In this document: positions 1 through 64,000 of the stretch, piece by piece
Numbering within the stretch: the stretch's first letter is position 1
Layout: each line of letters begins with the position of its first letter
Virus record (IMG/VR): IMGVR_UViG_3300045012_000053
Span: 37,361 to 101,360 of that record
From: a virus
Direction: 5' to 3' (one strand)
Length of the DNA: 64,000 nucleotides
Translations under genes and position numbers: made by a program
The notes under the pieces: model-generated
Seen by the model: the letters and a program-made list of their open reading frames with translations, nothing else
Database searches by the model: none
Told to the model about the DNA's origin: nothing

Positions 1-222
1 AACCGTCAGAATCTGACGCCAGAAGAAGCAGCAAATGCTGTTGAAGTTTACAACAGCGCAGGCCGTCTCGATACAGTGAAAACAAATGCAGCGAACAACG
101 ACATTTTTCACGTGCGCAACGTAGTCATCGTTAACTTAGGCGGCGCTCTTGTAAAGGACGTACCAGCCACAGTAGTGAAGGCCAAGGCAGCGCGCGACAA
201 GTTTTTATCGGACAACCGATAA
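1..222 (+). CDS. 3' end of an unidentified phage protein (partial)
   Basis: The window opens inside an open frame that ends with TAA at 220-222; 73 residues are visible. The fragment is mostly helical and charged, has a short hydrophobic strand (VVIVNLGG) in the middle and ends in a basic helix (KAKAARDKFLSDNR). I do not recognise a family. It is followed 12 bases later by a beta-rich small gene with a GGGAG ribosome-binding site, so it is probably the preceding member of the same virion operon. Confidence 0.7.
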   Translation, partial: NRQNLTPEEAANAVEVYNSAGRLDTVKTNAANNDIFHVRNVVIVNLGGALVKDVPATVVKAKAARDKFLSDNR

Positions 223-234
223 GCGGGAGATTTT

Positions 235-528
235 ATGGCGAGTACGATCAGTGGTAACGTAGGCGGCGCGGCAGCATCAGGTGCGCAAGTCCAGTGTTTG
301 AACATTGCGACTAAGGTGATTACTTACGGCGCTGGCGATGGTTCCGGTAACTACTCGATTCCCAGTCTCGCGGCTGGTACATACATCATCTCTGCATCCT
401 TGAGCGCCAACGTTTACTACCACCCGGTTCAAGTTGTAGTGGACGGCGTAGCAACGTTCGCAGGAATCAATTTGAACCCGGTAGCGTTGAACGCGGCGAA
501 CGCGATTCAGCAAGCCACAAACTATTAA
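235..528 (+). CDS. Small Ig-like / carboxypeptidase-regulatory-fold protein, likely virion decoration
   Basis: 97 residues with the pattern of a carboxypeptidase regulatory-like (CarboxypepD_reg) beta-sandwich: an N-terminal ISGNV strand, GSGNYSIPSLAAGTYIISAS in the middle, and a late VVVDG strand. Such domains in phages usually sit on head or tail surfaces and may bind sugars. There is no signal peptide or membrane segment. A GGGAG site precedes the ATG. The fold assignment is by pattern; a surface role is inferred from the neighbouring structural genes. Confidence 0.7.
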   Translation: MASTISGNVGGAAASGAQVQCLNIATKVITYGAGDGSGNYSIPSLAAGTYIISASLSANVYYHPVQVVVDGVATFAGINLNPVALNAANAIQQATNY

Positions 529-631
529 AGACTTTTGGCAATCCGTTCAGCACGTTCCAAGAACGGTTTCCAATAACAGCGTCTTCAAGGCGGTTCCCCG
601 TCTCGAAGGCGTACACTAAAAGGAAAACACA

Positions 632-1237
632 ATGAGTAACGTATTGGATTTTCAGGTATCCGGAGCATTCCCATCAAAGGTGGGCGGTCTCGGAACCACA
701 GTTAAGTATTTCCCTCGTCCGATTGGTCCTTCCATCGGCGTGGCACCCTCGACCCCGTCTTCGACAAGCGCCATCGGCGCTCTGTTTCTCCCGGCACAGA
801 ACGTGTTTCAGGGACAGCAGATCAACGTCGTAGCGAGCGGTTTCTATGGTTCCGACACGGGCGACCCGTCGGGTACCGTAACCGTTCAGTTGTATGCGGT
901 GACAGGTTCGTTGGCATCCCCGACGTACACCTCTCTCGCAACAACGGGCGCGATCACTCCGTTCTTCGCGCAAGAGCCTTGGGGACTTAACGTAGAACTG
1001 ATTGGCGCATCGAACGCGGGCGCAAACGGATTGCTGCTTGGTGCATACGAAGCATACATCCGTGGCTCTGTAACCGCTCCGACCACCGTGACCAACATCG
1101 TCACCGGGTTGGACTTCAACGCAGGTAACCCGGCGTTGCAGCAGGGCGCGGTGCTTGGCTTCGTTGTCGGCGTAACGTTCGGAACCACGGACGCGTCGAA
1201 CAAAGCAGCCTTGTGCGAATTCACCATCGAGTCGTAA
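632..1237 (+). CDS. Beta-rich putative virion structural protein
   Basis: 201 residues, rich in Gly, Ser, Thr and Ala with alternating hydrophobic strands, typical of phage head-decoration or tail proteins. No enzymatic motif, signal peptide or membrane helix is visible. The start has an AAAAGGA site 9 bases upstream. It is followed by a strong hairpin at 1244-1269, so it may be the last gene of a sub-operon, perhaps a highly expressed structural protein. The family is not recognised. Confidence 0.65.
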   Translation: MSNVLDFQVSGAFPSKVGGLGTTVKYFPRPIGPSIGVAPSTPSSTSAIGALFLPAQNVFQGQQINVVASGFYGSDTGDPSGTVTVQLYAVTGSLASPTYTSLATTGAITPFFAQEPWGLNVELIGASNAGANGLLLGAYEAYIRGSVTAPTTVTNIVTGLDFNAGNPALQQGAVLGFVVGVTFGTTDASNKAALCEFTIES

Positions 1238-1243
1238 TCACCG

Positions 1244-1275
1244 GGGGCGAGCCTTTAGCGACTCGCCCCACTTCT
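1244..1275 (+). terminator. Hairpin downstream of beta-rich structural gene, possible terminator
   Basis: GGGGCGAG (1244-1251) pairs with CTCGCCCC (1262-1269) across a 10-base loop, giving an 8-bp GC-rich stem 7 bases after the stop codon. The following ACTTCTTCC is pyrimidine-rich but not a true T tract, so termination may be partial or the hairpin may protect the mRNA 3' end. Confidence 0.5.
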
Positions 1276-1377
1276 TCCTAGTTGGCTGGGACACTCCCAA
1301 GAGAGTGACCACCACAGGCACGTGCGGAAACCACGGCACGCTGGGTAACAGCCCCGGCAAATTTTAAGGATATCACG

Positions 1378-1692
1378 ATGGACCCAGCAGCTCTTACGTT
1401 GGGACAGATTTCCTCGGCCCTCAGAGATTTTACTGTGGTAGGAGTTCTTTTAACTGTCGCGTGGAAGTCGCGCGGCATGTACGAATCGGCGAAGAACTTC
1501 TTTGAGCGATTGACGAAGCACATGGATAAGATGGAGAGTGGTATGGAAACTCTCTTGACTAACCATCTGTTCCATATCGAAAAAGAATTGAAAGTGATGG
1601 CTCGCCGACAGGTGAAGGCTATCGAGGTGTTGCAGGCTCAGTCTGATGTAATGACAGACGACGGCGCACCACCGCCAGTAATAGAGGCGTAA
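1378..1692 (+). CDS. Membrane-associated coiled-coil protein
   Basis: 104 residues. Residues about 15-32 form a short hydrophobic segment (FTVVGVLLTVAW), followed by a long charged helix to about residue 90 with heptad-like spacing, then an acidic/proline tail. An AAGGAT site precedes the ATG. The layout (one membrane helix plus cytoplasmic or periplasmic coiled coil) fits accessory lysis or membrane proteins of phages, but nothing proves a holin or spanin. It overlaps the next gene by one base (TAATG). Confidence 0.6.
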   Translation: MDPAALTLGQISSALRDFTVVGVLLTVAWKSRGMYESAKNFFERLTKHMDKMESGMETLLTNHLFHIEKELKVMARRQVKAIEVLQAQSDVMTDDGAPPPVIEA

Positions 1693-1892
1693 TGCCAGCA
1701 GTATCGAAGAACCAGCGCATCGCGATGGCGATTGCGGAACATCATCCGGAAGACCTGAACGAGAAGAACAAGGGTCTGGCGGATATGTCGCACAAGCAGC
1801 TGCACGAGTTTGCTGCCACACCGGAGAAGGGTCTTCCGGCACACGTTCACAAGAAGGCATCGTATCAAGCTGCTCGCGCAGCAAGGAAGTAG
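1692..1892 (+). CDS. Small basic protein, DUF3008-like
   Basis: 66 residues. The MPAVSKNQR start, the central KQLHEFAATPEKGLP segment and the basic Lys/Arg/Ala-rich end match the layout of the small DUF3008-type proteins common in phage virion operons. The function of that family is unknown. Its start overlaps the preceding stop (TAATG), implying translational coupling. The family assignment is by pattern only. Confidence 0.6.
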   Translation: MPAVSKNQRIAMAIAEHHPEDLNEKNKGLADMSHKQLHEFAATPEKGLPAHVHKKASYQAARAARK

Positions 1893-1894
1893 TC

Positions 1895-2167
1895 ATGGAA
1901 AGCAACAGCAACCCAGAAGAGACACTCCGCAACGGCAGCAAGCCGACGGGCAATGGCGGTTTGAAGGCTCCCGGCAACAGCCAAGCCGCAGCCGTGAAGA
2001 CGACTTCGGACGGCGGCTCGAACCTTGAGTCTCTACGTCAAGGCAGCATTCCGAAGCCGGAAGGCGTAAAGGAAGTTTCCTACGATCAGGCTTGCCTAGC
2101 GAAGGCTCGTGCGCTCTACAACGAGACCACACACGACGCGAATCGCGCGAATAACGACAAAGAATAA
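1895..2167 (+). CDS. Hypothetical polar protein
   Basis: 90 residues, rich in Asn, Gly, Ser and Lys, with no hydrophobic core in the first 60 positions and a short helix (YDQACLAKARALYNETTHDA) at the end. An AAGGAAG ribosome-binding site precedes the ATG, two bases after the upstream gene. It is probably disordered with a small helical tail. No family is recognised. A 215-base gap with hairpins follows it. Confidence 0.55.
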   Translation: MESNSNPEETLRNGSKPTGNGGLKAPGNSQAAAVKTTSDGGSNLESLRQGSIPKPEGVKEVSYDQACLAKARALYNETTHDANRANNDKE

Positions 2168-2382
2168 TTCAACCTTGGACTGGTGACGCAGAAGAACTCT
2201 TCGCCATCAGGAACCCGAAGAGCGGAACCCGGGAATCATACCGGGATGGTTGAGTGCCATCTTCCTAAGCCCCCACTCAGGGGTGTAGAAGAGCATGCGT
2301 CATCAGTGGTTCCAGCAAATTTTGTGCACAATCGGTCGGGCGTGCCACTAACACGCCCTCCTACTCTTTAGTGGAGAGTATC
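2168..2382 (+). other. Intergenic region with several hairpins, no convincing gene
   Basis: About 215 bases lie between two genes. CCCGG/CCGGG near 2228-2245, CCCC/GGGG near 2270-2283 and GGGCGTG/CACGCCC at 2338-2358 can each form a stem. An open frame here has no ribosome-binding site and an unprotein-like composition. The region may be a structured leader for the downstream endonuclease gene or a remnant of its insertion. No promoter of the type found elsewhere in this window is present. Confidence 0.4.
2338..2379 (+). promoter_or_regulatory. Leader hairpins, second one overlapping the ribosome-binding site
   Basis: GGGCGTG (2338-2344) pairs with CACGCCC (2352-2358). Directly after it ACTCT (2363-2367) can pair with AGAGT (2375-2379), which overlaps the GGAGAG ribosome-binding site of the endonuclease gene starting at 2383. 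The same two-hairpin arrangement occurs before the second Endonuclease VII gene near 12 kb. This suggests that translation is restrained, as known for some T4 homing endonuclease genes. Confidence 0.5.
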
Positions 2383-2742
2383 ATGACTTTAAGTTTACGT
2401 GAGCGCAATAATCTTGCGGCTCAAAAGTATCGGAAAAATCATCCCGAGAGAAGGCGTTTTATTCAAGCGCCCAAACGTGGAACAACCAAAGCACAAGCTG
2501 ACGCCAAACTTTTGGAGCAAGAGAATAAGTGTGCGATTTGTGAAGAAATTTTTATAAAGACGCCCCACATTGACCACGACCACGTAACAAATCAATTTAG
2601 AGGGCTACTGTGTAGAGCCTGCAATCACATGCTAGGCAATGCACGAGATAGCATCACTGTTTTACAAAGTGCAGTTGTGTATTTGAAAAAGTATGGAGCC
2701 TACAATGGTAAAGAAGCACCCATTCAGCCACACGGTGGTTGA
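2383..2742 (+). CDS. Endonuclease VII-type (His-Me finger) nuclease, probably mobile
   Basis: 119 residues from the ATG that follows GGAGAG. After a basic N-terminus, residues about 50-105 contain the Endonuclease VII signature: CAICEE, then HIDHDH, then RGLLCRACN and LGNARDS, i.e. two zinc-binding CxxC pairs around the catalytic Asp-His. T4 gp49 resolves branched DNA; short stand-alone versions are often mobile endonucleases. The gene is visibly AT-richer than its neighbours, and its 3' end overlaps the next gene's start, as expected for an insertion between virion genes. Which of the two roles applies cannot be told from sequence. Confidence 0.85.
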   Translation: MTLSLRERNNLAAQKYRKNHPERRRFIQAPKRGTTKAQADAKLLEQENKCAICEEIFIKTPHIDHDHVTNQFRGLLCRACNHMLGNARDSITVLQSAVVYLKKYGAYNGKEAPIQPHGG

Positions 2743-2992
2743 ACATCACAGAGATGGTTCTCACACCATTCATCACATCCACGAAAAGCACGGACATATC
2801 CACAGCGTTCCGAAGCGTGACGGCGATGTGCGTGGCGCTGCGGGCGATCACGATGGGATGCTGGACCACGTTATGGACCACACCTCTCAAATGAACCCGG
2901 GCGAAGGCCACGACGAAAACAACGAAGCGCTTGCGGCAGCAGGTCCGGCGGCAGCAGCCCCGGCGGCAGCGGCGGCACCTCAAGGGGCCTAA
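2705..2992 (+). CDS. His-rich small protein with Ala/Pro tail
   Basis: 95 residues from the ATG preceded by GGAG at 2695, which lies inside the end of the endonuclease gene (38-base overlap). The first half is very rich in His (VVEHHRDGSHTIHHIHEKHG), suggesting metal binding; the C-terminus is a low-complexity Ala/Pro tract. I recognise no family. Similar His-rich small proteins occur beside structural genes in other phages, but I cannot assign a role. Confidence 0.6.
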   Translation: MVKKHPFSHTVVEHHRDGSHTIHHIHEKHGHIHSVPKRDGDVRGAAGDHDGMLDHVMDHTSQMNPGEGHDENNEALAAAGPAAAAPAAAAAPQGA

Positions 2993-2993
2993 A

Positions 2994-3176
2994 ATGGCAA
3001 CTTCCTTTTACCGCTCGATGCACCACCTTCGTAAGGGCGGACTGCACGACGCGCTACACATCCCGAGAGACGAGAAGATTCCAGCAGAGCGTCTAGCCTC
3101 GGCGAAGAAATCTCCCAATGCTCATGTGAAGAAGATGGCTGTGATGGCCGATAACATGAAGCACTGGAATCACTAA
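2994..3176 (+). CDS. Small basic hypothetical protein
   Basis: 60 residues from the ATG two bases after the previous stop. It is basic and helical with repeated KK and His residues, and has a MATSFYRSMHHLRKGGLHDAL start. It overlaps the next gene by one base (TAATG). No signal peptide, membrane helix or catalytic motif is seen. The family is unknown; it is likely a virion-operon accessory protein. Confidence 0.6.
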   Translation: MATSFYRSMHHLRKGGLHDALHIPRDEKIPAERLASAKKSPNAHVKKMAVMADNMKHWNH

Positions 3177-3454
3177 TGAACTTCGGTCCAGCGAAGCAGT
3201 TCTTGAAGGCTGCGTTCAGCGACAACGGTACTCCTAGCAGCTCCCGTTTGTTGACGGTGCCTCATAGCATCGCTGCGATCTTTGTTCTCGTTTATCTTAC
3301 CATCCACACAGGACACTATCCGGGTATGGATGAGGCAACAGGGTTGGGCGCGTTCGCTACGGCGCACTATGCGATCAACCGCGTCAGCAATATGTTCGGC
3401 GGGCAGAAGAACGCCGCACCTCCTCCGGTTCCACCAGTACCACCACAGATTTAA
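3176..3454 (+). CDS. Small membrane protein, possible holin-like
   Basis: 92 residues. Residues about 29-45 form a clear membrane helix (IAAIFVLVYLTIH), and a weaker hydrophobic segment lies at about 55-68. The C-terminus is a Pro-rich tail (PPPVPPVPPQI). Size and topology would suit a holin or small inner-membrane protein, but the endolysin gene is more than 40 kb away on the other strand. The start overlaps the preceding stop. A weak hairpin with a TTCG loop near 3467-3481 follows the gene. Confidence 0.55.
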   Translation: MNFGPAKQFLKAAFSDNGTPSSSRLLTVPHSIAAIFVLVYLTIHTGHYPGMDEATGLGAFATAHYAINRVSNMFGGQKNAAPPPVPPVPPQI

Positions 3455-3528
3455 CGCGGAGCAAGGGGTCCTTCGGGAACCGCGTACGCGCGATGGTGCC
3501 TTGCCAAGGGTCGCCCGTGGATAACAAC

Positions 3529-4404
3529 ATGAAACTGTTCCTCGCAGCAGCGTTAGTGATCGCGTCGCTGTTTGCAGTTCCAACTCCTGCCAAGGAGGCG
3601 AAGCCTGATTTAGCGAAGGCGACGCTGCTCGTCTACCAAGGCAAACAGGTCTGCAAGTATCACGAGGAAGCGTTCTTCATTTTCGAGGAACAAGTCTGGG
3701 GCTGTGAGTTCAAGTCGAATTTCACCTGCACCGCTACGGTAGTGGGAGAGTCAGGACACGAGTACATCGGACTGACAGCGGGACACTGCTTCGATTGGAA
3801 CGCGGTGGACAAAAACGAATACTATGTCGCTGACAAGCTGGACGAGAAACCAGTCCTACACAAGATTAAGATCGTCAAGTTCGAGAACGACGAGCGCTAC
3901 GATTACGGCGTCTTCACGTTCGAATCGCTGGAACGCTACGACGTCATGCCAATCGCGGACAACGTCGACCCCAAGGTGGGCGACGAAGTTCTCAACATCA
4001 ACTATTCGCTCGGCCTCACGCAGCAGGTTACGGTCGGAAAGATAGAGAGCGGCATCATCGAATCTCCTGCTATGGAGCAGCTGAAAGACACCAAGGGCAG
4101 ATTCCTCGCGTCCATCAATGGCGGTCCCGGCGCGTCCGGTTCCGCAGTCGTGGACAAGAAGAGCGGACAGATCATCGGCTTGTTGGAGGGACACTTCCCC
4201 AACACGCGCATGGGTATGATCGTCATGCCTACAGGCCAGAAGCTAAAGAATTTTCTGCAAGACGACTCGGCTGGGCTTCGTCCTCAAAAGGCGGGTCCTC
4301 TTCCGAAGCCGCACGTGGCACCGAAACCGCCAGCTCCAACGTTCTGGGAACTGGTACAAGAGCTGATTCGCCGCATCCTTCATAAGATCGGCATTAGAGG
4401 ATAA
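3529..4404 (+). CDS. Secreted trypsin-like serine protease
   Basis: 291 residues from the ATG at 3529, chosen because it begins a classic signal peptide (MKLFLAAALVIASLFAVPTPA); an upstream ATG at 3493 would bury it. Residues about 40-240 carry a chymotrypsin-fold triad: His86 in TAGHC, Asp125 in YDYGVF and Ser203 in GASGS. A Pro-rich linker (about 250-270) leads to a cationic amphipathic helix (FWELVQELIRRILHKIGIRG) at the C-terminus. The protein should be exported and proteolytic. It sits between small virion genes and the terminase, not where a prohead protease is usual, and prohead proteases lack signal peptides. The substrate is unknown. Confidence 0.85.
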   Translation: MKLFLAAALVIASLFAVPTPAKEAKPDLAKATLLVYQGKQVCKYHEEAFFIFEEQVWGCEFKSNFTCTATVVGESGHEYIGLTAGHCFDWNAVDKNEYYVADKLDEKPVLHKIKIVKFENDERYDYGVFTFESLERYDVMPIADNVDPKVGDEVLNINYSLGLTQQVTVGKIESGIIESPAMEQLKDTKGRFLASINGGPGASGSAVVDKKSGQIIGLLEGHFPNTRMGMIVMPTGQKLKNFLQDDSAGLRPQKAGPLPKPHVAPKPPAPTFWELVQELIRRILHKIGIRG

Positions 4405-4405
4405 C

Positions 4406-4672
4406 ATGGCATCAGATTTCGTATCCAACGCGCTAGCGAGCGCACACAAGTATATGGACGCCGAGAAGAAATCGAGCGTCGGAACCAAGAGCGACTTCGC
4501 TCCGAAGGCGGCATCGAAGCCTCAAGCGGAATCGAGCGACTATGCTCACGCGAGAGCGGCCCGTAAGCCGGGCGGCTCGTTCATGGGCGTGGAAGCGAGC
4601 GAAGATCGTGGCAAGGAACTAAAATCGGCGCAAGAACAGCACGACACCAATGTGAAGGCGCTGGACCAGTAA
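4406..4672 (+). CDS. Hypothetical polar helical protein
   Basis: 88 residues, highly charged, Ala/Ser/Lys-rich, with predicted helices at both ends and no hydrophobic core. It starts two bases after the protease stop and ends 21 bases before the terminase. No family recognised. Position just before the large terminase would suit a small terminase, but no DNA-binding helix-turn-helix is visible, so I do not make that call. Confidence 0.55.
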   Translation: MASDFVSNALASAHKYMDAEKKSSVGTKSDFAPKAASKPQAESSDYAHARAARKPGGSFMGVEASEDRGKELKSAQEQHDTNVKALDQ

Positions 4673-4693
4673 CACCCTAATAGGAGTTCGACC

Positions 4694-6997
4694 GTGGCAC
4701 TTACCGACGCACAGAGACAGGCAAATAGCAGAGCAAGAAAGAAGGGACTACCTGAACCTTACAGCGCAGCAGAATCGAAGGCACAAGCGGAGGCGCACGC
4801 GGCAAAGGAATCAAGACTCGTAGAACTGTTGGAAGAAGTTGCGGCCCACGACAGAGAAGGAAAGAGATACAAGAGCGAGGCCCGCAGCTATACGAAGTTG
4901 GTGCGTCTGTATTACGGTCAACCTGAGAATGGAGATGCCGATGACGATGAGACCAGCGACGGCAAGACCGCCAAAAAGCCGAAAGGCCCGAAGCGTCCCA
5001 ACCCATCAGAGACTCGTATACGAATTCAAAACTCCGACGCTGCTCCCTTGGAGCCAGTTAAGGGTAAATCCCGCAAGCGCGCAATCGAAGACATCACCTA
5101 CGAAGTAGATGATATCGTCGGTTTCTGGCGCTGGCTCGATCTGCGAGATCGCGCGCGAAAAGATTTGTATTGGCTCTGCCGACTACTCGGGCTGGGCGTG
5201 TACCGCGACGTGCACCAGATCACCTGCGACCAGTTCGTGCAGAAGAACTTCGGCGGACCTTGGCTGAATCGGGACGGCACGGTAGATCGTGAACGCACCC
5301 CGCTTGAGCCGATGTACTTTGAAGGCTACACGCTGGACGATTTTCACGAGATGATCGATGCGCAAGAGCGTTTTGATGCGCAAGGTCGCTCGACAAAAGA
5401 AATGATGCTGCTCGACTCTCGTGGCTTTTACAAGTCAACGATTGACGGAGTAGACTCGGTTCAATGGCTGCTGAACTGCCCTGATATCCGCGTGCTCATC
5501 ATCACTGGTGAGTACAAGCTGGCGCTGTCGTTCATGCTTGAAATCAAGGGCTACTTCTTTGCAGCGGAAGGCCAAGACTTTACCTCGTTCCAGCTATTGT
5601 TTCCCGAGTACGCGCTGTACGGCGTGGATGGGACTTCGAAGGAACCGCTATTCTCTCCCGCTCGTATCCTGACACAACGTCAAGGCTCGATCTGGGTGAA
5701 CTCAATCGTTGCGAACGTATCCGGTTGGCACTGCGACATCAAGAAGGGTGACGATGTTGTCACCAACGCGAACTCGAACACGGAAGACACGAAAGAGAAG
5801 CTAAAGAAAGATTACAACGGCACCGATGACTTGCTCGACCCGCACGGGTTTAGCGATCACATAGGCACCCGTTACTTCACCGACGACTGGTACGGCACGC
5901 GTCTCACGCCTCAAGACGGAGAGAGCGAGATCGCGCCGATCAAGTACCACTGTCGCGGATGCTGGGAAGTTAGACCGGAATACGCAGAAGTTCCGATCAT
6001 GCGCCTCACCGAAGAGATGGTGAAGCTGACGTTCCCGCAGAAGTGGACCTTTGCGAAGTTGCACCGTTTGCTCTTAAAGAAGGGCGAGCGCGACTTCCGC
6101 AACCAGCAGCTCAACGAGCCTACGGACGCCGCAGAAGACAGCGGCTTCAAGGTCAGCTTCACGGAGCATGACTTACGCGCGCACAGCTATCAGCGCGAGG
6201 CCGCGCCGAAGGCTGGAGACGTTTACATTACGTGGGACTGGGCGCTCTCGGACAAGAAGACATCAGACTACTCGGTCGGCGTCGTGGCTCGTTTGTACAA
6301 GAACGACATGAACGAGTGGGCGTTCGTAATTCTCGAAGTCATATACGACAAGTGGAAGTACTCGGAACTCGCTTTTCAGATCGTGGCGCTCTCGAAGCGC
6401 TGGGGTCCGAAGGTCACCATGATCGAAGCGTCCAACGCTTTCGATCTTTTGAGAGACGAGATCACACGAGTCGGCCAGCGTCAAGGCTACCAGCCGTACA
6501 TATACTGGAAGCAGCCATCGCGGGAAGAGAATGCGAAACGAAACCGAATTAAATCGTTGGAAATCCTTTTAGCGGAGCACCGTTTGCACTTCGTGCTCGG
6601 CCCGTGGATTGACGAAACGTTCAAACAGTTCACCCAGTACACAGGCGAGAAGAAGAACAAAGGCCGCAAGGAAGATATCCCGGACGCCATCTCATACATG
6701 ACGTATATTCTCCCGGCGGAAGCTCGACCAATCATCGACAAGATCGACCCGGAAGAAGAGAAGAGACTGGCAGAGGAACGAGACAAGCAGTTTTTGAAAG
6801 TGCGCCACTACGAAGCGTACTTTGGACAGAGAGTTAGAACGAAAGAAGAAGGCGGAAACCTTCCCGCTCCGACGTGGCGACAGTGGTCGCGTGGAGACTC
6901 GGGCGAGGTAAAACCGCCGGAGCCAGAGCCAGAACCGCCAAAGCCGCAGGACCCGAGAATGAAAATCTTCGGCAATAAAGGGCCTTGGCGCTTGTAA
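4694..6997 (+). CDS. Terminase large subunit (DNA packaging motor)
   Basis: 767 residues from a GTG preceded by TAGGAG. The N-terminal 130 residues are a charged helical extension. The ATPase has a Walker A-like SRGFYKST (about residues 241-249) and a Walker B-like acidic pair in KKGDDVV. The RNase H-fold nuclease has acidic residues in TWDWALSDKKTSD (about 514), MIEAS (about 575) and DIPDAIS (about 661). It cuts concatemers and drives DNA into the prohead through the portal encoded next. The family's usual length is 450-650 residues, so the N-terminal extension and acidic/proline tail are additions. No separate small subunit is recognised; the extension might supply that role. Confidence 0.95.
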   Translation: MALTDAQRQANSRARKKGLPEPYSAAESKAQAEAHAAKESRLVELLEEVAAHDREGKRYKSEARSYTKLVRLYYGQPENGDADDDETSDGKTAKKPKGPKRPNPSETRIRIQNSDAAPLEPVKGKSRKRAIEDITYEVDDIVGFWRWLDLRDRARKDLYWLCRLLGLGVYRDVHQITCDQFVQKNFGGPWLNRDGTVDRERTPLEPMYFEGYTLDDFHEMIDAQERFDAQGRSTKEMMLLDSRGFYKSTIDGVDSVQWLLNCPDIRVLIITGEYKLALSFMLEIKGYFFAAEGQDFTSFQLLFPEYALYGVDGTSKEPLFSPARILTQRQGSIWVNSIVANVSGWHCDIKKGDDVVTNANSNTEDTKEKLKKDYNGTDDLLDPHGFSDHIGTRYFTDDWYGTRLTPQDGESEIAPIKYHCRGCWEVRPEYAEVPIMRLTEEMVKLTFPQKWTFAKLHRLLLKKGERDFRNQQLNEPTDAAEDSGFKVSFTEHDLRAHSYQREAAPKAGDVYITWDWALSDKKTSDYSVGVVARLYKNDMNEWAFVILEVIYDKWKYSELAFQIVALSKRWGPKVTMIEASNAFDLLRDEITRVGQRQGYQPYIYWKQPSREENAKRNRIKSLEILLAEHRLHFVLGPWIDETFKQFTQYTGEKKNKGRKEDIPDAISYMTYILPAEARPIIDKIDPEEEKRLAEERDKQFLKVRHYEAYFGQRVRTKEEGGNLPAPTWRQWSRGDSGEVKPPEPEPEPPKPQDPRMKIFGNKGPWRL

Positions 6998-7015
6998 TAA
7001 TGAGGACATGACAGC

Positions 7016-9127
7016 ATGGCGGACATCGACGTAGCAGTAGCCAACTTGGAACAGGTGCCAGCAGCTGAGATCACGACGGACAATACCTACGTGGACTCGG
7101 AGACTGGGACGATTCAGTTCAATGATACTGCGGCTATCAAACTTGTGCTCGACAGCGCGGAGATAGCGGACAATTTCATCAACATTAATCAGTGGGCCAG
7201 CGGTTGGACAATGTCCGACTTGCTATACCAGTCGCCGATGTCTACCAGCGACGGAGGCTCCGGCAGCACAGACGTAGCGAACTCGGCGGTGCCGAAGTTC
7301 ATGGTCTCGAACCACATCAGTTCGATTGTTCCGAAGATCATGGGCGGCATCTTCTACGAAGACCCGTGCTTCCTGCTTCGTCCGGCCCCGAACACAGATC
7401 AGGACGTGATCGCCGCGAAGACCGCGCTGTTCACGTTTCAGCTCAAGGCTATGCGCTTTGAGGAACAGATCGAACTTGGGCTGGAGCAGATGGCGCTGCT
7501 TGGCACTGCTATCTGGAAGTGGGGCTACACCGAGTACGAAAAGACCGAGAAGAAGTACAAGCGCTATGCGCCCAAGGTTAATGTGCCGGATGGTCTAGAG
7601 ACCGCGCCGATTGACACGCCGGACTCCGACGACTTCGAGATCGAGTTCTACAAGAAGACAGTCTCTCACCCGTGGTTGAAGTTCTGCGACATCCGTACAG
7701 TCCTAGTGGACCCGGGATGCCGCGTGGGCGACATCCGTACAGCCAAGTGGGTTGTGTGGCGCGACTACGCTACTTACGATGATTTGGAAAAGCTTCGCGG
7801 GATGGAAGGTTACGAGATTCCTAGCGAGGCAATTCTTCGCTCGATGTTTGCGAAGGCCACTTCTCCGGGACCTGACAACATTACGATGACCATCCCGGAA
7901 GGGATGATGGGTTATTTGCAGCACTCGAAGCCGAGAAGCTACAAGACTTCGGCGGACCCAAACAAGGCTCCGCTGGAAGTGTTGGAGTATTGGGACAACG
8001 ACAAGGTTATCGTTGTGCTCATCTACAACGGCCACAACATTTTGATTCGCAACGAAGCCAATCCGTTTGGAAAGATTCCTTTCTACTCGGCAAACTGGCG
8101 CAACATTCCTGACTCGTTCTACGGGCAGGGACTGGGCTTGCTAATCGGTAGCGAGCAGATCGTAGAGCAGGGTGTAACCAACCTCGCGCTCGACCTGCTG
8201 GCGTACTGCTTGCAGCCTGTCGCGCTTCGTAAGAAGGGCTTCAATGCACCGACACAGAACACGCGATGGGAGCAGGGCGGCATCATCGACGTCGAAGAGG
8301 ACGTTGACAAGGCCTTCAAGTTCCTGCAAATGCCTCCTGTGCCTGCGGAAGCGTTCAGCTTCATCCAGCAGTCACAGAGCGCGGGCGCATCCACGTCGGG
8401 CGCGAACGAGCAGGTGGTGCAGGGCGCGGGACACGCGGGTATCAGCACGACGGGTATGAGAAGCGGCACGGGCGCGGCGGCTGTTATTCAAGCCAACGCA
8501 TCTCGTCTCGACGGTCCTACCGGACGTTTCGTGCGCCAAGTTTTCGAACCGTGGCTCTTTCAGATGGATGATCTCGACAACGACCTGTTGCCGACTAGCG
8601 TCATCAAGGATATCCTCGGCGAGAAGATGGGCAACGACTTCAAGGTCGACCACATCGAAATGCGTAACGCGAAGGTCGAATATGAAGTGCTCGCGGGCAG
8701 CAGCCTAGGTGCCAAGAAAGAAATGGCACAGGCTCTTCCGATCATGATTCAGTTGTTGAACAACCCGACGTTCACTGCAAACGCGAACGACGCCGGATAT
8801 CAGTTCGACGCGGTCGCCATCTTCCAAGCGTTCGTGGACGCGGCTGGTTGGAAGTTCAGCCAGAAGTTCTTACGCGAGATGACACCGGACGAGAAGAAGA
8901 AGCACGACGCGAACAGCCCAGCGGCTATCGCGGCGGCGCAGCAGGCATCAGCGCAGAAGATGCAGCAGGACAAGTTCCAACAGGAACAGGTTCTGGAAAA
9001 CCAGAAGCAGCTCGGCAAGGCGGGTAACGAAGCCTTCCGCTCTTCTATCGAAAAGTCAACCGCCCCGCCGTTGCTGGGCACAGGCCCGGACCAGACACAA
9101 GGGTTCGGCGCAACAGACTCTCTATAA
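7016..9127 (+). CDS. Portal protein
   Basis: 703 residues, directly after the terminase, of the size of podoviral portals. The central part has the wing and stem pattern (GNxAIWKWGYTEYEK-like segment, then IPFYSANWRNIPDSFYGQGL, typical of portals) and the C-terminus is a long Gln/Ala/Lys-rich helix region expected for a barrel or crown. It forms the dodecameric DNA channel at one capsid vertex. The assignment rests on motif feel plus position between terminase and scaffold/capsid genes. Confidence 0.88.
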   Translation: MADIDVAVANLEQVPAAEITTDNTYVDSETGTIQFNDTAAIKLVLDSAEIADNFININQWASGWTMSDLLYQSPMSTSDGGSGSTDVANSAVPKFMVSNHISSIVPKIMGGIFYEDPCFLLRPAPNTDQDVIAAKTALFTFQLKAMRFEEQIELGLEQMALLGTAIWKWGYTEYEKTEKKYKRYAPKVNVPDGLETAPIDTPDSDDFEIEFYKKTVSHPWLKFCDIRTVLVDPGCRVGDIRTAKWVVWRDYATYDDLEKLRGMEGYEIPSEAILRSMFAKATSPGPDNITMTIPEGMMGYLQHSKPRSYKTSADPNKAPLEVLEYWDNDKVIVVLIYNGHNILIRNEANPFGKIPFYSANWRNIPDSFYGQGLGLLIGSEQIVEQGVTNLALDLLAYCLQPVALRKKGFNAPTQNTRWEQGGIIDVEEDVDKAFKFLQMPPVPAEAFSFIQQSQSAGASTSGANEQVVQGAGHAGISTTGMRSGTGAAAVIQANASRLDGPTGRFVRQVFEPWLFQMDDLDNDLLPTSVIKDILGEKMGNDFKVDHIEMRNAKVEYEVLAGSSLGAKKEMAQALPIMIQLLNNPTFTANANDAGYQFDAVAIFQAFVDAAGWKFSQKFLREMTPDEKKKHDANSPAAIAAAQQASAQKMQQDKFQQEQVLENQKQLGKAGNEAFRSSIEKSTAPPLLGTGPDQTQGFGATDSL

Positions 9128-9133
9128 TCCGGA

Positions 9134-9149
9134 TGGGGCCGCAAGGCCC
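9134..9149 (+). terminator. GNRA-loop hairpin after portal gene
   Basis: GGGGCC (9134-9139), GCAA loop, GGCCCC (9144-9149): a perfect 6-bp GC stem with a stable GNRA tetraloop, just after the portal stop. No T tract follows, so it is more likely an mRNA-stability or processing element than a full terminator. Confidence 0.45.
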
Positions 9150-9169
9150 CGTACCGACAGGATGGACCA

Positions 9170-9535
9170 ATGTCAGAGGAACGTAAAGTGTTGGGGGAAA
9201 CCCTGACGTTTGAAGAGCGCTTGTCGCTCGCACAACTCGTGAATCAGCCGGGATGGAAGATTCTTGTTCGCTTGATGGCAGAGTCATGCCGCCGCGCGAC
9301 TGAGGAAGTCATGAAGCTGAACCCGAGTGCGGAGCGTTATCCAGAACTGCTGGTAGGAATGCAGACCACGGCTCGCGCGATGCACAAGTTCTCCGCTGAG
9401 GTGCTTGACTCCGTCAAGTTGCACCAGCGCACAGCAGTATCGGAAGCACAGCAGAGAGAAAATCCTCAGCCCGTTTTAGAGGGCGTGAAGAACCGTTTTC
9501 GTCTGCCCATAAATCCCCCCGAGGGGAAGCAGTAA
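9170..9535 (+). CDS. Hypothetical helical protein between portal and scaffold
   Basis: 121 residues, helical throughout, with no membrane segment and no known motif. It starts with MSEERKVLGETLTFEERLSL and ends with a basic/proline tail. A short protein in this position in podovirus-like genomes is often a head accessory protein. I infer a head-assembly role from position only. Confidence 0.6.
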   Translation: MSEERKVLGETLTFEERLSLAQLVNQPGWKILVRLMAESCRRATEEVMKLNPSAERYPELLVGMQTTARAMHKFSAEVLDSVKLHQRTAVSEAQQRENPQPVLEGVKNRFRLPINPPEGKQ

Positions 9536-9556
9536 CAATCAAATACAGAGGACCAA

Positions 9557-10858
9557 ATGGCTATTACAAAGGAAGCAGTGCTGCTCATGGACTTGAAGTC
9601 CATCTTCGCAGCCGTGAAAGACCCCGCTACCTCGAAAGAGATGCAGAACATTATTCGAGACCGTCAGGTTGCGTCTCGTATTTCGGAGTTGATGCTGGAA
9701 GCTCAGAACCGCGAGGCCGAAGTCGATGCGCAGATCGCGCGCGTCGTTCCTCCCACCACAGAAGAGCTGGCAGCGCAGGCCGCAGTGATGGCAGCAGAGC
9801 CAGCCGCAGTCGTGGCCCCCGCCACTCCCGTCGCGCCCGTCGTCGAACCTGTAGTTGACACAACTCTGTCGACCAAGGAAGAAGACGAGGCCTACAAAAA
9901 GGTAGGCGTAACAATCGTTCGAGACGCCAAGGGCGTCCCAACCCGCTACATCCAAGACTACCAAGTCCGCGATGAGAAGGGGCAGGCGATTGGTCGTCCG
10001 ACGCATTTGGAAGCGCGCACGCTACCCGACCTGATTTTGAAGAAGCAGGAAGCGCACGAGAGCGCGACCCGCGCTTTTCATCGCATGAAGATGCAGAACC
10101 TGACCTTCAAGCAGAGCAAAACAATTTTGACGCCGGAACAAATCTCGGAAGCAGCGAGACTAGCATTGGAGTCCAAGGACCCGGCGAAGGTCACCGAAGT
10201 TATTAGCGAGGTGATCGAGAGCCAGTATCAGCAGCGCGAGAAGGATTTGAAGGCGAAGGAGTGGCGAGAAGAAGGACGCGCCATCGCCAACGAATTCATG
10301 CGCCGCCATTTGCACGACTACAACCCGTGCGATGCCAACCAGAAAGAGCTTGGTGTTTATCTTTCTGAACATAATCTTGAGTTTACCGTGGACAACCTAG
10401 AGTTCGCACTTGCGGACCTCTTGGAACAAGGTGACAAGCTTGTCAAGGTGGAAAACACCGGGACAACGAAACATGCGGTTGAGGTCGCTAATCCGACCAC
10501 ACCCGCTACTGTAGCAGCCTCCGCAGCTCCGGCAATCCCGGTCGTGGACCCAGCCGCCGCAGTACCAACAGAACCAACACAGCCCGCAGCGCCTAGTCAG
10601 CCTGTGGCAGAGATAACGGTAACGACGCCTGCCGCCGCACCCAATGTGCAACCAGCGGCCCGTCGTCCGGGAGTGAATGGGAGCCTACCTCCGGGTACGT
10701 TGAGCGCACAACGTCCGGGAGCACAAGACCCAGCACTCGCAAGGAAGGAATTCCTACAGTCAGTAAAGAAAATGGACCCGGAAACAATGAAGAAGAAGTT
10801 GAAGACGGACCCTCAATTCGTCAAGACTTTGCTATCTTACGGGATTCGTATTCAGTAA
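9557..10858 (+). CDS. Scaffold-like capsid assembly protein
   Basis: 433 residues between portal and major capsid genes. Helical segments at about 1-60 and 120-290 are separated by Ala/Pro/Val/Glu-rich low-complexity linkers (about 65-100 and 300-400), and the C-terminus is short, basic and helical (KKMDPETMKKKLKTDPQF). Extended helical, low-complexity proteins with a basic C-terminal helix are typical of scaffolding proteins, whose C-terminus contacts the capsid protein. An AGAGGA site precedes the ATG. The role is inferred from composition and position. Confidence 0.65.
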   Translation: MAITKEAVLLMDLKSIFAAVKDPATSKEMQNIIRDRQVASRISELMLEAQNREAEVDAQIARVVPPTTEELAAQAAVMAAEPAAVVAPATPVAPVVEPVVDTTLSTKEEDEAYKKVGVTIVRDAKGVPTRYIQDYQVRDEKGQAIGRPTHLEARTLPDLILKKQEAHESATRAFHRMKMQNLTFKQSKTILTPEQISEAARLALESKDPAKVTEVISEVIESQYQQREKDLKAKEWREEGRAIANEFMRRHLHDYNPCDANQKELGVYLSEHNLEFTVDNLEFALADLLEQGDKLVKVENTGTTKHAVEVANPTTPATVAASAAPAIPVVDPAAAVPTEPTQPAAPSQPVAEITVTTPAAAPNVQPAARRPGVNGSLPPGTLSAQRPGAQDPALARKEFLQSVKKMDPETMKKKLKTDPQFVKTLLSYGIRIQ

Positions 10859-10900
10859 CTGGCACCCCGCACAGCGGGAGCAAAAGACTAGAGCAACACC

Positions 10901-11926
10901 ATGAGCGGACCAAATCCCTCAGCATCAAACGTAGCAAACGTCCTGACAGCACAGGCAATCATTTTCGACAAGGAACTGATTCCGAACTTGAAGGGCAACA
11001 CCAACGCATTCGTTGGCGCGGCAGAACGTCGTGTTCAGGGCCTTCACATGGGCGTGAACCGTACGTTCTTCCAGTACAACACACTTTCGGGTGACGTTGT
11101 GCAGAACTCCGATGGTACCGTGGGCAACCCGGAAACCATCACTCAGTTGTCGTCTCCGGCACAGATCGGAGAATGGAACAACTACAGCAACTTCTCATCG
11201 TTCGCTATCGCAGCGGCGATTGACGAGCTTGTTGGCAACAGCGCAGTCGAACTTGGCTACCAAGCCGGGCAGTCGATCAGCGAGTTGTACAGCGCAGTTG
11301 CAGACAGCGCATCTGGTGTGGACGCAAACGTCAACCAGTCGTCGTTGCTTGCATCTCCGTACACCATTGACTTGGGCACCATCCGTGAATTGAAGCAGCA
11401 GCTTGTTTCAAAGAACGTATTGCCTTGCAAGCGTGGCATGTTCTTGGGCGCAATCAGCCCGAACGTGTTGGGTGACATCTACAACGCAACGACAGTGAAC
11501 AACTCTATCGTTGACTTGTGGAAGTACGAAAACATGGAGAAGTTTGATGCAATGGCAGGCAGCGACCAGAACAAGGTCATTGTCCTACCGGGCACCAACA
11601 TCGGCTTCATGCAGACCCCGTTCGTAACCACAACGGCCAACTACAACGGCTCGGGTAAGATCGGATACCGCACATATGTTTTTGGCAATTATGCCATGAT
11701 CGGTGTCTGGCTTCAAGTGCCGGGAGACACTGATCTTGATGAAGGCGATTGGAAGACCATCGATTGCCGCGTCGTGACAGATGCCCCTGCATCCAGCTTT
11801 GACCCTGTCTCAACAATTGGTGGGTGGTGCAGCTATAAGTTCCACCAGACAGTTACGTTGCCACCAGCAACTGGCGCGAATACCCAGCGTATTCGCTACA
11901 TTGACTCGGTTCCGGCAATTCAGTAA
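10901..11926 (+). CDS. Major capsid protein, N4-gp56-like HK97 fold
   Basis: 341 residues. The pattern (an early AQAIIFDKELIPNLKG helix, a GxxNRTFFQY strand, LSSPAQIGEWNNYSNFS, and C-terminal domains rich in beta strands) resembles the N4-gp56 family of HK97-fold capsid proteins. About 415 copies form a T=9 shell in N4 itself; the number here is unknown. Location right after the scaffold-like gene supports the call. A promoter and leader hairpin follow its stop codon directly. Confidence 0.85.
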   Translation: MSGPNPSASNVANVLTAQAIIFDKELIPNLKGNTNAFVGAAERRVQGLHMGVNRTFFQYNTLSGDVVQNSDGTVGNPETITQLSSPAQIGEWNNYSNFSSFAIAAAIDELVGNSAVELGYQAGQSISELYSAVADSASGVDANVNQSSLLASPYTIDLGTIRELKQQLVSKNVLPCKRGMFLGAISPNVLGDIYNATTVNNSIVDLWKYENMEKFDAMAGSDQNKVIVLPGTNIGFMQTPFVTTTANYNGSGKIGYRTYVFGNYAMIGVWLQVPGDTDLDEGDWKTIDCRVVTDAPASSFDPVSTIGGWCSYKFHQTVTLPPATGANTQRIRYIDSVPAIQ

Positions 11927-11935
11927 ATATTCCTC

Positions 11936-11964
11936 TTGACACAGGTTGCAACTTGTGTTAAGAT
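11936..11964 (+). promoter_or_regulatory. Sigma-70-type promoter with extended -10 for the second endonuclease gene
   Basis: TTGACA (11936-11941), 17-bp spacer ending in TGT, TAAGAT (11959-11964). It matches the promoter family seen on the opposite strand, including the C before TTGACA and an A/T block upstream. Transcription would start near 11971, immediately at a GC-rich 5' hairpin. Confidence 0.75.
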
Positions 11965-11971
11965 GCAGATT

Positions 11972-12020
11972 GGGGGTGTGTGCCCAAACACACGCCCCTA
12001 ATCAACTCTTTTGGGAGAGT
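11972..12020 (+). promoter_or_regulatory. 5' hairpin plus RBS-masking hairpin in endonuclease leader
   Basis: The stem at 11972-11981 pairs with 11988-11998 (one bulged base) and would lie at the very 5' end of the transcript. ACTCT (12005-12009) can pair with AGAGT (12016-12020), covering the GGGAGAG ribosome-binding site before the GTG at 12026. The organisation copies the leader at 2338-2379. Confidence 0.55.
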
Positions 12021-12025
12021 ATAAA

Positions 12026-12391
12026 GTGAAAACATCGACTTTGAAAGTTCGTCAATGGCGTGAGAAAAATACAGAACGTAATCGAAACAATGGCCGTCGC
12101 TGGTTTGAGAAAAACAGGCAATATGATAGGCTACGTCGACACAGTCTCACACAAGAACAATACGACGCAAAGATGCAAGAGCAAGATAGTCGTTGCGCTG
12201 TCTGCTATAAAGAATTCACAGGAACGCCGCACGTTGACCATAATCACAGATGCTGCCCAATACGAAGAAGTTGTGTCAAATGCCGACGCGGCCTTCTCTG
12301 TGAAGATTGTAATCTAGGCCTCGGCAGATTCAAAGACTCAATAGAAGTTCTCAGCAACGCAATCGAATATCTCAAAGGATACAAACAATGA
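12026..12391 (+). CDS. Endonuclease VII-type nuclease, probably mobile (second copy)
   Basis: 121 residues from a GTG with GGGAGAG six bases upstream. A basic N-terminus is followed by CAVCYKEF, HVDHNH, RGLLCEDCN and LGRFKDS, the full Endonuclease VII zinc/catalytic pattern. A six-residue CC...C insertion after the HVDHNH motif adds extra cysteines not seen in the first copy. Its stop overlaps the next gene by four bases (ATGA). It has its own promoter and hairpin leader. AT-rich codon use contrasts with the capsid gene upstream, suggesting acquisition. Confidence 0.85.
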   Translation: MKTSTLKVRQWREKNTERNRNNGRRWFEKNRQYDRLRRHSLTQEQYDAKMQEQDSRCAVCYKEFTGTPHVDHNHRCCPIRRSCVKCRRGLLCEDCNLGLGRFKDSIEVLSNAIEYLKGYKQ

Positions 12392-13080
12392 CCATTCATC
12401 AGCCGGGCCAGCCCTTCATCAAAGGCACGGATGTCGAGAATCCGTTCAACGAACGACACGACATAGACGCTACACATGAAGCGATTCAACAGATGCTCGC
12501 GGGCGGCACGCCGAACTGGGTGAAGTGGCCGCACGAGTATAAGTCATACGTTAAAGAGTCATTCGCCGCCGAGAAAGAAATCTCGAACAAGATGGCAGCG
12601 GCGTACAAGTGGGACGATCAGGAGAACCTCACGAACGAGGCCGCTCGTCACATCAATCGAACCACCACAAGAGATTTTTTGAAGAAGTTAAACGATAACG
12701 GCATTAAGACGGCGATCTTCGATAACGGCTGGGTAGGACCCGGCGGCATTCCGACGGTCGGATTGTTTTGTGTTCCCCCCTCGAATCCGCGCAAGCTTCG
12801 TCCTGTTTGCTACATGGATGTGCCCGCGATGTGGGAGTGGAGCGTTCTCCTTCTAGACAGCCACGGCATCCCGAACGGGGAGAAGTCGCGCGGATGGCGC
12901 ACCATAGCGATTCAGCTCGTCGAGAAAGAGATCATCACCGAACAAGAGTGCCACAAAATTTTTGGGGTACCATCACCCAATGCAGTATCCGCCAGATATT
13001 TCCGCAGTCTTTGGGAGAAGCGTAACGGCAAACGTTACATGGATATCGAAGATCAGGAAAGTCTCGGACAATCTGCCTGA
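12388..13080 (+). CDS. Hypothetical protein of the head region
   Basis: 230 residues, mixed alpha/beta, no transmembrane helix. A central hydrophobic stretch (VGPGGIPTVGLFCVPP) is followed by aromatic-rich sequence. I recognise no family. It overlaps the endonuclease by ATGA, so its translation now depends at least partly on the mobile gene, unless upstream readthrough supplies it. Confidence 0.6.
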   Translation: MTIHQPGQPFIKGTDVENPFNERHDIDATHEAIQQMLAGGTPNWVKWPHEYKSYVKESFAAEKEISNKMAAAYKWDDQENLTNEAARHINRTTTRDFLKKLNDNGIKTAIFDNGWVGPGGIPTVGLFCVPPSNPRKLRPVCYMDVPAMWEWSVLLLDSHGIPNGEKSRGWRTIAIQLVEKEIITEQECHKIFGVPSPNAVSARYFRSLWEKRNGKRYMDIEDQESLGQSA

Positions 13081-13133
13081 CCCCGGGCTAGTACAGGGCG
13101 GTTGAAGAAGTTTGCCAACCTTGAAGGTGTAAA

Positions 13134-13712
13134 ATGACGAACCAGAATCAGAAGCCTGCGGCCACTGAAGTTGATGTGAACGCAGTGCTAGCAGAAGCAC
13201 AAAAGACCGGAAATCTTTCCGAGTCTAAGTTCATGGCACTTCTCAGCATCATGATGGCGAAGGAAGCCCGCATCGCTGAAAAGGAAGCGGCGCTTGAAGT
13301 TGCTTTGAAGGCGCGCGACGACCAGCGCAGAAAAGAGTCGGAGAATTACACGGTCAGCAAGATCGAAACCCAGAAGGCTTGCAAGCACTTGAAGGGCGGC
13401 AAGGGACGCACCCGTGGTCAGCAGCGCGACCCGGCGGTCTACAGCCACGTCTTCACCGATGGCACCCGAGTCATCAAGTGTCAGCTGTGTGGAGCGCGTT
13501 GGCTTCCGGGCGACACCGACGAGTACTTGACACGCAATGGGAGCAAGATTCCTAACTGGACGAACATCGGTTGGGGTCGAGCACAAGAGATGTGCGAAGA
13601 CAGCAGCAACAAGCCGTCGTCTTCGGAGCGTTTCGGCGGTTCACAGTTTGGTTCCAACGTCTCAGACGTTGACAAGGCCAAGACCGCAGCGATCAAGAAC
13701 CTACAGATTTAA
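13134..13712 (+). CDS. Hypothetical protein with one zinc-ribbon-like site
   Basis: 192 residues. The first 65 are a charged helix; at about 84-120 a Cys-x-His (ACKH) and a CQLC pair could bind one zinc ion; the C-terminus is polar. A basic GGKGRTRGQQRDP segment lies between the two ligand pairs and could contact nucleic acid. The ATG has AAGGTG upstream. It is followed by a strong terminator. No family recognised. Confidence 0.6.
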   Translation: MTNQNQKPAATEVDVNAVLAEAQKTGNLSESKFMALLSIMMAKEARIAEKEAALEVALKARDDQRRKESENYTVSKIETQKACKHLKGGKGRTRGQQRDPAVYSHVFTDGTRVIKCQLCGARWLPGDTDEYLTRNGSKIPNWTNIGWGRAQEMCEDSSNKPSSSERFGGSQFGSNVSDVDKAKTAAIKNLQI

Positions 13713-13723
13713 CCTTTACCCGA

Positions 13724-13751
13724 GGGGCGGCGGTTCCGCCCCATTCTTTTC
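13724..13751 (+). terminator. Rho-independent terminator after the head gene block
   Basis: GGGGCGG (13724-13730), loop CGGTT, CCGCCCC (13736-13742), followed by ATTCTTTTC. A 7-bp GC stem with a T-rich tail separates the head genes from the appendage and tail genes. Confidence 0.75.
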
Positions 13752-13762
13752 TCCGAGGAAAG

Positions 13763-13864
13763 ATGACGACAGTAGCCACCACACAAACTTCTCAATCGAC
13801 CTCCTTCGGCTGCATCCAAACACAATTTAAAAGCGCTCCCACCGCTGCGCTTGAGGTATTTTAA
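13763..13864 (+). CDS. 33-residue peptide before the appendage gene
   Basis: The ATG at 13763 follows GAGGAAAG, an excellent ribosome-binding site, and the frame runs to TAA at 13862-13864, immediately before the next ATG. The peptide is Thr/Ser/Gln-rich with one Cys (TSFGCIQTQF). It may be a real small protein or a leader that couples translation to the downstream gene, which has only a weak site of its own. Confidence 0.45.
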   Translation: MTTVATTQTSQSTSFGCIQTQFKSAPTAALEVF

Positions 13865-16243
13865 ATGGCAAATAACCAACTCCTAGCTTCTGATAATTTT
13901 GCGTCCGGCTCTCTTGCGGCGGGATGGTCCGCTCTACCGGGTCTGTCTATGACGCAAGTGGTCGCGGGTTCCCCGAACGTAACAGAGCCAAATTCTGTAG
14001 GGACAGGAGCCGGACAAATATGGACAGGCATAACATGGCCTGCGGACCAAATTTCAGAAGTTACGTTGAACAATCTTAATGTGAGCGGTTCTACGGTCGG
14101 TCTTGCAGTTCGTATGAATTCTGTTGTACAATCGGGCTACTTGGCTGTTTTTAATTTTCAAGGCGGCGCTGGCGCGGGAAGGCTTACCGTTTTTAAAGAC
14201 GTTTCTGGTTCTGTAACACAGTTAGGCAGCGCAGTTACTACACTAACTTTTGCTGCCGGGGATGTTTTAACCTTTCAGGCTGCCGGATGCGCTCTTACTG
14301 TTAATAAAAATGGCAAGAGAATTTATTATTTTTACGACACAACCTTCACGTCTGGCGGAAGTCCCGGCTACGACCAAAATTCGGCGGGGAGCGTTACCAA
14401 TTCTCAGGTGAGTTCTTGGCGCGGTTATTCTGCTGTTCAACAAGACGGTATTTGGAATAAACAGGGCATTGTCATCGCCCCGGTCATTGCTGATTTAAAT
14501 GGTGCAACCGCTGGCGTCGGCATTCAATCTTGGTCCGTGTTTCAAGATACGAACGCCCAGATACTGTCAGGAACAGTATATAAAACTTGGCTCGTTAGTG
14601 ATTGGTCGAATGACGCGACATCGAGTATGTATTACGCCGAGTCTCTTGACGGAGTTAGTTGGACCCGCAGAGGAGCAGCGGTTCTTGCAAACGTCACAAA
14701 CGGCTTTGTTTTTAAGAACGGCTCGACATATTACATGTACGCTCAAACTGCGGGCGCGTCTGGCACTGGCAACATGCTGGTATATACCAGCAGTGACGGA
14801 ATAAATTGGGCTTTGCAGTCTCCGTCAAGTGTCCTAGTCAAAGGTACAGCAGGAGCATGGGATTCAGGTTCTTTTTATAACATTATTTGCGTAACAATTG
14901 TCGCGGGAACTTGGTACGGGTTCTATAATGGTAACAACGGCGGGGCGTTTTCGGTTGGTTTGGCAACATCAACGGACGGAATAAACTGGACAAAGTATTC
15001 CGGCAATCCTGTTATTTCTGGGGCCGTAACTACAGGAAATAACATCGTTAATGTTGGCGGAACGTACTATCTATGGGGTGCCGCAACCCAGCCGGGCCAA
15101 GGTGGTTCTGTGTTGGACCCATACGAGGCCGTACGTTATAAGTCTACTAATTTGACGTCTTGGTCTCTTTCGTCGCACTCCCTTCACCGTAGTCAAATAT
15201 TTGAATCTCTCAACGCTGTTACTGGAGGCGTTCAGGGTTTGGCTATGCTTAATGTGGGAGGAAGTACCTATCTTTATACGAACAGTTCTCAGGGAGATGC
15301 TGTTGCCCCTCAGATTGGACAAATTGGATTAGCGATAGCGCCCGTACCTGTAAGTTCTATAGTTTTGTTTCCAGAAGACGGTGCTTCACAAGTTGCAACC
15401 GACTTGTTCACTAGTGGAGCAGGAGATTTAAGTTCAAATTGGGTGACCCCGACTGGATATACAAAATTACAATTAACTGCGGGAGCTTTAGCGGAGCCTT
15501 CGGCAGCAAATACGGCTTGCGTTATGGCGTATACCGGAGCCTCTTTTTCTACAAATCAGTATTCGGAAATTACGCTTAAATCACTTGCAACAACCAGCGA
15601 TACGTTTAGTCCGAGCGTCAGAACGCAAACCGGGTCAGAAGGTCTCTACAGCTTTAATTTGGTTGGACCAATTGGGAGCGCATATGCGTTTCTTCAACTT
15701 TATAAAGTCGTTTCTGGCGTTTCAACCAGCTTCGGTCCTGTCGTACAAATAACGCCGCAAATTGGAGATGTCATTAGGCTATCTGTCATCACGGGAAGTG
15801 ACGGATTTCCGATTCTTTCTATCTATCAAAATGGTTTTTTAATTCTACAGTCAGAAGACTACGGAAATTCTCTTACAACAGGTTTTCCGGGAATGGTTGC
15901 TCTTGGTGTCGCTGCCGTAACAAACGCTCAAATAAGTTTGTGGTCCGGCGGAAATACAAATGTCACACCCCCGTATCCGCCGCCCGGGTCCAACGCGTAC
16001 AGCGTCCCAGATAGCAGAGTTTCGACGGCAACAACACCAAATTCTTCCCGTAATGTTCAGGGTACCTTGATATACGACGTCCCTAAGGTCTACTCTTTGC
16101 AGTATTGGTTCGACATTCTTTTCAACCGAACACAACCCTTGCCGGAAGACTGCCGTGCAGCAGGTGCGCCAGTAGATTGCCGCATCAGTCCCAACATTCC
16201 GCAGAATTCACGAGCACCGGGCACTTACGGGCCGGGAGAATAA
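13865..16243 (+). CDS. Appendage protein: two jelly-roll domains flanking a GH43-like beta-propeller
   Basis: 792 residues. Residues about 10-180 and 530-690 are similar LamG-like beta-sandwiches (each begins with a DNF/DLF-ASG-DLSS-W pattern). Between them (about 200-510) are propeller-like blades with the repeated S-DG-x-W motif (SLDGVSWTRRG, SSDGINWALQS, STDGINWTKYS), typical of GH43/GH62-type proteins that bind or cut polysaccharide. A short Pro-rich C-terminal domain may attach it to the virion. It is probably a tailspike or receptor-binding glycan depolymerase. The gene is visibly AT-richer than neighbours, which suggests acquisition. Catalytic acids cannot be assigned by eye. Confidence 0.7.
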   Translation: MANNQLLASDNFASGSLAAGWSALPGLSMTQVVAGSPNVTEPNSVGTGAGQIWTGITWPADQISEVTLNNLNVSGSTVGLAVRMNSVVQSGYLAVFNFQGGAGAGRLTVFKDVSGSVTQLGSAVTTLTFAAGDVLTFQAAGCALTVNKNGKRIYYFYDTTFTSGGSPGYDQNSAGSVTNSQVSSWRGYSAVQQDGIWNKQGIVIAPVIADLNGATAGVGIQSWSVFQDTNAQILSGTVYKTWLVSDWSNDATSSMYYAESLDGVSWTRRGAAVLANVTNGFVFKNGSTYYMYAQTAGASGTGNMLVYTSSDGINWALQSPSSVLVKGTAGAWDSGSFYNIICVTIVAGTWYGFYNGNNGGAFSVGLATSTDGINWTKYSGNPVISGAVTTGNNIVNVGGTYYLWGAATQPGQGGSVLDPYEAVRYKSTNLTSWSLSSHSLHRSQIFESLNAVTGGVQGLAMLNVGGSTYLYTNSSQGDAVAPQIGQIGLAIAPVPVSSIVLFPEDGASQVATDLFTSGAGDLSSNWVTPTGYTKLQLTAGALAEPSAANTACVMAYTGASFSTNQYSEITLKSLATTSDTFSPSVRTQTGSEGLYSFNLVGPIGSAYAFLQLYKVVSGVSTSFGPVVQITPQIGDVIRLSVITGSDGFPILSIYQNGFLILQSEDYGNSLTTGFPGMVALGVAAVTNAQISLWSGGNTNVTPPYPPPGSNAYSVPDSRVSTATTPNSSRNVQGTLIYDVPKVYSLQYWFDILFNRTQPLPEDCRAAGAPVDCRISPNIPQNSRAPGTYGPGE

Positions 16244-16246
16244 TAG

Positions 16247-17821
16247 ATGGCATACGGATATTTTTCAAGCTTGTCAACCGTACAGTTGCAGCACTTGGTT
16301 GATGTCGCGCAAACGTACGGTGACATAGAACCCGTACTCAACGCGGGCGGATTCACGCAGACCATCGCGCTCTCTTGCGCGAACACTGTGATGAACGATA
16401 TCTGCGCCGTAGCCTTCCCTCACAAGTGGAACGAGTTCGTCATCCCCCCTATTTACTCCAATAGCTTTCAGCAGGATTACGCGGTCGTAAACGCTGCGGG
16501 CGTGTCCGGAATCCTGACGCTCACATCGGTATCTCAAGTCTCGACCTCATCGAATACCACGACCTATCTCGGTACAATCGTTGGCGGTGACTTCGGTGGT
16601 TGGGTCGGTGTGCCGTTCGTGATCGCGGGCTTCACCAATTCGAACAACAACGGAACCTTCATGTGCGTCGCCTCATCGGCTGGCGCGCTCGTTCTACAAA
16701 ACACAGGGACCGTGGAAACTCATGCGGCGACTGCAATATCAGCCGCAGGCCCGCTGCTTAATATGTCGTGGTTGGAGCGCGGCGTCGGATTCGACATCAA
16801 TAACACGGCCATTCCGAAGCCGTTCGTTCGCATCGAGTGCGGACGTCAGCTACCACAGTTTACCGCGAGCTACACGGGCGGCGCGGGACTCGGCGACCCC
16901 GGCTTCCGCGTCAATTGGTTCCCGAACCGCACGCTGTACTACGGCACGTGGGGACAAGCCAATGTTGGCGGTGCTACGCTGGGGAACAACCCCGGCCCGG
17001 GTTCGCTGTACATCAACCCGCTCGGCGCTTCCATCAGCGCGGCCTCGTGGGTCGGCGGGCACGCTGCGTTCACAGTCAACTACATCCCGTCTACGGTCAC
17101 GCTCGGTTCGATTCTCACTGTCACCAGCGTGTTCCCGGTAGCCTACAACGGCAACTGGGTTGTCACCAACATCAGCGACTCGGTGCAGACTGCGCCCGTT
17201 ATCACGGTTACGATGGTTGCTAACCCCGGCACATACGAGTCGGGCGGCATCATCAATAACACTGCGCCTCTATCTCAGCCGGACAACCCGATCACTCAGA
17301 TCATTGACGCCAATGGAAACTTCTTGCTCCTAACCACGTATGGTACCGAGGGCACTACAGCGCCTCTAGCAGCTGCGAACGCGGTTCCCGGCACCACAGT
17401 GTCAGGAACTGGCGCAACGACTGTGTGGACGGTTCTTGACCCGAATGGGTGGGGCTTCCGCTTCTCTCCAGTTCCGTCTCAGACAGGCACCGAATGGCAG
17501 TTTAATCTGATCGCACAAATGAAGCCTGTTCGCTTCGTCAGCTTGAGCCAGACGCTGGCACCGTTGCCCGACGAATTCGAGCCACACTTTCGTGAAGGGT
17601 TTATTGCGCAGCTGTACAAGCGCTCCCCCGAGAAGGCGGTGTACGCGAAGTTCAAGGATATGTATCAGGTGTGGAAGGAATCTTTGAACAGCATGCGCGT
17701 GAAGGAAGACCGTGAGCTGGAAGAAAATAAGTTCATTCCCAGCCGCACCATCTTTGGCGCAGCACGTAGCCGCAATAACTTCCAAGGCGGCGCTTGGCCG
17801 TATAACTACCCGAGACCATAA
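16247..17821 (+). CDS. Virion structural protein with an inserted beta domain
   Basis: 524 residues. The N-terminal (1-85) and C-terminal (about 420-524) parts look like one core protein, with a helical VQLQHLVDVAQ start and a conserved-looking helix near 440-490. Between them sit beta domains, including the repeated type described in the findings (AGFTNSNNNGTF at about 123-134). Such a layout, a helical core interrupted by surface beta domains, fits a head-tail adaptor or tail protein. It lies three bases after the appendage gene and two bases before the next gene. Confidence 0.65.
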   Translation: MAYGYFSSLSTVQLQHLVDVAQTYGDIEPVLNAGGFTQTIALSCANTVMNDICAVAFPHKWNEFVIPPIYSNSFQQDYAVVNAAGVSGILTLTSVSQVSTSSNTTTYLGTIVGGDFGGWVGVPFVIAGFTNSNNNGTFMCVASSAGALVLQNTGTVETHAATAISAAGPLLNMSWLERGVGFDINNTAIPKPFVRIECGRQLPQFTASYTGGAGLGDPGFRVNWFPNRTLYYGTWGQANVGGATLGNNPGPGSLYINPLGASISAASWVGGHAAFTVNYIPSTVTLGSILTVTSVFPVAYNGNWVVTNISDSVQTAPVITVTMVANPGTYESGGIINNTAPLSQPDNPITQIIDANGNFLLLTTYGTEGTTAPLAAANAVPGTTVSGTGATTVWTVLDPNGWGFRFSPVPSQTGTEWQFNLIAQMKPVRFVSLSQTLAPLPDEFEPHFREGFIAQLYKRSPEKAVYAKFKDMYQVWKESLNSMRVKEDRELEENKFIPSRTIFGAARSRNNFQGGAWPYNYPRP

Positions 17822-17823
17822 TC

Positions 17824-18762
17824 ATGACTTTTACACTACAAAACACAATCAATTTCGTCGAGACCTACATTCAGTACGCGCCTCTCACAGCAGGTCTGGG
17901 GCAGGAGCCTGCGGTCTCAACAGGCTCTATGGTTCGCAACTCGATGCTGAACGCGCCGCTGACGTGGCAGTTCAATCGCAACGAGGTTACGTTTCCCACT
18001 GTTGTGGGACAGCAGGACTACACCTTAGCAACGATGCCAGATATGTCGTTCGTGGAAAAAGTCGCGCTGACAGATGATGCGGGCAACGTCTACGAAATCA
18101 AAGACATTTATAACAATTCAGCCTTGGCGGTTTCATCGTTTCAACAGCGTCCCAGCGCGGTGTCGGTAGAGTCTTCGTCCGTCATTACCAGCGTGTTGAA
18201 CTACAAGCTTCGTTTCCTCGGCGTGCCGGACAAGATTTATACCGTGACGGTGACCTATCAGAAGCTGGCTCCTCAGTTTGGGCCATACTTTATCACCTCT
18301 GCGGCGAACGCGGCTGGCGGCAACACGGTATACACGGGTAGCTTTGACCCTCTATCGTTCCCCACGGGCGCGACTGCGATCATCACCGGATTCAAGACCA
18401 ACGCGGTAAACAACGGCTCTTTCACTGTGGTGAGCGTCACGACTACGACGCTGACTCTTGCAAACGCGGCGGGCGTTGCGGAAACGATTTCGGCTTACGC
18501 GAACAACTTCTCGTGGGCACCCATCCCCGATCAGTATTCGGATGTTTACAACAATTTGTTCCTTTCGGAAGCTATGGCTGGCGTCGATGACGCTCGCGCG
18601 CAGCTTTACCGCCAGCGTGGAGTAGCCGCGTTGATGGCGAAGTCAACAGGCTTGACAGAAATGCAGAAGAACGCGTTCGCCCAACAGTGGCTGGCGCGCG
18701 GCACGGAACGCGCCGCAGCAGCAGGAATGGCGCAGATAGGAAATAACAGCAGAGGCGTTTAA
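17824..18762 (+). CDS. Putative tail adaptor / tubular protein A-like, with inserted beta domain
   Basis: 312 residues. The N-terminal segment (NTINFVETYIQ, then FNRNEVTFPTVVGQQDYTLAT) and the C-terminal helices (VYNNLFLSEAMAGVDDARAQLYRQRGVAALM) have the layout of gatekeeper/adaptor proteins such as T7 gp11-like ones. Residues about 155-225 are an inserted copy of the repeated beta domain (ITGFKTNAVNNGSFTV). It precedes the nozzle-like gene, which supports the tail-adaptor call. The call is inferred from pattern and order. Confidence 0.6.
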   Translation: MTFTLQNTINFVETYIQYAPLTAGLGQEPAVSTGSMVRNSMLNAPLTWQFNRNEVTFPTVVGQQDYTLATMPDMSFVEKVALTDDAGNVYEIKDIYNNSALAVSSFQQRPSAVSVESSSVITSVLNYKLRFLGVPDKIYTVTVTYQKLAPQFGPYFITSAANAAGGNTVYTGSFDPLSFPTGATAIITGFKTNAVNNGSFTVVSVTTTTLTLANAAGVAETISAYANNFSWAPIPDQYSDVYNNLFLSEAMAGVDDARAQLYRQRGVAALMAKSTGLTEMQKNAFAQQWLARGTERAAAAGMAQIGNNSRGV

Positions 18763-18768
18763 AGACTA

Positions 18769-21700
18769 ATGACTACACTTGTTGAGAGCAGCGGAGGCGG
18801 ACCACAGAAGCAGCCCAAGTACGTTCCTATTTTCATGGACCGTGCCTTCACCGGGTTGTACACCCAGCGTGCGGTGCTGCACGACCCGTCCGACGTTTAC
18901 ACAGCAAGATTCTACGGCGGACGACCGGATGCACTTCTAGGCGGACGCAACATCGAGCTGACCAACCGTTTGACGTTGCAGCGTCGCCCCGGCATGAGTG
19001 TGTTCGGCGGCGGCTCGCTTTATCCGACCACCCCAGATCGTGCGTTCTCTTTCCAATTGTCTGACGGAACCATTCGCGTAATTATCGACACCTCGTCGAG
19101 CGGTCTGCTGACAGTTACCAGCGCTAACAACGCGTCTGCGGGCACCACGGTTTACAACGGCACGTTTCCCGGCGGCGGCTCGAACGGATATGTAGGACTA
19201 AAGTTTTTGATCGCGGGCTTCGGAACCAACGCGGGCAACAACGGTACGTTCACTGTAACGGCCTCAACAACAACGACATTGACGTTGAACAACCCGGCTG
19301 GTATCGCGGAAACAATCGCTGCGACAGCGATCACAGCGGGCGGCGTTTACTGGGATGAGCAGAACGGCAGCAAGGTTCTCTTGGTAGCCAAGTCTCCGGG
19401 CGCGGGCCAGATGTATTTCGTCTCCGTAGCTGGCATCCTTTACATGGGCGATGGCATTGACACGAGACAGTACACCCCGCTGAATTTGAACGGAACGATT
19501 TGGAACTGGGGAATTGTAGCACCGACGACCCAGCCGTCGGTTACGATCACATCTTCGGGCGCTGCGGCATCGAAGTGGCAAGCCTCGACCGTATTCTCAA
19601 CGATGGGTCTGACGCTCGACACGAACGCTACGCCGCAAATTTGGCAGGTCATCGGCACGAACGCGGACGGCTCTAACCCGTCCAATCCGCAGTTCGGCAC
19701 AACCGGAACGGGAGAACCGAACTGGGCATCCGCGACTGCGGAGGGTTCGACGCTGGTTGACGGCGGCGTTACGTGGCAGAACGCGGGTATCATGAACGAT
19801 TGGAAGGCCAATTCGTTCTACACCGATCTTGGATTTTTCGGCCACACTCCGGCTCCGTCGTTCGCAGATCCGGCGGCTATTGCGGTCGCGAACGTAAGCG
19901 CGATCTACGGTAACTATAAGAACTCTGGAAGCCTCGGGCAAACGGGAGCTGCGGCGAACGAGCCGCACTTCTCCGGCGTGTATCCGGGTTCGAGCTACTT
20001 CGACAACAACACGCACTGGTTCGCGGTTGGCAACTATTCGACACCTGCTGGCATGGCGCTGATGCGCTGGAAGCCGTCGCATGTGTACACAGGGTGGCAG
20101 GGCGGCGGCAGCACGCTGTCTTTGAATGGCACGCCAAACTTCATTCTAACAAACAATCTTCCTGCGCCGCCTCTCACAACGGTTTATATGTTCGTACCGA
20201 AGGTTGGCGGAACATCGTCGTCAGGCTACCAGCCGTTCCCCGCAAGCGCGGGAATCGGTACCACGGTCAGCGACGGACAGATTCAGTGGTTGAATCTCGG
20301 ACAAGGTGCGTGGCAGGCCAGCACGCCATACATTCAGTGGCAGGCTCAAGGCTTGACGTTCGGCGTAATTTGGGACGGAGCAAACTTTCAAGTCTGTATC
20401 GCAAGCGGAACCAGTGGGAGCCACATTCCGGGAACTACGCTCGCGACAGCGGTCAGCATCACGGCTGGTAACGCTTCGGGCGGCAACACGACGTACACGC
20501 TCGGCTCCGGCACATGGACCGTTACTCCGGCTGCGGGCGATCAGATCACATTCAGTGGATTTACGAACGCGGGAAATAACGGAACGTATCAGGTTGTGTC
20601 CGCAACAACGAACACAATAACGGTCAAGAACGCGCAAGGCGTCTCGGAAACGCACAGCGCCTCGGCAGCGTACACCGCGTGGGCAACCACGTACGGCGGA
20701 ACCACACAGGACGGCAGCATCACGTGGACCTGCGTAGGACAGAACGTTGCGTGGGCTGCGGCACAAACTTGGAATTTCCCTTCGGTAGGATTTCAGCCGC
20801 CCGGTCCCTCAGAGCCGTTCGGTGGTTCCGAGGTCGACGGCACAAACAACTTCGTTCAAGCTGTAATCGAATCAGGAACATCAGGCTCGGTTCAACCAAC
20901 ATGGGTCACCCCGTCTTCCATCCCGCCGACAGTAACGGATGGTACGATCACGTGGCAGGCGGTTGGACCTGTATCGACAAACTCGCTCTCGTGGTTGTTC
21001 GGTCTTGCATATGCATATGCATATAAGTCTCGAACGCTGACGGACGCTTATTCGCCTCTGCCATTGGGCGGCGGACTAGTTCCCCCGGGCAGTGTCGTTC
21101 TAGGACCGCCGTTCGGTTCCGAGACGGGCGCGATTTCATCCGCGTCGCCCGCAAATCAAATTATCGGAGCGAATTCTGGCGCGGTAAACACAATTTTAGG
21201 AAACTATTCGCCGGACCCACAGGTTGATACGATTGTCATCTATCGTTCCGCAGACAGCGCGAGCGGTGCTGCGGATATGTTTGAGCTAACAGAAATCCCG
21301 AACATCCCGTCTCAGGCTGGAATCTCGAAGTGGCAGTTCCAAGACTTCCTGCCCAGCGTTGCGAACAGCGTTTTCCCGGGCTTGAACATTCTTTTCCCGG
21401 CTCCGATTGACGGAGTCAACAATCCGCCGAACTCTGCGTTCCTTCCGATGGTATACAACTACCAGCGTATTTGGGGCGCGCTCGGACAGAGCGTGGCCTT
21501 TTCGGGAGGCCCGGACACGGAAGTTGGAAATCCGAATCAAGCGTTTAACGTTGCTGACAACCTTCCGTTCCTCGCTCCAGTCATCCGTCTTGTGAAGACG
21601 CCGCAAGGCATCGTCACATTCTTGACTGACAGTATTGAAATGATCGGCGGCGGTCCAGCAACTGCGACCTTCTTCTCGGTCACGATGGCACCGGGCGTGG

Positions 21701-22530
21701 GACTGTTATCTTACAACGCGTGCGACGTGTTTGCGGGAGAAATTTACTTCTTCTCCGCAGACAATATGTTCCGTGTAATCACTCCTGCGTTGAACCTTTC
21801 AAACTTTGGATTCCCGCTGGGCGATCAATTCGCTAATCAGCCGTCGTTCGGAAGTTTGGATACAACGTGGAACCCGAAGAACGTATACGTGGCGGTTCAC
21901 CAAAACGGCACCGACAACTGCATCTTTGTTGCGGACGGCTCAACTGGGTGGTACCGCTTGAACCCGCACCAAGTGCCGGGCGCTGCGCAAGGACCGGAAC
22001 CGATCTGGTCTCCGTTCGCGGCGATCACGGACGGTGTCAAGCTGGTTCAAAGCGTGGAAACATCTCCGGGCATTAAGCAGCTGCTTGCTGGCTCGGTTCT
22101 CCCAGCCGACAATCTAACGTTCCGCGATCTGACAGTCTTTCAAGACGAGGGCGTTTCATATGATGCGTTCTTCACGATGGGCAGTATCTCACTGGCTCAC
22201 CCGGGACAGCTAGCGCTCGTGAAATTCTTAGAGTTCGACTTCTCCGGAATTGGGTTTCAGCCGACCGTTAGCTATTTGCTCAACGAGATCAGCGGCACAT
22301 TCACGCCGTTCGTAAATGGTGCGAACGCGGTGCCTCAAGCCGACCCGCCGTCGATCTACGGGGCTACCTCTATCGCGACGAGCTACAGCCCGAACCGCTA
22401 TTACTTTAGTTCGAACCCGGTGCTTGCGCGCTGCCGTCACATGCAGGTGAAGGTTGATTACGGCACAAACGCAACCGGAAACGAGCTGTACAGCATGACG
22501 ATCTATGGTCGTCTAATGATCGAAACGTAA
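18769..22530 (+). CDS. Large tail protein, nozzle / stabilisation-like, with repeated surface modules
   Basis: 1253 residues. The N-terminus (FMDRAFTGLYTQRAVL, then TNRLTLQRRPGMSVFG) and the C-terminal third (VYNYQRIWGALGQSVAFSG to the end) resemble tail nozzle or tubular B-type proteins, where a RRPG motif follows the first domain. Inserted between them are two copies of the repeated NNGTF beta domain (about 115-190 and 563-640) and several modules ending in DG-x-x-TW-x-x-G. GCATAT is repeated three times at about 21006, giving an AYAYAY tract. It probably forms the tail tube tip through which DNA leaves. Confidence 0.7.
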   Translation: MTTLVESSGGGPQKQPKYVPIFMDRAFTGLYTQRAVLHDPSDVYTARFYGGRPDALLGGRNIELTNRLTLQRRPGMSVFGGGSLYPTTPDRAFSFQLSDGTIRVIIDTSSSGLLTVTSANNASAGTTVYNGTFPGGGSNGYVGLKFLIAGFGTNAGNNGTFTVTASTTTTLTLNNPAGIAETIAATAITAGGVYWDEQNGSKVLLVAKSPGAGQMYFVSVAGILYMGDGIDTRQYTPLNLNGTIWNWGIVAPTTQPSVTITSSGAAASKWQASTVFSTMGLTLDTNATPQIWQVIGTNADGSNPSNPQFGTTGTGEPNWASATAEGSTLVDGGVTWQNAGIMNDWKANSFYTDLGFFGHTPAPSFADPAAIAVANVSAIYGNYKNSGSLGQTGAAANEPHFSGVYPGSSYFDNNTHWFAVGNYSTPAGMALMRWKPSHVYTGWQGGGSTLSLNGTPNFILTNNLPAPPLTTVYMFVPKVGGTSSSGYQPFPASAGIGTTVSDGQIQWLNLGQGAWQASTPYIQWQAQGLTFGVIWDGANFQVCIASGTSGSHIPGTTLATAVSITAGNASGGNTTYTLGSGTWTVTPAAGDQITFSGFTNAGNNGTYQVVSATTNTITVKNAQGVSETHSASAAYTAWATTYGGTTQDGSITWTCVGQNVAWAAAQTWNFPSVGFQPPGPSEPFGGSEVDGTNNFVQAVIESGTSGSVQPTWVTPSSIPPTVTDGTITWQAVGPVSTNSLSWLFGLAYAYAYKSRTLTDAYSPLPLGGGLVPPGSVVLGPPFGSETGAISSASPANQIIGANSGAVNTILGNYSPDPQVDTIVIYRSADSASGAADMFELTEIPNIPSQAGISKWQFQDFLPSVANSVFPGLNILFPAPIDGVNNPPNSAFLPMVYNYQRIWGALGQSVAFSGGPDTEVGNPNQAFNVADNLPFLAPVIRLVKTPQGIVTFLTDSIEMIGGGPATATFFSVTMAPGVGLLSYNACDVFAGEIYFFSADNMFRVITPALNLSNFGFPLGDQFANQPSFGSLDTTWNPKNVYVAVHQNGTDNCIFVADGSTGWYRLNPHQVPGAAQGPEPIWSPFAAITDGVKLVQSVETSPGIKQLLAGSVLPADNLTFRDLTVFQDEGVSYDAFFTMGSISLAHPGQLALVKFLEFDFSGIGFQPTVSYLLNEISGTFTPFVNGANAVPQADPPSIYGATSIATSYSPNRYYFSSNPVLARCRHMQVKVDYGTNATGNELYSMTIYGRLMIET

Positions 22531-24290
22531 TGGCCGACAACTTCATAGACGAGAAGAAGGTACCCGAGAATCTGACGCCGATTGATGTACCTGCGACGGT
22601 TCCCGGGAGAGCGCCACTAGGTGCACCTGCGCCGCCTATCCCGCACAATATGCCGCAGTTCTTCTCAGGTTCTATGCCGCCGTCATTGCAGCACGACGTC
22701 AGCTTCGTGGGCACGGAAGTCGGGACACCGCGCATCGATAAGTATTCTTTGATGCCGTTCGGCAACCAAGCGAATCCATTCACGAACGCGGCAGCACAGA
22801 GTGCCGTGATTCAAACGGGTGGTTCGTCCACGCCTGTGGCTCCGTCCACGGACGTGGAGTCAATCGCGACCAACCTGCAAACGGGAACCAACTATACGGT
22901 TCAAGTGTCGGACTTGGACACGCTGATCTCGATCTCGAATTCATCTCCGGGGACGGTGATTCTGCCGGGACCCCCGGGCGGTTCGTTCGCGCACGTTCAA
23001 ACGGTGAACTTCAACGCGAGCGCGATGTCGGCTACCACGACGATCACGAACACGGCTGGCAATCTGATGGTGCTATCTGTCAAGACCAGCGACGGTGGTT
23101 TGACATACCCGACGGTTGTCGACAGTAACGGTAACACGTGGAGAAAGATCACGGTCGTTCTCGACGGTGGAAATATTCCAACGTCTCTCTGGTACGCTTA
23201 CAATATCGCGGGCGGTTCGAACACTATCGTCGTTACAAACATCTCGACAAGTTCGTTCTGCTTGCCGACCGTGTCCGAGTACTCGGGATTTTCGTCGGCT
23301 GACCCGCTCGATGCATTTGCAGACTATACAGACGCGGTTGGCACGCTGACGACGGTAGCAACAAATTGCGCTATTTATTCGGCCATCAACTGGGGAACGG
23401 TTTCCAACCCGACGTCTCCTGCGGGATGGACGCAGCGCTTCACCAATACAGAACAGCTAGTTCAAGATCGCCTCGCGCCTCTCGCGGCAACTACCGTAAC
23501 GGTGGACAGCGTTCCGACTGTGGCTGGTGGTGATACTGCGTCGGTTGCGGCCAGTTTCAAGACAACGAACGGCCCGAACTTCTCCCGGTTCCCCTCGGGA
23601 TGGTTCACGTACATTGAAAACCGGGGCACCGGAATCGTAATGGTAACATCGGCGGCTCTAATCGATGGCAGTTCCTCGGCCATTTCGCTCCCGCCAAACA
23701 CGGGCATTTTGGTTGTGTTCAACGGCGTGGGCTGGTACACAATGCGCGGCGTTCCGCCGGGCGTTCTGCCTCAAGGATTCACGCTCGTCTCGAACGAGTT
23801 CCTAACGTCGTACAACGCGGCAACCGGATTGTTCACAGCGGCCAAGGCAGCGTTCATCGGATTGTCGGATACTCCGGCCAGCTATTCAGGTTCGGGAAAC
23901 TTCGAGGTCGACGTCAACAGCGGCGCGACAGCGCTGGTGTTTAACCCGAGACCGTACGTTGTTTGCGCATTCGCTGGCGGCACGTACACGAACTCTCAGA
24001 TTATTTTGGCGTACCCGGTAGACCGTGCGGTAACGTTTGCTGCAAACTTCTCCGGTTCCAAGGCAACGCTGACTGCGGCTGTAACAGCCTCGACAACGTT
24101 CTTGGTTCAAAAGAACGGCTCGACCATCGGGACAATCGTGTTCGCATCCGGCACTACAGCGACTTCGTTTACAACTTCCGGCGGCACTGCACAGACGTTC
24201 GCTGCGGGCGATATTCTATCTGTTCTAGGTCCGGCATCAGCAGACGCCACAGCGGCAGGTCTCGGATTCTCGTTGCAGGGAACTAGATAA
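22530..24290 (+). CDS. Tail/fibre protein with Ig-like domain
   Basis: 586 residues overlapping the previous gene by one base (TAATG). Residues 1-100 are Pro-rich and probably attach to the tail. Residues about 160-345 carry a beta-sandwich with the pattern GNLMVLSVKTSDG, DSNGNTWRK, YSGFSSADPLDAF, which recurs in the next protein. The C-terminal half has further beta domains (LIDGSSSAISLPPNTGILVVF, typical of phage fibres). A receptor or baseplate role is likely. Confidence 0.65.
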   Translation: MADNFIDEKKVPENLTPIDVPATVPGRAPLGAPAPPIPHNMPQFFSGSMPPSLQHDVSFVGTEVGTPRIDKYSLMPFGNQANPFTNAAAQSAVIQTGGSSTPVAPSTDVESIATNLQTGTNYTVQVSDLDTLISISNSSPGTVILPGPPGGSFAHVQTVNFNASAMSATTTITNTAGNLMVLSVKTSDGGLTYPTVVDSNGNTWRKITVVLDGGNIPTSLWYAYNIAGGSNTIVVTNISTSSFCLPTVSEYSGFSSADPLDAFADYTDAVGTLTTVATNCAIYSAINWGTVSNPTSPAGWTQRFTNTEQLVQDRLAPLAATTVTVDSVPTVAGGDTASVAASFKTTNGPNFSRFPSGWFTYIENRGTGIVMVTSAALIDGSSSAISLPPNTGILVVFNGVGWYTMRGVPPGVLPQGFTLVSNEFLTSYNAATGLFTAAKAAFIGLSDTPASYSGSGNFEVDVNSGATALVFNPRPYVVCAFAGGTYTNSQIILAYPVDRAVTFAANFSGSKATLTAAVTASTTFLVQKNGSTIGTIVFASGTTATSFTTSGGTAQTFAAGDILSVLGPASADATAAGLGFSLQGTR

Positions 24291-24964
24291 TGTCACTGGC
24301 TTATGTTCAATCGAGTTCTGGATTTTCATCCGGCTCATCGTTCACGATAAACATCCCGGGAACCACGTTAGGCTCCTTGATTCTTTTGATGATCGTTACG
24401 GCTCCGGATACTGGCGGTCCAACAATCTCGTCCATCGTTGATACGTTCACGAACACTTATCACTTGATAGATTCGAATCACGACAACGCCAGCTTCGGTG
24501 GAAAGATTTATACCTACGCCTGCTATCAGAATGCTGGAAGCGGTGGAAACAATGTCACGGTGAATTTGTCCGGCGCGTCGACATTTCTTTTAATCGGTTA
24601 CGAGGAAATCACAGGACAGGATACGACGGCCCCTATCAGCGCGTTCGGGGCTTACCAGTATGTTTCATCTGGGACGTCGCCGTCCATTAATCCGGTGACC
24701 ACTACCTTTCTCAGTCAGATGGTATTGGGGTTTGGATATCAAGGGTCAAACTCAGCATCAACGCCGGGTTCAGGATATACAGTTCGAGCCGGATTTGCCA
24801 ACAGTTTTTTCACGGAAGATCAGCTGTTTTTTGGAACTGGAACTTTTACGCCGACAGCTACAAATAGCTCGGAAAAGTGGTTTGTTGGTTCGTTGGCAAT
24901 CAAACCAGCGGGTGCTGTACCGCCATCTTCCGGAGCAGGGACTATAGTGTTTGTGATAACATGA
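24290..24964 (+). CDS. Single-domain Ig-like tail-associated protein
   Basis: 224 residues, starting inside the preceding stop (TAATG). Nearly the whole protein is one copy of the beta-sandwich found in the upstream protein: GSLILLMIVTAPDTGG, a VDTFTNTYHLIDS strand, CYQNAGSGGNNVTVNL, then YEEITGQDTTAPISAFG. No signal peptide. It is probably a small virion surface protein, and may be a duplicate of the upstream domain. The AT-rich second half differs from its neighbours. Confidence 0.6.
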   Translation: MSLAYVQSSSGFSSGSSFTINIPGTTLGSLILLMIVTAPDTGGPTISSIVDTFTNTYHLIDSNHDNASFGGKIYTYACYQNAGSGGNNVTVNLSGASTFLLIGYEEITGQDTTAPISAFGAYQYVSSGTSPSINPVTTTFLSQMVLGFGYQGSNSASTPGSGYTVRAGFANSFFTEDQLFFGTGTFTPTATNSSEKWFVGSLAIKPAGAVPPSSGAGTIVFVIT

Positions 24965-25386
24965 TAGAATTCAGAGATTCAACAGCTCAAGATCAGCCGC
25001 AAATTCTTGCGTGGACGTTGGCTGACCCGTATCACGGCCATCAAGCGGAATACTCCGGGCCGGGATGGTGGTTGACCAATGCGGCTGGCAGTCTACTCGC
25101 CTTCTGTTTGAAAGATGAGCGTGGCCCCCTGAGTTACGTTCGTATCGATGCGGAAGGCGAGTACATTCGCATCCACATTCAGTTCGCGCCGGAGTCGGAA
25201 GTCTCGAAGCGCAGGTTGATAGCCGGGCTGATTACCGGGCTGAGAGCCATTAGAAAGTTTTACGAATCGTTCGGCGTGAAGGGGATGATCTTCAATTCGG
25301 TCAGTCCAACGCTGATAGCGTTCATGGAAAGACAAGGATTTAAGTCGGTGGGCAGTGATGACTATCGATTGGACTTCGAGGGATAA
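24961..25386 (+). CDS. GNAT-like acetyltransferase fold, T7 gp13-like virion accessory
   Basis: 141 residues from the ATG overlapping the previous stop (ATGA). The order YVRIDAEGEYIRIHIQF, then a RRLIAGLITGLRAIRKF helix and a final SPTLIAFMERQGFK follows the second half of the GNAT fold. T7-like phages carry GNAT-like proteins next to their internal virion proteins, and the next genes here look like ejection proteins. The canonical acetyl-CoA loop (Q/R-x-x-G-x-G/A) is not obvious, so activity is uncertain. Confidence 0.65.
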   Translation: MIEFRDSTAQDQPQILAWTLADPYHGHQAEYSGPGWWLTNAAGSLLAFCLKDERGPLSYVRIDAEGEYIRIHIQFAPESEVSKRRLIAGLITGLRAIRKFYESFGVKGMIFNSVSPTLIAFMERQGFKSVGSDDYRLDFEG

Positions 25387-25391
25387 TAAGC

Positions 25392-26069
25392 ATGTGCGGA
25401 CCATCGTCAAGTGAGAAGTCGTTACAGCAAGGGAGCGAAAATTTCTCCCAGTTGTTGAACAACAACTATCAAGCGCTGTACGGCAATCAAGCGGATGTTT
25501 TAAAGGAAATCGGCAACTCTCTTTCGCCGACTCTGGCTGCGGGACCTAGCCAGCAAGGGTTCAGCGCGGCTGAACTGGCTGCGCGCAATACGCAGGCCAT
25601 CAACAGCTCTGCTGCTGCGGGTCGTAACGCGGCGCAGGCGGCTCGTACGTTTGGCGCGGGTGAGGGCGGTGGCGGTACCAGCGGCTTGACATCCGGCATC
25701 ACCAAGCAGATCGAGGGCAGCATTGCGTCCCAGACAACGAACAACTTGGCGACCCAGCAGAACAACATCGTTAATGAGAACTACCAGCAAGGCAACCAGA
25801 ACTACTGGCGCGCGGAAGGTGGGCTGCAAACTCTCGGACAGCAGTACGGCAGCGCAGCGTCTTCGGCAGAGACCGGAGCCATCAACGAAAACGCAGACTC
25901 CTTTGGACAAGCATCTCAGATCACGAAGGAAAACAATCAGGAAGCGGAGACCATCGCGGGCGGTATTACTTCTCTCGCGGGCGCGGCAATTCCCTTCGCT
26001 AACAACAACAACTTTTTGAGCGGTCTCGGCGGCGGCAAAATATTTGGCCCCGGCGGATTCTTCGGATAA
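25392..26069 (+). CDS. Putative internal virion (ejection) protein, gp14-like
   Basis: 225 residues. MCGP start, then Asn/Gln/Ala-rich helices, and a C-terminal Gly-rich hydrophobic segment (ITSLAGAAIPF). This composition and its place between a GNAT-like protein and two very large helical proteins fits the smallest of the podoviral ejection proteins, which enter the cell envelope ahead of DNA. Assignment is by composition and gene order. Confidence 0.6.
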   Translation: MCGPSSSEKSLQQGSENFSQLLNNNYQALYGNQADVLKEIGNSLSPTLAAGPSQQGFSAAELAARNTQAINSSAAAGRNAAQAARTFGAGEGGGGTSGLTSGITKQIEGSIASQTTNNLATQQNNIVNENYQQGNQNYWRAEGGLQTLGQQYGSAASSAETGAINENADSFGQASQITKENNQEAETIAGGITSLAGAAIPFANNNNFLSGLGGGKIFGPGGFFG

Positions 26070-26080
26070 GGAATATATCA

Positions 26081-28378
26081 ATGACGATTCAAGATAGCGC
26101 CACACCACAGTTAGATCAGAACGGGAACCCGCTTCCCGCGCAAGGCGCGGCACCCGGTGCGCCTCCTCCATCACCGATTGTTTCCGGTGCGCCGGACTTG
26201 GCAACTGCGGTCGCGCAAGCATTTTTGAAGCATACGGCTCAGATCGCGCAGAACTCGACAGTGGCTCAAAGCGCGAGAGCGGCGGAAGCGCAGAAGGCTC
26301 TTGCCTCCGCAACTCCCGCAGTCGACCGTCCTGTAGATGACGACAATCAAGCGTCAGCGCCCGGCTCATTTGCATCCAAGCTGACTGGAGCGCTCGGCGA
26401 CGCGGCTCACGCGACCGACCGCCCGGGCGGGTGGTTGAGCGGCGTGGTGAATACATTGAACGCGAAGAATGTGCGTCTCGCTCAAGAACAGAAGGACGCA
26501 GTTTTGATGGCGAAGTCACAAGCGGAAAACATTGCGCTGCACCGCAACTTCTATCAGCAGGATTTGCAGCACCGTCAGCAGTTTCAAGAAGGTAACAAGG
26601 CGTTCTTCTCTCAGTACAGAGAGTCGAACGATGTGCAAGACGGCGTGTCCCAAGAAGAAGTCATGGACCGTATGAAGAAGGACAAGAACTTCCCGAAGGA
26701 TTTTCTTGTTCGCGCTACCGGAGAAGTGCCTGTAGCCGATAAGGACGGGAAGGAAAAGATCGATCAGTTCGGTAACCCTGTTATGAAGCCGACCTTCTCG
26801 ATCATGACGGTCGCAACCAAGGACGGCTCCGATGCGACGAAGACCATAGACGGGGACGAGAGCGCTGCGTACAACAAGCTACTCGGAATGAGATTGCCCG
26901 CTGGTACGAAGTTGACGATGGCGCAAGACAACGCGCTCAGCTTGAAGCTTGCGGCTGCTCGCGACAACACAAACATTTTGACGAAGGTCAACGGCGGGAA
27001 GGAACTCAGCCCGGACGTTATGGCTTCGATCAGACCGCTCATCACGGACCCGACAGTCGGCGCAGCTCTGGCTGCTGTCCCGGGAAAGCCGTACGACGGC
27101 ATTGTTCAACACATGCAGAACGCGGACGCGCATCTCGCTGTGTATCAGCAGCAAGCCAAGATGGCGAAGGAACAGAACAACCAGCAGGCGCTGGATGCTG
27201 CGAACGCGGGCATCAAGAGCGTTCAAGAGGAACGCCAGAAGCTGCAAGCCATTGTAGATCAAGCAATTCCGGATAAGGAAATCGAGGCGTACAACAAGAA
27301 GGCCGATGATGCAACGTCGATGATAACCGACTTGCAGAAGAAGGCGGATGCTGCGCACGGCGAAGAAGCTGCGGCGCTGGCGGCATCGACAAAGAAGATG
27401 CTGGAAGACGGCCAGTACACAGACTCTCAAAAGAAGATTCTTGGCCGCATCGCGGTTCAAGCGCAGACGGCAGCGGATGCCAGCCTAGCATTTGAAGAGA
27501 AGAAGGAAAAGAACAAGGCCGAGGCTACCAACGCCCTCGCGGAAGGCGACACGGATACTCTGGTTGCCGCTGCGGAGAACTACCAGCTAGACCCGAACAA
27601 GCTGTACTCGATGCGCAAGAACACGAACGCGGAGTTCAAGGCGAAGTTGCTCGCGAAGGACCCGACGTGGAGCGAGACGACTTACAAGCAGCGTTACGCG
27701 ATGAATCAGGAACTCGCTTCCGACAAGCCGAACAGCATGGGCGGACAGGTCGAAAGCTTGAACCGTTTCGCTTACCACACAGGGGAAGCAAACCGCAGCA
27801 TCGAAGGGCTGCGTAACATCGGCTCTCCGATTGTGAACACCGCGTTGAACAAGATCAAGGCGGGCACGGTCGGTTTCGAAGAGGCTCAAGCGTTCAAGAT
27901 CAAGGCGGAAACGGCTAAGGACGAATTCTTGAACTTCATTAAGAACGGCCACGTTCCTCCAACAGATCAGGAAGAAAGACTTGCGGCGTCGATCAATGAG
28001 AACAGAACGCCAGCGGAACTACAGTCTTCGTTCCGCGCGATGGCAGAACTGGCAGCCGCTCGTGCGAAGGCAATGAACGGACGCTACAACACCATCATGG
28101 GCAAGGGAAATATCCCGGGCCTTTTGTCGCCTGACACGACCAGCATCCTCAGTCAGTTCGGCGTGGATGTTAACGCGATCACAAACACAACTGGGACCAG
28201 CAGCTTTAGCCGCGCGATCAACCCCGGGTCGGTTCCAAACAACCAGCCGCCGAAGAACGCGGTAGACCCGACCAAGATGGGTAAGGCTGTTGACGGAACG
28301 CCTGTATGGTTGGCGAAAGACGGCAGCGTAGTAGACGCGCAAGGCAACGTATACGTGAACGGTAAGAGACAACAATAA
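26081..28378 (+). CDS. Putative internal virion (ejection) protein, gp15-like
   Basis: 765 residues, almost entirely helical after a Pro-rich N-terminus, with long stretches of Lys/Glu/Ala/Gln (about 270-560) that look like coiled coil. The C-terminus (about 690-765) is Gly/Asn-rich with a beta-like ending. Size and helicity match the middle-sized ejection protein of T7-like phages. It overlaps the giant gene by one base (TAATG). Confidence 0.65.
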   Translation: MTIQDSATPQLDQNGNPLPAQGAAPGAPPPSPIVSGAPDLATAVAQAFLKHTAQIAQNSTVAQSARAAEAQKALASATPAVDRPVDDDNQASAPGSFASKLTGALGDAAHATDRPGGWLSGVVNTLNAKNVRLAQEQKDAVLMAKSQAENIALHRNFYQQDLQHRQQFQEGNKAFFSQYRESNDVQDGVSQEEVMDRMKKDKNFPKDFLVRATGEVPVADKDGKEKIDQFGNPVMKPTFSIMTVATKDGSDATKTIDGDESAAYNKLLGMRLPAGTKLTMAQDNALSLKLAAARDNTNILTKVNGGKELSPDVMASIRPLITDPTVGAALAAVPGKPYDGIVQHMQNADAHLAVYQQQAKMAKEQNNQQALDAANAGIKSVQEERQKLQAIVDQAIPDKEIEAYNKKADDATSMITDLQKKADAAHGEEAAALAASTKKMLEDGQYTDSQKKILGRIAVQAQTAADASLAFEEKKEKNKAEATNALAEGDTDTLVAAAENYQLDPNKLYSMRKNTNAEFKAKLLAKDPTWSETTYKQRYAMNQELASDKPNSMGGQVESLNRFAYHTGEANRSIEGLRNIGSPIVNTALNKIKAGTVGFEEAQAFKIKAETAKDEFLNFIKNGHVPPTDQEERLAASINENRTPAELQSSFRAMAELAAARAKAMNGRYNTIMGKGNIPGLLSPDTTSILSQFGVDVNAITNTTGTSSFSRAINPGSVPNNQPPKNAVDPTKMGKAVDGTPVWLAKDGSVVDAQGNVYVNGKRQQ

Positions 28379-31300
28379 TGACCGACGCAAACGCAACACC
28401 AGACACGCTGGACAGCGGGCCGAAGCAGATTAATGTCCCGCCGTATCCCGGCACAACGCGAATCGAGAACGGACAAGCCTTTGATGTTGCGGGCAAGGTT
28501 CTCGGCGGCGTTGATGACAGCGGGAAGCCGACAGGCAAGGCTGCGCCCACGCCCCCAGCCCAGACATTCGATTACGGATTCGGCAAGCAGGCGAAACCTG
28601 CAACACCAGCTGCGAGCGGATTCGACTACGGATTCGGAAAGCACAACGATAACCCCACCAAGGGAACTCGTTTCGAAGGCGCTGAGAAGATCGGTAATTA
28701 TTTCTTAGCGAAGCCAATGGAAGGAGAAGAGAATGCGGGCGTAGCCCACTCAATCCACGGCCTTCTAAGTTTTCCCAACGCTCTTTACCACGCGTTCTCC
28801 GACCCGGCAACGCCACAAGAGAAAGTTGAGATCGAACAGAAGATGAACCAGATGCGCGCCGGGCAGGGCATGCCAGCTGCATCGACGTTGCCTGCTGTTC
28901 CCGGACAAGTGATCGGCGCGGTTACAAATACGTACGACAAGACACCGAAGCCGCCGACTCGTACGCAGCTCGCGCTGCACCGTTTGATCGACGCGCCTGC
29001 GGACGAGTTGGACGCGAAAGCTAACAGAGAATTGGAAACGTCTCGCGAACTGTGGGATAAGCGTCACGAGTGGAGCGGATTGATTCCAACGGGCACGGGC
29101 ATCTCGATTCCCATGAATCAGGCTATGGCGCTCAGCGGTTCGTTGTCCGGAGCTGCGGATAAAGTTTTGTCTCGCATTCCGATGTTGGGTCCTCTCGTTA
29201 ACGGCATATCGGAAAAATTTGAGAAGGGCGACATCTCCGGCGGTATGACCGATCTCGCTGGATTGAAGTTGATGGAAGCTGTGCACCAAGAGGCTACGGG
29301 CGAACCTGCCGTCCCGAGTAAGATGTGGCACGACAAGGGCAATGAACTAGGACGTGCTGCGGGCAAACTGCTTTCAAAGGCGAGCGAAGTCAGCGACAAG
29401 GCGAACGCCGCGAAGGAAGACTTCCAACGCGTTGTGCCTCCGACGAAGGCTGCGCCATATGACGCCAACGATTATGAGATCGTGCGCCGTGGTGCGGAAG
29501 AGCAGCACAAGGCTGACAAGCTGAGCGGCGGACAAGGTATCACAGACGTGGAGTCTGCGCGCGACGCGGTGGAAGACAGCAGACAGGCTATCGAGAACAA
29601 GCGCGGCGGTGCGGTGAAGGCAAACGCCGACCGCCCGATCACGACAAACGTTTTTGAAGACGTAGCGAACGCGCTGTTCGACAAGGACCAGAATGTTCCC
29701 GGATGGCGTGATCGCGGCATGAAGGTGCTGGAAGACTACGACTTCAAGGATATGACGAACGGGGAAGCGGACGCGGTTCGTAAAGAACTGGTTGCGAAGA
29801 ACCGTTTGAAGGTACAGAAGCCGGGCGACGCGGCCAGCTTGAGAGAGTCGGACCCGGTTTACGCGGCGAACGAAGCGGTAATCAACAGCTTGCGCAACGG
29901 CATTTACGGCTCTTTGCAGGAAGCGGGCGTTCCGGAAGCGTACGATTGGGCGCGCGACGAGGCTGCGCACATCCGTGTGCGTAACGCTATCGACCGCCAG
30001 CTGTACAACGGAGAGAAGACTTTACGCGGTAGCGGAGATGCCAGCACCGCGCGCAAGATCGCCGCGCAGTCAGCTAGAGGCCTATCAACGGTCACTGGGG
30101 GCGGCGTGGGCGCTGCTGTCGGCGGACTCCCGGGAGCAATCGTAGGAAGCGCTGCGGGAAGCGTGCTGGGAGAAGGATTAAGCAGAGCCATTCTACCGGA
30201 TGATTTGACTCGTAACGAAATGATGGCGAGATCGTTTCAAAACGAAACGGCAACGCCGGGCGGTCCAACCGTACCGGAATCGCAGGCTCCGAACGTACCG
30301 CATCCGGAAGGCCCAGCAGGCCCCGATCTGCCGCCTCCACCTCAGCCTATCGCACCTGTGATGCCTCCACCGGACCACGCGCTGCACGCTGCGCTGGCAA
30401 CCCGTGTCGGCACGACTGTCGAAAGAAGCAGCTTGAACAACCTGATGACGCAGTTCCAGCAGTACTTGGACAGCACGCCGACGCAGAACTTGACGGACGC
30501 TGACCGCGAGCTGCTAGAACAGGTCAATCAGTCTCAAGGCGCGCGTCGCGCGAAGATGGCCGAGGCGGTTCAAACGGCTGTCGAGAAGAACAAGGCTGCG
30601 AGAGAGAAGTGGCAGCAGGAAGTTCAAAAGGTTCAAGAAAAGTACGCGGCGGAACAGAAGAAGTCTGTTGCGGAAGCCGTGACAGATAAAGAGAAGGAGC
30701 AGGCCGATCTTCTCGCGGATGAGAACATCGCGCACAGCCCGGTCATGAAGGCGACCGAGAAGGCGATGGAAATCAAGGGCGTGGAAGGCCGCACGCCGTT
30801 GCAGAACATGGAGCATGAGCATGGACACATACTGGCGTTCGCGGCAGAGAAGCTGAACCCGATTAACTTCATCTCGGAAAGTCACCCGGATGCTTTGGAG
30901 CACAACGCTGCGGCGTCTGTGCAAGCGGACGTATCGGACGCGGAGGAAGGCGCGAAGGGTCTTGCCCAGCGCGTCGTAGGTATCCTCGGCGGTCCAGCGT
31001 TCGATGAAATTCACCACGACATCTCTATCAACAGAAATCCGGGTGCGCGTGCGGACATCGCTCGTGCTCGTGAAATTCTGAGAGGGGAAGGCGGATTGAA
31101 GGGCGATGACTTGAATAAGGTCTTCGATGCTCTTTATGACCGCGCGAAGGAACACGTATCTAACCCGGAAGCGCTCGCGCTCGTGAGAGCAAACGCGCCT
31201 CTTCGTGAAGCAGGTCTGCACGAAAATTACCATATGAGTCCGGGACGCCTAGCAGAATATGTCAAGAAACTACAAGGAGTATTCAATGGAAACGGTGAAA

Positions 31301-33696
31301 CACCAAGCACCACAGGAGTTCATGAAGGGCCTGCCGATGGCGGACTACCAGAAGGAGAACAAGCTGGAGCCGGAGGAGCAGGAGAAAAACCGAATGGACC
31401 TGCTGCAAGAGTTTCATCCGAAGAAGCACGAGCGGCTGATGAAGCTGGCGGCGGGAAAGAAGGAAAACGAGAAGAGCAAGCAAACCTAAGTAAGGAAGAT
31501 GAAGAAGCGTTCCTTACTAGCGAGTATCATACACCTTTAAAGCAGAGATACAATGTCGAAGTCACTGAAGGTGGGGAGACTCGCAACGAGGCGGTTGATG
31601 CGTTTTCTCACAAGCAGGCGATGAAGGCCGTACAAAAAGAGTTTCCTAATGCTCAAGAATGGAGCGTCGGGGAGCGCGCATCGATTCCGAATGAGGGCGG
31701 TTACTCGGTTCCGAACAAGGCTCCTCTGTTCACCCCCGGAAGTAAGGGCGGGAGAATGCCTATTGAAAACACCATGAAGCACGAGCTAGGTCACTACATG
31801 GTGGGGCACAACGAAGGATTTTTATCCGACGGTGTTTTGAGACACACTCATCCCGATATGCCGAAGGGTGTCAATGCTGCTGTATTTTGGGATAACGGAC
31901 AGTTCTATGACGCTGCCACGCGTCGCATCAAAGCAGAGAAGTTGCCCGGCGTGATACGCATGCTAATGGGCGGCGTGGCTGCGGACGAAGCTTTCTCCGA
32001 TCTCCCTCGCGATAAGAGCATTCAGTTCGACCCGAAAGCGGGCGGGGACGGCACGATGGCTCTTCGATTCTTGCGCACAGCGGGATTCGATCACGATACC
32101 GCCATGAGTATGATGCACGCTGCGGTAGATCAAGCAAAAGAACACTTGACAAAACCAGCGGTTTCTGATATCATAAATGAAAATGCAGGGGTGCGCGAGA
32201 ACAATCTCTCGACCCAGTACCACTATAGTCCGGAAAGACTCAAGGCTATGGGAGATGAAGCGTCGAGAAGACTAGGAGAACAAAATGAGCCTAACAACGG
32301 AAGAGCTGGCACAACAGGCGATCAAATCCGCGCAGCAAATGTCGGAGGAAGAGAAGGCGAAGCTGCGGGAACAGTTGGAGAAAGAGTTCAAACCCCGCAA
32401 GTAAGTGATCGCGTATCAACCCGCGTGCCGGAAGGGAAGGCCGCGACGGAGAACCCGCTGGAAGGCGAGCCTCTAGTCGTTGGTAGAGAGGCATTGAAGA
32501 ACACGCCGGAGAAGCTGCAACAGAAGTTCGCGGACACGGTTCGCGATTACCCGGGCGTGAAGATTCCGGCAGGCGTGAAGGACCCGGGCAAGGTCATGGA
32601 CCGCTTCGTGAGTCACGTGAAGGACAACTTGAAGTTCATCTACGATCAGGTTCCCCCGGAGAAGCAGGCCGCGAACGCCAAGTGGTACGAGTCTGCAAAC
32701 AAGCTGTCGAAAGATTTGGCGGACCAGCACGGCATTTCGGAGCCGCAGTCGGCTGCAACCATCGCGACCCAGTCGCCTCAAAAGGACTGGGACATGAACG
32801 TCTCGCTGGCGCGCCGTATCGCTGACATTCACACGAATCACCAAGACACGGTCACGACTCCCGAGATGCTTCAAAAGGGCCGCGACATCGTGAAGAACAC
32901 AGGGGCTAACGAAGACCTAGGGAAGGCGCTCGACAACTTGGAGGGAAAGAAGTTCTCCCAGTTGACCGACCCGTACGACCGCGCTGCTTGGGTACGTCTA
33001 TACGACGAAGCGCACAATGGTCGGGAGTTCCATTCCATCGACCCGGGCACTGGTGAGAACCGTGGGCTGCGCACCAACGCGGACGGGAGTCCGTCCAAGG
33101 TCGCGTGGGGTTCCCTGCCGCAGATCGACAACGCTCTCTCAGTCTTGGACAATGGAAGCAGAGAGAATATTTCGGAACGCTTGGGCGGTATGCACAAGGT
33201 TCGTAACTTCTACAACAACATCATTGACCCGACCAACGATCAGGACGTAACGATTGACACCCACGCGGTCGCTGCGGGGTTGATGCAGCCGCTGGGCGGT
33301 AGCGCGCCGGAAGTGCTGGACAACTTCGGCAAGGCTGGGAAGCACACCGGAACCGGAGTGAAGGGAACGTACCCGCTTTACGCGGACGCGTACCGTCAAG
33401 CTGCCGGGGAGCTGGGCATCAAGCCTCGTGAACTGCAATCGGTTGTGTGGGAGCACGTTCGTGAAATGTTCCCCTCGGAGTGGAAGTCGCCGGAGAACGA
33501 GAAGCTGGTGAAGAACGTTTGGAAGAAGTACTCCGACGGGAAACAGAGCCTCGATAAGACGCGCCAGCAGATTTTGAAAATCTCGGAAGAGGCCCAGAAG
33601 GGCGTGAACGACACTAGGGAAGCAGCCCAAAAGAAAGCGCTTGACAAACAGGCCAAACTAGTGTATGCTGGTAAAGAATCAGGAGGTGCGGAATGA
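28378..33696 (+). CDS. Giant virion protein with two tandem M41-like zinc peptidase domains
   Basis: 1772 residues, placed where podoviruses encode the largest ejection protein. Residues 1-100 are Pro/Gly-rich; about 100-660 helical, with a glycine-rich membrane-like hairpin near 580-602 (VGGLPGAIVGSAAGSVLG). Peptidase-like domain A has HEHGH (813-817), GGPAFDE (871-877) and Asp893 in GARADIARA. Domain B has HELGH (1135-1139), GGVAADE (1198-1204) and Asp1224. These match the FtsH zinc ligands His, His, Asp. A and B are homologous to each other and each ends in YHxSPxRL. Low-complexity linkers follow each domain. The C-terminal about 400 residues form another helical domain (ATIATQSPQKDWDMNVSLA). 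Role inferred: envelope penetration or proteolysis during DNA entry. Confidence 0.8.
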   Translation: MTDANATPDTLDSGPKQINVPPYPGTTRIENGQAFDVAGKVLGGVDDSGKPTGKAAPTPPAQTFDYGFGKQAKPATPAASGFDYGFGKHNDNPTKGTRFEGAEKIGNYFLAKPMEGEENAGVAHSIHGLLSFPNALYHAFSDPATPQEKVEIEQKMNQMRAGQGMPAASTLPAVPGQVIGAVTNTYDKTPKPPTRTQLALHRLIDAPADELDAKANRELETSRELWDKRHEWSGLIPTGTGISIPMNQAMALSGSLSGAADKVLSRIPMLGPLVNGISEKFEKGDISGGMTDLAGLKLMEAVHQEATGEPAVPSKMWHDKGNELGRAAGKLLSKASEVSDKANAAKEDFQRVVPPTKAAPYDANDYEIVRRGAEEQHKADKLSGGQGITDVESARDAVEDSRQAIENKRGGAVKANADRPITTNVFEDVANALFDKDQNVPGWRDRGMKVLEDYDFKDMTNGEADAVRKELVAKNRLKVQKPGDAASLRESDPVYAANEAVINSLRNGIYGSLQEAGVPEAYDWARDEAAHIRVRNAIDRQLYNGEKTLRGSGDASTARKIAAQSARGLSTVTGGGVGAAVGGLPGAIVGSAAGSVLGEGLSRAILPDDLTRNEMMARSFQNETATPGGPTVPESQAPNVPHPEGPAGPDLPPPPQPIAPVMPPPDHALHAALATRVGTTVERSSLNNLMTQFQQYLDSTPTQNLTDADRELLEQVNQSQGARRAKMAEAVQTAVEKNKAAREKWQQEVQKVQEKYAAEQKKSVAEAVTDKEKEQADLLADENIAHSPVMKATEKAMEIKGVEGRTPLQNMEHEHGHILAFAAEKLNPINFISESHPDALEHNAAASVQADVSDAEEGAKGLAQRVVGILGGPAFDEIHHDISINRNPGARADIARAREILRGEGGLKGDDLNKVFDALYDRAKEHVSNPEALALVRANAPLREAGLHENYHMSPGRLAEYVKKLQGVFNGNGETPSTTGVHEGPADGGLPEGEQAGAGGAGEKPNGPAARVSSEEARAADEAGGGKEGKREEQANLSKEDEEAFLTSEYHTPLKQRYNVEVTEGGETRNEAVDAFSHKQAMKAVQKEFPNAQEWSVGERASIPNEGGYSVPNKAPLFTPGSKGGRMPIENTMKHELGHYMVGHNEGFLSDGVLRHTHPDMPKGVNAAVFWDNGQFYDAATRRIKAEKLPGVIRMLMGGVAADEAFSDLPRDKSIQFDPKAGGDGTMALRFLRTAGFDHDTAMSMMHAAVDQAKEHLTKPAVSDIINENAGVRENNLSTQYHYSPERLKAMGDEASRRLGEQNEPNNGRAGTTGDQIRAANVGGREGEAAGTVGERVQTPQVSDRVSTRVPEGKAATENPLEGEPLVVGREALKNTPEKLQQKFADTVRDYPGVKIPAGVKDPGKVMDRFVSHVKDNLKFIYDQVPPEKQAANAKWYESANKLSKDLADQHGISEPQSAATIATQSPQKDWDMNVSLARRIADIHTNHQDTVTTPEMLQKGRDIVKNTGANEDLGKALDNLEGKKFSQLTDPYDRAAWVRLYDEAHNGREFHSIDPGTGENRGLRTNADGSPSKVAWGSLPQIDNALSVLDNGSRENISERLGGMHKVRNFYNNIIDPTNDQDVTIDTHAVAAGLMQPLGGSAPEVLDNFGKAGKHTGTGVKGTYPLYADAYRQAAGELGIKPRELQSVVWEHVREMFPSEWKSPENEKLVKNVWKKYSDGKQSLDKTRQQILKISEEAQKGVNDTREAAQKKALDKQAKLVYAGKESGGAE
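31286..31489 (+). CDS. Nested out-of-frame gene 1 inside the giant virion gene
   Basis: 67 residues in the +1 frame relative to the giant gene. The ATG is preceded by AAGGAG with a 6-base gap. The product is charged and helical (QEKNRMDLLQEFHPKKHERL), with protein-like composition. In the giant frame the same bases encode a low-complexity Gly/Glu/Ala/Pro linker just after peptidase-like domain A. The contrast suggests the nested frame is the older, selected one. Expression is not proven; alternatively a +1 frameshift could attach this tail to a shortened giant protein. Confidence 0.55.
   Translation: METVKHQAPQEFMKGLPMADYQKENKLEPEEQEKNRMDLLQEFHPKKHERLMKLAAGKKENEKSKQT
32146..32174 (+). promoter_or_regulatory. 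Internal promoter within the giant gene
   Basis: TTGACA (32146-32151), 17-bp spacer ending in TGA, TATCAT (32169-32174), preceded by C. It fits the promoter family of this genome and lies 110 bases upstream of nested gene 2, so it could drive that gene and the small genes after 33.7 kb independently of the virion operon. Confidence 0.6.
32285..32404 (+). CDS. Nested out-of-frame gene 2 inside the giant virion gene
   Basis: 39 residues in the +1 frame, same as nested gene 1. TAGGAG precedes the ATG by 6 bases. The product is an amphipathic charged helix (QQMSEEEKAKLREQLEKEFK) ending in PRK and a TAA. The main frame here encodes a low-complexity Gly/Ala/Arg linker just after peptidase-like domain B. 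An internal promoter lies upstream. It repeats the arrangement of nested gene 1 after domain A. Too short for firm proof, but start signal and composition support it. Confidence 0.5.
   Translation: MSLTTEELAQQAIKSAQQMSEEEKAKLREQLEKEFKPRK
33641..33669 (+). promoter_or_regulatory. Promoter at the end of the giant gene
   Basis: TTGACA (33641-33646), 17-bp spacer, TATGCT (33664-33669), preceded by C. Transcription would start near 33677, just ahead of the AGGAGG ribosome-binding site of the gene at 33693. This sets the four small genes and glycosyltransferase apart from the virion operon. The TG lies directly against the -10 rather than one base away. Confidence 0.65.
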
Positions 33697-33872
33697 GCGA
33701 TATCGTCTTAAACAAGATGAAGGAGATGGGGGTTGAACCGACCCGCAAGAACTATCTCGACTTCGCTTATCTCGGCACACCGCCTGAGAAACTATCAGCG
33801 GAAGAGGAAGCGATGCTTCCGAAAGGGCTGCGAGATGACGACACAGGAAGTTCAGAAGGCGCTGGCGCGTAA
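33693..33872 (+). CDS. Small conserved-looking phage protein
   Basis: 59 residues from the ATG overlapping the giant gene's stop (ATGA), with AGGAGG upstream. The sequence (KMKEMGVEPTRKNYLDFAYL, then PPEKLSAEEEAMLP) is like small proteins that sit at the end of virion operons in other phages. It is helical, acidic at the end and has no membrane segment. The function is unknown. Confidence 0.65.
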   Translation: MSDIVLNKMKEMGVEPTRKNYLDFAYLGTPPEKLSAEEEAMLPKGLRDDDTGSSEGAGA

Positions 33873-33978
33873 GCACGCGGCTGTCCCTCCGTTTCGGCGG
33901 GTACCGTGTAAACAACTCCCGGGGATGATCGCAATCCCGGTGGAAGAAAAAGAGGAAACCAAAAATGAGATCAGTTAA
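33835..33978 (+). CDS. Small hypothetical protein overlapping the previous gene
   Basis: 47 residues; the ATG at 33835 lies inside the preceding gene (38-base overlap), the stop inside the following one. An AAAGGG-like site is 7-12 bases upstream. The middle (PPFRRVPCKQLPGMIAIPVEE) looks like a real small fold. A longer version starting at 33733 would overlap the previous gene almost completely and is less likely. Family unknown. Confidence 0.5.
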   Translation: MTTQEVQKALARKHAAVPPFRRVPCKQLPGMIAIPVEEKEETKNEIS

Positions 33979-34228
33979 CGGCGGCGGCGATCAGTTGGCA
34001 CGCGGCGCGGTACGAATGACTTACGGCGCGGCCAGCAAGACGACGTCTGACGAAAAGTGGAACAGTATCTTTGACAGTTACGACCCGGAGGCATACAAGA
34101 ATGCTCCCAACCCAGCACAAGTCCGTCATAGCAATCCCGGCGGCGAAGAGACCGGAGTTGTTAGCACTGACGTTGGAGAAGCTGTCAGCAGCGCTCCCGC
34201 ACCAGTCGACACCGACCTCGTCTCCTGA
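33965..34228 (+). CDS. Hypothetical protein with a 128-base overlap into the glycosyltransferase
   Basis: 87 residues, ATG preceded by GAGGAAA. The first half (MTYGAASKTTSDEKWNSIFD, then YDPEAYKN) looks genuine; the second half, which overlaps the next gene in another frame, is low-complexity Gly/Val/Ser/Pro. This suggests the C-terminal half arose by extension into the glycosyltransferase gene. Family unknown. Confidence 0.55.
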   Translation: MRSVNGGGDQLARGAVRMTYGAASKTTSDEKWNSIFDSYDPEAYKNAPNPAQVRHSNPGGEETGVVSTDVGEAVSSAPAPVDTDLVS

Positions 34229-34907
34229 CGTCCACATTTACGCAGACTCGATAGATGAAACACGCCTCCGAGAGATAGAGATCGTCCGCGATCTTTACCT
34301 TCCGGAGGCTTTTTTGTTTCGCGCGGGAAAGCACGTCTCTGCGCCTTCCGGCTGCTGGAACATCTTAAACGCCATAAAAAACGCGTCCCGGTGGGCTGAG
34401 AGCGTTTATTTGGTGGAAGAAGATGTCCTAGTATACCCCTATTTCTTCCAGTGGCACCAGTCTCAGACCTCCCCGGCCTCCTGCGGCAGACGCCACCCGG
34501 ACAAGCGGTGGAAGTACCGACACCTGTATACCAACCCCGGCTCCTGTTTGCGTCGCCCACTTCTAGACGCTCTAGTCCCCCACATCAACGATGAATACTT
34601 TTCCGACACGCGCGGCTACTTAGATCGCACGTTCGGCCCTTGGCACGAGATCACGCACTTGGATGACGGCCTGATTCGGAACGTGATGAGAGCGAACGGA
34701 TGGGAGGCGGCGTATGGGAAGCCTGTGTGTGCGCATATCGGCTTTCGTGGATACGCGCAGCTGGACCTGTTTCAAAACAACGAGCTGGATTTGGAAAAGA
34801 GAATCGAGAGAGCTAGGGAGATTATGGCTACGACGACGGCGGACAATCCGTGGTCGGCGGATTTTGAACCGTACGCTCCTAGAGAAGATGCTTCGCGAGG
34901 AAGCTGA
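34101..34907 (+). CDS. Glycosyltransferase-like protein, GT-A fold
   Basis: 268 residues from the ATG with GGAGG (34087-34091) upstream. An N-terminal KSVIAIPAAKRPELLALTLE strand-helix, VHIYADS, an EED acidic motif in YLVEEDVLVYPYF (about residue 112) and a C-terminal LDDGLIRNVMRANGW fit GT-A enzymes of the GlcNAc-transferase-I-like kind, where an EED/DXD motif binds the metal-nucleotide sugar. It is separate from the large glycan cluster. Acceptor unknown; a virion or envelope glycan is a reasonable guess. Confidence 0.7.
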   Translation: MLPTQHKSVIAIPAAKRPELLALTLEKLSAALPHQSTPTSSPDVHIYADSIDETRLREIEIVRDLYLPEAFLFRAGKHVSAPSGCWNILNAIKNASRWAESVYLVEEDVLVYPYFFQWHQSQTSPASCGRRHPDKRWKYRHLYTNPGSCLRRPLLDALVPHINDEYFSDTRGYLDRTFGPWHEITHLDDGLIRNVMRANGWEAAYGKPVCAHIGFRGYAQLDLFQNNELDLEKRIERAREIMATTTADNPWSADFEPYAPREDASRGS

Positions 34908-35001
34908 CCCACTTGACCGCTAAAACTGCGGCGGCGAGTAGAACCATTAGCGCTACGATGGCAAATCCGATGATCGATGCAGCCAATTCCAAGAATTCCA
35001 T
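34879..35001 (-). CDS. 40-residue single-pass membrane protein
   Basis: The ATG at 35001 is preceded by TAGGAGGATTT. The product has an acidic N-terminus (MEFLELAAS) and a long hydrophobic helix (IIGFAIVALMVLLAAAVLAV), then a cationic tail (KWVSFLAKHLL). It overlaps the convergent glycosyltransferase gene by 29 bases. Such tiny membrane proteins in phages include holins and inhibitors of host membrane functions; no specific role can be assigned. Confidence 0.6.
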   Translation of the reverse strand: MEFLELAASIIGFAIVALMVLLAAAVLAVKWVSFLAKHLL

Positions 35002-35016
35002 AAATCCTCCTAAACT

Positions 35017-35205
35017 CTAGTGAACGATGTTGTGAATGTAAATTACTGTGTTCGGTCGAACGTCAAGCTTCGGCCCACAGAAGCATTTCTCGCTCAAGAT
35101 GTGGCCCGGCATCGCGTACCGCTCAATCACGGGCACGATGTGCGGGTGCTCCTTCTTATCCCGGTAAGTGCCCCACATAATCATCGGGATGTCTTTACCC
35201 GGCAT
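35017..35205 (-). CDS. Small hypothetical protein
   Basis: 62 residues from the ATG overlapping the previous stop (TGATG). The sequence is strand-rich with a conserved-looking ERYAMPGHILSEKCFCGP core containing two Cys and several His, possibly a metal site. No family name is available. It is the downstream partner of the peptidyl-tRNA hydrolase-like gene in one operon. Confidence 0.6.
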   Translation of the reverse strand: MPGKDIPMIMWGTYRDKKEHPHIVPVIERYAMPGHILSEKCFCGPKLDVRPNTVIYIHNIVH

Positions 35206-35609
35206 CAACTACCCCACAGCGGCAGATAGTCGAGGATGTCCACAATCTGTTTCGGTTCCGCCAGCACAGCCATCGCCGTGATCGGATTGAATTTGCCATA
35301 CGCGGCTTCGTTCTCGTCGGAGAAGAGAACCGGGTAGAGTCTCTTCTTCACCAAGGTGGCGAAGTTGTGCATCAGCTCCCTCGAATCGCGCGCTTGTAAG
35401 ATGATCGTGGTGATCGGCTGGAACTCGTGGCAGTGCTTCTCCGGTGGGTTCTCGTGGCGAAGCATGCTCACCGCGTGGCACGCTTGCGCGATCTGCCGTC
35501 CCATAGGTTGCAGCACGTGCATCACCTTCCCGCTGTATCCCACGCCAGCAGGAGCTGGGACTTGAACGGTCGCCGGGATGACTACGTAGATGCGCTTCTC
35601 TTCCTTCAT
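35205..35609 (-). CDS. Peptidyl-tRNA hydrolase 2 (Pth2)-like protein
   Basis: 134 residues. The layout matches the PTH2 family: a first strand (KVMHVLQPMG), the helix RQIAQACHAVSML (PTH2: GKIAAQxxHA), a TTIILQARDS strand, a helix ELMHNFATLVKKRL, a loop YPVLFSDENEAAYGKF in place of the DAGxTQI motif, and a last strand (TAMAVLAEPK). Pth2 frees tRNA from peptidyl-tRNA in archaea and eukaryotes and is rare in bacteria. Two of the motif positions differ, so the enzyme may be altered or the fold reused. GAGG-like site upstream. Confidence 0.7.
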   Translation of the reverse strand: MKEEKRIYVVIPATVQVPAPAGVGYSGKVMHVLQPMGRQIAQACHAVSMLRHENPPEKHCHEFQPITTIILQARDSRELMHNFATLVKKRLYPVLFSDENEAAYGKFNPITAMAVLAEPKQIVDILDYLPLWGS

Positions 35610-35992
35610 GCTGTTTCCTCCGTATCCGGTCTCCTATAACCCATTTGGTCCGCGATCTCTCTGCACTTCACAGCTACATCCTTGAACGCTTCGTCCGGTT
35701 CGTAAATCCCGGTCCAGAACGCGCGCACCCACTGGCGTCTCTCCGAATCAACAACCATGAACATGCCGTTGCCCGGCCCGCAACTGATTGATGAGATAAA
35801 AATTTCATCTTCCGCGCGGTCCATCATGTTGCCGACGATCTCAATTGCTGCGTCCGATGTCTCTTCCGTGTCCCATTTGTGAAGCAATTCCCATTGCCCG
35901 TTCTTGTAGTCGTGGAGCATTCCACCCCATTCCTCCGAGTGCATCACTAGAACCTTCGCGCCCCAATGACGAAGCCAGCGAGGAAGAATCAC
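35606..35992 (-). CDS. Hypothetical protein
   Basis: 128 residues from a GTG overlapping the recombinase stop. The sequence is alpha/beta with an IFISSISCGPGNGMFMVVDS strand-turn-strand core and aromatic-rich helices; a later ATG (MHSEEWGG) is an alternative start. No membrane segment or known motif. It overlaps the Pth2-like gene by four bases (ATGA). Confidence 0.55.
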   Translation of the reverse strand: MILPRWLRHWGAKVLVMHSEEWGGMLHDYKNGQWELLHKWDTEETSDAAIEIVGNMMDRAEDEIFISSISCGPGNGMFMVVDSERRQWVRAFWTGIYEPDEAFKDVAVKCREIADQMGYRRPDTEETA

Positions 35993-36870
35993 AGTTGAAA
36001 CCCCAGTCCGGCCTTTTCAGACCATGACTTCCTTTCATCGATTTGACTTCCGATCTTGGTGTAGCGCTCCGTAACGTCACCCGCTGCGTGGCCTACCCAA
36101 AACTTGATGAGCGTCGCGGGTACGTTGTTCGCTTGGAGAAGAGTGATGCGAAAGCGGCGCAAGCTGTGAAACCCGGGGATGTGGAGAGCGGCCAGCTGAC
36201 GGCGGTATGTCTCATCGGAAGATGGGAACAGCGGCGTTCCCGATTCGCGGTTCCCAAATTGAGAACGGAGGAGCTGGTTCAGCTGAGGGTCCAAGTCGAC
36301 CGTGCGGGTGCCCGCCTTTGTCTTCGTGTGCGGCTGGGTCTCCCCGTCAACCCGGGTAGAATGGACGCGGAGCGTACCCGCCTCCCCGTCCCAGTCCCCC
36401 ACAGTCAAGGACAGTGCTTCTCCTATTCTAAGGCCCGTCCCGGCCAGTAGGGCTACCAAGACCCTAGTTTCGCTAGAAGTCGTCCCCACGGCCCCCTGTA
36501 TTGCAGGAAGGGGGCATATAGGAGCCTTTTGAGACATCGGGTCGACCCGGGGGGAGTCGATAAACCGGGCGTTCCACGTGCGGGGGTAGAGCTGGTTGCC
36601 CTCTTCGTCCACCGCCGACTTCACGATCTGTTTCACCAAGCTGACCGCCAAGGTAATGGTGGAAGGACTCAGTCCGGCCTCGGTGAGACGGCCTACGAGC
36701 ATCTTGGCGGTCTTGTTGCCGACGTCCGCCATTTCCACCCCGCCGATCAAGGGTAAGATGCGAGCGTCTAGAAGGGAACGGTAAACGTGCAGAGTGTTCG
36801 GTCTGATTGGGTCAGACTTCCGGCTGGTTATCTCCGATATGAACGCTTCTGCTTGTTGTTTAAAGTTCAT
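35989..36870 (-). CDS. Tyrosine recombinase (integrase type)
   Basis: 293 residues from the ATG at 36870 with GGAG six bases upstream; a longer frame upstream lies in the promoter. Residues about 1-90 form a SAM-like core-binding domain; the catalytic domain has Arg in GTGLRIGEAL (about 147), Lys in TKTKAGTRTVDL, His-x-x-Arg in GFHSLRRFRI (about 233), a WVGH segment and Tyr in TERYTKIG (about 268). All five active-site positions are present. It could integrate the phage or resolve multimers. It has its own promoter and follows a terminator. No attachment site is recognisable. Confidence 0.92.
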   Translation of the reverse strand: MNFKQQAEAFISEITSRKSDPIRPNTLHVYRSLLDARILPLIGGVEMADVGNKTAKMLVGRLTEAGLSPSTITLAVSLVKQIVKSAVDEEGNQLYPRTWNARFIDSPRVDPMSQKAPICPLPAIQGAVGTTSSETRVLVALLAGTGLRIGEALSLTVGDWDGEAGTLRVHSTRVDGETQPHTKTKAGTRTVDLDPQLNQLLRSQFGNRESGTPLFPSSDETYRRQLAALHIPGFHSLRRFRITLLQANNVPATLIKFWVGHAAGDVTERYTKIGSQIDERKSWSEKAGLGFQL

Positions 36871-36886
36871 CGCATTCTCCACAGAC

Positions 36887-36915
36887 AGACTACCACAAGA
36901 CGAGAACTTTGTCAA
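36887..36915 (-). promoter_or_regulatory. Recombinase promoter
   Basis: Reading on the - strand: TTGACA (36915-36910), 17-bp spacer ending in TGG, TAGTCT (36892-36887). The start point would be near 36880, giving a leader of only about 10 bases that begins at the ribosome-binding site. Confidence 0.75.
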
Positions 36916-36922
36916 GAACTAT

Positions 36923-36948
36923 TTTAAATGAGTTTAAAAGAGTTTAAA
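36923..36948 (-). repeat. Three TTTAAA repeats at exact 10-bp spacing upstream of the recombinase promoter
   Basis: TTTAAA occurs at 36923-36928, 36933-36938 and 36943-36948, the latter two within GAGTTTAAA units on the + strand. They lie just upstream of the -35 element, on one face of the helix. They could act as an UP element, a regulator operator or recombinase arm sites; the sequence alone cannot decide. Confidence 0.6.
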
Positions 36949-37564
36949 GAAAATCGCCCGATCTGGGACTAGACCGGGCGCCCAATGACCGCTCGAATCC
37001 TTCTACACGTCCTTGCTGGCGCTGCCACTCTGGGCCAACGGCTTTATCACGAAGCCTCTTAGCTTCGCTTAACTGCTGCTCAATGCCCGCTTCCCCCTGC
37101 TTGCCCTCGACGGGCGGCTCCACGCTTTCGATGTACTCGTAGCGGCACATGCAACCACCTGCTTCGGTTATGACGCCGCAATAGCTAGTAGTCTGGTGCT
37201 CATGGTGACATTCAGCACAACGCCAGATGCGTCTGACGGGCGGCTCGGCTATTTTCGCGTTTAGAATCCTGTGCAACTCGCAAGAACATCCATCCTCATC
37301 CTCTCCGCGCAAATGCTCTTCGCAGAATCGTACAGCCTTTTTCCATTCAGATGACTCATCGGACCAGACTGTATGCTCTGGCGCGGGCGGCTCTCCTGCT
37401 GCTGGGACGGCGAGCAGGGCTTCGAGTTCGTCGGCGCAATAACGCAACGCATCCACGGTCTGACCATTGACTGTTGGACCTGCCAAGCTCCAACGCACAG
37501 CTTTATCACGCCACATTGCCACCAGGCCCCGCAGCGCCTCAAAGGGCTTCTGTTCGCTCATCAT
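36944..37564 (-). CDS. Hypothetical protein with zinc-ribbon cysteines
   Basis: 206 residues; the start ATG overlaps the previous stop (ATGA). N-terminal helical region (ALRYCADELEALLAV), Pro-rich linker, a Cys-rich centre (EEHLRGEDEDGCSCELH, WRCAECHHEH, GGCMCRYEY) that can bind one or two zinc ions, and a charged helical tail. This style of protein is common in early regions of phages from complex samples. Function unknown. The last codons form one arm of a terminator. Confidence 0.55.
   Translation of the reverse strand: MMSEQKPFEALRGLVAMWRDKAVRWSLAGPTVNGQTVDALRYCADELEALLAVPAAGEPPAPEHTVWSDESSEWKKAVRFCEEHLRGEDEDGCSCELHRILNAKIAEPPVRRIWRCAECHHEHQTTSYCGVITEAGGCMCRYEYIESVEPPVEGKQGEAGIEQQLSEAKRLRDKAVGPEWQRQQGRVEGFERSLGARSSPRSGDFL
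36946..36980 (-). terminator. Terminator between the zinc-ribbon gene and the recombinase promoter
   Basis: On the - strand a 10-bp stem (36980-36971 with 36964-36955, one G-U pair) and a 6-base loop are followed by ATTTTCTTT. It overlaps the last codons of the upstream gene and isolates the recombinase transcription unit. Confidence 0.8.
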
Positions 37565-37725
37565 AACACCACCGTACAAGTGATCGCCGCCGCGAATAGA
37601 AAATAGAGTGATCGGCGATAATCTTTTTGAAGGAGATAAGCGATTGACAAGACCACGTTGAAGAAGATTAGTGCTAGCCCGATCAGACTCGCCGAACTCA
37701 TGTACTTGCTAATGTGATTCGGCAT
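37561..37725 (-). CDS. 54-residue two-helix membrane protein
   Basis: The ATG at 37725 follows GAGGAAAG. Two hydrophobic segments (SLIGLALIFFNVVLSIAYLL and SLYFLFAAAITCTVVL) are joined by a basic loop (QKDYRRS), a hairpin topology with both ends outside. The stop overlaps the following gene (ATGA). It could be a holin or small membrane modulator; no assignment is possible. Confidence 0.55.
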   Translation of the reverse strand: MPNHISKYMSSASLIGLALIFFNVVLSIAYLLQKDYRRSLYFLFAAAITCTVVL

Positions 37726-37727
37726 TT

Positions 37728-37889
37728 TTAATCGCTTTCCTCGAATTTAATTGATAGTTCCACTACTGCCAACATTCCCATCACATTCGCAAGACATCGC
37801 AGTTTGTTGGTTCCGGGCTGCGGGGTCGGCTCTCCAATGAGAACGATGCCGGGGCGGATTTCTGTTCCGTCCATCTTGGGCAATACCAT
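37728..37889 (-). CDS. 53-residue hypothetical protein
   Basis: The ATG at 37889 has GAGAGG about 5 bases upstream; the TAA is at 37730-37728, before the membrane protein. The sequence has two strand-like parts (GTEIRPGIVLIGE, MLAVVELSIKF). No family. Part of a run of tiny overlapping genes. Confidence 0.5.
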   Translation of the reverse strand: MVLPKMDGTEIRPGIVLIGEPTPQPGTNKLRCLANVMGMLAVVELSIKFEESD

Positions 37890-37897
37890 GCTGCCTC

Positions 37898-37999
37898 TCA
37901 CAGCAAGCCCTCCTTATCCAAAACTTCTTCCAATTCTCTCAGTGTCACATGGCCCCAGCACATCTGAGTGCCGCAGTTCAGTTTTCTTTCAATAATCAT
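37898..37999 (-). CDS. 33-residue hypothetical protein
   Basis: The ATG at 37999 overlaps the previous gene's stop (ATGA) and has GGGAGAGGGAA upstream, a very strong site. Product: MIIERKLNCGTQ, a CWGH motif and an acidic helix. Existence is supported by start signal and overlap; function unknown. Confidence 0.5.
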   Translation of the reverse strand: MIIERKLNCGTQMCWGHVTLRELEEVLDKEGLL

Positions 38000-38160
38000 T
38001 TCCCTCTCCCGTTCTGGTTCACAAATTCGATGTCACTGAGATGCTTTTCCTTCTCAAGCCGACGAGTAACGACTACGTACTCCTCCCACGATCTTGTCTC
38101 CAAGACGCGCATCGCCTTCACCAAATCATCGTTCGGTTCCGGATGCCCGGGTCCACACAT
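37996..38160 (-). CDS. 54-residue hypothetical protein
   Basis: The ATG at 38160 overlaps the upstream stop (TGATG) and follows GGAG with an 8-base gap. The product starts MCGPGHPEPNDDL and continues as a charged helix (MRVLETRSWEEYVVVTRRLE). No known family. Confidence 0.55.
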   Translation of the reverse strand: MCGPGHPEPNDDLVKAMRVLETRSWEEYVVVTRRLEKEKHLSDIEFVNQNGRGK

Positions 38161-38294
38161 CACGCCAGCTCCTTCAACAGCAGATTCTTCGGCCCTAACA
38201 GCAGCTCGTAGAGATCACACGCGAACTCGTACGTGTAGCGGCCCGACAGGTAATCGTACCAGATCGCGGCCTTGATGCGGGTCAGTTGTTCCAT
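38160..38294 (-). CDS. 44-residue helical protein
   Basis: The ATG at 38294 has GGGGTGG upstream, inside the preceding gene. The product (MEQLTRIKAAIWYDYLSGRY, then FACDLYELLLGPKNLLL) is a compact helical protein ending at a TGATG overlap. Family unknown. Confidence 0.55.
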   Translation of the reverse strand: MEQLTRIKAAIWYDYLSGRYTYEFACDLYELLLGPKNLLLKELA

Positions 38295-38455
38295 AACCAC
38301 CCCAAAATATAAGCCAAGATAATTAGTGCGACAGGGACGCCAACGAGCGGTGTCATTAGTATCAACATCATCAGACCTAGAAATACTGCGATCACGCCGC
38401 CGATTATTCCCAACATTCCTAAGCCAACCGAAATGTTTTGTAGATGCTTTTTCAT
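38282..38455 (-). CDS. 57-residue membrane protein
   Basis: The ATG at 38455 follows GAGAG. After a short basic N-terminus (MKKHLQN) there is a long hydrophobic region (about 9-54) rich in Gly, Leu, Ile and Val, enough for two membrane helices with a Pro-containing turn (MTPLVGVP). It overlaps the next gene by 13 bases. It could be a holin, but nothing specific shows this. Confidence 0.55.
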   Translation of the reverse strand: MKKHLQNISVGLGMLGIIGGVIAVFLGLMMLILMTPLVGVPVALIILAYILGWLWNN

Positions 38456-38652
38456 CGCACTCTCACAAGTGCTTGAAATTCCCGACGCATATCGTTCTTG
38501 CCCGCTTCGTACGCTCTTTCTAAAAGACGATACTCGCCCTCTTCAATCAACAATTCTGTCCACTGGTTCATTGAGCCAAAGATGTATCGAACTCTATAGA
38601 TGCGAATGTTGTCTGGCAGGTGTCCTAAAAATTCCATGCAGATGTTTCTCAT
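38452..38652 (-). CDS. 66-residue hypothetical protein
   Basis: The ATG at 38652 overlaps the SprT-like gene's stop (ATGA) with AGGGA upstream. The product is a strand followed by a charged amphipathic helix (EEGEYRLLERAYEAGKNDMR). Family unknown; translationally coupled to the metalloprotease-like gene. Confidence 0.55.
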   Translation of the reverse strand: MRNICMEFLGHLPDNIRIYRVRYIFGSMNQWTELLIEEGEYRLLERAYEAGKNDMRREFQALVRVR

Positions 38653-39183
38653 CGCGGTCCCTCGAAGTAGTTGTCTATGATGATCTGGCGGAATCCGCCC
38701 TGCATATCGATTTGCAGCATGCAGGAGCGCCACAGCCTTCCGTGGTCGATCTGTACGCCGAAGAAATCCCTGTCCGTGCTCCACACTTTGATGTGGCACA
38801 TCTCGTGAAGCATCGTGAAGTCCGCGACCCTAGGTGCCAGCGTGTACCGCTCGTTGTAACTGATCTCGCAATTCGTGCCCGCGTCGTCGTGGCAGAACGA
38901 GGACGCCATGCGCTTGGTGTGCTCCGACAAATCGATCTTGATATTTTTAGGAAGGCGGTCGTGGAAGTAGACAGCGTTATAAGTGTCATAAAGCTGGTGC
39001 AGGTAAGCCGCGTCGGTCTCCCCCATAGTAGTGACGGGGGTGTCGACGTAGACCTCCGGCATGGACGGCTCTTGTTGGGGCGCGTGGCCGAAGAGGAGAA
39101 ACGCGATCACGCCGAGGAGAATGGTGAGGACGATCTTCATCCCCAAAGGTGTTTTAAAAATAACGTCGTCCTGATATCTAGGC
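38649..39183 (-). CDS. Membrane-anchored SprT-like zinc metalloprotease
   Basis: 177 residues from the ATG with GGGAGA upstream. Residues 1-13 are polar, about 14-31 a membrane anchor (MKIVLTILLGVIAFLLFG). Then the SprT-like pattern: YNAVYFHDRLPKNIKI, RMASSF, EISYNERY, HEMCH (zinc ligands and catalytic Glu) and DHGRLWRSCM with a third His. SprT/Spartan proteins are DNA-protein crosslink proteases and normally soluble and cytosolic; the anchor is unusual. Starting at an internal Met would make the anchor a signal peptide. Promoter b lies 44 bases upstream. Confidence 0.75.
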
Positions 39184-39483
39184 ATCTTCTCCCTCGTCCA
39201 CTCGGATGATGTCTTGATGCTCATACAGGCTATCACAATTCGGGTCGTTTGTCAAGGGCAAAATTTCGTCCACCTCCGGCAGCTTCGGCTGCGATAACAA
39301 CGCCGAGGACGGTGGCAATACGGAGAACTTCCCCTTCACGAGTATCCACTGCCTAGGGTTGTCCGGGTCCTCCCGGTAAACGATGGCCTCCGGGACGTTG
39401 TAGCGGGCGGGAACCTTCTCGTCCGCGCGGAGAACCACGCGCGCGTCCTTCACGGAGCCGCCGGGCTGGAAGGCTACGATCAC
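39178..39483 (-). CDS. Hypothetical protein upstream of the SprT-like gene
   Basis: 101 residues from a GTG overlapping the 22-residue peptide's stop (GTGA). Mixed strands (MIVAFQPGG, ARVVLRADEK, RQWILVKGKFSVLPP) suggest a small beta protein; the C-terminus is acidic. Its last third contains a promoter for the next gene. The family is not recognised. Confidence 0.55.
   Translation of the reverse strand: MIVAFQPGGSVKDARVVLRADEKVPARYNVPEAIVYREDPDNPRQWILVKGKFSVLPPSSALLSQPKLPEVDEILPLTNDPNCDSLYEHQDIIRVDEGEDA
39227..39255 (-). promoter_or_regulatory. Promoter b for the SprT-like gene
   Basis: TTGACA (39255-39250), 17-bp spacer ending in TGA, TAGCCT (39232-39227), preceded by C, with AAATTTT upstream. 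It lies inside the 3' end of the preceding gene; start point near 39220. Confidence 0.7.
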
Positions 39484-39548
39484 AGTGTCTTTAATCTCTT
39501 TAATTTAATTGAAACTACTTTGTCGGCTGGTATTTTGCTGGATATCAT
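39480..39548 (-). CDS. 22-residue basic peptide
   Basis: The ATG at 39548 follows GAGGAAG; TGA overlaps the next gene's GTG (GTGA). The product is short and basic (PADKVVSIKLKRLKTL). It may serve only to couple translation of the downstream gene, which lacks a strong ribosome-binding site. Low certainty. Confidence 0.35.
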   Translation of the reverse strand: MISSKIPADKVVSIKLKRLKTL

Positions 39549-39585
39549 TCTTCCTCGTTTATCTCTACGAGGTTTTGGATTTTCA

Positions 39586-39762
39586 TTAGCCCCTCACTCT
39601 CAAATGCCGAACGACGTCCGATTTCCCGCCGTTGACGCTGTGCTCGATGACCGTGACGATCTCCTGCTTCGGTCGAGCGGCGTTCTGCTCTTTACGCAGC
39701 TTTTTAAAGAACTCCGCGCTGCCCGGATTCTTGCGGTTGCGGTGACCTTTGTCGCTTCTCAT
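39586..39762 (-). CDS. 58-residue basic protein
   Basis: The ATG at 39762 overlaps the upstream stop (ATGA), with AAAGGAT upstream. Very basic N-terminus (MRSDKGHRNRKNPGSAEFFK) followed by KQEIVTVIEHS and a basic end; might bind nucleic acid or ribosomes. No family assigned. Confidence 0.55.
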   Translation of the reverse strand: MRSDKGHRNRKNPGSAEFFKKLRKEQNAARPKQEIVTVIEHSVNGGKSDVVRHLRVRG

Positions 39763-40691
39763 TTTTCAATCCTTTTAATGCGCCCATCCTCAACTGCCTT
39801 CAAGAACTTTGCGACATACCCGTTATCGTATTGCAGCATCATTTCGTTATAGTTTTCTAGAGCAAACTCTCGGAACCAGCCGGAGCACAAAGTGGTGCAA
39901 ATCCTCATCACGGCCCACTCGTACGCTTTTCTAGGGTTAGCGATTGCCTCTCCCTCGAAGAGCATCGGGATGATACACCGCTCCAAAGCGATCACGTAGG
40001 CTTCTTCTTGAACACAGCGGATACGTGCTGTGAGTGACATCGCGTCAAACTTCTCTTTAGAACACGCGACTTTGTCCGGGTCGATCTTGATTCTCTCGAA
40101 CATCGGGCGCTCCCCGAACGCCATCACCTCATGAATCTGGTCATGGATGAACGTGCGGTTCGAGACGTTGTCATCGAAGAAATCGACTGCCATCTTGTTC
40201 AACGAGGGGGTACGAAGACGTTCTCGCTCCACGACCTCTTTGTATCGAAGCGCGGTGACTTTCTCGAAATAATCTTTTCCGTATTGAAATATGTTATGGA
40301 GAAGGGTGTAATCTTGAACGTGCTTGTGGAACATTCGAGGCGAGTGGCGATGTGATCTCTTCAAGCTGTACAGCATTTCGAGAGGCGCGACGTCGATCTT
40401 CATTCCGCAGAATTCTGCTTGATCTAGTCTGCCCATCTTCTCCGCGTAATCGAGATACAAACTGGTGGAATCGCCATACTGGGCGATGTCAAACTCCACC
40501 ATCTTACCATCCGGAGCCTTACAGAGGACTTTGGTCGGCGCAACCTTCAAATAAGTCAGGCCCATGAAGTTAGCTGCATTGAAGACTTCGTCTTCTCGCA
40601 CGAGTAGGTCAAGATCGGTAGGCACTCTGTGGAGTGACCGTCCGATCTTTTCCAATCCGAAACGCAGCGCTTGTGAGCCTATGACGATCAT
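39759..40691 (-). CDS. Nucleotidyltransferase-like protein (pol-beta type)
   Basis: 310 residues. The start MIVIGSQALRFG and the following RVPTDLDLLV match the GS...DxD signature of minimal nucleotidyltransferases; a possible third acid lies in GKMVEFDIAQYG. After about residue 100 there is a long helical domain (RSHRHSPRMFHKHVQDYTLL). T4-like phages encode proteins with this layout (nrdC.11-like). Target could be tRNA, a protein or a small molecule; unknown. Starts at a TAATG overlap with the previous gene. Confidence 0.65.
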   Translation of the reverse strand: MIVIGSQALRFGLEKIGRSLHRVPTDLDLLVREDEVFNAANFMGLTYLKVAPTKVLCKAPDGKMVEFDIAQYGDSTSLYLDYAEKMGRLDQAEFCGMKIDVAPLEMLYSLKRSHRHSPRMFHKHVQDYTLLHNIFQYGKDYFEKVTALRYKEVVERERLRTPSLNKMAVDFFDDNVSNRTFIHDQIHEVMAFGERPMFERIKIDPDKVACSKEKFDAMSLTARIRCVQEEAYVIALERCIIPMLFEGEAIANPRKAYEWAVMRICTTLCSGWFREFALENYNEMMLQYDNGYVAKFLKAVEDGRIKRIEK

Positions 40692-40954
40692 TAGTAGCTC
40701 GATGATTCGATGTACGGCTCGCTCTCAACAAATTCGACGCTGGATTCATACGTCGACATATAGTCGGAGCGAAGCTTTTGAAAATCTTCCAGCGTGTACT
40801 CGGCCTTGAATTGCAGGCCAGCGGAGGCCGCGTCCTGTTTCAAGTCGGTGAGTTCTGAGAACGCTTCCTGCGGGGTGAATGTGCCGTTCTCCACATAGAA
40901 AACGATATCCAGCAATCGCCGTTGTGCATCAGTCAGAGTGAACTTCGAGGCCAT
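40691..40954 (-). CDS. Hypothetical helical protein
   Basis: 87 residues from the ATG preceded by GGAGGGGCT. Helical and acidic (LTDAQRRLLDIVFYVENGTF, then FQKLRSDYMSTYESS), no membrane segment. Transcribed from promoter c, with the nucleotidyltransferase-like gene following. Function unknown. Confidence 0.6.
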   Translation of the reverse strand: MASKFTLTDAQRRLLDIVFYVENGTFTPQEAFSELTDLKQDAASAGLQFKAEYTLEDFQKLRSDYMSTYESSVEFVESEPYIESSSY

Positions 40955-40964
40955 AGCCCCTCCT

Positions 40965-41093
40965 TTATTTGAACAACGAAACCAGCCTATCATACTGCAA
41001 TCGAAAAGTCAAGAGAAAAATTCTAGGGTCCACGCCTATGAACCACCCGATCAGCGCGGGTATTCCGTGGACTGGACAGAACCACTCAATCAC
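40965..41093 (-). CDS. Possible 42-residue peptide spanning promoter c
   Basis: A frame from GTG at 41093, overlapping the end of the previous gene, runs to TAA at 40967-40965. It contains CPVHGIPALIGWF, then hydrophobic/basic sequence. The ribosome-binding site is distant and the promoter lies within it, so it may not be expressed. Otherwise the region 40955-41085 holds only promoter c. Confidence 0.25.
   Translation of the reverse strand: MIEWFCPVHGIPALIGWFIGVDPRIFLLTFRLQYDRLVSLFK
40984..41012 (-). promoter_or_regulatory. Promoter c
   Basis: TTGACT (41012-41007), 17-bp spacer ending in TGA, TAGGCT (40989-40984), preceded by CTC and an AATTTTT block. Start point near 40977, about 23 bases before the ATG at 40954. 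Confidence 0.7.
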
Positions 41094-41241
41094 GGGTCAG
41101 CTTTCCTTTCAACTCCGGGAACGCGTGTTCAATCTCTCGATCTTCAATCCAGTCCGCAACCGCCCACCACAATCGGAGGATGCCCAATCCAACTGGCAGG
41201 ACAAGAGCGCTTACAAGTGCGACGATGAGTAACATCTTCAT
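41086..41241 (-). CDS. 51-residue single-pass membrane protein
   Basis: The ATG at 41241 overlaps the upstream stop (ATGA). A membrane helix (MLLIVALVSALVLPVGLGIL) is followed by RLWWAVADW and a charged cytoplasmic or periplasmic tail (EDREIEHAFPELKGKL). It could be a spanin-type or regulatory membrane protein; no lipobox Cys is present. Confidence 0.55.
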   Translation of the reverse strand: MKMLLIVALVSALVLPVGLGILRLWWAVADWIEDREIEHAFPELKGKLTRD

Positions 41242-41609
41242 CGAGGGTAGCTCGCGAGCACGCCGAACGGATTGATCTGGTCCGGGCGGGTGCGCTTGTC
41301 CACCACGGTCTTGGTGTTGTCGAGAACGGTGAGCAGGATGGACGCAATGGCGATGGTCAGCCCTGCTTGCGGCTGGGGCGGCTTCCCTGCGTGCTCCCGC
41401 TTGATTGTGCGCACTAGTTCGCCCCGGAGCTGACGGTGAGACATCTTCGGGACAGCCTTCCCATACAGTTCCAGCCGCTCCTGTTCCGCCTTCCGTTCCG
41501 CTGCGGCCTTCTCCAAGGCGGCGCGCAACTCAGCTTGCTGTTCTGCGGTGAGAACTACCGCAGCGGGGGCCTTCTTCACGTTCTTCTTAAACGGCTTCTT
41601 GTCGCTCAT
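41238..41609 (-). CDS. Hypothetical protein with coiled coil and hydrophobic segment
   Basis: 123 residues from the ATG preceded by AGGAGAG. Basic N-terminus (MSDKKPFKKNVKKAP), Ala/Glu/Gln helix (about 20-60), then a short hydrophobic stretch (LTIAIASILLTVL, about 85-98). The Lys/Ala/Glu composition suggests a coiled coil tethered to a membrane. Family unknown. Confidence 0.55.
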   Translation of the reverse strand: MSDKKPFKKNVKKAPAAVVLTAEQQAELRAALEKAAAERKAEQERLELYGKAVPKMSHRQLRGELVRTIKREHAGKPPQPQAGLTIAIASILLTVLDNTKTVVDKRTRPDQINPFGVLASYPR

Positions 41610-42037
41610 TTTTCTCTCCTGTACCATCCGCCGATTCGTAACTTTTTAGCGGGCGGTGAATTTAAATAAGATTGAAACGGAATGCACAATTTCAAAACTT
41701 TTGGACGTCTTTCCAATGCTCCAAGAATTCGATTACATAACGTGCACAAGAGACCTCGAACTCTTTTTAATCCTCCGTGTTCGTGGTCTATATTTAAGGT
41801 CTTCCAGCGCCCTTCTTTACTTGTCTTTGACCCGCAAATGGCGCAACGACCTTTTTGAAATCGAAACAAAGACCGAACTTGTTCCGACGTTAAGCCGTAT
41901 TGAGACATCCACATATACGCTCTCTTGATGCTTTTTCCTTTCTTTCGATACCAAGCGCGTATCTGAGCGTTGATTCTATTTCGGTTTTTATTTCTGTAAA
42001 TCGCCATCCTTTCAAGTTTGTTTAATTTTGCCATCAT
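41606..42037 (-). CDS. Endonuclease VII-type nuclease, probably mobile (third copy)
   Basis: 143 residues (two adjacent ATGs; the first is used here). Very basic N-terminus, then CAICGS, NIDHEH, RGLLCTLCN and LGALERRP, the same zinc/catalytic pattern as the two + strand copies. It overlaps both neighbours (26 bases and ATGA) and is visibly AT-rich. Unlike the other two it has no own promoter or RBS hairpin. Consistent with independent acquisition into an early operon. Confidence 0.82.
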   Translation of the reverse strand: MMAKLNKLERMAIYRNKNRNRINAQIRAWYRKKGKSIKRAYMWMSQYGLTSEQVRSLFRFQKGRCAICGSKTSKEGRWKTLNIDHEHGGLKRVRGLLCTLCNRILGALERRPKVLKLCIPFQSYLNSPPAKKLRIGGWYRREK

Positions 42038-42197
42038 TAATCACCGATACTATTTTTCCTGTTCTGCATTTCCAATGCCAAGTCCCATCTTCAAAACAGA
42101 TCGCCTTGTGTTTGCAAACGTAACAGCCACCGCACCGGGAACACAGGAACAGATACTCCCCGTGCATACTTACCAGCTTGCAGTTATGCTTACTCAT
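42012..42197 (-). CDS. Small zinc-binding protein
   Basis: 61 residues. CSRCGGCYVC and a later WKC provide four or more Cys ligands for a compact zinc site between short strands (MHGEYLFL, AICFEDGTWHW). It starts eight bases inside the preceding gene and overlaps the endonuclease by 26 bases. It may have come with the endonuclease. No family. Confidence 0.55.
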   Translation of the reverse strand: MSKHNCKLVSMHGEYLFLCSRCGGCYVCKHKAICFEDGTWHWKCRTGKIVSVINDGKIKQT

Positions 42198-42519
42198 GCT
42201 GGTGATTAGAGAACCAGCAGGTTGGCATTGTTTCCACTTCGATCTCGTAATGCGCTAATCGTCGCAGCACGCCGATCAACTTCAACGAAGATGAATCATA
42301 AGATGAGGCAAATTTTACGTCGTGCGTGAAAACCGGGCGTCCTGTAGGCGTCACGCCAGCCAAGTACTGAGGAGCGCTCTCTCTCATCACGATCACGTGG
42401 GAGGAGAATTTATCCGCCAGTGTGAGAATTTCGGTGTTACTTGGAGGCGCGTAAAAGTGCGCGTGCCCGCGTTCCACGTCCCGCAAGTATTTCTCTGCTA
42501 AAGTATGAATATCTGTCAT
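42190..42519 (-). CDS. Hypothetical protein transcribed from promoter d
   Basis: 109 residues from the ATG with AAGGA upstream (an earlier start would lie in the promoter). Mixed alpha/beta: KYLRDVERGHAHFYAPP, a FSSHVIVMRES strand, then helices. No motif recognised. First gene of the unit that includes the third endonuclease. Confidence 0.6.
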   Translation of the reverse strand: MTDIHTLAEKYLRDVERGHAHFYAPPSNTEILTLADKFSSHVIVMRESAPQYLAGVTPTGRPVFTHDVKFASSYDSSSLKLIGVLRRLAHYEIEVETMPTCWFSNHQHE

Positions 42520-42540
42520 CACAGTCCTTTCCAAATCTAA

Positions 42541-42573
42541 GGGCAGTCTAGCATAAGACTGCCCCCTTGTCAA
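42541..42573 (-). promoter_or_regulatory. Promoter d overlapping a perfect inverted repeat
   Basis: TTGACA (42573-42568), 17-bp spacer ending in TGC, TAGACT (42550-42545). GGGCAGTCT (42541-42549) and AGACTGCCC (42556-42564) form a 9-bp palindrome with a 6-base centre across the spacer and -10. It may be an operator for a repressor, a readthrough terminator for the gene ending at 42577, or both. Confidence 0.7.
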
Positions 42574-42576
42574 GCA

Positions 42577-43728
42577 CTATTTTCCTTCCCCAAAGAACTG
42601 TACCGAAACGGTACCCTCTTGGTCGTCCGCAGCCGTTACACTGATCTTGGACGTGGCGCGCTTGCGGAGATAGCTGACCGCCACTCCGGAGGTATACACG
42701 TTGCCCGTCAGAATGATCTCCCCGCGCCCCATACCGATGGCGCGATCAAGGATTGCGATGCCTTGAGGACTTAGGGCTACCCGGGTCGTGGGACAAACGC
42801 CTGCCGCCGTGGTTCTCAGTACGCGGAAGCTGCCGAGATCGGTTAAACGAACCGGGGTCTCTACACGTTCCGGAACTGGCTGCGGCTTTACTTCCGTCTT
42901 AGGTTCCTCCCAAGTAATCACGCGAGGAGTGACCGCTTGTGGCTGAGGCTGAGGCGGCTGCTCCACCAAGACCTGCTTAGGAGTGACGATCATCAAACAC
43001 TGTGCCAACGTAAGCTTGGCGCGCTTTGCGGCATCAGTGCTGCAAAGGATGCGCGCGGAGGCCTCGTCGTTGCCGAGAGCGTGGAAGATGACGGCGGTCT
43101 GCCGGGAATCGCAGCCCTTGTCGGTCTTGCTGACGCCGAAAGAGCCTGCAAAACCGGGAGACGATGCGCCGCCGCTGAAACCTTTCACGCACGGTGAGGT
43201 GGTGAACGCCGCTTCCGGCGCGTACGCCATCGGTGTGTTGCGCTGGACGTTCTCGGTGAACGAGGTGGAGTTACCGGAAGAGTTGTTTGACGAACTCGCG
43301 GAGCCGCCTGCTCCACCCGTTGCTGAATTTGTGTTGGTATTGGAAGAATTCCCGGAGTTGTTCACGGTCGAGTTGCCACTGTTCTTCACAGCCGACGACC
43401 CGCCCGTCGCTGTCGCGGAGCCACCTGCTGCTGTAGCTGCTGAGTTGCCGCCTGCGGCGTTGGAGGTACTGGATGAGTTGCTGTTTGCTGTGCTCGTCGA
43501 GTTTGCTGACGAGTTCTGTGACTGATTCTGTTGCTGAGCCGGACCCGGTGTCGGGTTGGCCGGAGTTGCTGGTACGCATATGAATGCAATTCCCTCCACC
43601 ACGTCGTAGAACGGCGTGGTTGTTGGCGTCCCGGGGGGCGCTTGCTGCCTGATCTGTCCGGTAGGACAGTTCCACGCCATTGCGGGTGATGCAAAAAGCA
43701 AAGCTAGGACTGGGAGAAACTTCTTCAT
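42577..43728 (-). CDS. Exported low-complexity protein with Asn/Ser/Thr/Gly tract
   Basis: 383 residues with a signal peptide (MKKFLPVLALLFASPAMA, cleaved before WNCP). Residues about 68-160 are almost only Asn, Ser, Thr, Gly and Ala. Residues about 175-250 contain a Cys-bearing domain; a Pro-rich linker (about 262-290) leads to a C-terminal domain (LSPQGIAILDRAI, then strand and RKRAT) vaguely like OmpA domains. Expected location is periplasm or outer surface. Function unknown; possible superinfection-exclusion or envelope role is only a guess. Confidence 0.6.
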   Translation of the reverse strand: MKKFLPVLALLFASPAMAWNCPTGQIRQQAPPGTPTTTPFYDVVEGIAFICVPATPANPTPGPAQQQNQSQNSSANSTSTANSNSSSTSNAAGGNSAATAAGGSATATGGSSAVKNSGNSTVNNSGNSSNTNTNSATGGAGGSASSSNNSSGNSTSFTENVQRNTPMAYAPEAAFTTSPCVKGFSGGASSPGFAGSFGVSKTDKGCDSRQTAVIFHALGNDEASARILCSTDAAKRAKLTLAQCLMIVTPKQVLVEQPPQPQPQAVTPRVITWEEPKTEVKPQPVPERVETPVRLTDLGSFRVLRTTAAGVCPTTRVALSPQGIAILDRAIGMGRGEIILTGNVYTSGVAVSYLRKRATSKISVTAADDQEGTVSVQFFGEGK

Positions 43729-43745
43729 TGTTGCTCTTTTCTGGC

Positions 43746-43952
43746 CTATGGCCGATTAGTTTTTAGTTTGTAATCGCGGAACATGTTCATCAGCACACGA
43801 ATCGCAAACGCCTGCCAGAAAGTAATCTTGGCGACGCCGAACACGAGTGTGATGATCTGGGCGGTGAAGAGGACATTCACCAGAAATTCTGTAAACCACG
43901 TGGTTGCCAACAGAAGTAAAACGGCAACGATCACTTGTGTAAGTATCTTCAT
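43746..43952 (-). CDS. 68-residue membrane protein
   Basis: ATG preceded by GGAGG and by promoter e. Two hydrophobic segments (ILTQVIVAVLLLLATTWF and VLFTAQIITLVFGVAKI) separated by a short loop and followed by a basic tail (RDYKLKTNRP). Holin-like in topology (two helices, charged C-terminus); as it is read directly before the exported protein, an envelope role for the pair is likely. Confidence 0.6.
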   Translation of the reverse strand: MKILTQVIVAVLLLLATTWFTEFLVNVLFTAQIITLVFGVAKITFWQAFAIRVLMNMFRDYKLKTNRP

Positions 43953-43972
43953 AAAACCTCCACTCGTATTAC

Positions 43973-44001
43973 AGCCTAACACACTTCGTCTGAAATGTCA
44001 A
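43973..44001 (-). promoter_or_regulatory. Promoter e
   Basis: TTGACA (44001-43996), 17-bp spacer ending in TGT, TAGGCT (43978-43973), preceded by C and AAAATT. Start point near 43966, just before the GGAGG of the membrane-protein gene. It lies over the last codons of the previous gene. Confidence 0.75.
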
Positions 44002-44506
44002 GCACAATTTTCTCGCAGAAGAGACAGGTCGGCGGGTCCTGCTTTTCATAGAAGTAAACAGGCGCGCGGCAGATACAGCAGAGCGTGGTAGGGGGAGGGG
44101 GCGGGATGTAACGGGTAGCTGTGGGCGGGAGAGGCGGGAGATCGGACGCGTCGATGTAGCCTTTCTCAGGAATGGGCGTCGCCTTACCTTCCTGCTCCTG
44201 CATCTTCAATTTCTTTTTCAGTTCTTTGTTGTGTTCCGCGAGGAGAGCCTTCGTCTCCGCGTTTTTCTGTTCCACGGCCCACAAAGACACAAACTGTTCC
44301 CTCGCTTCCGGGGAGATAGTGAGTCCGGAAGCTGGGCGATTCTCTCTTAATTTTCCAAGAGGCCCAGCCTTGTACGTGTACCATATCCATTCGGGTGCTC
44401 CGTCAGTCTTGAAACCCGCTCCCTTCGCGGCGGCGAGATCGCCGTGGAAGTCTTGGGAGAACTCGGCCTCGAAGCGGCGAAAAGTACCATTCCAGCGGAG
44501 GTTCAT
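43976..44506 (-). CDS. HARP-like N-terminal domain with C-terminal zinc ribbon
   Basis: 176 residues, ATGA overlap with the previous gene. The first 60 residues (FRRFEAEFSQDF, AAAKGAGFKTD, EWIWYTYKAGPLGKL) resemble the small domain found at the N-terminus of some phage SNF2-type helicases, but no helicase follows. Then a charged coil and Pro-rich linker, and CCICRAP ... CLFCEK, a four-Cys ribbon. It may be a stand-alone branched-DNA binding protein; inferred only from pattern. Confidence 0.5.
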   Translation of the reverse strand: MNLRWNGTFRRFEAEFSQDFHGDLAAAKGAGFKTDGAPEWIWYTYKAGPLGKLRENRPASGLTISPEAREQFVSLWAVEQKNAETKALLAEHNKELKKKLKMQEQEGKATPIPEKGYIDASDLPPLPPTATRYIPPPPPTTLCCICRAPVYFYEKQDPPTCLFCEKIVLDISDEVC

Positions 44507-44724
44507 TTATTGAGGTGATCTCTCAGTCTCTCGAAGACCCAGTTCACGGTGTCGTACGCTTGCTGCTCCGGAAGATTGTGGTCCTCGATCAGGTGTACAA
44601 TTAGTCGGTTCGCCATTCGCATACTGACGCTGCTCTTACAGCGCAGACAATCCCTCATCATCGGAATATCGATGACAGTAACAACGCGGGGGCCGTAGAT
44701 CATTCGTTGGATGAGGGAGAGCAT
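44503..44724 (-). CDS. Hypothetical protein
   Basis: 73 residues. An MRDCLRCKSS Cys pair with His in HLIEDHNLPEQQAYDTVNW suggests a single zinc-finger-like site followed by a helix. The start overlaps the preceding gene (TAATG) and the stop overlaps the next (ATGA). Function unknown. Confidence 0.55.
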   Translation of the reverse strand: MLSLIQRMIYGPRVVTVIDIPMMRDCLRCKSSVSMRMANRLIVHLIEDHNLPEQQAYDTVNWVFERLRDHLNK

Positions 44725-44969
44725 TACGTGCTCAACCCCAACTCGATGCCGCTCTTCGCCAGTTCCAAGGCGCGGCGCAGCTTCCCGTTTTCTGCGATCA
44801 GATCATCCATCGTTTGACTCACGATGTTCCACTGCTCCGAGACCTGCGACGCAACCAAGTGCGACGTTGGGTCCTCGTTTGATTTCTCCGTGCTCGTAGT
44901 GAGCATGTTCTCTATTTGACTTTCTATCCATCCTTGCGCGAATATAGCAGAAGATAATTTATGGCTCAT
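44724..44969 (-). CDS. Hypothetical helical protein
   Basis: 81 residues from the ATG with AGAGGT upstream; the frame extends further upstream but without a site. Helical throughout with coiled-coil-like spacing (QTMDDLIAENGKLRRALELA). It overlaps the zinc-repeat nuclease by four bases. Function unknown. Confidence 0.55.
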   Translation of the reverse strand: MSHKLSSAIFAQGWIESQIENMLTTSTEKSNEDPTSHLVASQVSEQWNIVSQTMDDLIAENGKLRRALELAKSGIELGLST

Positions 44970-45523
44970 TTTAACCTCTTTACGTAATTTTTGATACATT
45001 GCACCTGCTTCAAGAAGTCTGTGCCGCTCATTCTCAGTTTCATCCGGTTACAAATTTCGCAACAGGGGCGACAATTATTCCGCACATAGCCTACGTTGTT
45101 GTTCCACCGATCTATACCACGCGGTTTTTCTTTTTCACCACAATAGTGACAAGACTGAATTACTAGTGCTTTAAACTGTTCTATCGTTATAACAAACTTT
45201 AATTCTCTGTAACGAGCATTACGTTTGTATCGGACAAAAGAGCCATCTGGATTACAAGTTGAGCAAACGCTACGCTCTCTATTATGCTTGCAAAATCCTT
45301 GACCTCCGCACTCTCTACAGTATCGTCGACGGCGATTGTGTCTACAAAAATTGCTGCCCCCGCACTCCTTGCACGTAGAGCGATGATGATTATGTTGACA
45401 TATGCCGCTACCCTTGCAGATTTTACAGTTGCTGCGTCTCCGCTCGTGTTCACAAATGCTGCTGCCTTTGCAGTCTATACACTGAGCACGTCGTTTATTA
45501 TGAGTGCATTTTATATCCGTCAT
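44966..45523 (-). CDS. HNH-type endonuclease with five tandem Cys/His zinc repeats
   Basis: 185 residues from the ATG at 45523, overlapping the previous stop (ATGA). Residues about 5-92 contain five repeats of about 18 residues with the pattern C-x-H-x4-R-x2-C-x2-C-x-G (e.g. CEHERRRSNCKICKGSG, CRHNRRRRYCRECGGQG). A basic link leads to an HNH-like nuclease (CHYCGEK, GIDRWNNNVGYVRNNCRPCC, CNRMK). Each repeat can bind one zinc ion and the arginines could contact DNA. The gene is visibly AT-rich. Best read as a mobile endonuclease with an unusual DNA-recognition array. Confidence 0.8.
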   Translation of the reverse strand: MTDIKCTHNKRRAQCIDCKGSSICEHERRRSNCKICKGSGICQHNHHRSTCKECGGSNFCRHNRRRRYCRECGGQGFCKHNRERSVCSTCNPDGSFVRYKRNARYRELKFVITIEQFKALVIQSCHYCGEKEKPRGIDRWNNNVGYVRNNCRPCCEICNRMKLRMSGTDFLKQVQCIKNYVKRLK

Positions 45524-45933
45524 AATCCCAGACGATCTCTTCTTTTTGGGTCGTTCTGTTCGGCCTTCTCTTTCTCGTCGATTGTCTTGAAGTAGTTCAT
45601 GCTCTTCAATCCGTAGTTCCCGTACAAGCTGTGCCACATATCGTAGCAGAGAAAGCACACGCGGTGACTGATCGCGCCGTACAATCTTTTGCAAGCGCAT
45701 TTCTCGTCGTCGCACACGAACACAAGTTCTCTCACCACCTTCTCGTCGCCGGACAAAACATAGTTACATATTCGGCAGCGCGCTGGAAGCAGGCGGCGCA
45801 CCTTGTCGTACTGCCAGCAATTCAAGAACGCAGTGCGGGGCGTATCCGGATGCTTCTGGCCCTCTATCCACACCTTCAATTGGTTCATCCACTTCTGCCC
45901 CGTGGTTATCACGAATTTATACGCGAAATCCAC
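45520..45933 (-). CDS. Hypothetical zinc-binding protein
   Basis: 137 residues from a GTG inside the endolysin gene's end; an ATG 15 residues later is an alternative. CRICNY, then CDDEKCACKR and CFLCYDMW supply up to seven Cys, enough for two zinc sites. Resembles stand-alone zinc proteins of early phage operons. Function unknown. Confidence 0.5.
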   Translation of the reverse strand: MDFAYKFVITTGQKWMNQLKVWIEGQKHPDTPRTAFLNCWQYDKVRRLLPARCRICNYVLSGDEKVVRELVFVCDDEKCACKRLYGAISHRVCFLCYDMWHSLYGNYGLKSMNYFKTIDEKEKAEQNDPKRRDRLGL

Positions 45934-46382
45934 CCGTTGATAAAGACGCCGTCTTCTGGGTGAACGTTCACGATGTTCACCACGTGTTGAATCAGGGTCG
46001 TCTTGTAGCCGGGGAGTAAGCCACTAGATTGATTAACTGCGGCCAGCGTGTTCGGCCCGAAGACGCCGTCCGACACGAGACCGATCTCGTTCGTCATAGA
46101 AATTTGCAGCATCTTCACCGCAGTCGCTGCTCCGAAGAGAACGCCCATGTCAAAAACTTTTTCTGCGAGAAGCTGATCGGTGATCTGGGAATACAAAGGC
46201 TTCCAATAATTTTCTGCGTAATACTGGGCGGCTTGGTCCGCTGTGATGTTCGCGATGTTCACGCCTGGCATATCGGCTTGAGTGATGCCGTATTTGGTGG
46301 GACCGCCGCGGTCCGCCGGGTTGTTGACGTAGCCGCCCTCGTGGGTTAGCGTTTTCGAGACTGCTGTTTTAAAATCAGCCAT
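45909..46382 (-). CDS. GH108 endolysin (N-acetylmuramidase)
   Basis: 157 residues from the ATG with GGAGG six bases upstream (an ATG overlapping that site is rejected). The N-terminus has the GH108 signature HEGGYVNNPADRGGPTKYGIT with catalytic Glu15; residues about 75-150 match the small peptidoglycan-binding domain that completes this family (DGVFGPNTLAAVN, then FINGWISR). It cuts the glycan backbone of the cell wall for lysis. No signal peptide, so it needs a holin. It overlaps both neighbours. Confidence 0.92.
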   Translation of the reverse strand: MADFKTAVSKTLTHEGGYVNNPADRGGPTKYGITQADMPGVNIANITADQAAQYYAENYWKPLYSQITDQLLAEKVFDMGVLFGAATAVKMLQISMTNEIGLVSDGVFGPNTLAAVNQSSGLLPGYKTTLIQHVVNIVNVHPEDGVFINGWISRINS

Positions 46383-46989
46383 TCCCATCCTCCATAATCA
46401 CGTGGGGCGCAAGGATATCGCCGCTTCGAAGATCAAGTCCGAATAAAACAGTTGCTCGCGGTTTCCCCGGTGGGTCACCTTCGAAGCCCTCCGGTCGAGG
46501 TTGGGGACCGAAAAATACGACACCAGCTGTTTTCTGAAATTCGTCTAATTCTACGCGTTTCTCGGTGCGCTGTGCTTTAATGACGTCGAGATATATTTCT
46601 CTTATATCACCAACGATGTTATGAAGCTGCGATTGCTCCGCAGTAAAACCAGCTTCGAAGTGGCCCTCATCGATGATGGTATTACCATCTTCTCCGTAAA
46701 CCTTACTTCTATACTCGTGACACATTCCGCCGTACTTCGATTGACGAATATATGCGCCGTCGTATCTTCCAGCATATCTCACAGACTTGTTGCTAAGATA
46801 ATAGAGTAGATCGAAAATTTCTAAACCAGTGATCTCTCCGGCTTCCATCTGTTCAAAACAATCCATGCATATCCAGCTAGAAGTTTGGCGACTTCTGCGT
46901 TCTTGCTCTTCTGGTGTAAGGCCAATGTGACCAAAACAACACGACTGCCACTGATGAGTACAACGTCTGCATTCCCAATAGTGAATCAT
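46375..46989 (-). CDS. Hypothetical zinc-site protein upstream of the endolysin
   Basis: 204 residues, ATG with AGAGAG upstream and ATGA overlap with the phosphoesterase. Cys pairs in YWECRRCTHQW and SWICMDCFEQM form a zinc ribbon at the N-terminus; the middle is helical (FTAEQSQLHNIVGDIREIYL) and the C-terminus Pro/Gly-rich. No family known. Overlaps the endolysin start by eight bases. Confidence 0.55.
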   Translation of the reverse strand: MIHYWECRRCTHQWQSCCFGHIGLTPEEQERRSRQTSSWICMDCFEQMEAGEITGLEIFDLLYYLSNKSVRYAGRYDGAYIRQSKYGGMCHEYRSKVYGEDGNTIIDEGHFEAGFTAEQSQLHNIVGDIREIYLDVIKAQRTEKRVELDEFQKTAGVVFFGPQPRPEGFEGDPPGKPRATVLFGLDLRSGDILAPHVIMEDGNG

Positions 46990-47609
46990 TGTTCTCTCTT
47001 CGGTCCCCGCGCCTGATACTTGTCGGGGTGTGCTATGAACTTGTTGAATTCAACAACGTTATAACCTGTGTACTCGACCGCGAACAGCCGCTGCCACTTG
47101 TGCTTCAATTCTTTGGTCGGGTCGATGCCGAGGAGAGCCTTGTCTCGCTCCAATCGCTCCGCGCTGTGAAAGCCGTCCCAAATGTTGTGGAGGTGTCCGT
47201 GGACGTTCAACGCGCAACCCTCCGGCAGGCCCCACTCCATTGCTCCGTACGGCTTGTAGCCGTTCGACTTCACGACAGCATTGGCTGGCTCGTGCGTGAG
47301 AAGGACGTTGCGGAACACCATCTGATCGAGCGCGATGTGGAATCCGTGCTCCATCCACCACGTGCAAGAGTGCGCGCGGTCGTGGTTCCCACGAATGAGA
47401 ACCTTGCGGCCCGGCCACGCTTGAACCATCCACTCCCAGTCGGCGTACTTACCGATGCCGACATCACCGAGATGGATGAGCATATCGGTGTCTTTCACCG
47501 TGTTCATAACGTTCTTGTGAATGCGTTCCGTGAAGTCGGAGGGGCGCTGGCAGTACGTTTCCATTTTCTCGTGCTTCAAATGCGTATCGGAAATCAGGTA
47601 CACGTTCAT
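46986..47609 (-). CDS. Calcineurin-like metallophosphoesterase
   Basis: 207 residues from the ATG preceded by AGGAGG; a longer frame runs into promoter f and is rejected. All metallophosphatase motifs are present in order: DTH (residue 8), GD in HLGDVG, GNHD in LIRGNHDRAH, H in LLTHEPA and GHLH in LNVHGHLHN. Phage enzymes of this kind act on nucleotides or DNA ends; the substrate here is unknown. A 65-base leader separates start point and gene. Confidence 0.88.
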   Translation of the reverse strand: MNVYLISDTHLKHEKMETYCQRPSDFTERIHKNVMNTVKDTDMLIHLGDVGIGKYADWEWMVQAWPGRKVLIRGNHDRAHSCTWWMEHGFHIALDQMVFRNVLLTHEPANAVVKSNGYKPYGAMEWGLPEGCALNVHGHLHNIWDGFHSAERLERDKALLGIDPTKELKHKWQRLFAVEYTGYNVVEFNKFIAHPDKYQARGPKREQ

Positions 47610-47683
47610 GTTCTCGCCCTCCTGTATGTAGCCGTCGTACCAGTCGCGAACGCCGAACGAAGCGATCTCGGAGTCAGTAGGTA

Positions 47684-47712
47684 ATACTATCACAGATTTC
47701 ATGGTTTGTCAA
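47684..47712 (-). promoter_or_regulatory. Promoter f
   Basis: TTGACA (47712-47707), 17-bp spacer ending in TGA, TAGTAT (47689-47684), preceded by C and GAATTA. It lies over the last codons of the GDP-mannose dehydratase gene and starts the phosphoesterase-endolysin unit. Confidence 0.75.
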
Positions 47713-48649
47713 GGTCTAATTCTGCATCGACCATCAGTCGGACCAGCTCCTTGAACCGCACCTTTGGCTCCCAGCCTAGAACGCGCTTTGCCTTGCTGGC
47801 GTCGCCTAATAGTAGATCGACCTCAGCGGGACGGTATAGCTCCGGGTCAGTCTTCACGTAGTTCTCCCAATCGAGGCCGAGGTATTCGAACGCCTCAGTC
47901 AAGAACTCGCGGATGGAGTGGGTCTCTCCGGTCGCCAAGACATAGTCATCCGGGAATGGCTGTTGGAGCATCATCCACATGCCTTCCACGTAATCCTTCG
48001 CGTAGCCCCAGTCGCGGCGCGCGTCCACATTCCCGAGCATCAGATTCTTTTGCTGGCCGCGTAGGATAGCGACCGCCGCCTTCGTGATCTTCTGAGTGAC
48101 GAATCCGGTTCCACGACGTGGGGACTCGTGGTTGAAGAGAATCCCGTTGCACGCGAACATATCGTAGCTCTCTCGGTAGTTCACCGTTGACCAAAACGCG
48201 AACTGCTTCGCGACGCCGTACGGGCTGCGCGGATAGAACGGGGTCTTTTCGTTCTGGGGTGTTTCCAAGGCCTTCCCGAATAGTTCGCTAGAACTGGCTT
48301 GGTAGAATCTGCCGCCGTGCGCGCGGCACAGTTCCAGCAGACGAAGCGCACCCAATCCGGTCACGTCGCCCGTGTATTCGGGCACTTCAAAGCTTGCGCG
48401 TACATCGCTTTGCGCGCCTAGGTTGTACACCTCATCGAACTGGTACTTTGCGAACACGTTTTCCACGGACTGGCTATCGGACAGATCACCGAGATGCAGA
48501 TGCAGATCGCCCAGCAGATGCTTGATACGCTCCGTATTAATGCTGCTAGCGCGGCGCAGTATGCCGTGTACCTCGTACCCTTTCTCTAGCAGCAGTTCCG
48601 AGAGATAGGAACCATCTTGACCGCTGACGCCCGTAACCAATGCTCTCAT
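47699..48649 (-). CDS. gmd: GDP-mannose 4,6-dehydratase
   Basis: 316 residues. [11 protein letters not shown] at the N-terminus is the GMD form of the NAD(P) motif; SSSELFGK supplies catalytic Ser/Glu and YGVAK the Tyr/Lys pair; NHESPRRG and [16 protein letters not shown] are GMD hallmarks. It converts GDP-mannose to GDP-4-keto-6-deoxymannose, precursor of GDP-fucose, rhamnose and others. No GDP-fucose synthase gene is present in the window, so the next step is supplied by the host or by a neighbouring enzyme. It is the last gene of the glycan block and overlaps the C-methyltransferase. Confidence 0.95.
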
Positions 48650-49854
48650 GTAGTCTCCAAGTATGGGAGTGGAAATACCAGCTTCTGGCCTTTGTACTTT
48701 GCGCTGTCTTTGAAAAAACTCTTAAAGTGCCACGGGAGAACGATCAAGTAGTCAAACTTCCCCACCACTTCCGATTCCGGCACGATGGGTATCCACGTTC
48801 CCGGAGTGTAGCACCCGAACTTATCCGGGTTCACTTCTCCGATACAAGGAATGTCCTTCTCAGTCAAGCCGCAGTACTGTAACAACACGTTGCCTTTGGT
48901 GGATGCGCCGAGGGCCGCAATTGTTTTTCCTTCCGCCTTCACGGAATCGATGAACTCAAGCAGCCTGCGCTTTGATTCCAAAGTTTTTTCCGCAAAATCT
49001 TGAAACGGCGCGGAGGTATTAAATCCGCGTATAGTCTCGTAATCGAGAACCTTCTGCACTGAAAGAGAGGGCCAGCTTCCCGGCTTTTTTGATAAGGTTA
49101 CCGAGAAACTGCCACCGTTAACTGTATTAAATTCCACATCAAGGATGTTGAAGCCCACGCGATCAGCCATCCACTTGATCTGCCACAGCCCGTAAAATTC
49201 TAGGTGCTCGTGGCAAACGGTATCATAAGAGTTTGTTTGCAGCATGGACGGCATATAGCTCTGTTCGATTACCCAAATGCCGTCGTCATCCAGTGATTTG
49301 TAAATGTCTCTCATGAAGGCCATTGGGTCTTCTAAGTCGTAGAACATAGAGAACGACGTGATGACCTTAGCCTTCGGGAACCGCGAGAGGAACGACTCAG
49401 CTGAAAAGAAATCAGGAATCAACTCGATGTACCACGGGTACTCGGAGAGAAACTTCGTCCCCGCCGGGTCGTAGCCAACCGGGATAGCCGCGTGAGGATA
49501 CGCTTTCAACGTGGTTCCGTCGTTGCTACCGATGTCTAAAACCACGTCGCCCATGTTCAGCTTGATCTGGCTTAAAATTCTCTCCACCTTTCGTTGTAGG
49601 TGCCACACCATACTGATATTCAAGCCAGAGCGGTAGCCGTAATTATCGCCGTACATCTCGGAGGAATCGTAGGAGTGTTCCAGTTGTACCAGTCCGCAAC
49701 CACGGACGCATCTCACCAGACGGAGCGGTCCCGTGGTGATCTTCTCGTGCTTCACCTTCGGGAAGACTCCGGTGAGCGCTTGCTCTCCCAAGTCGAGCAC
49801 GAGTTCGAGGTTTCGGTTTCCGCAGATGCGGCAGCTATCGATTTTCTTTGTCAT
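48646..49854 (-). CDS. Sugar C-methyltransferase (TylC3/NovU-like)
   Basis: 402 residues. N-terminal zinc-binding domain (CRICGN, CVRGCGL), central SAM domain ([14 protein letters not shown], then [11 protein letters not shown]) with HEHLEFY, and a C-terminal domain ([18 protein letters not shown]). This three-part order is that of NDP-hexose C-methyltransferases, which methylate the carbon next to the 4-keto group. The product of the adjacent dehydratase is a plausible substrate. Confidence 0.88.
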
Positions 49855-50095
49855 ACATTTTTGTGCTGCCCTGCTTGTACGTCTTCTGCTTTTCTCCCGA
49901 AGCGATCTGGTTCAACTCCTCATCTATCGCTTGTATCAAATCATTGCGCTGCTGGTTCACGACGTTGGTTATTCTGGTAGCGTCCGCGATCTGCTTGTCT
50001 GTCGCGCTCGCGTTTCTTTTCACGTCTTCCGCCATCCAGATGCGCAGGTTCGCGATGGTCAGCTGATCGATCAGATTTCCGATGGTGATCTTCAT
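49835..50095 (-). CDS. DUF4254-like small protein of a glycan cluster
   Basis: 86 residues from the ATG at 50095, which overlaps the previous stop (ATGA). The pattern IGNLIDQLTIANLRIWMAED, then a second helix with NQQRNDLIQAIDEEL, resembles DUF4254 proteins, which sit beside glycosyltransferases in bacteria. Function of the family is unknown. A much longer frame reading upstream is an artefact of the overlapping gene. Confidence 0.6.
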   Translation of the reverse strand: MKITIGNLIDQLTIANLRIWMAEDVKRNASATDKQIADATRITNVVNQQRNDLIQAIDEELNQIASGEKQKTYKQGSTKMYDKENR

Positions 50096-51078
50096 AGTCG
50101 GCCTAGTAGGGCGCGAAGTCTCGAACGGAACTCTTCCCGGTGGTTCGCCTTCGGGGGGAACCGCAGCTCGTGCTCCGGAGGATTCTGCCCCGGCGGGTCC
50201 GCGACCACCAGCTCTATCGGCCCGTTTGCGAGCGACACCGTGCTCATAATGAAGGAGCCGCAGTACTGAATCTTCGGCGTCGGCTTGTTGCCCCAGCAGC
50301 TCGTCGCCACAGATATCCCGCTGGATATCCCAGTGAAGAGATCGCAGTAGTTGTTGACCAGCGCGGTTTGACGCACCGTGAACTGGTTGCAGTTGAACAC
50401 GCCGTCGTCTCCAAATCTGGTGTAGTCCCCGGCGCACGCAAATACGATGTTACACTTGCCCCACTTCTGGCGGCACATCGCGATCACTTCCCGCGTCAAG
50501 TCATCATCCCAGTGAGACTTGCCGGATGTGAAGTTTGTCTCCATCATCACAGTCTTTTGATGCGGAAACTTCGAACAGAACTCTTTTACTGATTCCCGCT
50601 CTTGATCGGTAAAACCTAAGTACGGGTGCCACTCCCACGCGGGGTCGGCCCCGAACACCTTTCTGGAAATGTTAGGGTAGTCAATTCCGTGGCGCTGCGC
50701 CAAGGTCATCATCCACGGGGTGGGAAAGTAGCCCTCGTCCAAATCCTTGGTGGACTCGAACTGGTGCTTCCGATCTTGATGAAGGCGATTGTCGGAATTC
50801 ATCAGCACGCTAAAGTCGGCCCACGGCAGGTCCTTCGAAAGACCGTCGGCTATTCTTTGGTTCTCCAACACGCAACGCTCCGGCAGCTTCCAGCCCTCCG
50901 GCCAGTGTCGGACTTCCGCGATGGCGTCGTTATGGTTCAAGACTTCTCGGAACCGTTCACCGCAGAACCAGATAACGTCCTTGTCCGGCCAGAGCACGTC
51001 CTTGTATTTCAACACGGACATCGCGCTCATAATGTCGCCGTTCAATCCGGGTAGGAATATTCCTATCTTGCCTCTCAT
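50092..51078 (-). CDS. Glycosyltransferase, GT-B / heptosyltransferase-like
   Basis: 328 residues from the ATG overlapping the previous stop (ATGA). N-terminus KIGIFLPGLNGDIMSAMSVL and a C-terminal half with NIVFACAGDYTRFG and a SSGISVATSCWG segment fit GT9-like enzymes, where the second half binds the nucleotide sugar. These usually add heptoses or related sugars to lipopolysaccharide cores. Donor and acceptor here are unknown. Confidence 0.68.
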   Translation of the reverse strand: MRGKIGIFLPGLNGDIMSAMSVLKYKDVLWPDKDVIWFCGERFREVLNHNDAIAEVRHWPEGWKLPERCVLENQRIADGLSKDLPWADFSVLMNSDNRLHQDRKHQFESTKDLDEGYFPTPWMMTLAQRHGIDYPNISRKVFGADPAWEWHPYLGFTDQERESVKEFCSKFPHQKTVMMETNFTSGKSHWDDDLTREVIAMCRQKWGKCNIVFACAGDYTRFGDDGVFNCNQFTVRQTALVNNYCDLFTGISSGISVATSCWGNKPTPKIQYCGSFIMSTVSLANGPIELVVADPPGQNPPEHELRFPPKANHREEFRSRLRALLGRL

Positions 51079-51608
51079 CGCGTCCACCAATCCTCGAACG
51101 GCATCCCGTTCACTGGTACTCCGTTTAGTACGCACGGCGGGGAGAGCACGTCCGGCACCGCGAGCGTGTAACCCTGTTCTAGTAGAAACTCTCGAATGGC
51201 GTCCCGCTTTTCCAGCTTGATGCCCATGCTGTCATGCTCCACCGTGGCGCAGCGGAACGTTACGCCAGCAGCGGCTAGATTACGGAGCACTTGAAGTTCT
51301 TCCCCGTACAAGTCTAGAGACAGGTAGCCGATCTCAAGCGGCAAGCCATTCGCTGTCAGCACTGCGCGCCAGTCAACGTCCAGCGCGTTCGCGCAAATAG
51401 CCGGGCAGCTTCTGTACTGACTCCAAGACGATATGAACAGGTTCTCGAAATCGATAGCCAGTCCCTTCCAGCCGATGTGCTCCAAGGCATAAGTGTTATT
51501 TCCCGAGAACGGCTCCATGCACCCGATGTCCAAGAACGTAAAGTTGCCGCTGGAGTTTTCTGCGGCCCACAAGTCTTGTCCCGACTGGCTCCAAGATTTC
51601 TTTATCAT
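51075..51608 (-). CDS. FkbM-like SAM methyltransferase (first)
   Basis: 177 residues. SQSGQDLW, FLDIGC, GNNTYALEHIGWKGLAID and LSLDLYGEE follow the FkbM methyltransferase pattern (SAM-binding FLDIG motif, acidic residue at the end of strand 2, catalytic-region LDxxG). Such enzymes O-methylate sugars. It overlaps its neighbour on each side. The next gene upstream is a related enzyme. Confidence 0.8.
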   Translation of the reverse strand: MIKKSWSQSGQDLWAAENSSGNFTFLDIGCMEPFSGNNTYALEHIGWKGLAIDFENLFISSWSQYRSCPAICANALDVDWRAVLTANGLPLEIGYLSLDLYGEELQVLRNLAAAGVTFRCATVEHDSMGIKLEKRDAIREFLLEQGYTLAVPDVLSPPCVLNGVPVNGMPFEDWWTR

Positions 51609-52237
51609 ACGACTCCCGTTAATTTCGCAATCACGTCTTCCGGATAGCAGGAGCTGCTTCTCACTTTCTCAATGACGTCGCTGGTAAAGTGCTGCGGGTC
51701 GAGGTACCAGTCTTCGAACGGGTAATCCTCAAGCTCGGGCTGGCGAACAAAAATGTCTGCGCACGCTAGGACGTATCCCTTGCTCAAAAGAAACTCCCTT
51801 TGGGGCGCGCGATATTTGTCACCGTGGAGATACGCGTCGTGCTCGATGCCGATGATTTTGAATCGGTACTGATCGTGAGGGAGAAGCTTGGCGACTTCCA
51901 AGTCCAGCACGTCCACGTCGAGGGACAGGAAGTCGATGGAAGACGGCATGCGCATCTTCGAAAACACATCCGCATAATCGACCTTCGTAGCGTCTGTGTT
52001 GAGATAGAGACAGGCGTTTCTGTCGGCATAAGTGAGGTTGTAATAGCTTTCTAGTTCGATGCACAACCCGCGCCAACCCAGCCGGGCATCCAAATAAGTC
52101 GAATTATTGTGATGAGTCGAATGCGCCGAACCGATATCGACGTAGGTACCGCCTGTTTTAAAGTTTAACAAGCGGGCGCAGAATTCGTCGAGCCGGGAAC
52201 CGCTGTGGCAGTAAGGAAAATTCACAAAACTTTTCAT
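51605..52237 (-). CDS. FkbM-like SAM methyltransferase (second)
   Basis: 210 residues. YVDIGSA, HNNSTYLDARLGWRGLCIE and FLSLDVDVLDLEV align with the first FkbM-like protein; both end in an F/YPFEDWY/W motif. Likely a duplicated pair with divergent specificity, each methylating a different hydroxyl of the glycan. ATGA overlaps on both sides. Confidence 0.8.
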   Translation of the reverse strand: MKSFVNFPYCHSGSRLDEFCARLLNFKTGGTYVDIGSAHSTHHNNSTYLDARLGWRGLCIELESYYNLTYADRNACLYLNTDATKVDYADVFSKMRMPSSIDFLSLDVDVLDLEVAKLLPHDQYRFKIIGIEHDAYLHGDKYRAPQREFLLSKGYVLACADIFVRQPELEDYPFEDWYLDPQHFTSDVIEKVRSSSCYPEDVIAKLTGVV

Positions 52238-52773
52238 GATCGAACCCTCACATAAAAAATCGTTTCGTTGCCTACCACTTCCTCGGTATAACTGGGGAAC
52301 ATCTGCGTCAGTTCTTCTTTGTTGAAGGCAAGCGTCGGGATGTCGCCCTGCCAGAGCGGACTTCCAATGACGTAATGCCGAGTCTCTTCAACGAACGGCG
52401 TGAACGTGATGACTACCAATCTCTCGCAGGAAGCGAGCGCGTTTCTGAGAATGTCTTTCCACTCAAAGTTGTGTTCCAAAACGCCGCGAAGGAGAATGCC
52501 ATAAGTGCTCGATTTATAATCACGAAGATCGGCGACCACGTGCGCGTAGTCATCCGTTCCATCCACTCCGGTATATCCGTGAGTAAAGAAGTGTCGCGCG
52601 TAACAGGTGCCGCAGCCCCAGTCTTCCACGGGTCCGTTGTCGAGCCAAGCCGCTGCCTTACGATACGTTGAATCTGTTCCGTTCGGCTCCAAATAGGCTT
52701 CGCCTTTGTTATCATTGGTGGATTCTTCCCGCAGTCCCTTCCACCGATTTATCATATTGACGCGCTCGCTCAC
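52234..52773 (-). CDS. Class I SAM methyltransferase
   Basis: 179 residues from a GTG at 52773 with GGGAG six bases upstream; an ATG at 52794 is an alternative without a good site. VEDWGCGTCYARHFF is SAM motif I, YTGVDGTDD motif II and LLRGVLEHNFEWKDIL motif post-I. Third methyltransferase of the block; substrate unknown. Confidence 0.75.
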   Translation of the reverse strand: MSERVNMINRWKGLREESTNDNKGEAYLEPNGTDSTYRKAAAWLDNGPVEDWGCGTCYARHFFTHGYTGVDGTDDYAHVVADLRDYKSSTYGILLRGVLEHNFEWKDILRNALASCERLVVITFTPFVEETRHYVIGSPLWQGDIPTLAFNKEELTQMFPSYTEEVVGNETIFYVRVRS

Positions 52774-53561
52774 CCTATTCTCCCTTTGAGCCATTCTGTC
52801 TTCTGACGGTGGTAGTCGCTACCCCGATGGTTCCAGTTGGAGCCGGAGCGGTAGTGTAATACTGTAGCACACTTGTCCCCGTTTGTCAAGTAGAATTCAT
52901 CGTAGTCGGCCTCTTGGAAGTGCTTGCGGTTCACGTGCGCGACGTCGAGGTCGGGATGCGATTGAAAGTAGTGATAGGTCTGCCCGCCCACGTCCACGGG
53001 CACGTCTTCCACCCGTCCGCACCACCAGTTGAGAGTCCCAGCGTCCGGCAGGGTCGCCATATTTGCTAGCATGAACGTCGGCCACATATAGCGGAAGGTC
53101 CGTCCGTCTGCGTGTGGCTTGCCGTCCGGCACGTTGAGCATCTGGTGAGGGTCCAGCATTTCCGTTAAACTCAGCGGCTCGATCAGGAACACGTCCGAAT
53201 CGAGGATGGCGATGTTGCCCTTCTCCTTCGAGATGTAGTTCTCCCAAGCGTAGCAGAGCGCGTACGCGTGCGCCACATTGGCACTGGTATACAGTCCTTG
53301 ATGGTTGAACACGGGGCCGCTGGGTTCGATATCTTGACACCGTCTCATCAGGTCGGGAATCTTCACGACATCGATCACGTTCACGCCGACCGACTTGCCT
53401 ACGCTGTGAAGATCGTGGTACTTCGCGCCGCCCGTGCTGTCGAACTGCGCGTTGTTGAACACGGTCAGCTCGAACTCTTCTCGGAGATGCTTCCGAAACG
53501 AGTGCATCTGTAGCTCGATGAAGTCTGGGCGGTTTGCGCCGAAGCTGAATATGGAAATCAT
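52770..53561 (-). CDS. Glycosyltransferase, GT-A fold
   Basis: 263 residues, TAATG overlap with the AT-rich gene upstream, AGGAG site. MISIFSFGANRPDFIELQMH start, a long helix, then ILDSDVFLIEP with a DxD metal motif (about residue 122) and NWWCGRVEDVPVDVGG near the acceptor site. Family number not clear. Promoter g lies over its last codons. Confidence 0.7.
   Translation of the reverse strand: MISIFSFGANRPDFIELQMHSFRKHLREEFELTVFNNAQFDSTGGAKYHDLHSVGKSVGVNVIDVVKIPDLMRRCQDIEPSGPVFNHQGLYTSANVAHAYALCYAWENYISKEKGNIAILDSDVFLIEPLSLTEMLDPHQMLNVPDGKPHADGRTFRYMWPTFMLANMATLPDAGTLNWWCGRVEDVPVDVGGQTYHYFQSHPDLDVAHVNRKHFQEADYDEFYLTNGDKCATVLHYRSGSNWNHRGSDYHRQKTEWLKGRIG
52861..52889 (-). promoter_or_regulatory. 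Promoter g
   Basis: TTGACA (52889-52884), 17-bp spacer ending in TGC, TACAGT (52866-52861), preceded by C and GAATT. It would transcribe the three methyltransferases and later genes down to gmd as a sub-operon within the glycan block. Confidence 0.7.
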
Positions 53562-54031
53562 TAATTTCTTCTCCTAGCACGGCGGTCACTAGCCAGCGAT
53601 TGTTGCCAAATATAAAAATCATAAACTGTTTGAAAAACCTTGCGCCGAGTCGACGTAAATCTCCAAACTACTTTATACTTTCTGCCTGCCCTATATTCTA
53701 AAATTGCTCTGGCCCATTGAACCACAGATAGCCAATCCTGCTTGGGTCCTTTTTCTTCCAAATATTCTTTTCTAAAATCAGGCCACCCGAATCCTTTTGT
53801 TGCTTTCAGTAAAATCTTGGAAGAAATAAAACGCTCAGAAACCAAAAACTTTATTTCAGTTTTTGAAAATTCATCTCCATATTTCTTCTTTTTAACTGGC
53901 GCTTCAATTTGTTTTAAAAACAACCTCAGCGTACTTTTTGCTGATCGAGCAAGCCTGTTATTAAAGTCAATGAGATCACCGCATTCTGAGCATTGTCTAG
54001 TTTCTATTTTATGCTTGCAACGCTTAATCAT
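53561..54031 (-). CDS. AT-rich orphan gene with N-terminal zinc motif
   Basis: 156 residues from the ATG with a GGA seven bases upstream. MIKRCKHKIETRQCSECGDL at the N-terminus is one copy of the same Cys/His motif found five times in the nuclease at 45 kb. The rest is basic and helical (KFLVSERFISSKILLK, then WARAILEYRAGRKYKVVWRF). It splits the glycan block and is visibly AT-richer than the genes around it. No HNH or other catalytic motif is seen, so it may be a mobile-element DNA-binding protein or a new endonuclease type. Confidence 0.55.
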   Translation of the reverse strand: MIKRCKHKIETRQCSECGDLIDFNNRLARSAKSTLRLFLKQIEAPVKKKKYGDEFSKTEIKFLVSERFISSKILLKATKGFGWPDFRKEYLEEKGPKQDWLSVVQWARAILEYRAGRKYKVVWRFTSTRRKVFQTVYDFYIWQQSLASDRRARRRN

Positions 54032-55010
54032 TGAGGAGTCCATTATCAAACAACAAACAAGTTAGAGCGTCGTAATTCATCTCGGCGTTTTGTGAACTGA
54101 ATTCTCTCGTCAGAGCCGGGTACTCGGTTGCACCCGTGAACACAGATCGGATTACATAATATTCGCCGCGAAGAACTGTTCTGGAAACTTCTTCCTCGCT
54201 GACAAGTATCTCGTGCGTCTTCTCTCCCGGGCGAGCGCCCACGAATTCAACCTTGATGTCTCTGCACCCGATGATCTTGTGCGCGATGTCTATCACGGCT
54301 GCGGACGGAATGATAGGGACGTAAATTTCCCCATTCAGTCCGCGCTCCACGGCCTCGAATACGGTGTCGACCGCCTTGTCCAGCGTGAGAAGGAACCGGG
54401 TCATGTGACCGTCGGTGACGGTGACTGGTCCTCCCTTCCTAATCTGCTGCTTGAAGAGGGGAATTACGGAACCCGTCGATGCCAGCACGTTGCCGTAACG
54501 GACGCACAAAAATGTTGTCCCGGGGCAGCGTTCCTGCCCGGATAAGAAGATGCGCTCTTGAATCGCTTTCGTCATTCCCATCACATTCACGGGCTTGCAC
54601 GCCTTGTCGGTCGAGATTCCGACCACGAATAGAGGACTGGTCACTTGCGCAGCTCGTACGATATTCTCCGCGCCGTCGATGTTGGTGCGCACCGCTTCGT
54701 GAGGAAAATACTCGCAAGACGGAACCTGCTTCAAAGCCGCCGCGTTGAACACGATGTCGACGTTTTCCATGCAACTAACCACTGTGTGGTAGTCTCGCAC
54801 GTCTCCGATACGGAACTGAACGATATCCTTAAACTTCTCCGAAGAAGCGTACTCCTGCTTCAAAGCTGACTGCTTCGCCTCGTCACGGGAGAGAACAGTA
54901 ATTCGGTACGGCAAGCCCTTCTCGCCAGAGAGTAAGCGTCGCAGGAGTGTGCTACCAAGCGAACCTGTGCCGCCTGTAATTAGAATTTGTTTGCCGTCAA
55001 ATAGCGCCAT
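54024..55010 (-). CDS. UDP-GlcNAc 4,6-dehydratase (CapE/WbjB-like)
   Basis: 328 residues. ILITGGTGSLGSTL binds NAD(P); STDKACKPVNVMGMTK is the Ser-Met-Lys active site of the inverting dehydratase subgroup, with NAAALKQVPSCEYFPHEAV and VGARPGEKTHEIL as further hallmarks. It makes UDP-4-keto-6-deoxy-HexNAc, precursor of FucNAc, QuiNAc or pseudaminic-type sugars. Together with the following reductase it forms the start of a UDP-L-sugar pathway. Confidence 0.9.
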   Translation of the reverse strand: MALFDGKQILITGGTGSLGSTLLRRLLSGEKGLPYRITVLSRDEAKQSALKQEYASSEKFKDIVQFRIGDVRDYHTVVSCMENVDIVFNAAALKQVPSCEYFPHEAVRTNIDGAENIVRAAQVTSPLFVVGISTDKACKPVNVMGMTKAIQERIFLSGQERCPGTTFLCVRYGNVLASTGSVIPLFKQQIRKGGPVTVTDGHMTRFLLTLDKAVDTVFEAVERGLNGEIYVPIIPSAAVIDIAHKIIGCRDIKVEFVGARPGEKTHEILVSEEEVSRTVLRGEYYVIRSVFTGATEYPALTREFSSQNAEMNYDALTCLLFDNGLLND

Positions 55011-55800
55011 ATCGCCCCCTGTCTTTATACGCTTGATTGATAATCATCATGTTTAGTTCTGGGATTGAAATCTGCGTGTCGCGACGAAACTTCTCGCTGT
55101 TCAAACTTCGATCACAACGCGGATATTCCATTGGAATAATGTTAACGTCTGTCTTACCATAAACGGACTTGAACGTCTCCAACAGATGAAACTTCGAAAC
55201 GGGTCTTGTTGCCACCTGATATAGACCTGTGAACTTCCTTCTGTAAATCAGTTCTGCCGTGAGGCTCGCTAACCAGTTGGTTGTGACGCCCGAAAAGATT
55301 GCATTAGTGTATCCCTTCACGTCGCCCTTCTGGCGCAAGAACCACTCTAGCAAACCGTGATAATTGGCGGTCTCTCTGCCAATAATGGACGTGCGCAGCG
55401 TCAGCGTGTTTGGCCCAGTGACTTCGCCGAGATACTTCGTGATGCCGTACAAGTCTTCCGCGTCCGACTTGCTATCTTCCTTATAATCGCCGTCTTTACC
55501 TGAGAACACGCAGTCGGTACTATAGTGAATGAGATACGCGCCGCTCTGCCGACACGCTCGTTGAAGATTGTGGGGAAACAGAGCGTTAACCGCAATACTC
55601 TCCCTAGGATTTTGCACCCGCTGCTTGATTACACCGACGCAATTAACAACGACGTCCGGTCGGTCTGCTCTGATATGACCGCAGTCCATAGGCTCTTCGG
55701 CGTCAATTCGAGGTGTAGTTACATTAGGGAAGTGCTCTTGTAAACGCTCCACCATCTTGTGCCCCAGCATCCCGGTTGAGCCTAGTACCGCGATCTTCAT
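54997..55800 (-). CDS. RmlD/WbjC-like 4-keto sugar reductase
   Basis: 267 residues overlapping the dehydratase by 14 bases. MKIAVLGSTGMLGHKM start, YSTDCVFSGKDGDYKE and DLYGITKYLGE (Tyr/Lys pair) are the reductase-SDR pattern. In known pathways such an enzyme reduces the keto group made by the UDP-GlcNAc 4,6-dehydratase. A third enzyme, a 2-epimerase, is missing, so the likely product is a QuiNAc- or pneumosamine-type sugar unless the host supplies it. Confidence 0.82.
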   Translation of the reverse strand: MKIAVLGSTGMLGHKMVERLQEHFPNVTTPRIDAEEPMDCGHIRADRPDVVVNCVGVIKQRVQNPRESIAVNALFPHNLQRACRQSGAYLIHYSTDCVFSGKDGDYKEDSKSDAEDLYGITKYLGEVTGPNTLTLRTSIIGRETANYHGLLEWFLRQKGDVKGYTNAIFSGVTTNWLASLTAELIYRRKFTGLYQVATRPVSKFHLLETFKSVYGKTDVNIIPMEYPRCDRSLNSEKFRRDTQISIPELNMMIINQAYKDRGRYGAI

Positions 55801-56747
55801 GACCGCGCCTCCAACGTCATCTTTGCCGCCTTCATAACCGAATCGATTTTGGTTAGGTAGGTGTGCTTCTCCGCGACCTCATCCATCAGCTGGTGAAGAT
55901 CGGCCAGTTTGTAGCTTTTCAGCTGCTCCCGCGCTTCGTAGAACAGCTTGTACGTGTCATCGTTGTAGATGAGTCTTCCTTGAAACGCTTCTTGCGCGTA
56001 TCTGTTATTGGTGAGCGGAAGACATCCGTATGAGATGTTCTTATAGGTGCGGCACGGAATGTAGCCGACCTTAGCGTGATACTTATCGCCGATGGCTGGT
56101 GCCATGTAGGACGCGCGCACCAGTCGCACGTTCTCCTCGATTGACACGGGTGCCGCGCCGGAGAAGCCGCCCATTGTGACGAATCTGATTCCGTTCTCTT
56201 GGCACGCGGTACGAAACGGCCCGTGAACGTTTTCGTAAACGGTCCCCACGAAGTTGATCTCTTTGCTGTCTTCATTGAAAACGCGGGTCGGTTTGTTGGC
56301 CTCGATCTCGTGAGGGAACAAATCAGTGCCCCAGCGCAAGATTACGCAGCTATACGCCTCGTGCGCCTGCTGCGTGAAATATGTTTCCGGGCCGACTTCG
56401 ATGTTGTCCGGCGTCAGATTGGTCGTGCTCGTGTACATGCCGTAGTTCATCACCGAATACTGACGCATATCGCCGAAGAATTCCTTCGTAGTTTCGTCTG
56501 TGTTGTGGATGACGTAGAAGCAGTCCTTACGCTTCGGCAGGCCGCTCAAGTTCGCGACGTTGACGGAGAACACCACAGCGTTCGTGAAGTCCGCGTCTTC
56601 CGGGTTCATCTCATCGACCCATGAGACCTTGCGGTCGGGGAACTTGTATTTTAACGCGCGGTACCACGCTTCCTGAATGTGGCCGAACGTGTTGTACGAG
56701 TTGCGGAACCCGTACACGACAAAGTTGCACGTATCAAGATTAATCAT
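55797..56747 (-). CDS. Glycosyltransferase-like protein, GT-B / CgeB-like
   Basis: 316 residues from the ATG overlapping the fucosyltransferase stop (ATGA). N-terminus FVVYGFRNSYNTFGHIQEAW, middle with a strand NFVGTVY, and late RTYKNISYGCLPLTNNRYAQ, like the sugar-binding end of GT1-type enzymes (here NISYGCLPL in place of the usual E-x7-E). Precise family unclear; GAG repeat of glycan genes around it supports the role. Confidence 0.62.
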   Translation of the reverse strand: MINLDTCNFVVYGFRNSYNTFGHIQEAWYRALKYKFPDRKVSWVDEMNPEDADFTNAVVFSVNVANLSGLPKRKDCFYVIHNTDETTKEFFGDMRQYSVMNYGMYTSTTNLTPDNIEVGPETYFTQQAHEAYSCVILRWGTDLFPHEIEANKPTRVFNEDSKEINFVGTVYENVHGPFRTACQENGIRFVTMGGFSGAAPVSIEENVRLVRASYMAPAIGDKYHAKVGYIPCRTYKNISYGCLPLTNNRYAQEAFQGRLIYNDDTYKLFYEAREQLKSYKLADLHQLMDEVAEKHTYLTKIDSVMKAAKMTLEARS

Positions 56748-57499
56748 ATTTTTATCCATCTCTCCGGTACGATATCGCGTGCGTCCTCGCTTGATGTTTG
56801 AAACCAGTTCTTCGGTGCTACCACGATTCGATCTCTCTTCCCGAGGTACGCGCCCCACCAGCTGAAAGAAGAGTTGGCGATGATCGCGCTCTTGCAGAGA
56901 GACATCGCTTGAATGTCAGCCGCCTCTTCCGTCGGGTGAACAATGTAATGGCCCTTGAAGTTTTCCTCGCACCACGTAGAGTCGTCGCTGAATATGAAAA
57001 ACTTTGTGTGGCGGACCCGGTCGGTGACGTACTTCATAGCTTCTCGGTAGTAGTCCATCCCGAGGTTGCCGTGAAAGCTAGCGTGTGGCTCCCTCGTGTA
57101 ATCGCCTCTGCGGACGTGGACCGCGACGGGCTGAATCTCGCTAAAGATCGCTTCCAGCGCCGCGTTGTTGGTCGCGCGAGGACGGAGCGCCGTCAGCTCT
57201 TCTTCCACGCCTTGAAAGTATTTCTCCGACTGCCAGTAGCCTTGGATGACGTCGCCGTTCACAATGCTGTTTGCAATCGAGGGATTGAACGGCATGCCTA
57301 CTTCGCTCACGTTCGGTTGCACCGCGTACGGCACTTCCAGCTTGTCTCCGTTCCACTGGTTCAAGCTGTAAGGACGCGCGCCGCCCAGACGGGACGTGTT
57401 GAGTTGCAGCTTCGTTCCCAGTCGCTTTGCTTGCGCTAACCCGAACGCATACTGAAATAACTGATTACCGTGTCCGCCGAGTAGTTGTATCGTAATCAC
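56744..57499 (-). CDS. GT11-like alpha-1,2-fucosyltransferase
   Basis: 251 residues from a GTG with GGAG six bases upstream, overlapping the previous stop (GTGA). GGHGNQLFQYAFGLAQAKRL, then AVHVRRGDYTREP and IANSSFSWWGAYLG are the three GT11 hallmark segments. GT11 enzymes transfer L-fucose from GDP-fucose. The adjacent gmd makes the precursor; the final synthase is not in the window. Confidence 0.9.
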   Translation of the reverse strand: MITIQLLGGHGNQLFQYAFGLAQAKRLGTKLQLNTSRLGGARPYSLNQWNGDKLEVPYAVQPNVSEVGMPFNPSIANSIVNGDVIQGYWQSEKYFQGVEEELTALRPRATNNAALEAIFSEIQPVAVHVRRGDYTREPHASFHGNLGMDYYREAMKYVTDRVRHTKFFIFSDDSTWCEENFKGHYIVHPTEEAADIQAMSLCKSAIIANSSFSWWGAYLGKRDRIVVAPKNWFQTSSEDARDIVPERWIKI

Positions 57500-58164
57500 T
57501 TCGCGCTCCAAGTCAGTTCTGGGTGCAGGCTCATCATCACTTCGATCATCTTTCCTCTATTCATCTTTGAAACCATCGACTGCGGCTTCCTGCGGTAGAA
57601 GAACAACGGTTCGTTCAAGACGGCGACCTTCCAGCCGCGCTTCAAAATTGAAACCCACAGCTCCCAGTCCTCGCAGCCCTCGGTCATGATAGACTTGTAT
57701 CCGCCCGCCTGCTCGATTGCCTTCCTACGAATCAGGGAGCACACGGGCATACCGTTGTACTGCGTGATCTGGTGAATGGTCGTGTGGGTGGGACGCAGAC
57801 GATCTGAGTGTGTGCCGAAGTACATCATGTCGGTCGAGACCACCCCGATGTCGTTCGCCATATTCATCAGCGCCGTGGTTCTAAAAAGATAGTTCGGGTC
57901 GATCTTGTCGTCCGCGTCCAGCGGCAGAATCAGTTCGCCCGTTGCGAAATCGATGCCCGCGTTCCTCGCGGCTGACAGCCCGGCGTTTTCCTGATTGATG
58001 ATCTTGACCGGGAAGTTCTCTATCACGCTCAACGAGCCATCGGTAGAGCCGTCGTTGACGACGATCACTTCGAAGTCGTCATAGTTCTGCGTGAGAGCGG
58101 AGCAGATAGCCTCCGCGACGTACTCGCTCTGGTTGTAGCACGGGATGACGATAGAAACTCTCAT
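57496..58164 (-). CDS. GT2 family glycosyltransferase
   Basis: 222 residues from the ATG overlapping the previous stop. VSIVIPCYNQSEYVAEAI, VIVVNDGSTDGS, NAGLSAARNAGI, LPLDADDKIDP (DxD) and CEDWELWV are the full GT2 motif set in order. Adds a sugar to the growing glycan; donor unknown. Confidence 0.92.
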   Translation of the reverse strand: MRVSIVIPCYNQSEYVAEAICSALTQNYDDFEVIVVNDGSTDGSLSVIENFPVKIINQENAGLSAARNAGIDFATGELILPLDADDKIDPNYLFRTTALMNMANDIGVVSTDMMYFGTHSDRLRPTHTTIHQITQYNGMPVCSLIRRKAIEQAGGYKSIMTEGCEDWELWVSILKRGWKVAVLNEPLFFYRRKPQSMVSKMNRGKMIEVMMSLHPELTWSAK

Positions 58165-58841
58165 CGGTCGCCCTTGGTCAGCGCCACAATTTTCGGCGTC
58201 GGACTTATCCCCGCCGCTGCCCACTTGTCTAGGTAGTGCGCGCCCGCATTTTCCGGATAGCAGTAGCTTGGGTCAAGCACCTTGGCTGGCAGATGATCTG
58301 CAAGATATCGATTCCAGTGGCTCTCGTCGTGCCAAACGGCCATCATCCCTCGACGTTCATCCAGCCCGATATCCATTGCTAGTTGGTCCGCCATATTCAA
58401 ATAGTGCAGCGCGCTTCCACCTTGAAATCCGCCGCAGTAATAAGCGGTGTTGTGAGAGCAGTACGCGTAAGAGTTAGGATTTGTTTCCGGTGTTCCCCGA
58501 GTCCCAACATAGCCGGGATGCAGAGTAGCCGTGAGTCCTTCCGAGAATATCTCCGTACCGACAGGAGCAACAAACAGCATATCCGCATCGATGTAGAATA
58601 TCTGATCGTAACTCTCCCACAAATCTATGTGCTCCAACATCGTGTGGTACCGCATCAGTGTCTCTCTCGGATAGCCCTTTGCCTCCGTAAAGAATGCGCC
58701 CTCTTGGAGAAACGCGGACGGCTCATCCGTGTAAACGTACGGGTCGTGGAGAGGGAAGAACTTGATGGCAGAGCGAAACATCGCCTTCGCGTAGTTGCGA
58801 TACGAGGCCCCGGTCGCGATTGTAATCAGCGCGGTCTTCAC
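58161..58841 (-). CDS. GT6-like (blood-group-type) glycosyltransferase
   Basis: 226 residues from a GTG overlapping the previous stop (GTGA). FYIDADMLF carries the DxD; HPGYVGTRGTPETNPNSYAY, YYCGGFQGGS, WHDESHWNRYL and KVLDPSYCYPE match GT6 motifs known from ABO and alpha-1,3-galactosyl transferases. Most bacterial GT6 enzymes have NxN in place of DxD; this one has the DxD form of animals and of a cyanophage. Retaining alpha-1,3 Gal or GalNAc transfer is the family reaction. Confidence 0.85.
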   Translation of the reverse strand: MKTALITIATGASYRNYAKAMFRSAIKFFPLHDPYVYTDEPSAFLQEGAFFTEAKGYPRETLMRYHTMLEHIDLWESYDQIFYIDADMLFVAPVGTEIFSEGLTATLHPGYVGTRGTPETNPNSYAYCSHNTAYYCGGFQGGSALHYLNMADQLAMDIGLDERRGMMAVWHDESHWNRYLADHLPAKVLDPSYCYPENAGAHYLDKWAAAGISPTPKIVALTKGDR

Positions 58842-59524
58842 GAGTTCACCGAGTGCATCGTCTCCATCCACTTGGAATCAGGATGGTATCCCTTGCCGAA
58901 CTGCGCAGCCGGGTAGTGCCACGAGTAGGTGTTCGCGGGAAGGTCCAGCGCGGTCATTTCTTTTTTCGCGATCAGGGGGCCGAGCACTTGTCCAACCCAC
59001 AAATCTTCCGCCCAGCCTTGAGGAAACTTGTCCGCGATCAGTCCGACCGCGTCCATCGAGAGGAAGTATCCGAAGCCGCCGCTGGCCCACGGGTAGCAGT
59101 TCGGGATGTGATCGGTGACGCCGTTGCGTCCCACAGCATCGTAGGGGAACGTTACGCCGAGCGGCTTGCTGATCTTGCCCGCGTAGTCGTAGCCACGGTA
59201 CCCGCACGCTAACAGGCGCGCCGCATTCACGTAGGTGTCCGTGTCGCAGAGGAAAACGTCGTCGACCAGCTTGTTCAGCGCCCACTGGCAGATGCCGCGC
59301 GTCTTGAACGGAAGAGAATTGTAATCATCGCCCGCTTCCACAGCAACCTCGTCCGACTTGTAGTGGTGTGAGGTCTTGCCGTCCGTTTCCACACCCACGA
59401 AGAACCGCACCAGCGCCCGCCCTTTCAGCGCTTGTCCCCACGTGTTGCGAATGACGTCATGGGAGCCTTTGTACATATCCTCATGGCATGACTTTACTGC
59501 TACTAGAAGAGTCACTTTACGCAT
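58838..59524 (-). CDS. GT31-like beta-1,3-glycosyltransferase
   Basis: 228 residues. The order DVIRNTWGQALKGRALVRFFVG, VFLCDTDTYVN (DxD), YDYAGKI, YPWASGGFGYFLSMDA and EDLWVGQVL is characteristic of GT31 beta-1,3-galactosyl- and GlcNAc-transferases, mostly a eukaryotic family. It overlaps the GT6-like gene by GTGA and its upstream neighbour by 13 bases. Donor and acceptor are unknown. Confidence 0.85.
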   Translation of the reverse strand: MRKVTLLVAVKSCHEDMYKGSHDVIRNTWGQALKGRALVRFFVGVETDGKTSHHYKSDEVAVEAGDDYNSLPFKTRGICQWALNKLVDDVFLCDTDTYVNAARLLACGYRGYDYAGKISKPLGVTFPYDAVGRNGVTDHIPNCYPWASGGFGYFLSMDAVGLIADKFPQGWAEDLWVGQVLGPLIAKKEMTALDLPANTYSWHYPAAQFGKGYHPDSKWMETMHSVNS

Positions 59525-60297
59525 CCTCCCGGAGAACGAACTACCGGAACCTGTTGATCGAAACCGTAATAGTCTTTAATGTCGCGCTTTCTCATCATTA
59601 GCTCGTGTCCTATATTGGCACGGCGGCGGAACTCCCGGTAATCCGGGTGCTGCTTGCTGGCGTCGTAAGGAAACGTGTTGATGTTTGCATAAGGGAGGAA
59701 CGCAACGCACTTACCCGCCGCTTTCAAATCCAAAAAGAAATCCGCGTGCTCCCCGCCGATAGGCCGGATGTTCGCATCCCAAGGAATTTCTCTCAAGACT
59801 TCGGTGCGCGCGAGAAAAAAGTTCGCTGCGATGTCAATCGAGTAGAGAACGAACGGCTTCAAAATAAAAGGCACGTCGGTGGCGTGAAGACGGTGCTCCT
59901 TGATGTAGCTTCCCTTCACGTATTCGAGAAAGCCTTCGTACGGCTTGTTGTTCACGCGGCCCGCTACCACGTCAACGCACTGATTGTATTTTAGCACCAT
60001 CATCATCTCGATGACGCTCTTTCTTGCCCACGTTGTGGAGAAATCGTAGTCGTCCGAGCCGATCAGCGTATACTTGGTACGCGTAAGGTTCACACCAAGA
60101 TTACGCTTCCCGGTTAATCCAGTGTCGTAAGGAAGCGTGCGCCAAACGGTGCAGTTCCCCTTCGTGCCCTCGTCGTCATCAGACACGACAATGACGTCGC
60201 ACTCAGGAAGATTCCAAGAGATACCGTGCAGGCAGTCTCTCAGATATCCTCGGCGGTGAAACGTCGGGATGATGATGGTGGTGTCCGACAATCGCAT
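59512..60297 (-). CDS. GT2-like glycosyltransferase
   Basis: 261 residues. TTIIIPTFHRRGYLRDCLHG, VIVVSDDDEGTKGN, GLTGKRNLGVNLTRTKYTLI, GSDDYDF (metal-binding) and GGEHADFFLDLKAAGK follow the GT2 pattern, especially the GalNAc-transferase-like subgroup. It is the first gene of the glycan block and overlaps the DUF2158-type gene by one base. No promoter was found directly upstream, so the block may be read from beyond 64 kb or through 60-64 kb. Confidence 0.82.
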   Translation of the reverse strand: MRLSDTTIIIPTFHRRGYLRDCLHGISWNLPECDVIVVSDDDEGTKGNCTVWRTLPYDTGLTGKRNLGVNLTRTKYTLIGSDDYDFSTTWARKSVIEMMMVLKYNQCVDVVAGRVNNKPYEGFLEYVKGSYIKEHRLHATDVPFILKPFVLYSIDIAANFFLARTEVLREIPWDANIRPIGGEHADFFLDLKAAGKCVAFLPYANINTFPYDASKQHPDYREFRRRANIGHELMMRKRDIKDYYGFDQQVPVVRSPGGCVK

Positions 60298-60482
60298 TAC
60301 TTAACCAGTCGGAGCGCTTGAATGGCGATGTCGGCCTTCGCGATGCGGTTCTCGTTGTCGGCCCACAGGACCGTCAAAATGACCGAGAGGGTCGATACGG
60401 CGCTGACTACCACCATCTTCGGACCACCGCTTTTCAGTTGTACCACCGAACCGATTGTGATTGCCTTCTGTTGCTTTTTCAT
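60297..60482 (-). CDS. DUF2158 (YodC)-like small protein
   Basis: 61 residues. IGSVVQLKSGGPKMVVVS, a second strand ILTVLWAD and a final basic AIQALRLVK match the small DUF2158 beta-barrel family found in phages and bacteria. Function unknown. It overlaps genes on both sides (ATGA, TAATG). Confidence 0.75.
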   Translation of the reverse strand: MKKQQKAITIGSVVQLKSGGPKMVVVSAVSTLSVILTVLWADNENRIAKADIAIQALRLVK

Positions 60483-61027
60483 GATGCTTCTCCTTCTTTC
60501 TTAGGCTGCGGCGCGCTCTTGCGCGGCAGGATGTTGAACCGACCGTACTTTTTCACTAAGATGCGGGCCGCTCTTTTGCGCGCCTTCTGCAACTCTTCCT
60601 TGGTGTACTCGTCGGGAATCAGAGAGTAGACCAGTTGAACGAACTCGTTGGCTCGCTTGTTTAGCGGCGGCTTCAACCGCTTGCCCTTGAACGCGGCAGC
60701 GCCGATGATCTGCCGCTTCGTGGGCGGCTCATCCGGGCGGACAGCAGTGCGGAAATCAAGCACCAGCTCTCCCTTCTCGTCTTCTCGATAGTATTCGTAG
60801 TCACCGATGCGGCTCGTGAAAACCTGCTCGCACGGCGTGCCTCGATGACGAAGCTTGCAGACCTGACACTTGAACATGCGCCCGAGTTCCGGGTGCCGCT
60901 CCGAATACGAGCGGTGCGTGATAGCGCTTAACGCCGCGTCAACGGCCTTCTGCACCTCTTCCGAGACGTTGAACTTTGCGGGTTCAACTTCTGGTACCGA
61001 CTCAAGCGGAATCAGTTCATCTGTCAT
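60479..61027 (-). CDS. Hypothetical protein
   Basis: 182 residues from the ATG with GGGAG upstream. A CQVCKLRHRGTPC motif (about 54-66) gives three Cys and a His for one zinc; later part is basic and helical (RANEFVQLVYSLIPDEYTKE, KKYGRFNILPRKS). Family unknown; belongs to the early-type operon with the nuclease. Confidence 0.55.
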   Translation of the reverse strand: MTDELIPLESVPEVEPAKFNVSEEVQKAVDAALSAITHRSYSERHPELGRMFKCQVCKLRHRGTPCEQVFTSRIGDYEYYREDEKGELVLDFRTAVRPDEPPTKRQIIGAAAFKGKRLKPPLNKRANEFVQLVYSLIPDEYTKEELQKARKRAARILVKKYGRFNILPRKSAPQPKKEGEAS

Positions 61028-61602
61028 ATGGCTCTCCCGAAGTCATAGTATCTGCCCTCGTGGGTCTTCTCGTTGTCTTCCGGCTCCGGCTTGATCGCCG
61101 GGATTCGTTTCGGCCCTACGTAGGTCCTTGCGTCCAAGATCAGCATGCCGTACTCTTCGATGCGATCTTGCGCGTCCTTGTTGCCTTCCACGTAAGCGCG
61201 TTCAATGTGCTCGCTCTCAATTGTGGCGACACGCGGAGTCTTGGGTGCCAGCCACTTGCGTTTCTTCCTCTCCGTCTCGTCCACCGGGTCGCTGCTGGTG
61301 TACACGATATCGGTTCCCGGGATGTCTTCCACGTAGGACTCGGTCTGCTTACCCGTACCCCGGCAGCGCGCACAGTTTCGAACCTCCGGGTCCGCATTAC
61401 ACATCTCGCAGATGACGTCTCGAAAGCCTCTAGATCGTTGCTTTACCACCCACTTGGCTTCCCCTATGTTGACCAGCCGGGTCGCTTCCATGATGGTGAC
61501 TACTTGCTTGCAGCGGCACTTCTTTGCGGGCGGCTCCTGCTCTTGTAGCACCACCGCTTCCTGCCCGTGGCAGGAGTGAACCTTTGATACGTAGACGACC
61601 AT
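61024..61602 (-). CDS. Protein with DnaJ-type zinc motifs
   Basis: 192 residues, GAGGAG site before the ATG. CRCK early, then CEMCNADPEVRNCARCRGTG (about 65-84) resembling half of a DnaJ cysteine-rich domain (CxxCxGxG). The C-terminal half is charged (IESEHIERAYVEGNKDAQDR). No J domain is present. Possibly a chaperone-like or nucleic-acid-binding zinc protein. Confidence 0.55.
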   Translation of the reverse strand: MVVYVSKVHSCHGQEAVVLQEQEPPAKKCRCKQVVTIMEATRLVNIGEAKWVVKQRSRGFRDVICEMCNADPEVRNCARCRGTGKQTESYVEDIPGTDIVYTSSDPVDETERKKRKWLAPKTPRVATIESEHIERAYVEGNKDAQDRIEEYGMLILDARTYVGPKRIPAIKPEPEDNEKTHEGRYYDFGRAI

Positions 61603-61618
61603 CCTTTCTCCTCATCCC

Positions 61619-62038
61619 TCATGGATTCGGGAGGAGTGGCATCGGACGGCCTCTTTTGCCCTTTCTGGGTTGATTAGTATCGGAGCGCTTGTTCAAGGCA
61701 GCGCGACGGATATTGCGGAGGAGAGACCGCACGGTATCTACGGTGACACCCATCTCGGCGGCGGCGTGGTTGTACGGCAACCCCATGCGGTAAACCAACA
61801 TGATGGCCTGATTCCAGCGGGCGGCGCGCTTACGCTGCTCCCAGTCGGTCGCCAACTTGGGAAACACGCGCAGCAAGATCACTCTGACTTCCGCGTCGTT
61901 GGATGCCCACTCCGGGGTGTCCTTCTGCCCGAAGAGCACGCGGACCTTTTTAATCTGGTGCGCCTTCATGAAGCCTTCGCTGCCGTCCATCTTTTTGCGC
62001 ATCTTTGCCATATCTTTTTTACTGGTCTCGCTCGCCAT
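61619..62038 (-). CDS. Helix-turn-helix protein
   Basis: 139 residues from the ATG with GGAGG six bases upstream. The segment LPYNHAAAEMGVTVDTVRSLLRNIRRAA (about 91-118; only its middle AAAEMGVTVDTVRSLL is quoted as motif) is a sigma-region-4-like helix-turn-helix. The C-terminus is basic. It may be a transcription factor for early or middle genes, possibly acting at the promoter family of this window. Confidence 0.65.
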   Translation of the reverse strand: MASETSKKDMAKMRKKMDGSEGFMKAHQIKKVRVLFGQKDTPEWASNDAEVRVILLRVFPKLATDWEQRKRAARWNQAIMLVYRMGLPYNHAAAEMGVTVDTVRSLLRNIRRAALNKRSDTNQPRKGKRGRPMPLLPNP

Positions 62039-62171
62039 CCGTTTCCTCCGCGTTTGCGTTTGGAACTTCTTTCAGCCCGAGTTGCCGTTCTCCCAGCCCC
62101 CACGACTCTAGAACCAGCTCCCAGTAACTCTTCTCCGTGTTCTCCACGTCCGGCTTGGTTATCTTTTTCAT
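62019..62171 (-). CDS. 50-residue hypothetical protein
   Basis: The ATG at 62171 overlaps the nuclease stop (ATGA) with GAGG upstream. The product is acidic with a short helix (EKSYWELVLESWGLGERQLG). Its last 20 bases overlap the helix-turn-helix gene and carry that gene's ribosome-binding site. Function unknown. Confidence 0.5.
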   Translation of the reverse strand: MKKITKPDVENTEKSYWELVLESWGLGERQLGLKEVPNANAEETDGERDQ

Positions 62172-63373
62172 GCCTCGTTATCCTCGTTGTCCTCTTCCGC
62201 GAAGATATCGATGTCCTCGTCGGACTTTATAAAGTTTGCATCCCGGTACTGCTTGTCGTTCAACACGAACGCGCGGAAGTACGGGTCGGTTCTCGTATCG
62301 TTCGGGTAACGCACCCCGAACCTGTTCTCCCAGTCGTCGGACTTCCACGAGTTGACGATGTTCACGATCTGACGCGCGGCTATCTTGCCCGCGTCTTCCG
62401 CAGACTCCACGGTGACGAAGCCCGCGTTGAACTGTAGCCGCTGCTTCGTGATCTCGCTCTCGTCGACCAGCGTGCCGTACTGTCTCAGCCACTCGTCTCG
62501 ACGCGCCTTGGCTTCCTTGGTCTGGTCCGTCTTGCCGTTCTTCTTTCCTTGCGCGCGCTCCATTTCCTCAACCATGAAGTCGTTCGGTAAGAGCCAGATG
62601 CCGTCCTCCCCCACTTGTGCGACCACGGCCTCCGAGCCAGCCTTCATCATTTCCACGTCTTCCAGCAGCGTGACCGAATAACCTTTTTGAATCGTCAGTC
62701 CCTTCTTTACAAACCACAAGAGCGCAACATCGCGAATGCCGCTGAGCCACGAATAGCGACGCAGCTGTGTATCGTACGCTGCAATCCCATATTGATCTGG
62801 GAAGTCTGTACCAGCAGTTTTGATATCAACAATGATGGGGCGGAAAGCGCCATACTCAGGGAGCCAATTAAGCTTGGGTAGGAGAGGATGGTTGGGTTCA
62901 ACGAAGGCGACGATGTCAAGCTTGCCTTGGTCTTCGATTCCTCCATAGTTTGGGTCATTAGGAAATACCTCCTTCGAGTACATTCTTTGAAATACGCACT
63001 GCCCGCCGACCGGAATGGGAAGAGACGGCTGACGGATGGCGTACAGCTTCAACCAGTCGGTTCCGATGCGCAAGCACTGCGCCCAGTCCTTTTCTTTCTT
63101 GGTGTATTGCAGCTCCTTGTTGTCGGCGAACGGTTGCCACTTGGAAACGAAGTGCTGGATGGACGCCTTCAAGTCGCCACGGTTCTCGTGGTAGAACTGA
63201 ATGGCGTCTTCGAATGCCTTCCCGAACTCGAACCGCGCCTTCAAGTTCTTTTCCCGCCAGCCGTGAATCTTTTGCAGCTTGTATTTCAACGGGCACTGAT
63301 CGAACGTGTTGCCCGCAGAATACGAGTGCTTGGTCCAAGCCTGTCCTTTCGAGTTAATGTAGAGAAATGCCAT
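62168..63373 (-). CDS. PD-(D/E)XK exonuclease (RecB/Cas4-like)
   Basis: 401 residues. SYSAGNTFDQCPLKYKL at the N-terminus, then EDQGKLDIVAFV with the first acidic ligand, IIVDIKTAG with the D-x-K core and QLRRYSWLSG as motif 4 (Q-x-x-x-Y) are the RecB-type nuclease signature. There is no four-Cys iron-sulfur cluster of Cas4. Likely a phage exonuclease for recombination or DNA processing. The last residues are acidic. Confidence 0.85.
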   Translation of the reverse strand: MAFLYINSKGQAWTKHSYSAGNTFDQCPLKYKLQKIHGWREKNLKARFEFGKAFEDAIQFYHENRGDLKASIQHFVSKWQPFADNKELQYTKKEKDWAQCLRIGTDWLKLYAIRQPSLPIPVGGQCVFQRMYSKEVFPNDPNYGGIEDQGKLDIVAFVEPNHPLLPKLNWLPEYGAFRPIIVDIKTAGTDFPDQYGIAAYDTQLRRYSWLSGIRDVALLWFVKKGLTIQKGYSVTLLEDVEMMKAGSEAVVAQVGEDGIWLLPNDFMVEEMERAQGKKNGKTDQTKEAKARRDEWLRQYGTLVDESEITKQRLQFNAGFVTVESAEDAGKIAARQIVNIVNSWKSDDWENRFGVRYPNDTRTDPYFRAFVLNDKQYRDANFIKSDEDIDIFAEEDNEDNEA

Positions 63374-63382
63374 CGTTGTCCT

Positions 63383-64000
63383 TTACTTCTTAAATCCGAG
63401 CGTGAAACCTTCCACCGACTTGTCTCCCACCTTGCTCATTCGGAAGACTTCCTTGATATTGCCCTTCAATCGGCGAATGGTCTCGTCGAAGCTGTGCTGG
63501 AACGCGAGCATCGCGACCGCGAGTTCACGAAGGTGAGCCATTCCGAGGCCAGCCGTTTGCTCCACCATATTGTCCATCTGCTCCAGCGTGGCGTGGTTCT
63601 TGAAGAGGCGTACCAAGTAAGCACGACGCGCTTCCGACACGGGCGGATTCAGCCCGATCACCAAGTCGAACCGACCGGGACGTTTCATAATGCGGTCTTC
63701 CAACGCGTCTGGTTTATTAGTCGTTGCCACGTTGATGACGTTACCGATCTGCTTCTCACCGTCGAGGAACGACAGCGTGTCGCTCTCCGTCTCCTTGTTC
63801 TCCAACAGCTTCTCGATGTCTTCAAAGATGCACATCACCGGACGGGCAGGTTCCACCTCTCTCAATTTCAAGAGGATGTCCTGATCGTTGTCGATATCCG
63901 TGATCGAGAGAACGATGCCTCCCCGCTTGATGATCTCGTTCGCGAGCATGCGGATGATGCTCGTCTTGCCGCACCCGGCGGGTCCGTAAAAGAGCACGCC
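63383..64000 (-). CDS. AAA+ ATPase, C-terminal part (partial)
   Basis: 206 visible residues; the gene continues beyond 64000. FYGPAGCGKTS is Walker A, VMCIFEDIEKLL Walker B, ATTNKPDALEDRIMKRPGRFD carries sensor 1 and the arginine-finger segment, and GMAHLRELAVAML sensor 2. The PGRFD motif is that of classic AAA proteins (FtsH, proteasomal and BCS1-like). No peptidase domain follows within the gene. It may be a remodelling ATPase; role unknown. Confidence 0.85.
   Translation of the reverse strand, partial: GVLFYGPAGCGKTSIIRMLANEIIKRGGIVLSITDIDNDQDILLKLREVEPARPVMCIFEDIEKLLENKETESDTLSFLDGEKQIGNVINVATTNKPDALEDRIMKRPGRFDLVIGLNPPVSEARRAYLVRLFKNHATLEQMDNMVEQTAGLGMAHLRELAVAMLAFQHSFDETIRRLKGNIKEVFRMSKVGDKSVEGFTLGFKK

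Follow-up and report, generated by a model that had tools for sequence, protein, structure and literature searches.

The gene examined here is probably a free-standing, intron-less homing endonuclease that carries an N-terminal array of five zinc units as a DNA-docking module (Table 1). The analysed stretch of 64,000 nucleotides, hereafter the window, covers positions 37,361-101,360 of a 101,360-base virus record; the record encodes a terminase and a portal protein, thus the virus is a tailed phage. The array gene was located among small genes that follow one another on the minus strand, and an endolysin gene lies one gene away. The assignment as homing endonuclease is based on empty insertion sites in relatives, hotspots shared with homing endonucleases, a split DNA polymerase gene, a sporadic distribution, the exchange of the array between nuclease types, a PacI-like active site and the basic character of the array.

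Table 1 Features of the window, with positions counted from its first nucleotide
Feature	Position	Strand	Remarks
Upstream flanking gene	45520..45933	-	137 aa, function unassigned; ATGA overlap with array gene at 45523-45520
Array-HNH gene	44966..45523	-	185 aa; ATG at 45523, TGA at 44968-44966
Zinc unit 1	45455..45508	-	CTHNKRRAQCIDCKGSSI
Zinc unit 2	45401..45454	-	CEHERRRSNCKICKGSGI
Zinc unit 3	45347..45400	-	CQHNHHRSTCKECGGSNF
Zinc unit 4	45293..45346	-	CRHNRRRRYCRECGGQGF
Zinc unit 5	45239..45292	-	CKHNRERSVCSTCNPDGS; P instead of G at unit position 15, ligands intact
HNH (beta-beta-alpha metal) core	45038..45151	-	Residues 125-162: CxYC, G-I-D138-R139, G-Y146, N150, CCxxC-N159
Downstream flanking gene	44724..44969	-	Start ATG at 44969, ATGA overlap with stop of array gene
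Terminase-portal junction	6998..7015	+	Empty in this phage; array-HNH or GIY-YIG genes in relatives
Kissing-hairpin leader	~2331-2382	+	Precedes Endonuclease_7 gene 2383-2742

The encoded protein comprises five units of the pattern C-x-H-x6-C-x2-C, followed by an HNH nuclease domain. The units start at residues 6, 24, 42, 60 and 78, a period of exactly 18 residues. Shuffling of the protein 200,000 times yielded two units as the best result, three were never reached. Hence the open reading frame and the five regular 18-residue Cys/His repeats proposed in the first-pass annotation were confirmed. The term near-perfect, used there for the repeats, is justified by the ligands and their spacing and not by the sequence: pairwise identities between the units were 33-56 % for the protein and 35-59 % for the DNA, and the fifth unit deviates at G15. 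With this low identity the units have to be seen as old repeats and not as recent copies; the DNA identities ruled out that units of the window gene were duplicated recently. In another locus (L031:1305-1859, minus strand) adjacent units were nearly identical, with CEHGRQKHKCKDC present three times, a sign that arrays grow by duplication of units.

Searches for known relatives of the array gave no assignment. The family had no match in Pfam or NCBIfam, the window protein being scanned with both and the sister proteins with Pfam. A profile of the array against the PDB gave matches at chance level only, a fold search restricted to the array no credible match, and a literature search on the letters of the motif nothing relevant. 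The classical C2H2 pattern (C-x2-4-C, then H-x3-5-H) is absent from the window protein, which has ligands in the order C-x-H-x6-C-x2-C and no Pfam zinc-finger match. Array proteins did not match the DnaJ central (CxxCxGxG) domain in Pfam, and the ligand pattern differs. Zinc binding by the array is a prediction from its sequence.

The C-terminal part of the protein matched the PHROG profile of HNH endonucleases (E 1.1e-8). In a fold search, PacI was the sole solved fold below an E-value of 0.001 (E 3e-5), and both results agree with the HNH-like nuclease annotated behind the repeats. A structure predicted from ten sequences, with a mean pLDDT of 88.7, presented a small fold repeated five times, together with a beta-beta-alpha core. 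D138, R139, Y146 and N159 of the window protein aligned with D92, R93, Y100 and N113 of PacI (residue numbers derived from the alignment). Three of them, D138, Y146 and N159, were invariant among the aligned relatives. In PacI the metal is held by Asp and Asn, and Tyr is placed as the general base (PMC4081073). The nuclease of the window is probably active, since the PacI-like Asp, Tyr and Asn residues have been kept. PacI differs as a restriction enzyme without a zinc array.

A search with a DNA pattern of two units yielded 32 IMG/VR stretches and five genome contigs, some of low complexity. Seven loci were dropped as low-complexity sequences or other Cys-rich proteins (L006, L012, L024, L037, L038, L044, L045), leaving 36 proteins with 146 units (140 distinct) and two to eight units each; a few of the proteins are truncated. 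The search for repeat-nuclease fusions proposed in the first-pass annotation thus recovered sister proteins, and the number of units varies among the homologues. The search pattern itself places C1, H3, C10 and C13 in all units. Positions 5 and 7 were mostly R or K, so the arginine of the originally described motif corresponds to a basic preference at these positions and is not invariant across the family. Positions 6, 8 and 9 were among the most variable (entropies of 3.05, 3.39 and 3.56 bits), those of positions 16 and 17 being also high.

In about 30 other loci, two to eight units were fused to at least four types of nuclease: the PacI-like HNH of the window protein, a relative of it without the zinc cysteines (SLDRFxPxLGY, phrog_3322), Endo VII-like domains, of which the CQFPNC subgroup was assigned by eye, and an HIDHIIP-type HNH, also recognized by eye (L005 and L022). 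One of the proteins (L026) reached a score of 16.7 against Endonuclease VII (PF02945), the cut-off being 23.6. Some sister proteins resemble Endonuclease VII in the nuclease behind the array, whereas the window protein had no Pfam match and only a partial PHROG match to it. The HNH type of the window was combined with an array in only 3 of 78 parsed loci; many of these 78 loci had a CxCG...SCGC ribbon or another N-terminus instead. Because the array precedes several nuclease types and the same nuclease has other N-termini, array and nuclease have been exchanged as modules. Among cultured phages (INPHARED) the nuclease domain was found with other zinc ribbons, the five records read having no array; a search of INPHARED with the array alone gave no match, although a low-complexity filter may have blunted it.

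Further variants were observed. One array gene (L010:123-827, minus strand) continues into the sequence of an IS200-type transposase (Y1_Tnp, E 3e-26), and in L018 an array as in L010 is followed by an Endo VII-like domain. At sites of array genes, two genomes coded for other nucleases (G005:C1:17062-17682 and G004:C1:21538-22151), in which zinc-ribbon-like C-x2-C pairs of another pattern stand before HNH or Endo VII domains. N-terminal zinc repeats may thus be a common device of nucleases at these sites.

The upstream flanking gene gave no match in a search, therefore relatives were identified with the terminase: 45 related loci were obtained, and for several of them the record contains array genes as well. 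In four relatives (G001, G004, G005 and G007) the site of the window gene was empty, the homologues of the flanking genes abutting by an ATGA overlap, while in the window the array gene lies between the same two genes with ATGA at both ends. In a fifth relative (G003) the site was occupied by an unrelated ORF of 33 amino acids. The gene order itself shows gain or loss; insertion rather than deletion is suggested as the direction by several independent empty alleles. A 73-aa protein of the form C-x2-C...H...H (window 44503-44724, minus strand), with a weak match to an antitermination Q-like protein, is also extra in the window. A homologue of it is located in G004 directly upstream of the array gene most similar to that of the window; the two genes may move together or coincide by chance.

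Sister array genes occupied further sites. The terminase-portal junction is empty in most relatives, as in the window, but contains arrays with the nuclease type without zinc cysteines in L047 and L064, an array with the PacI-like type in L052 and GIY-YIG proteins in L067, L072/L073 and L088/L089. NUMOD3 was above the Pfam cut-off in the GIY-YIG proteins of L067 and L088 and weak in that of L072. A site adjacent to a Prim-Pol gene held an array gene in G004 and another HNH gene in G005 and was empty in G003. A DNA polymerase gene (phrog_17) was split just upstream of a motif-A-like DLNAIETRV. Array genes were present in this split in the virus of the window itself (G000), outside the window, and in G005, G023 and G024, an Endonuclease_7 protein in G004, and the split alone in G003; the gene was unsplit in G020 and G022. 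The copy in G000 is the second array gene of the same virus (L002, G000:C1 ~5,400-6,070) and consists of two units and an Endo VII-like domain. An array gene of G004 was 51 % identical to that of the window, and its site was empty in the close relative G005. In general, array genes are sporadically distributed, with up to three per genome. Sharing of hotspots with homing endonucleases was observed for sister array genes, one of them in the same virus, but not at the slot of the window gene itself, which lies between two poorly known small genes and not within a strongly conserved gene. The free-standing homing endonucleases of T4-like phages are known by such marks: essential genes are split, and hotspots lie between genes (PMC2988022). 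With the empty alleles at its own site and at the sister sites, comparative gene order makes a strong case for the window gene as a mobile phage gene, as the first-pass annotation had supposed.

The same distribution bears on a fixed function in the phage, either as DNA-packaging HNH protein or as junction resolvase of the Endonuclease VII type. HNH packaging proteins occur beside the large terminase in other phages, some sister genes adjoin the large terminase and a part of the array group is Endo VII-like. However, the window gene is about 38 kb distant from the terminase gene, the terminase-portal junction is empty in most relatives, the positions vary and include the split DNA polymerase, and copies of different nuclease type occur within one genome. 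A fixed function is highly improbable; packaging and resolvase roles were ruled out by position and sporadic distribution.

For the window gene as a homing endonuclease, the C-terminal PacI-like HNH domain would nick or cut the DNA of a related phage without the gene. Repair from the gene-bearing copy would then insert the array gene, which would thereby be inherited with a bias and spread in mixed infections. The N-terminal array would dock to DNA, the task of NUMOD or zinc-ribbon modules in other homing endonucleases, and it has been swapped between nuclease families and changes its number of units. The mob HNH and seg GIY-YIG genes of phage T4 are similarly intergenic, sporadic, present several times per genome and found at shared hotspots, with essential genes such as the DNA polymerase split (PMC2988022). 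The DNA-binding part differs: array genes code for an N-terminal C-x-H-x6-C-x2-C zinc array, mob proteins have distinct C-terminal regions. NUMODs are likewise exchangeable modules, repeated in some proteins and adjoining nuclease domains, and NUMOD3 proteins occupy the same terminase-portal site as array genes; however, the window protein and its sisters had no Pfam match to NUMOD modules, and the zinc-ligand repeat is of a different pattern.

By analogy to these systems, the array most likely serves for docking to DNA, be it sequence-specific or not. DNA binding is suggested by the basic charge (net +14 over 85 residues), by the predicted repeated small folds and by the position, which in other enzymes is that of DNA-binding modules. 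Small zinc repeats commonly bind RNA or proteins, and the array might thus attach to an RNA or a protein partner, e.g. the replication machinery of host or phage, instead of a DNA target. This is improbable, as the array is linked to DNA nucleases of several families and its genes are located at sites common to homing endonucleases with DNA-binding modules.

The first-pass annotation had suggested that each unit reads a few bases. In a modular base reader of this kind residues 6, 8 and 9 would recognise the bases, and the number and sequence of the units would define the target. The constant ligands and spacing with clustered variable positions in between are a feature of modular base-reading, similar to the logic of TALE proteins, and the variation from two to eight units and the exchange between nuclease types are consistent with it. 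If units read bases, repeated inserters at one site might share the reading residues. The mean identity at positions 6, 8 and 9 was 0.241 for nine same-site pairs and 0.248 for 127 others. This comparison has little power, since cleavage by free-standing enzymes can lie hundreds of bases or more away from the place where the gene is inserted (PMC2988022). The unit number also differed at one and the same site, with 2, 2, 4 and 4 units at the polymerase split and three to five at the terminase-portal junction, and some linkers between units were five residues longer (L008, L017, L029). With no excess of shared residues, yet distant cutting possible, the claim is lowered rather than refuted: the present evidence does not favour base reading by single units, which we regard as unlikely. 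In a wider proposal, quite unlikely as well, several endonuclease families would employ the array as a modular domain for reading sequence, and the number of units and their variable residues would determine the target of any nuclease fused to it.

The differing unit numbers and the lack of excess identity at positions 6, 8 and 9 agree with an array that adds affinity only. In this case the protein would be the same homing endonuclease, with the array as a non-specific or DNA-structure-specific clamp, and the HNH domain with its flanking helices would choose the site. The strongly basic array is in line with a clamp, and the nearest solved fold, PacI, has no such array and still recognises a specific site (PMC4081073). 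On the other hand, the three most variable positions cluster in the stretch between the ligands, and basic residues are retained at positions 5 and 7, a pattern which also fits sequence reading. We attribute to the clamp a considerable chance, somewhat below even.

A 5' RNA leader was noticed, first in the terminase-portal insertions. It consists of a pair of hairpins, the 7-nt loops of which (CCAnUAA and UUAnUGG) are complementary, and its Shine-Dalgarno sequence GGAG overlaps the second hairpin. A pattern scan followed by parsing revealed 18 convincing leaders, all directly before endonuclease-like genes: GIY-YIG or NUMOD3, array-HNH, Endo VII, other HNH and AP2, several assigned by eye with Pfam silent. 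One leader is located in the window, others in L008, L014, L017, L072, L236, L239, L240, L243, L245-L247, L249-L251, L255, L257 and L261; the window's array gene is without a leader. The loop letters fixed in the pattern carry no evidential weight, but the free positions covaried in a set of 19 sequences that still included a doubtful one (L254). Offsets 3-5 of stem 1 were paired in 18-19 of the 19 sequences, in comparison to 8-10 after shuffling. For the middle loop-loop pair the count was 18 of 19, in comparison to 9.3. An Rfam search gave nothing credible, and a literature search found no paper on such a leader. The leader may hold the translation of homing endonucleases in check. Just before the leader, a palindrome-like TTTGTAGCTACA was present in several unrelated endonuclease genes (L014, L239, L251, L255).

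The combination of array and nuclease may reach beyond phages, since one giant-virus match spans nearly the whole protein: the predicted structure of a 'DnaJ central domain protein' of Pithovirus LCPAC304 matched the window protein over 193 columns with 30 % identity, a likeness of predicted structures. Those of other giant-virus HNH proteins also matched. These organisms differ as large DNA viruses of eukaryotes.

Free-standing homing endonucleases are already known, the zinc-array module is uncatalogued. The repeat, for which no relative was found in Pfam, NCBIfam or the PDB, has the behaviour of a module exchanged among phage homing endonucleases. The DNA polymerase split at its catalytic core adds to the known essential phage genes associated with homing endonucleases, and the natural pairs of occupied and empty sites are a resource for testing what the array recognises. 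Should the array turn out to read sequence, it would offer a small substitute for zinc-finger or TALE arrays, and as a modular reader it would present a natural, compact targeting module.
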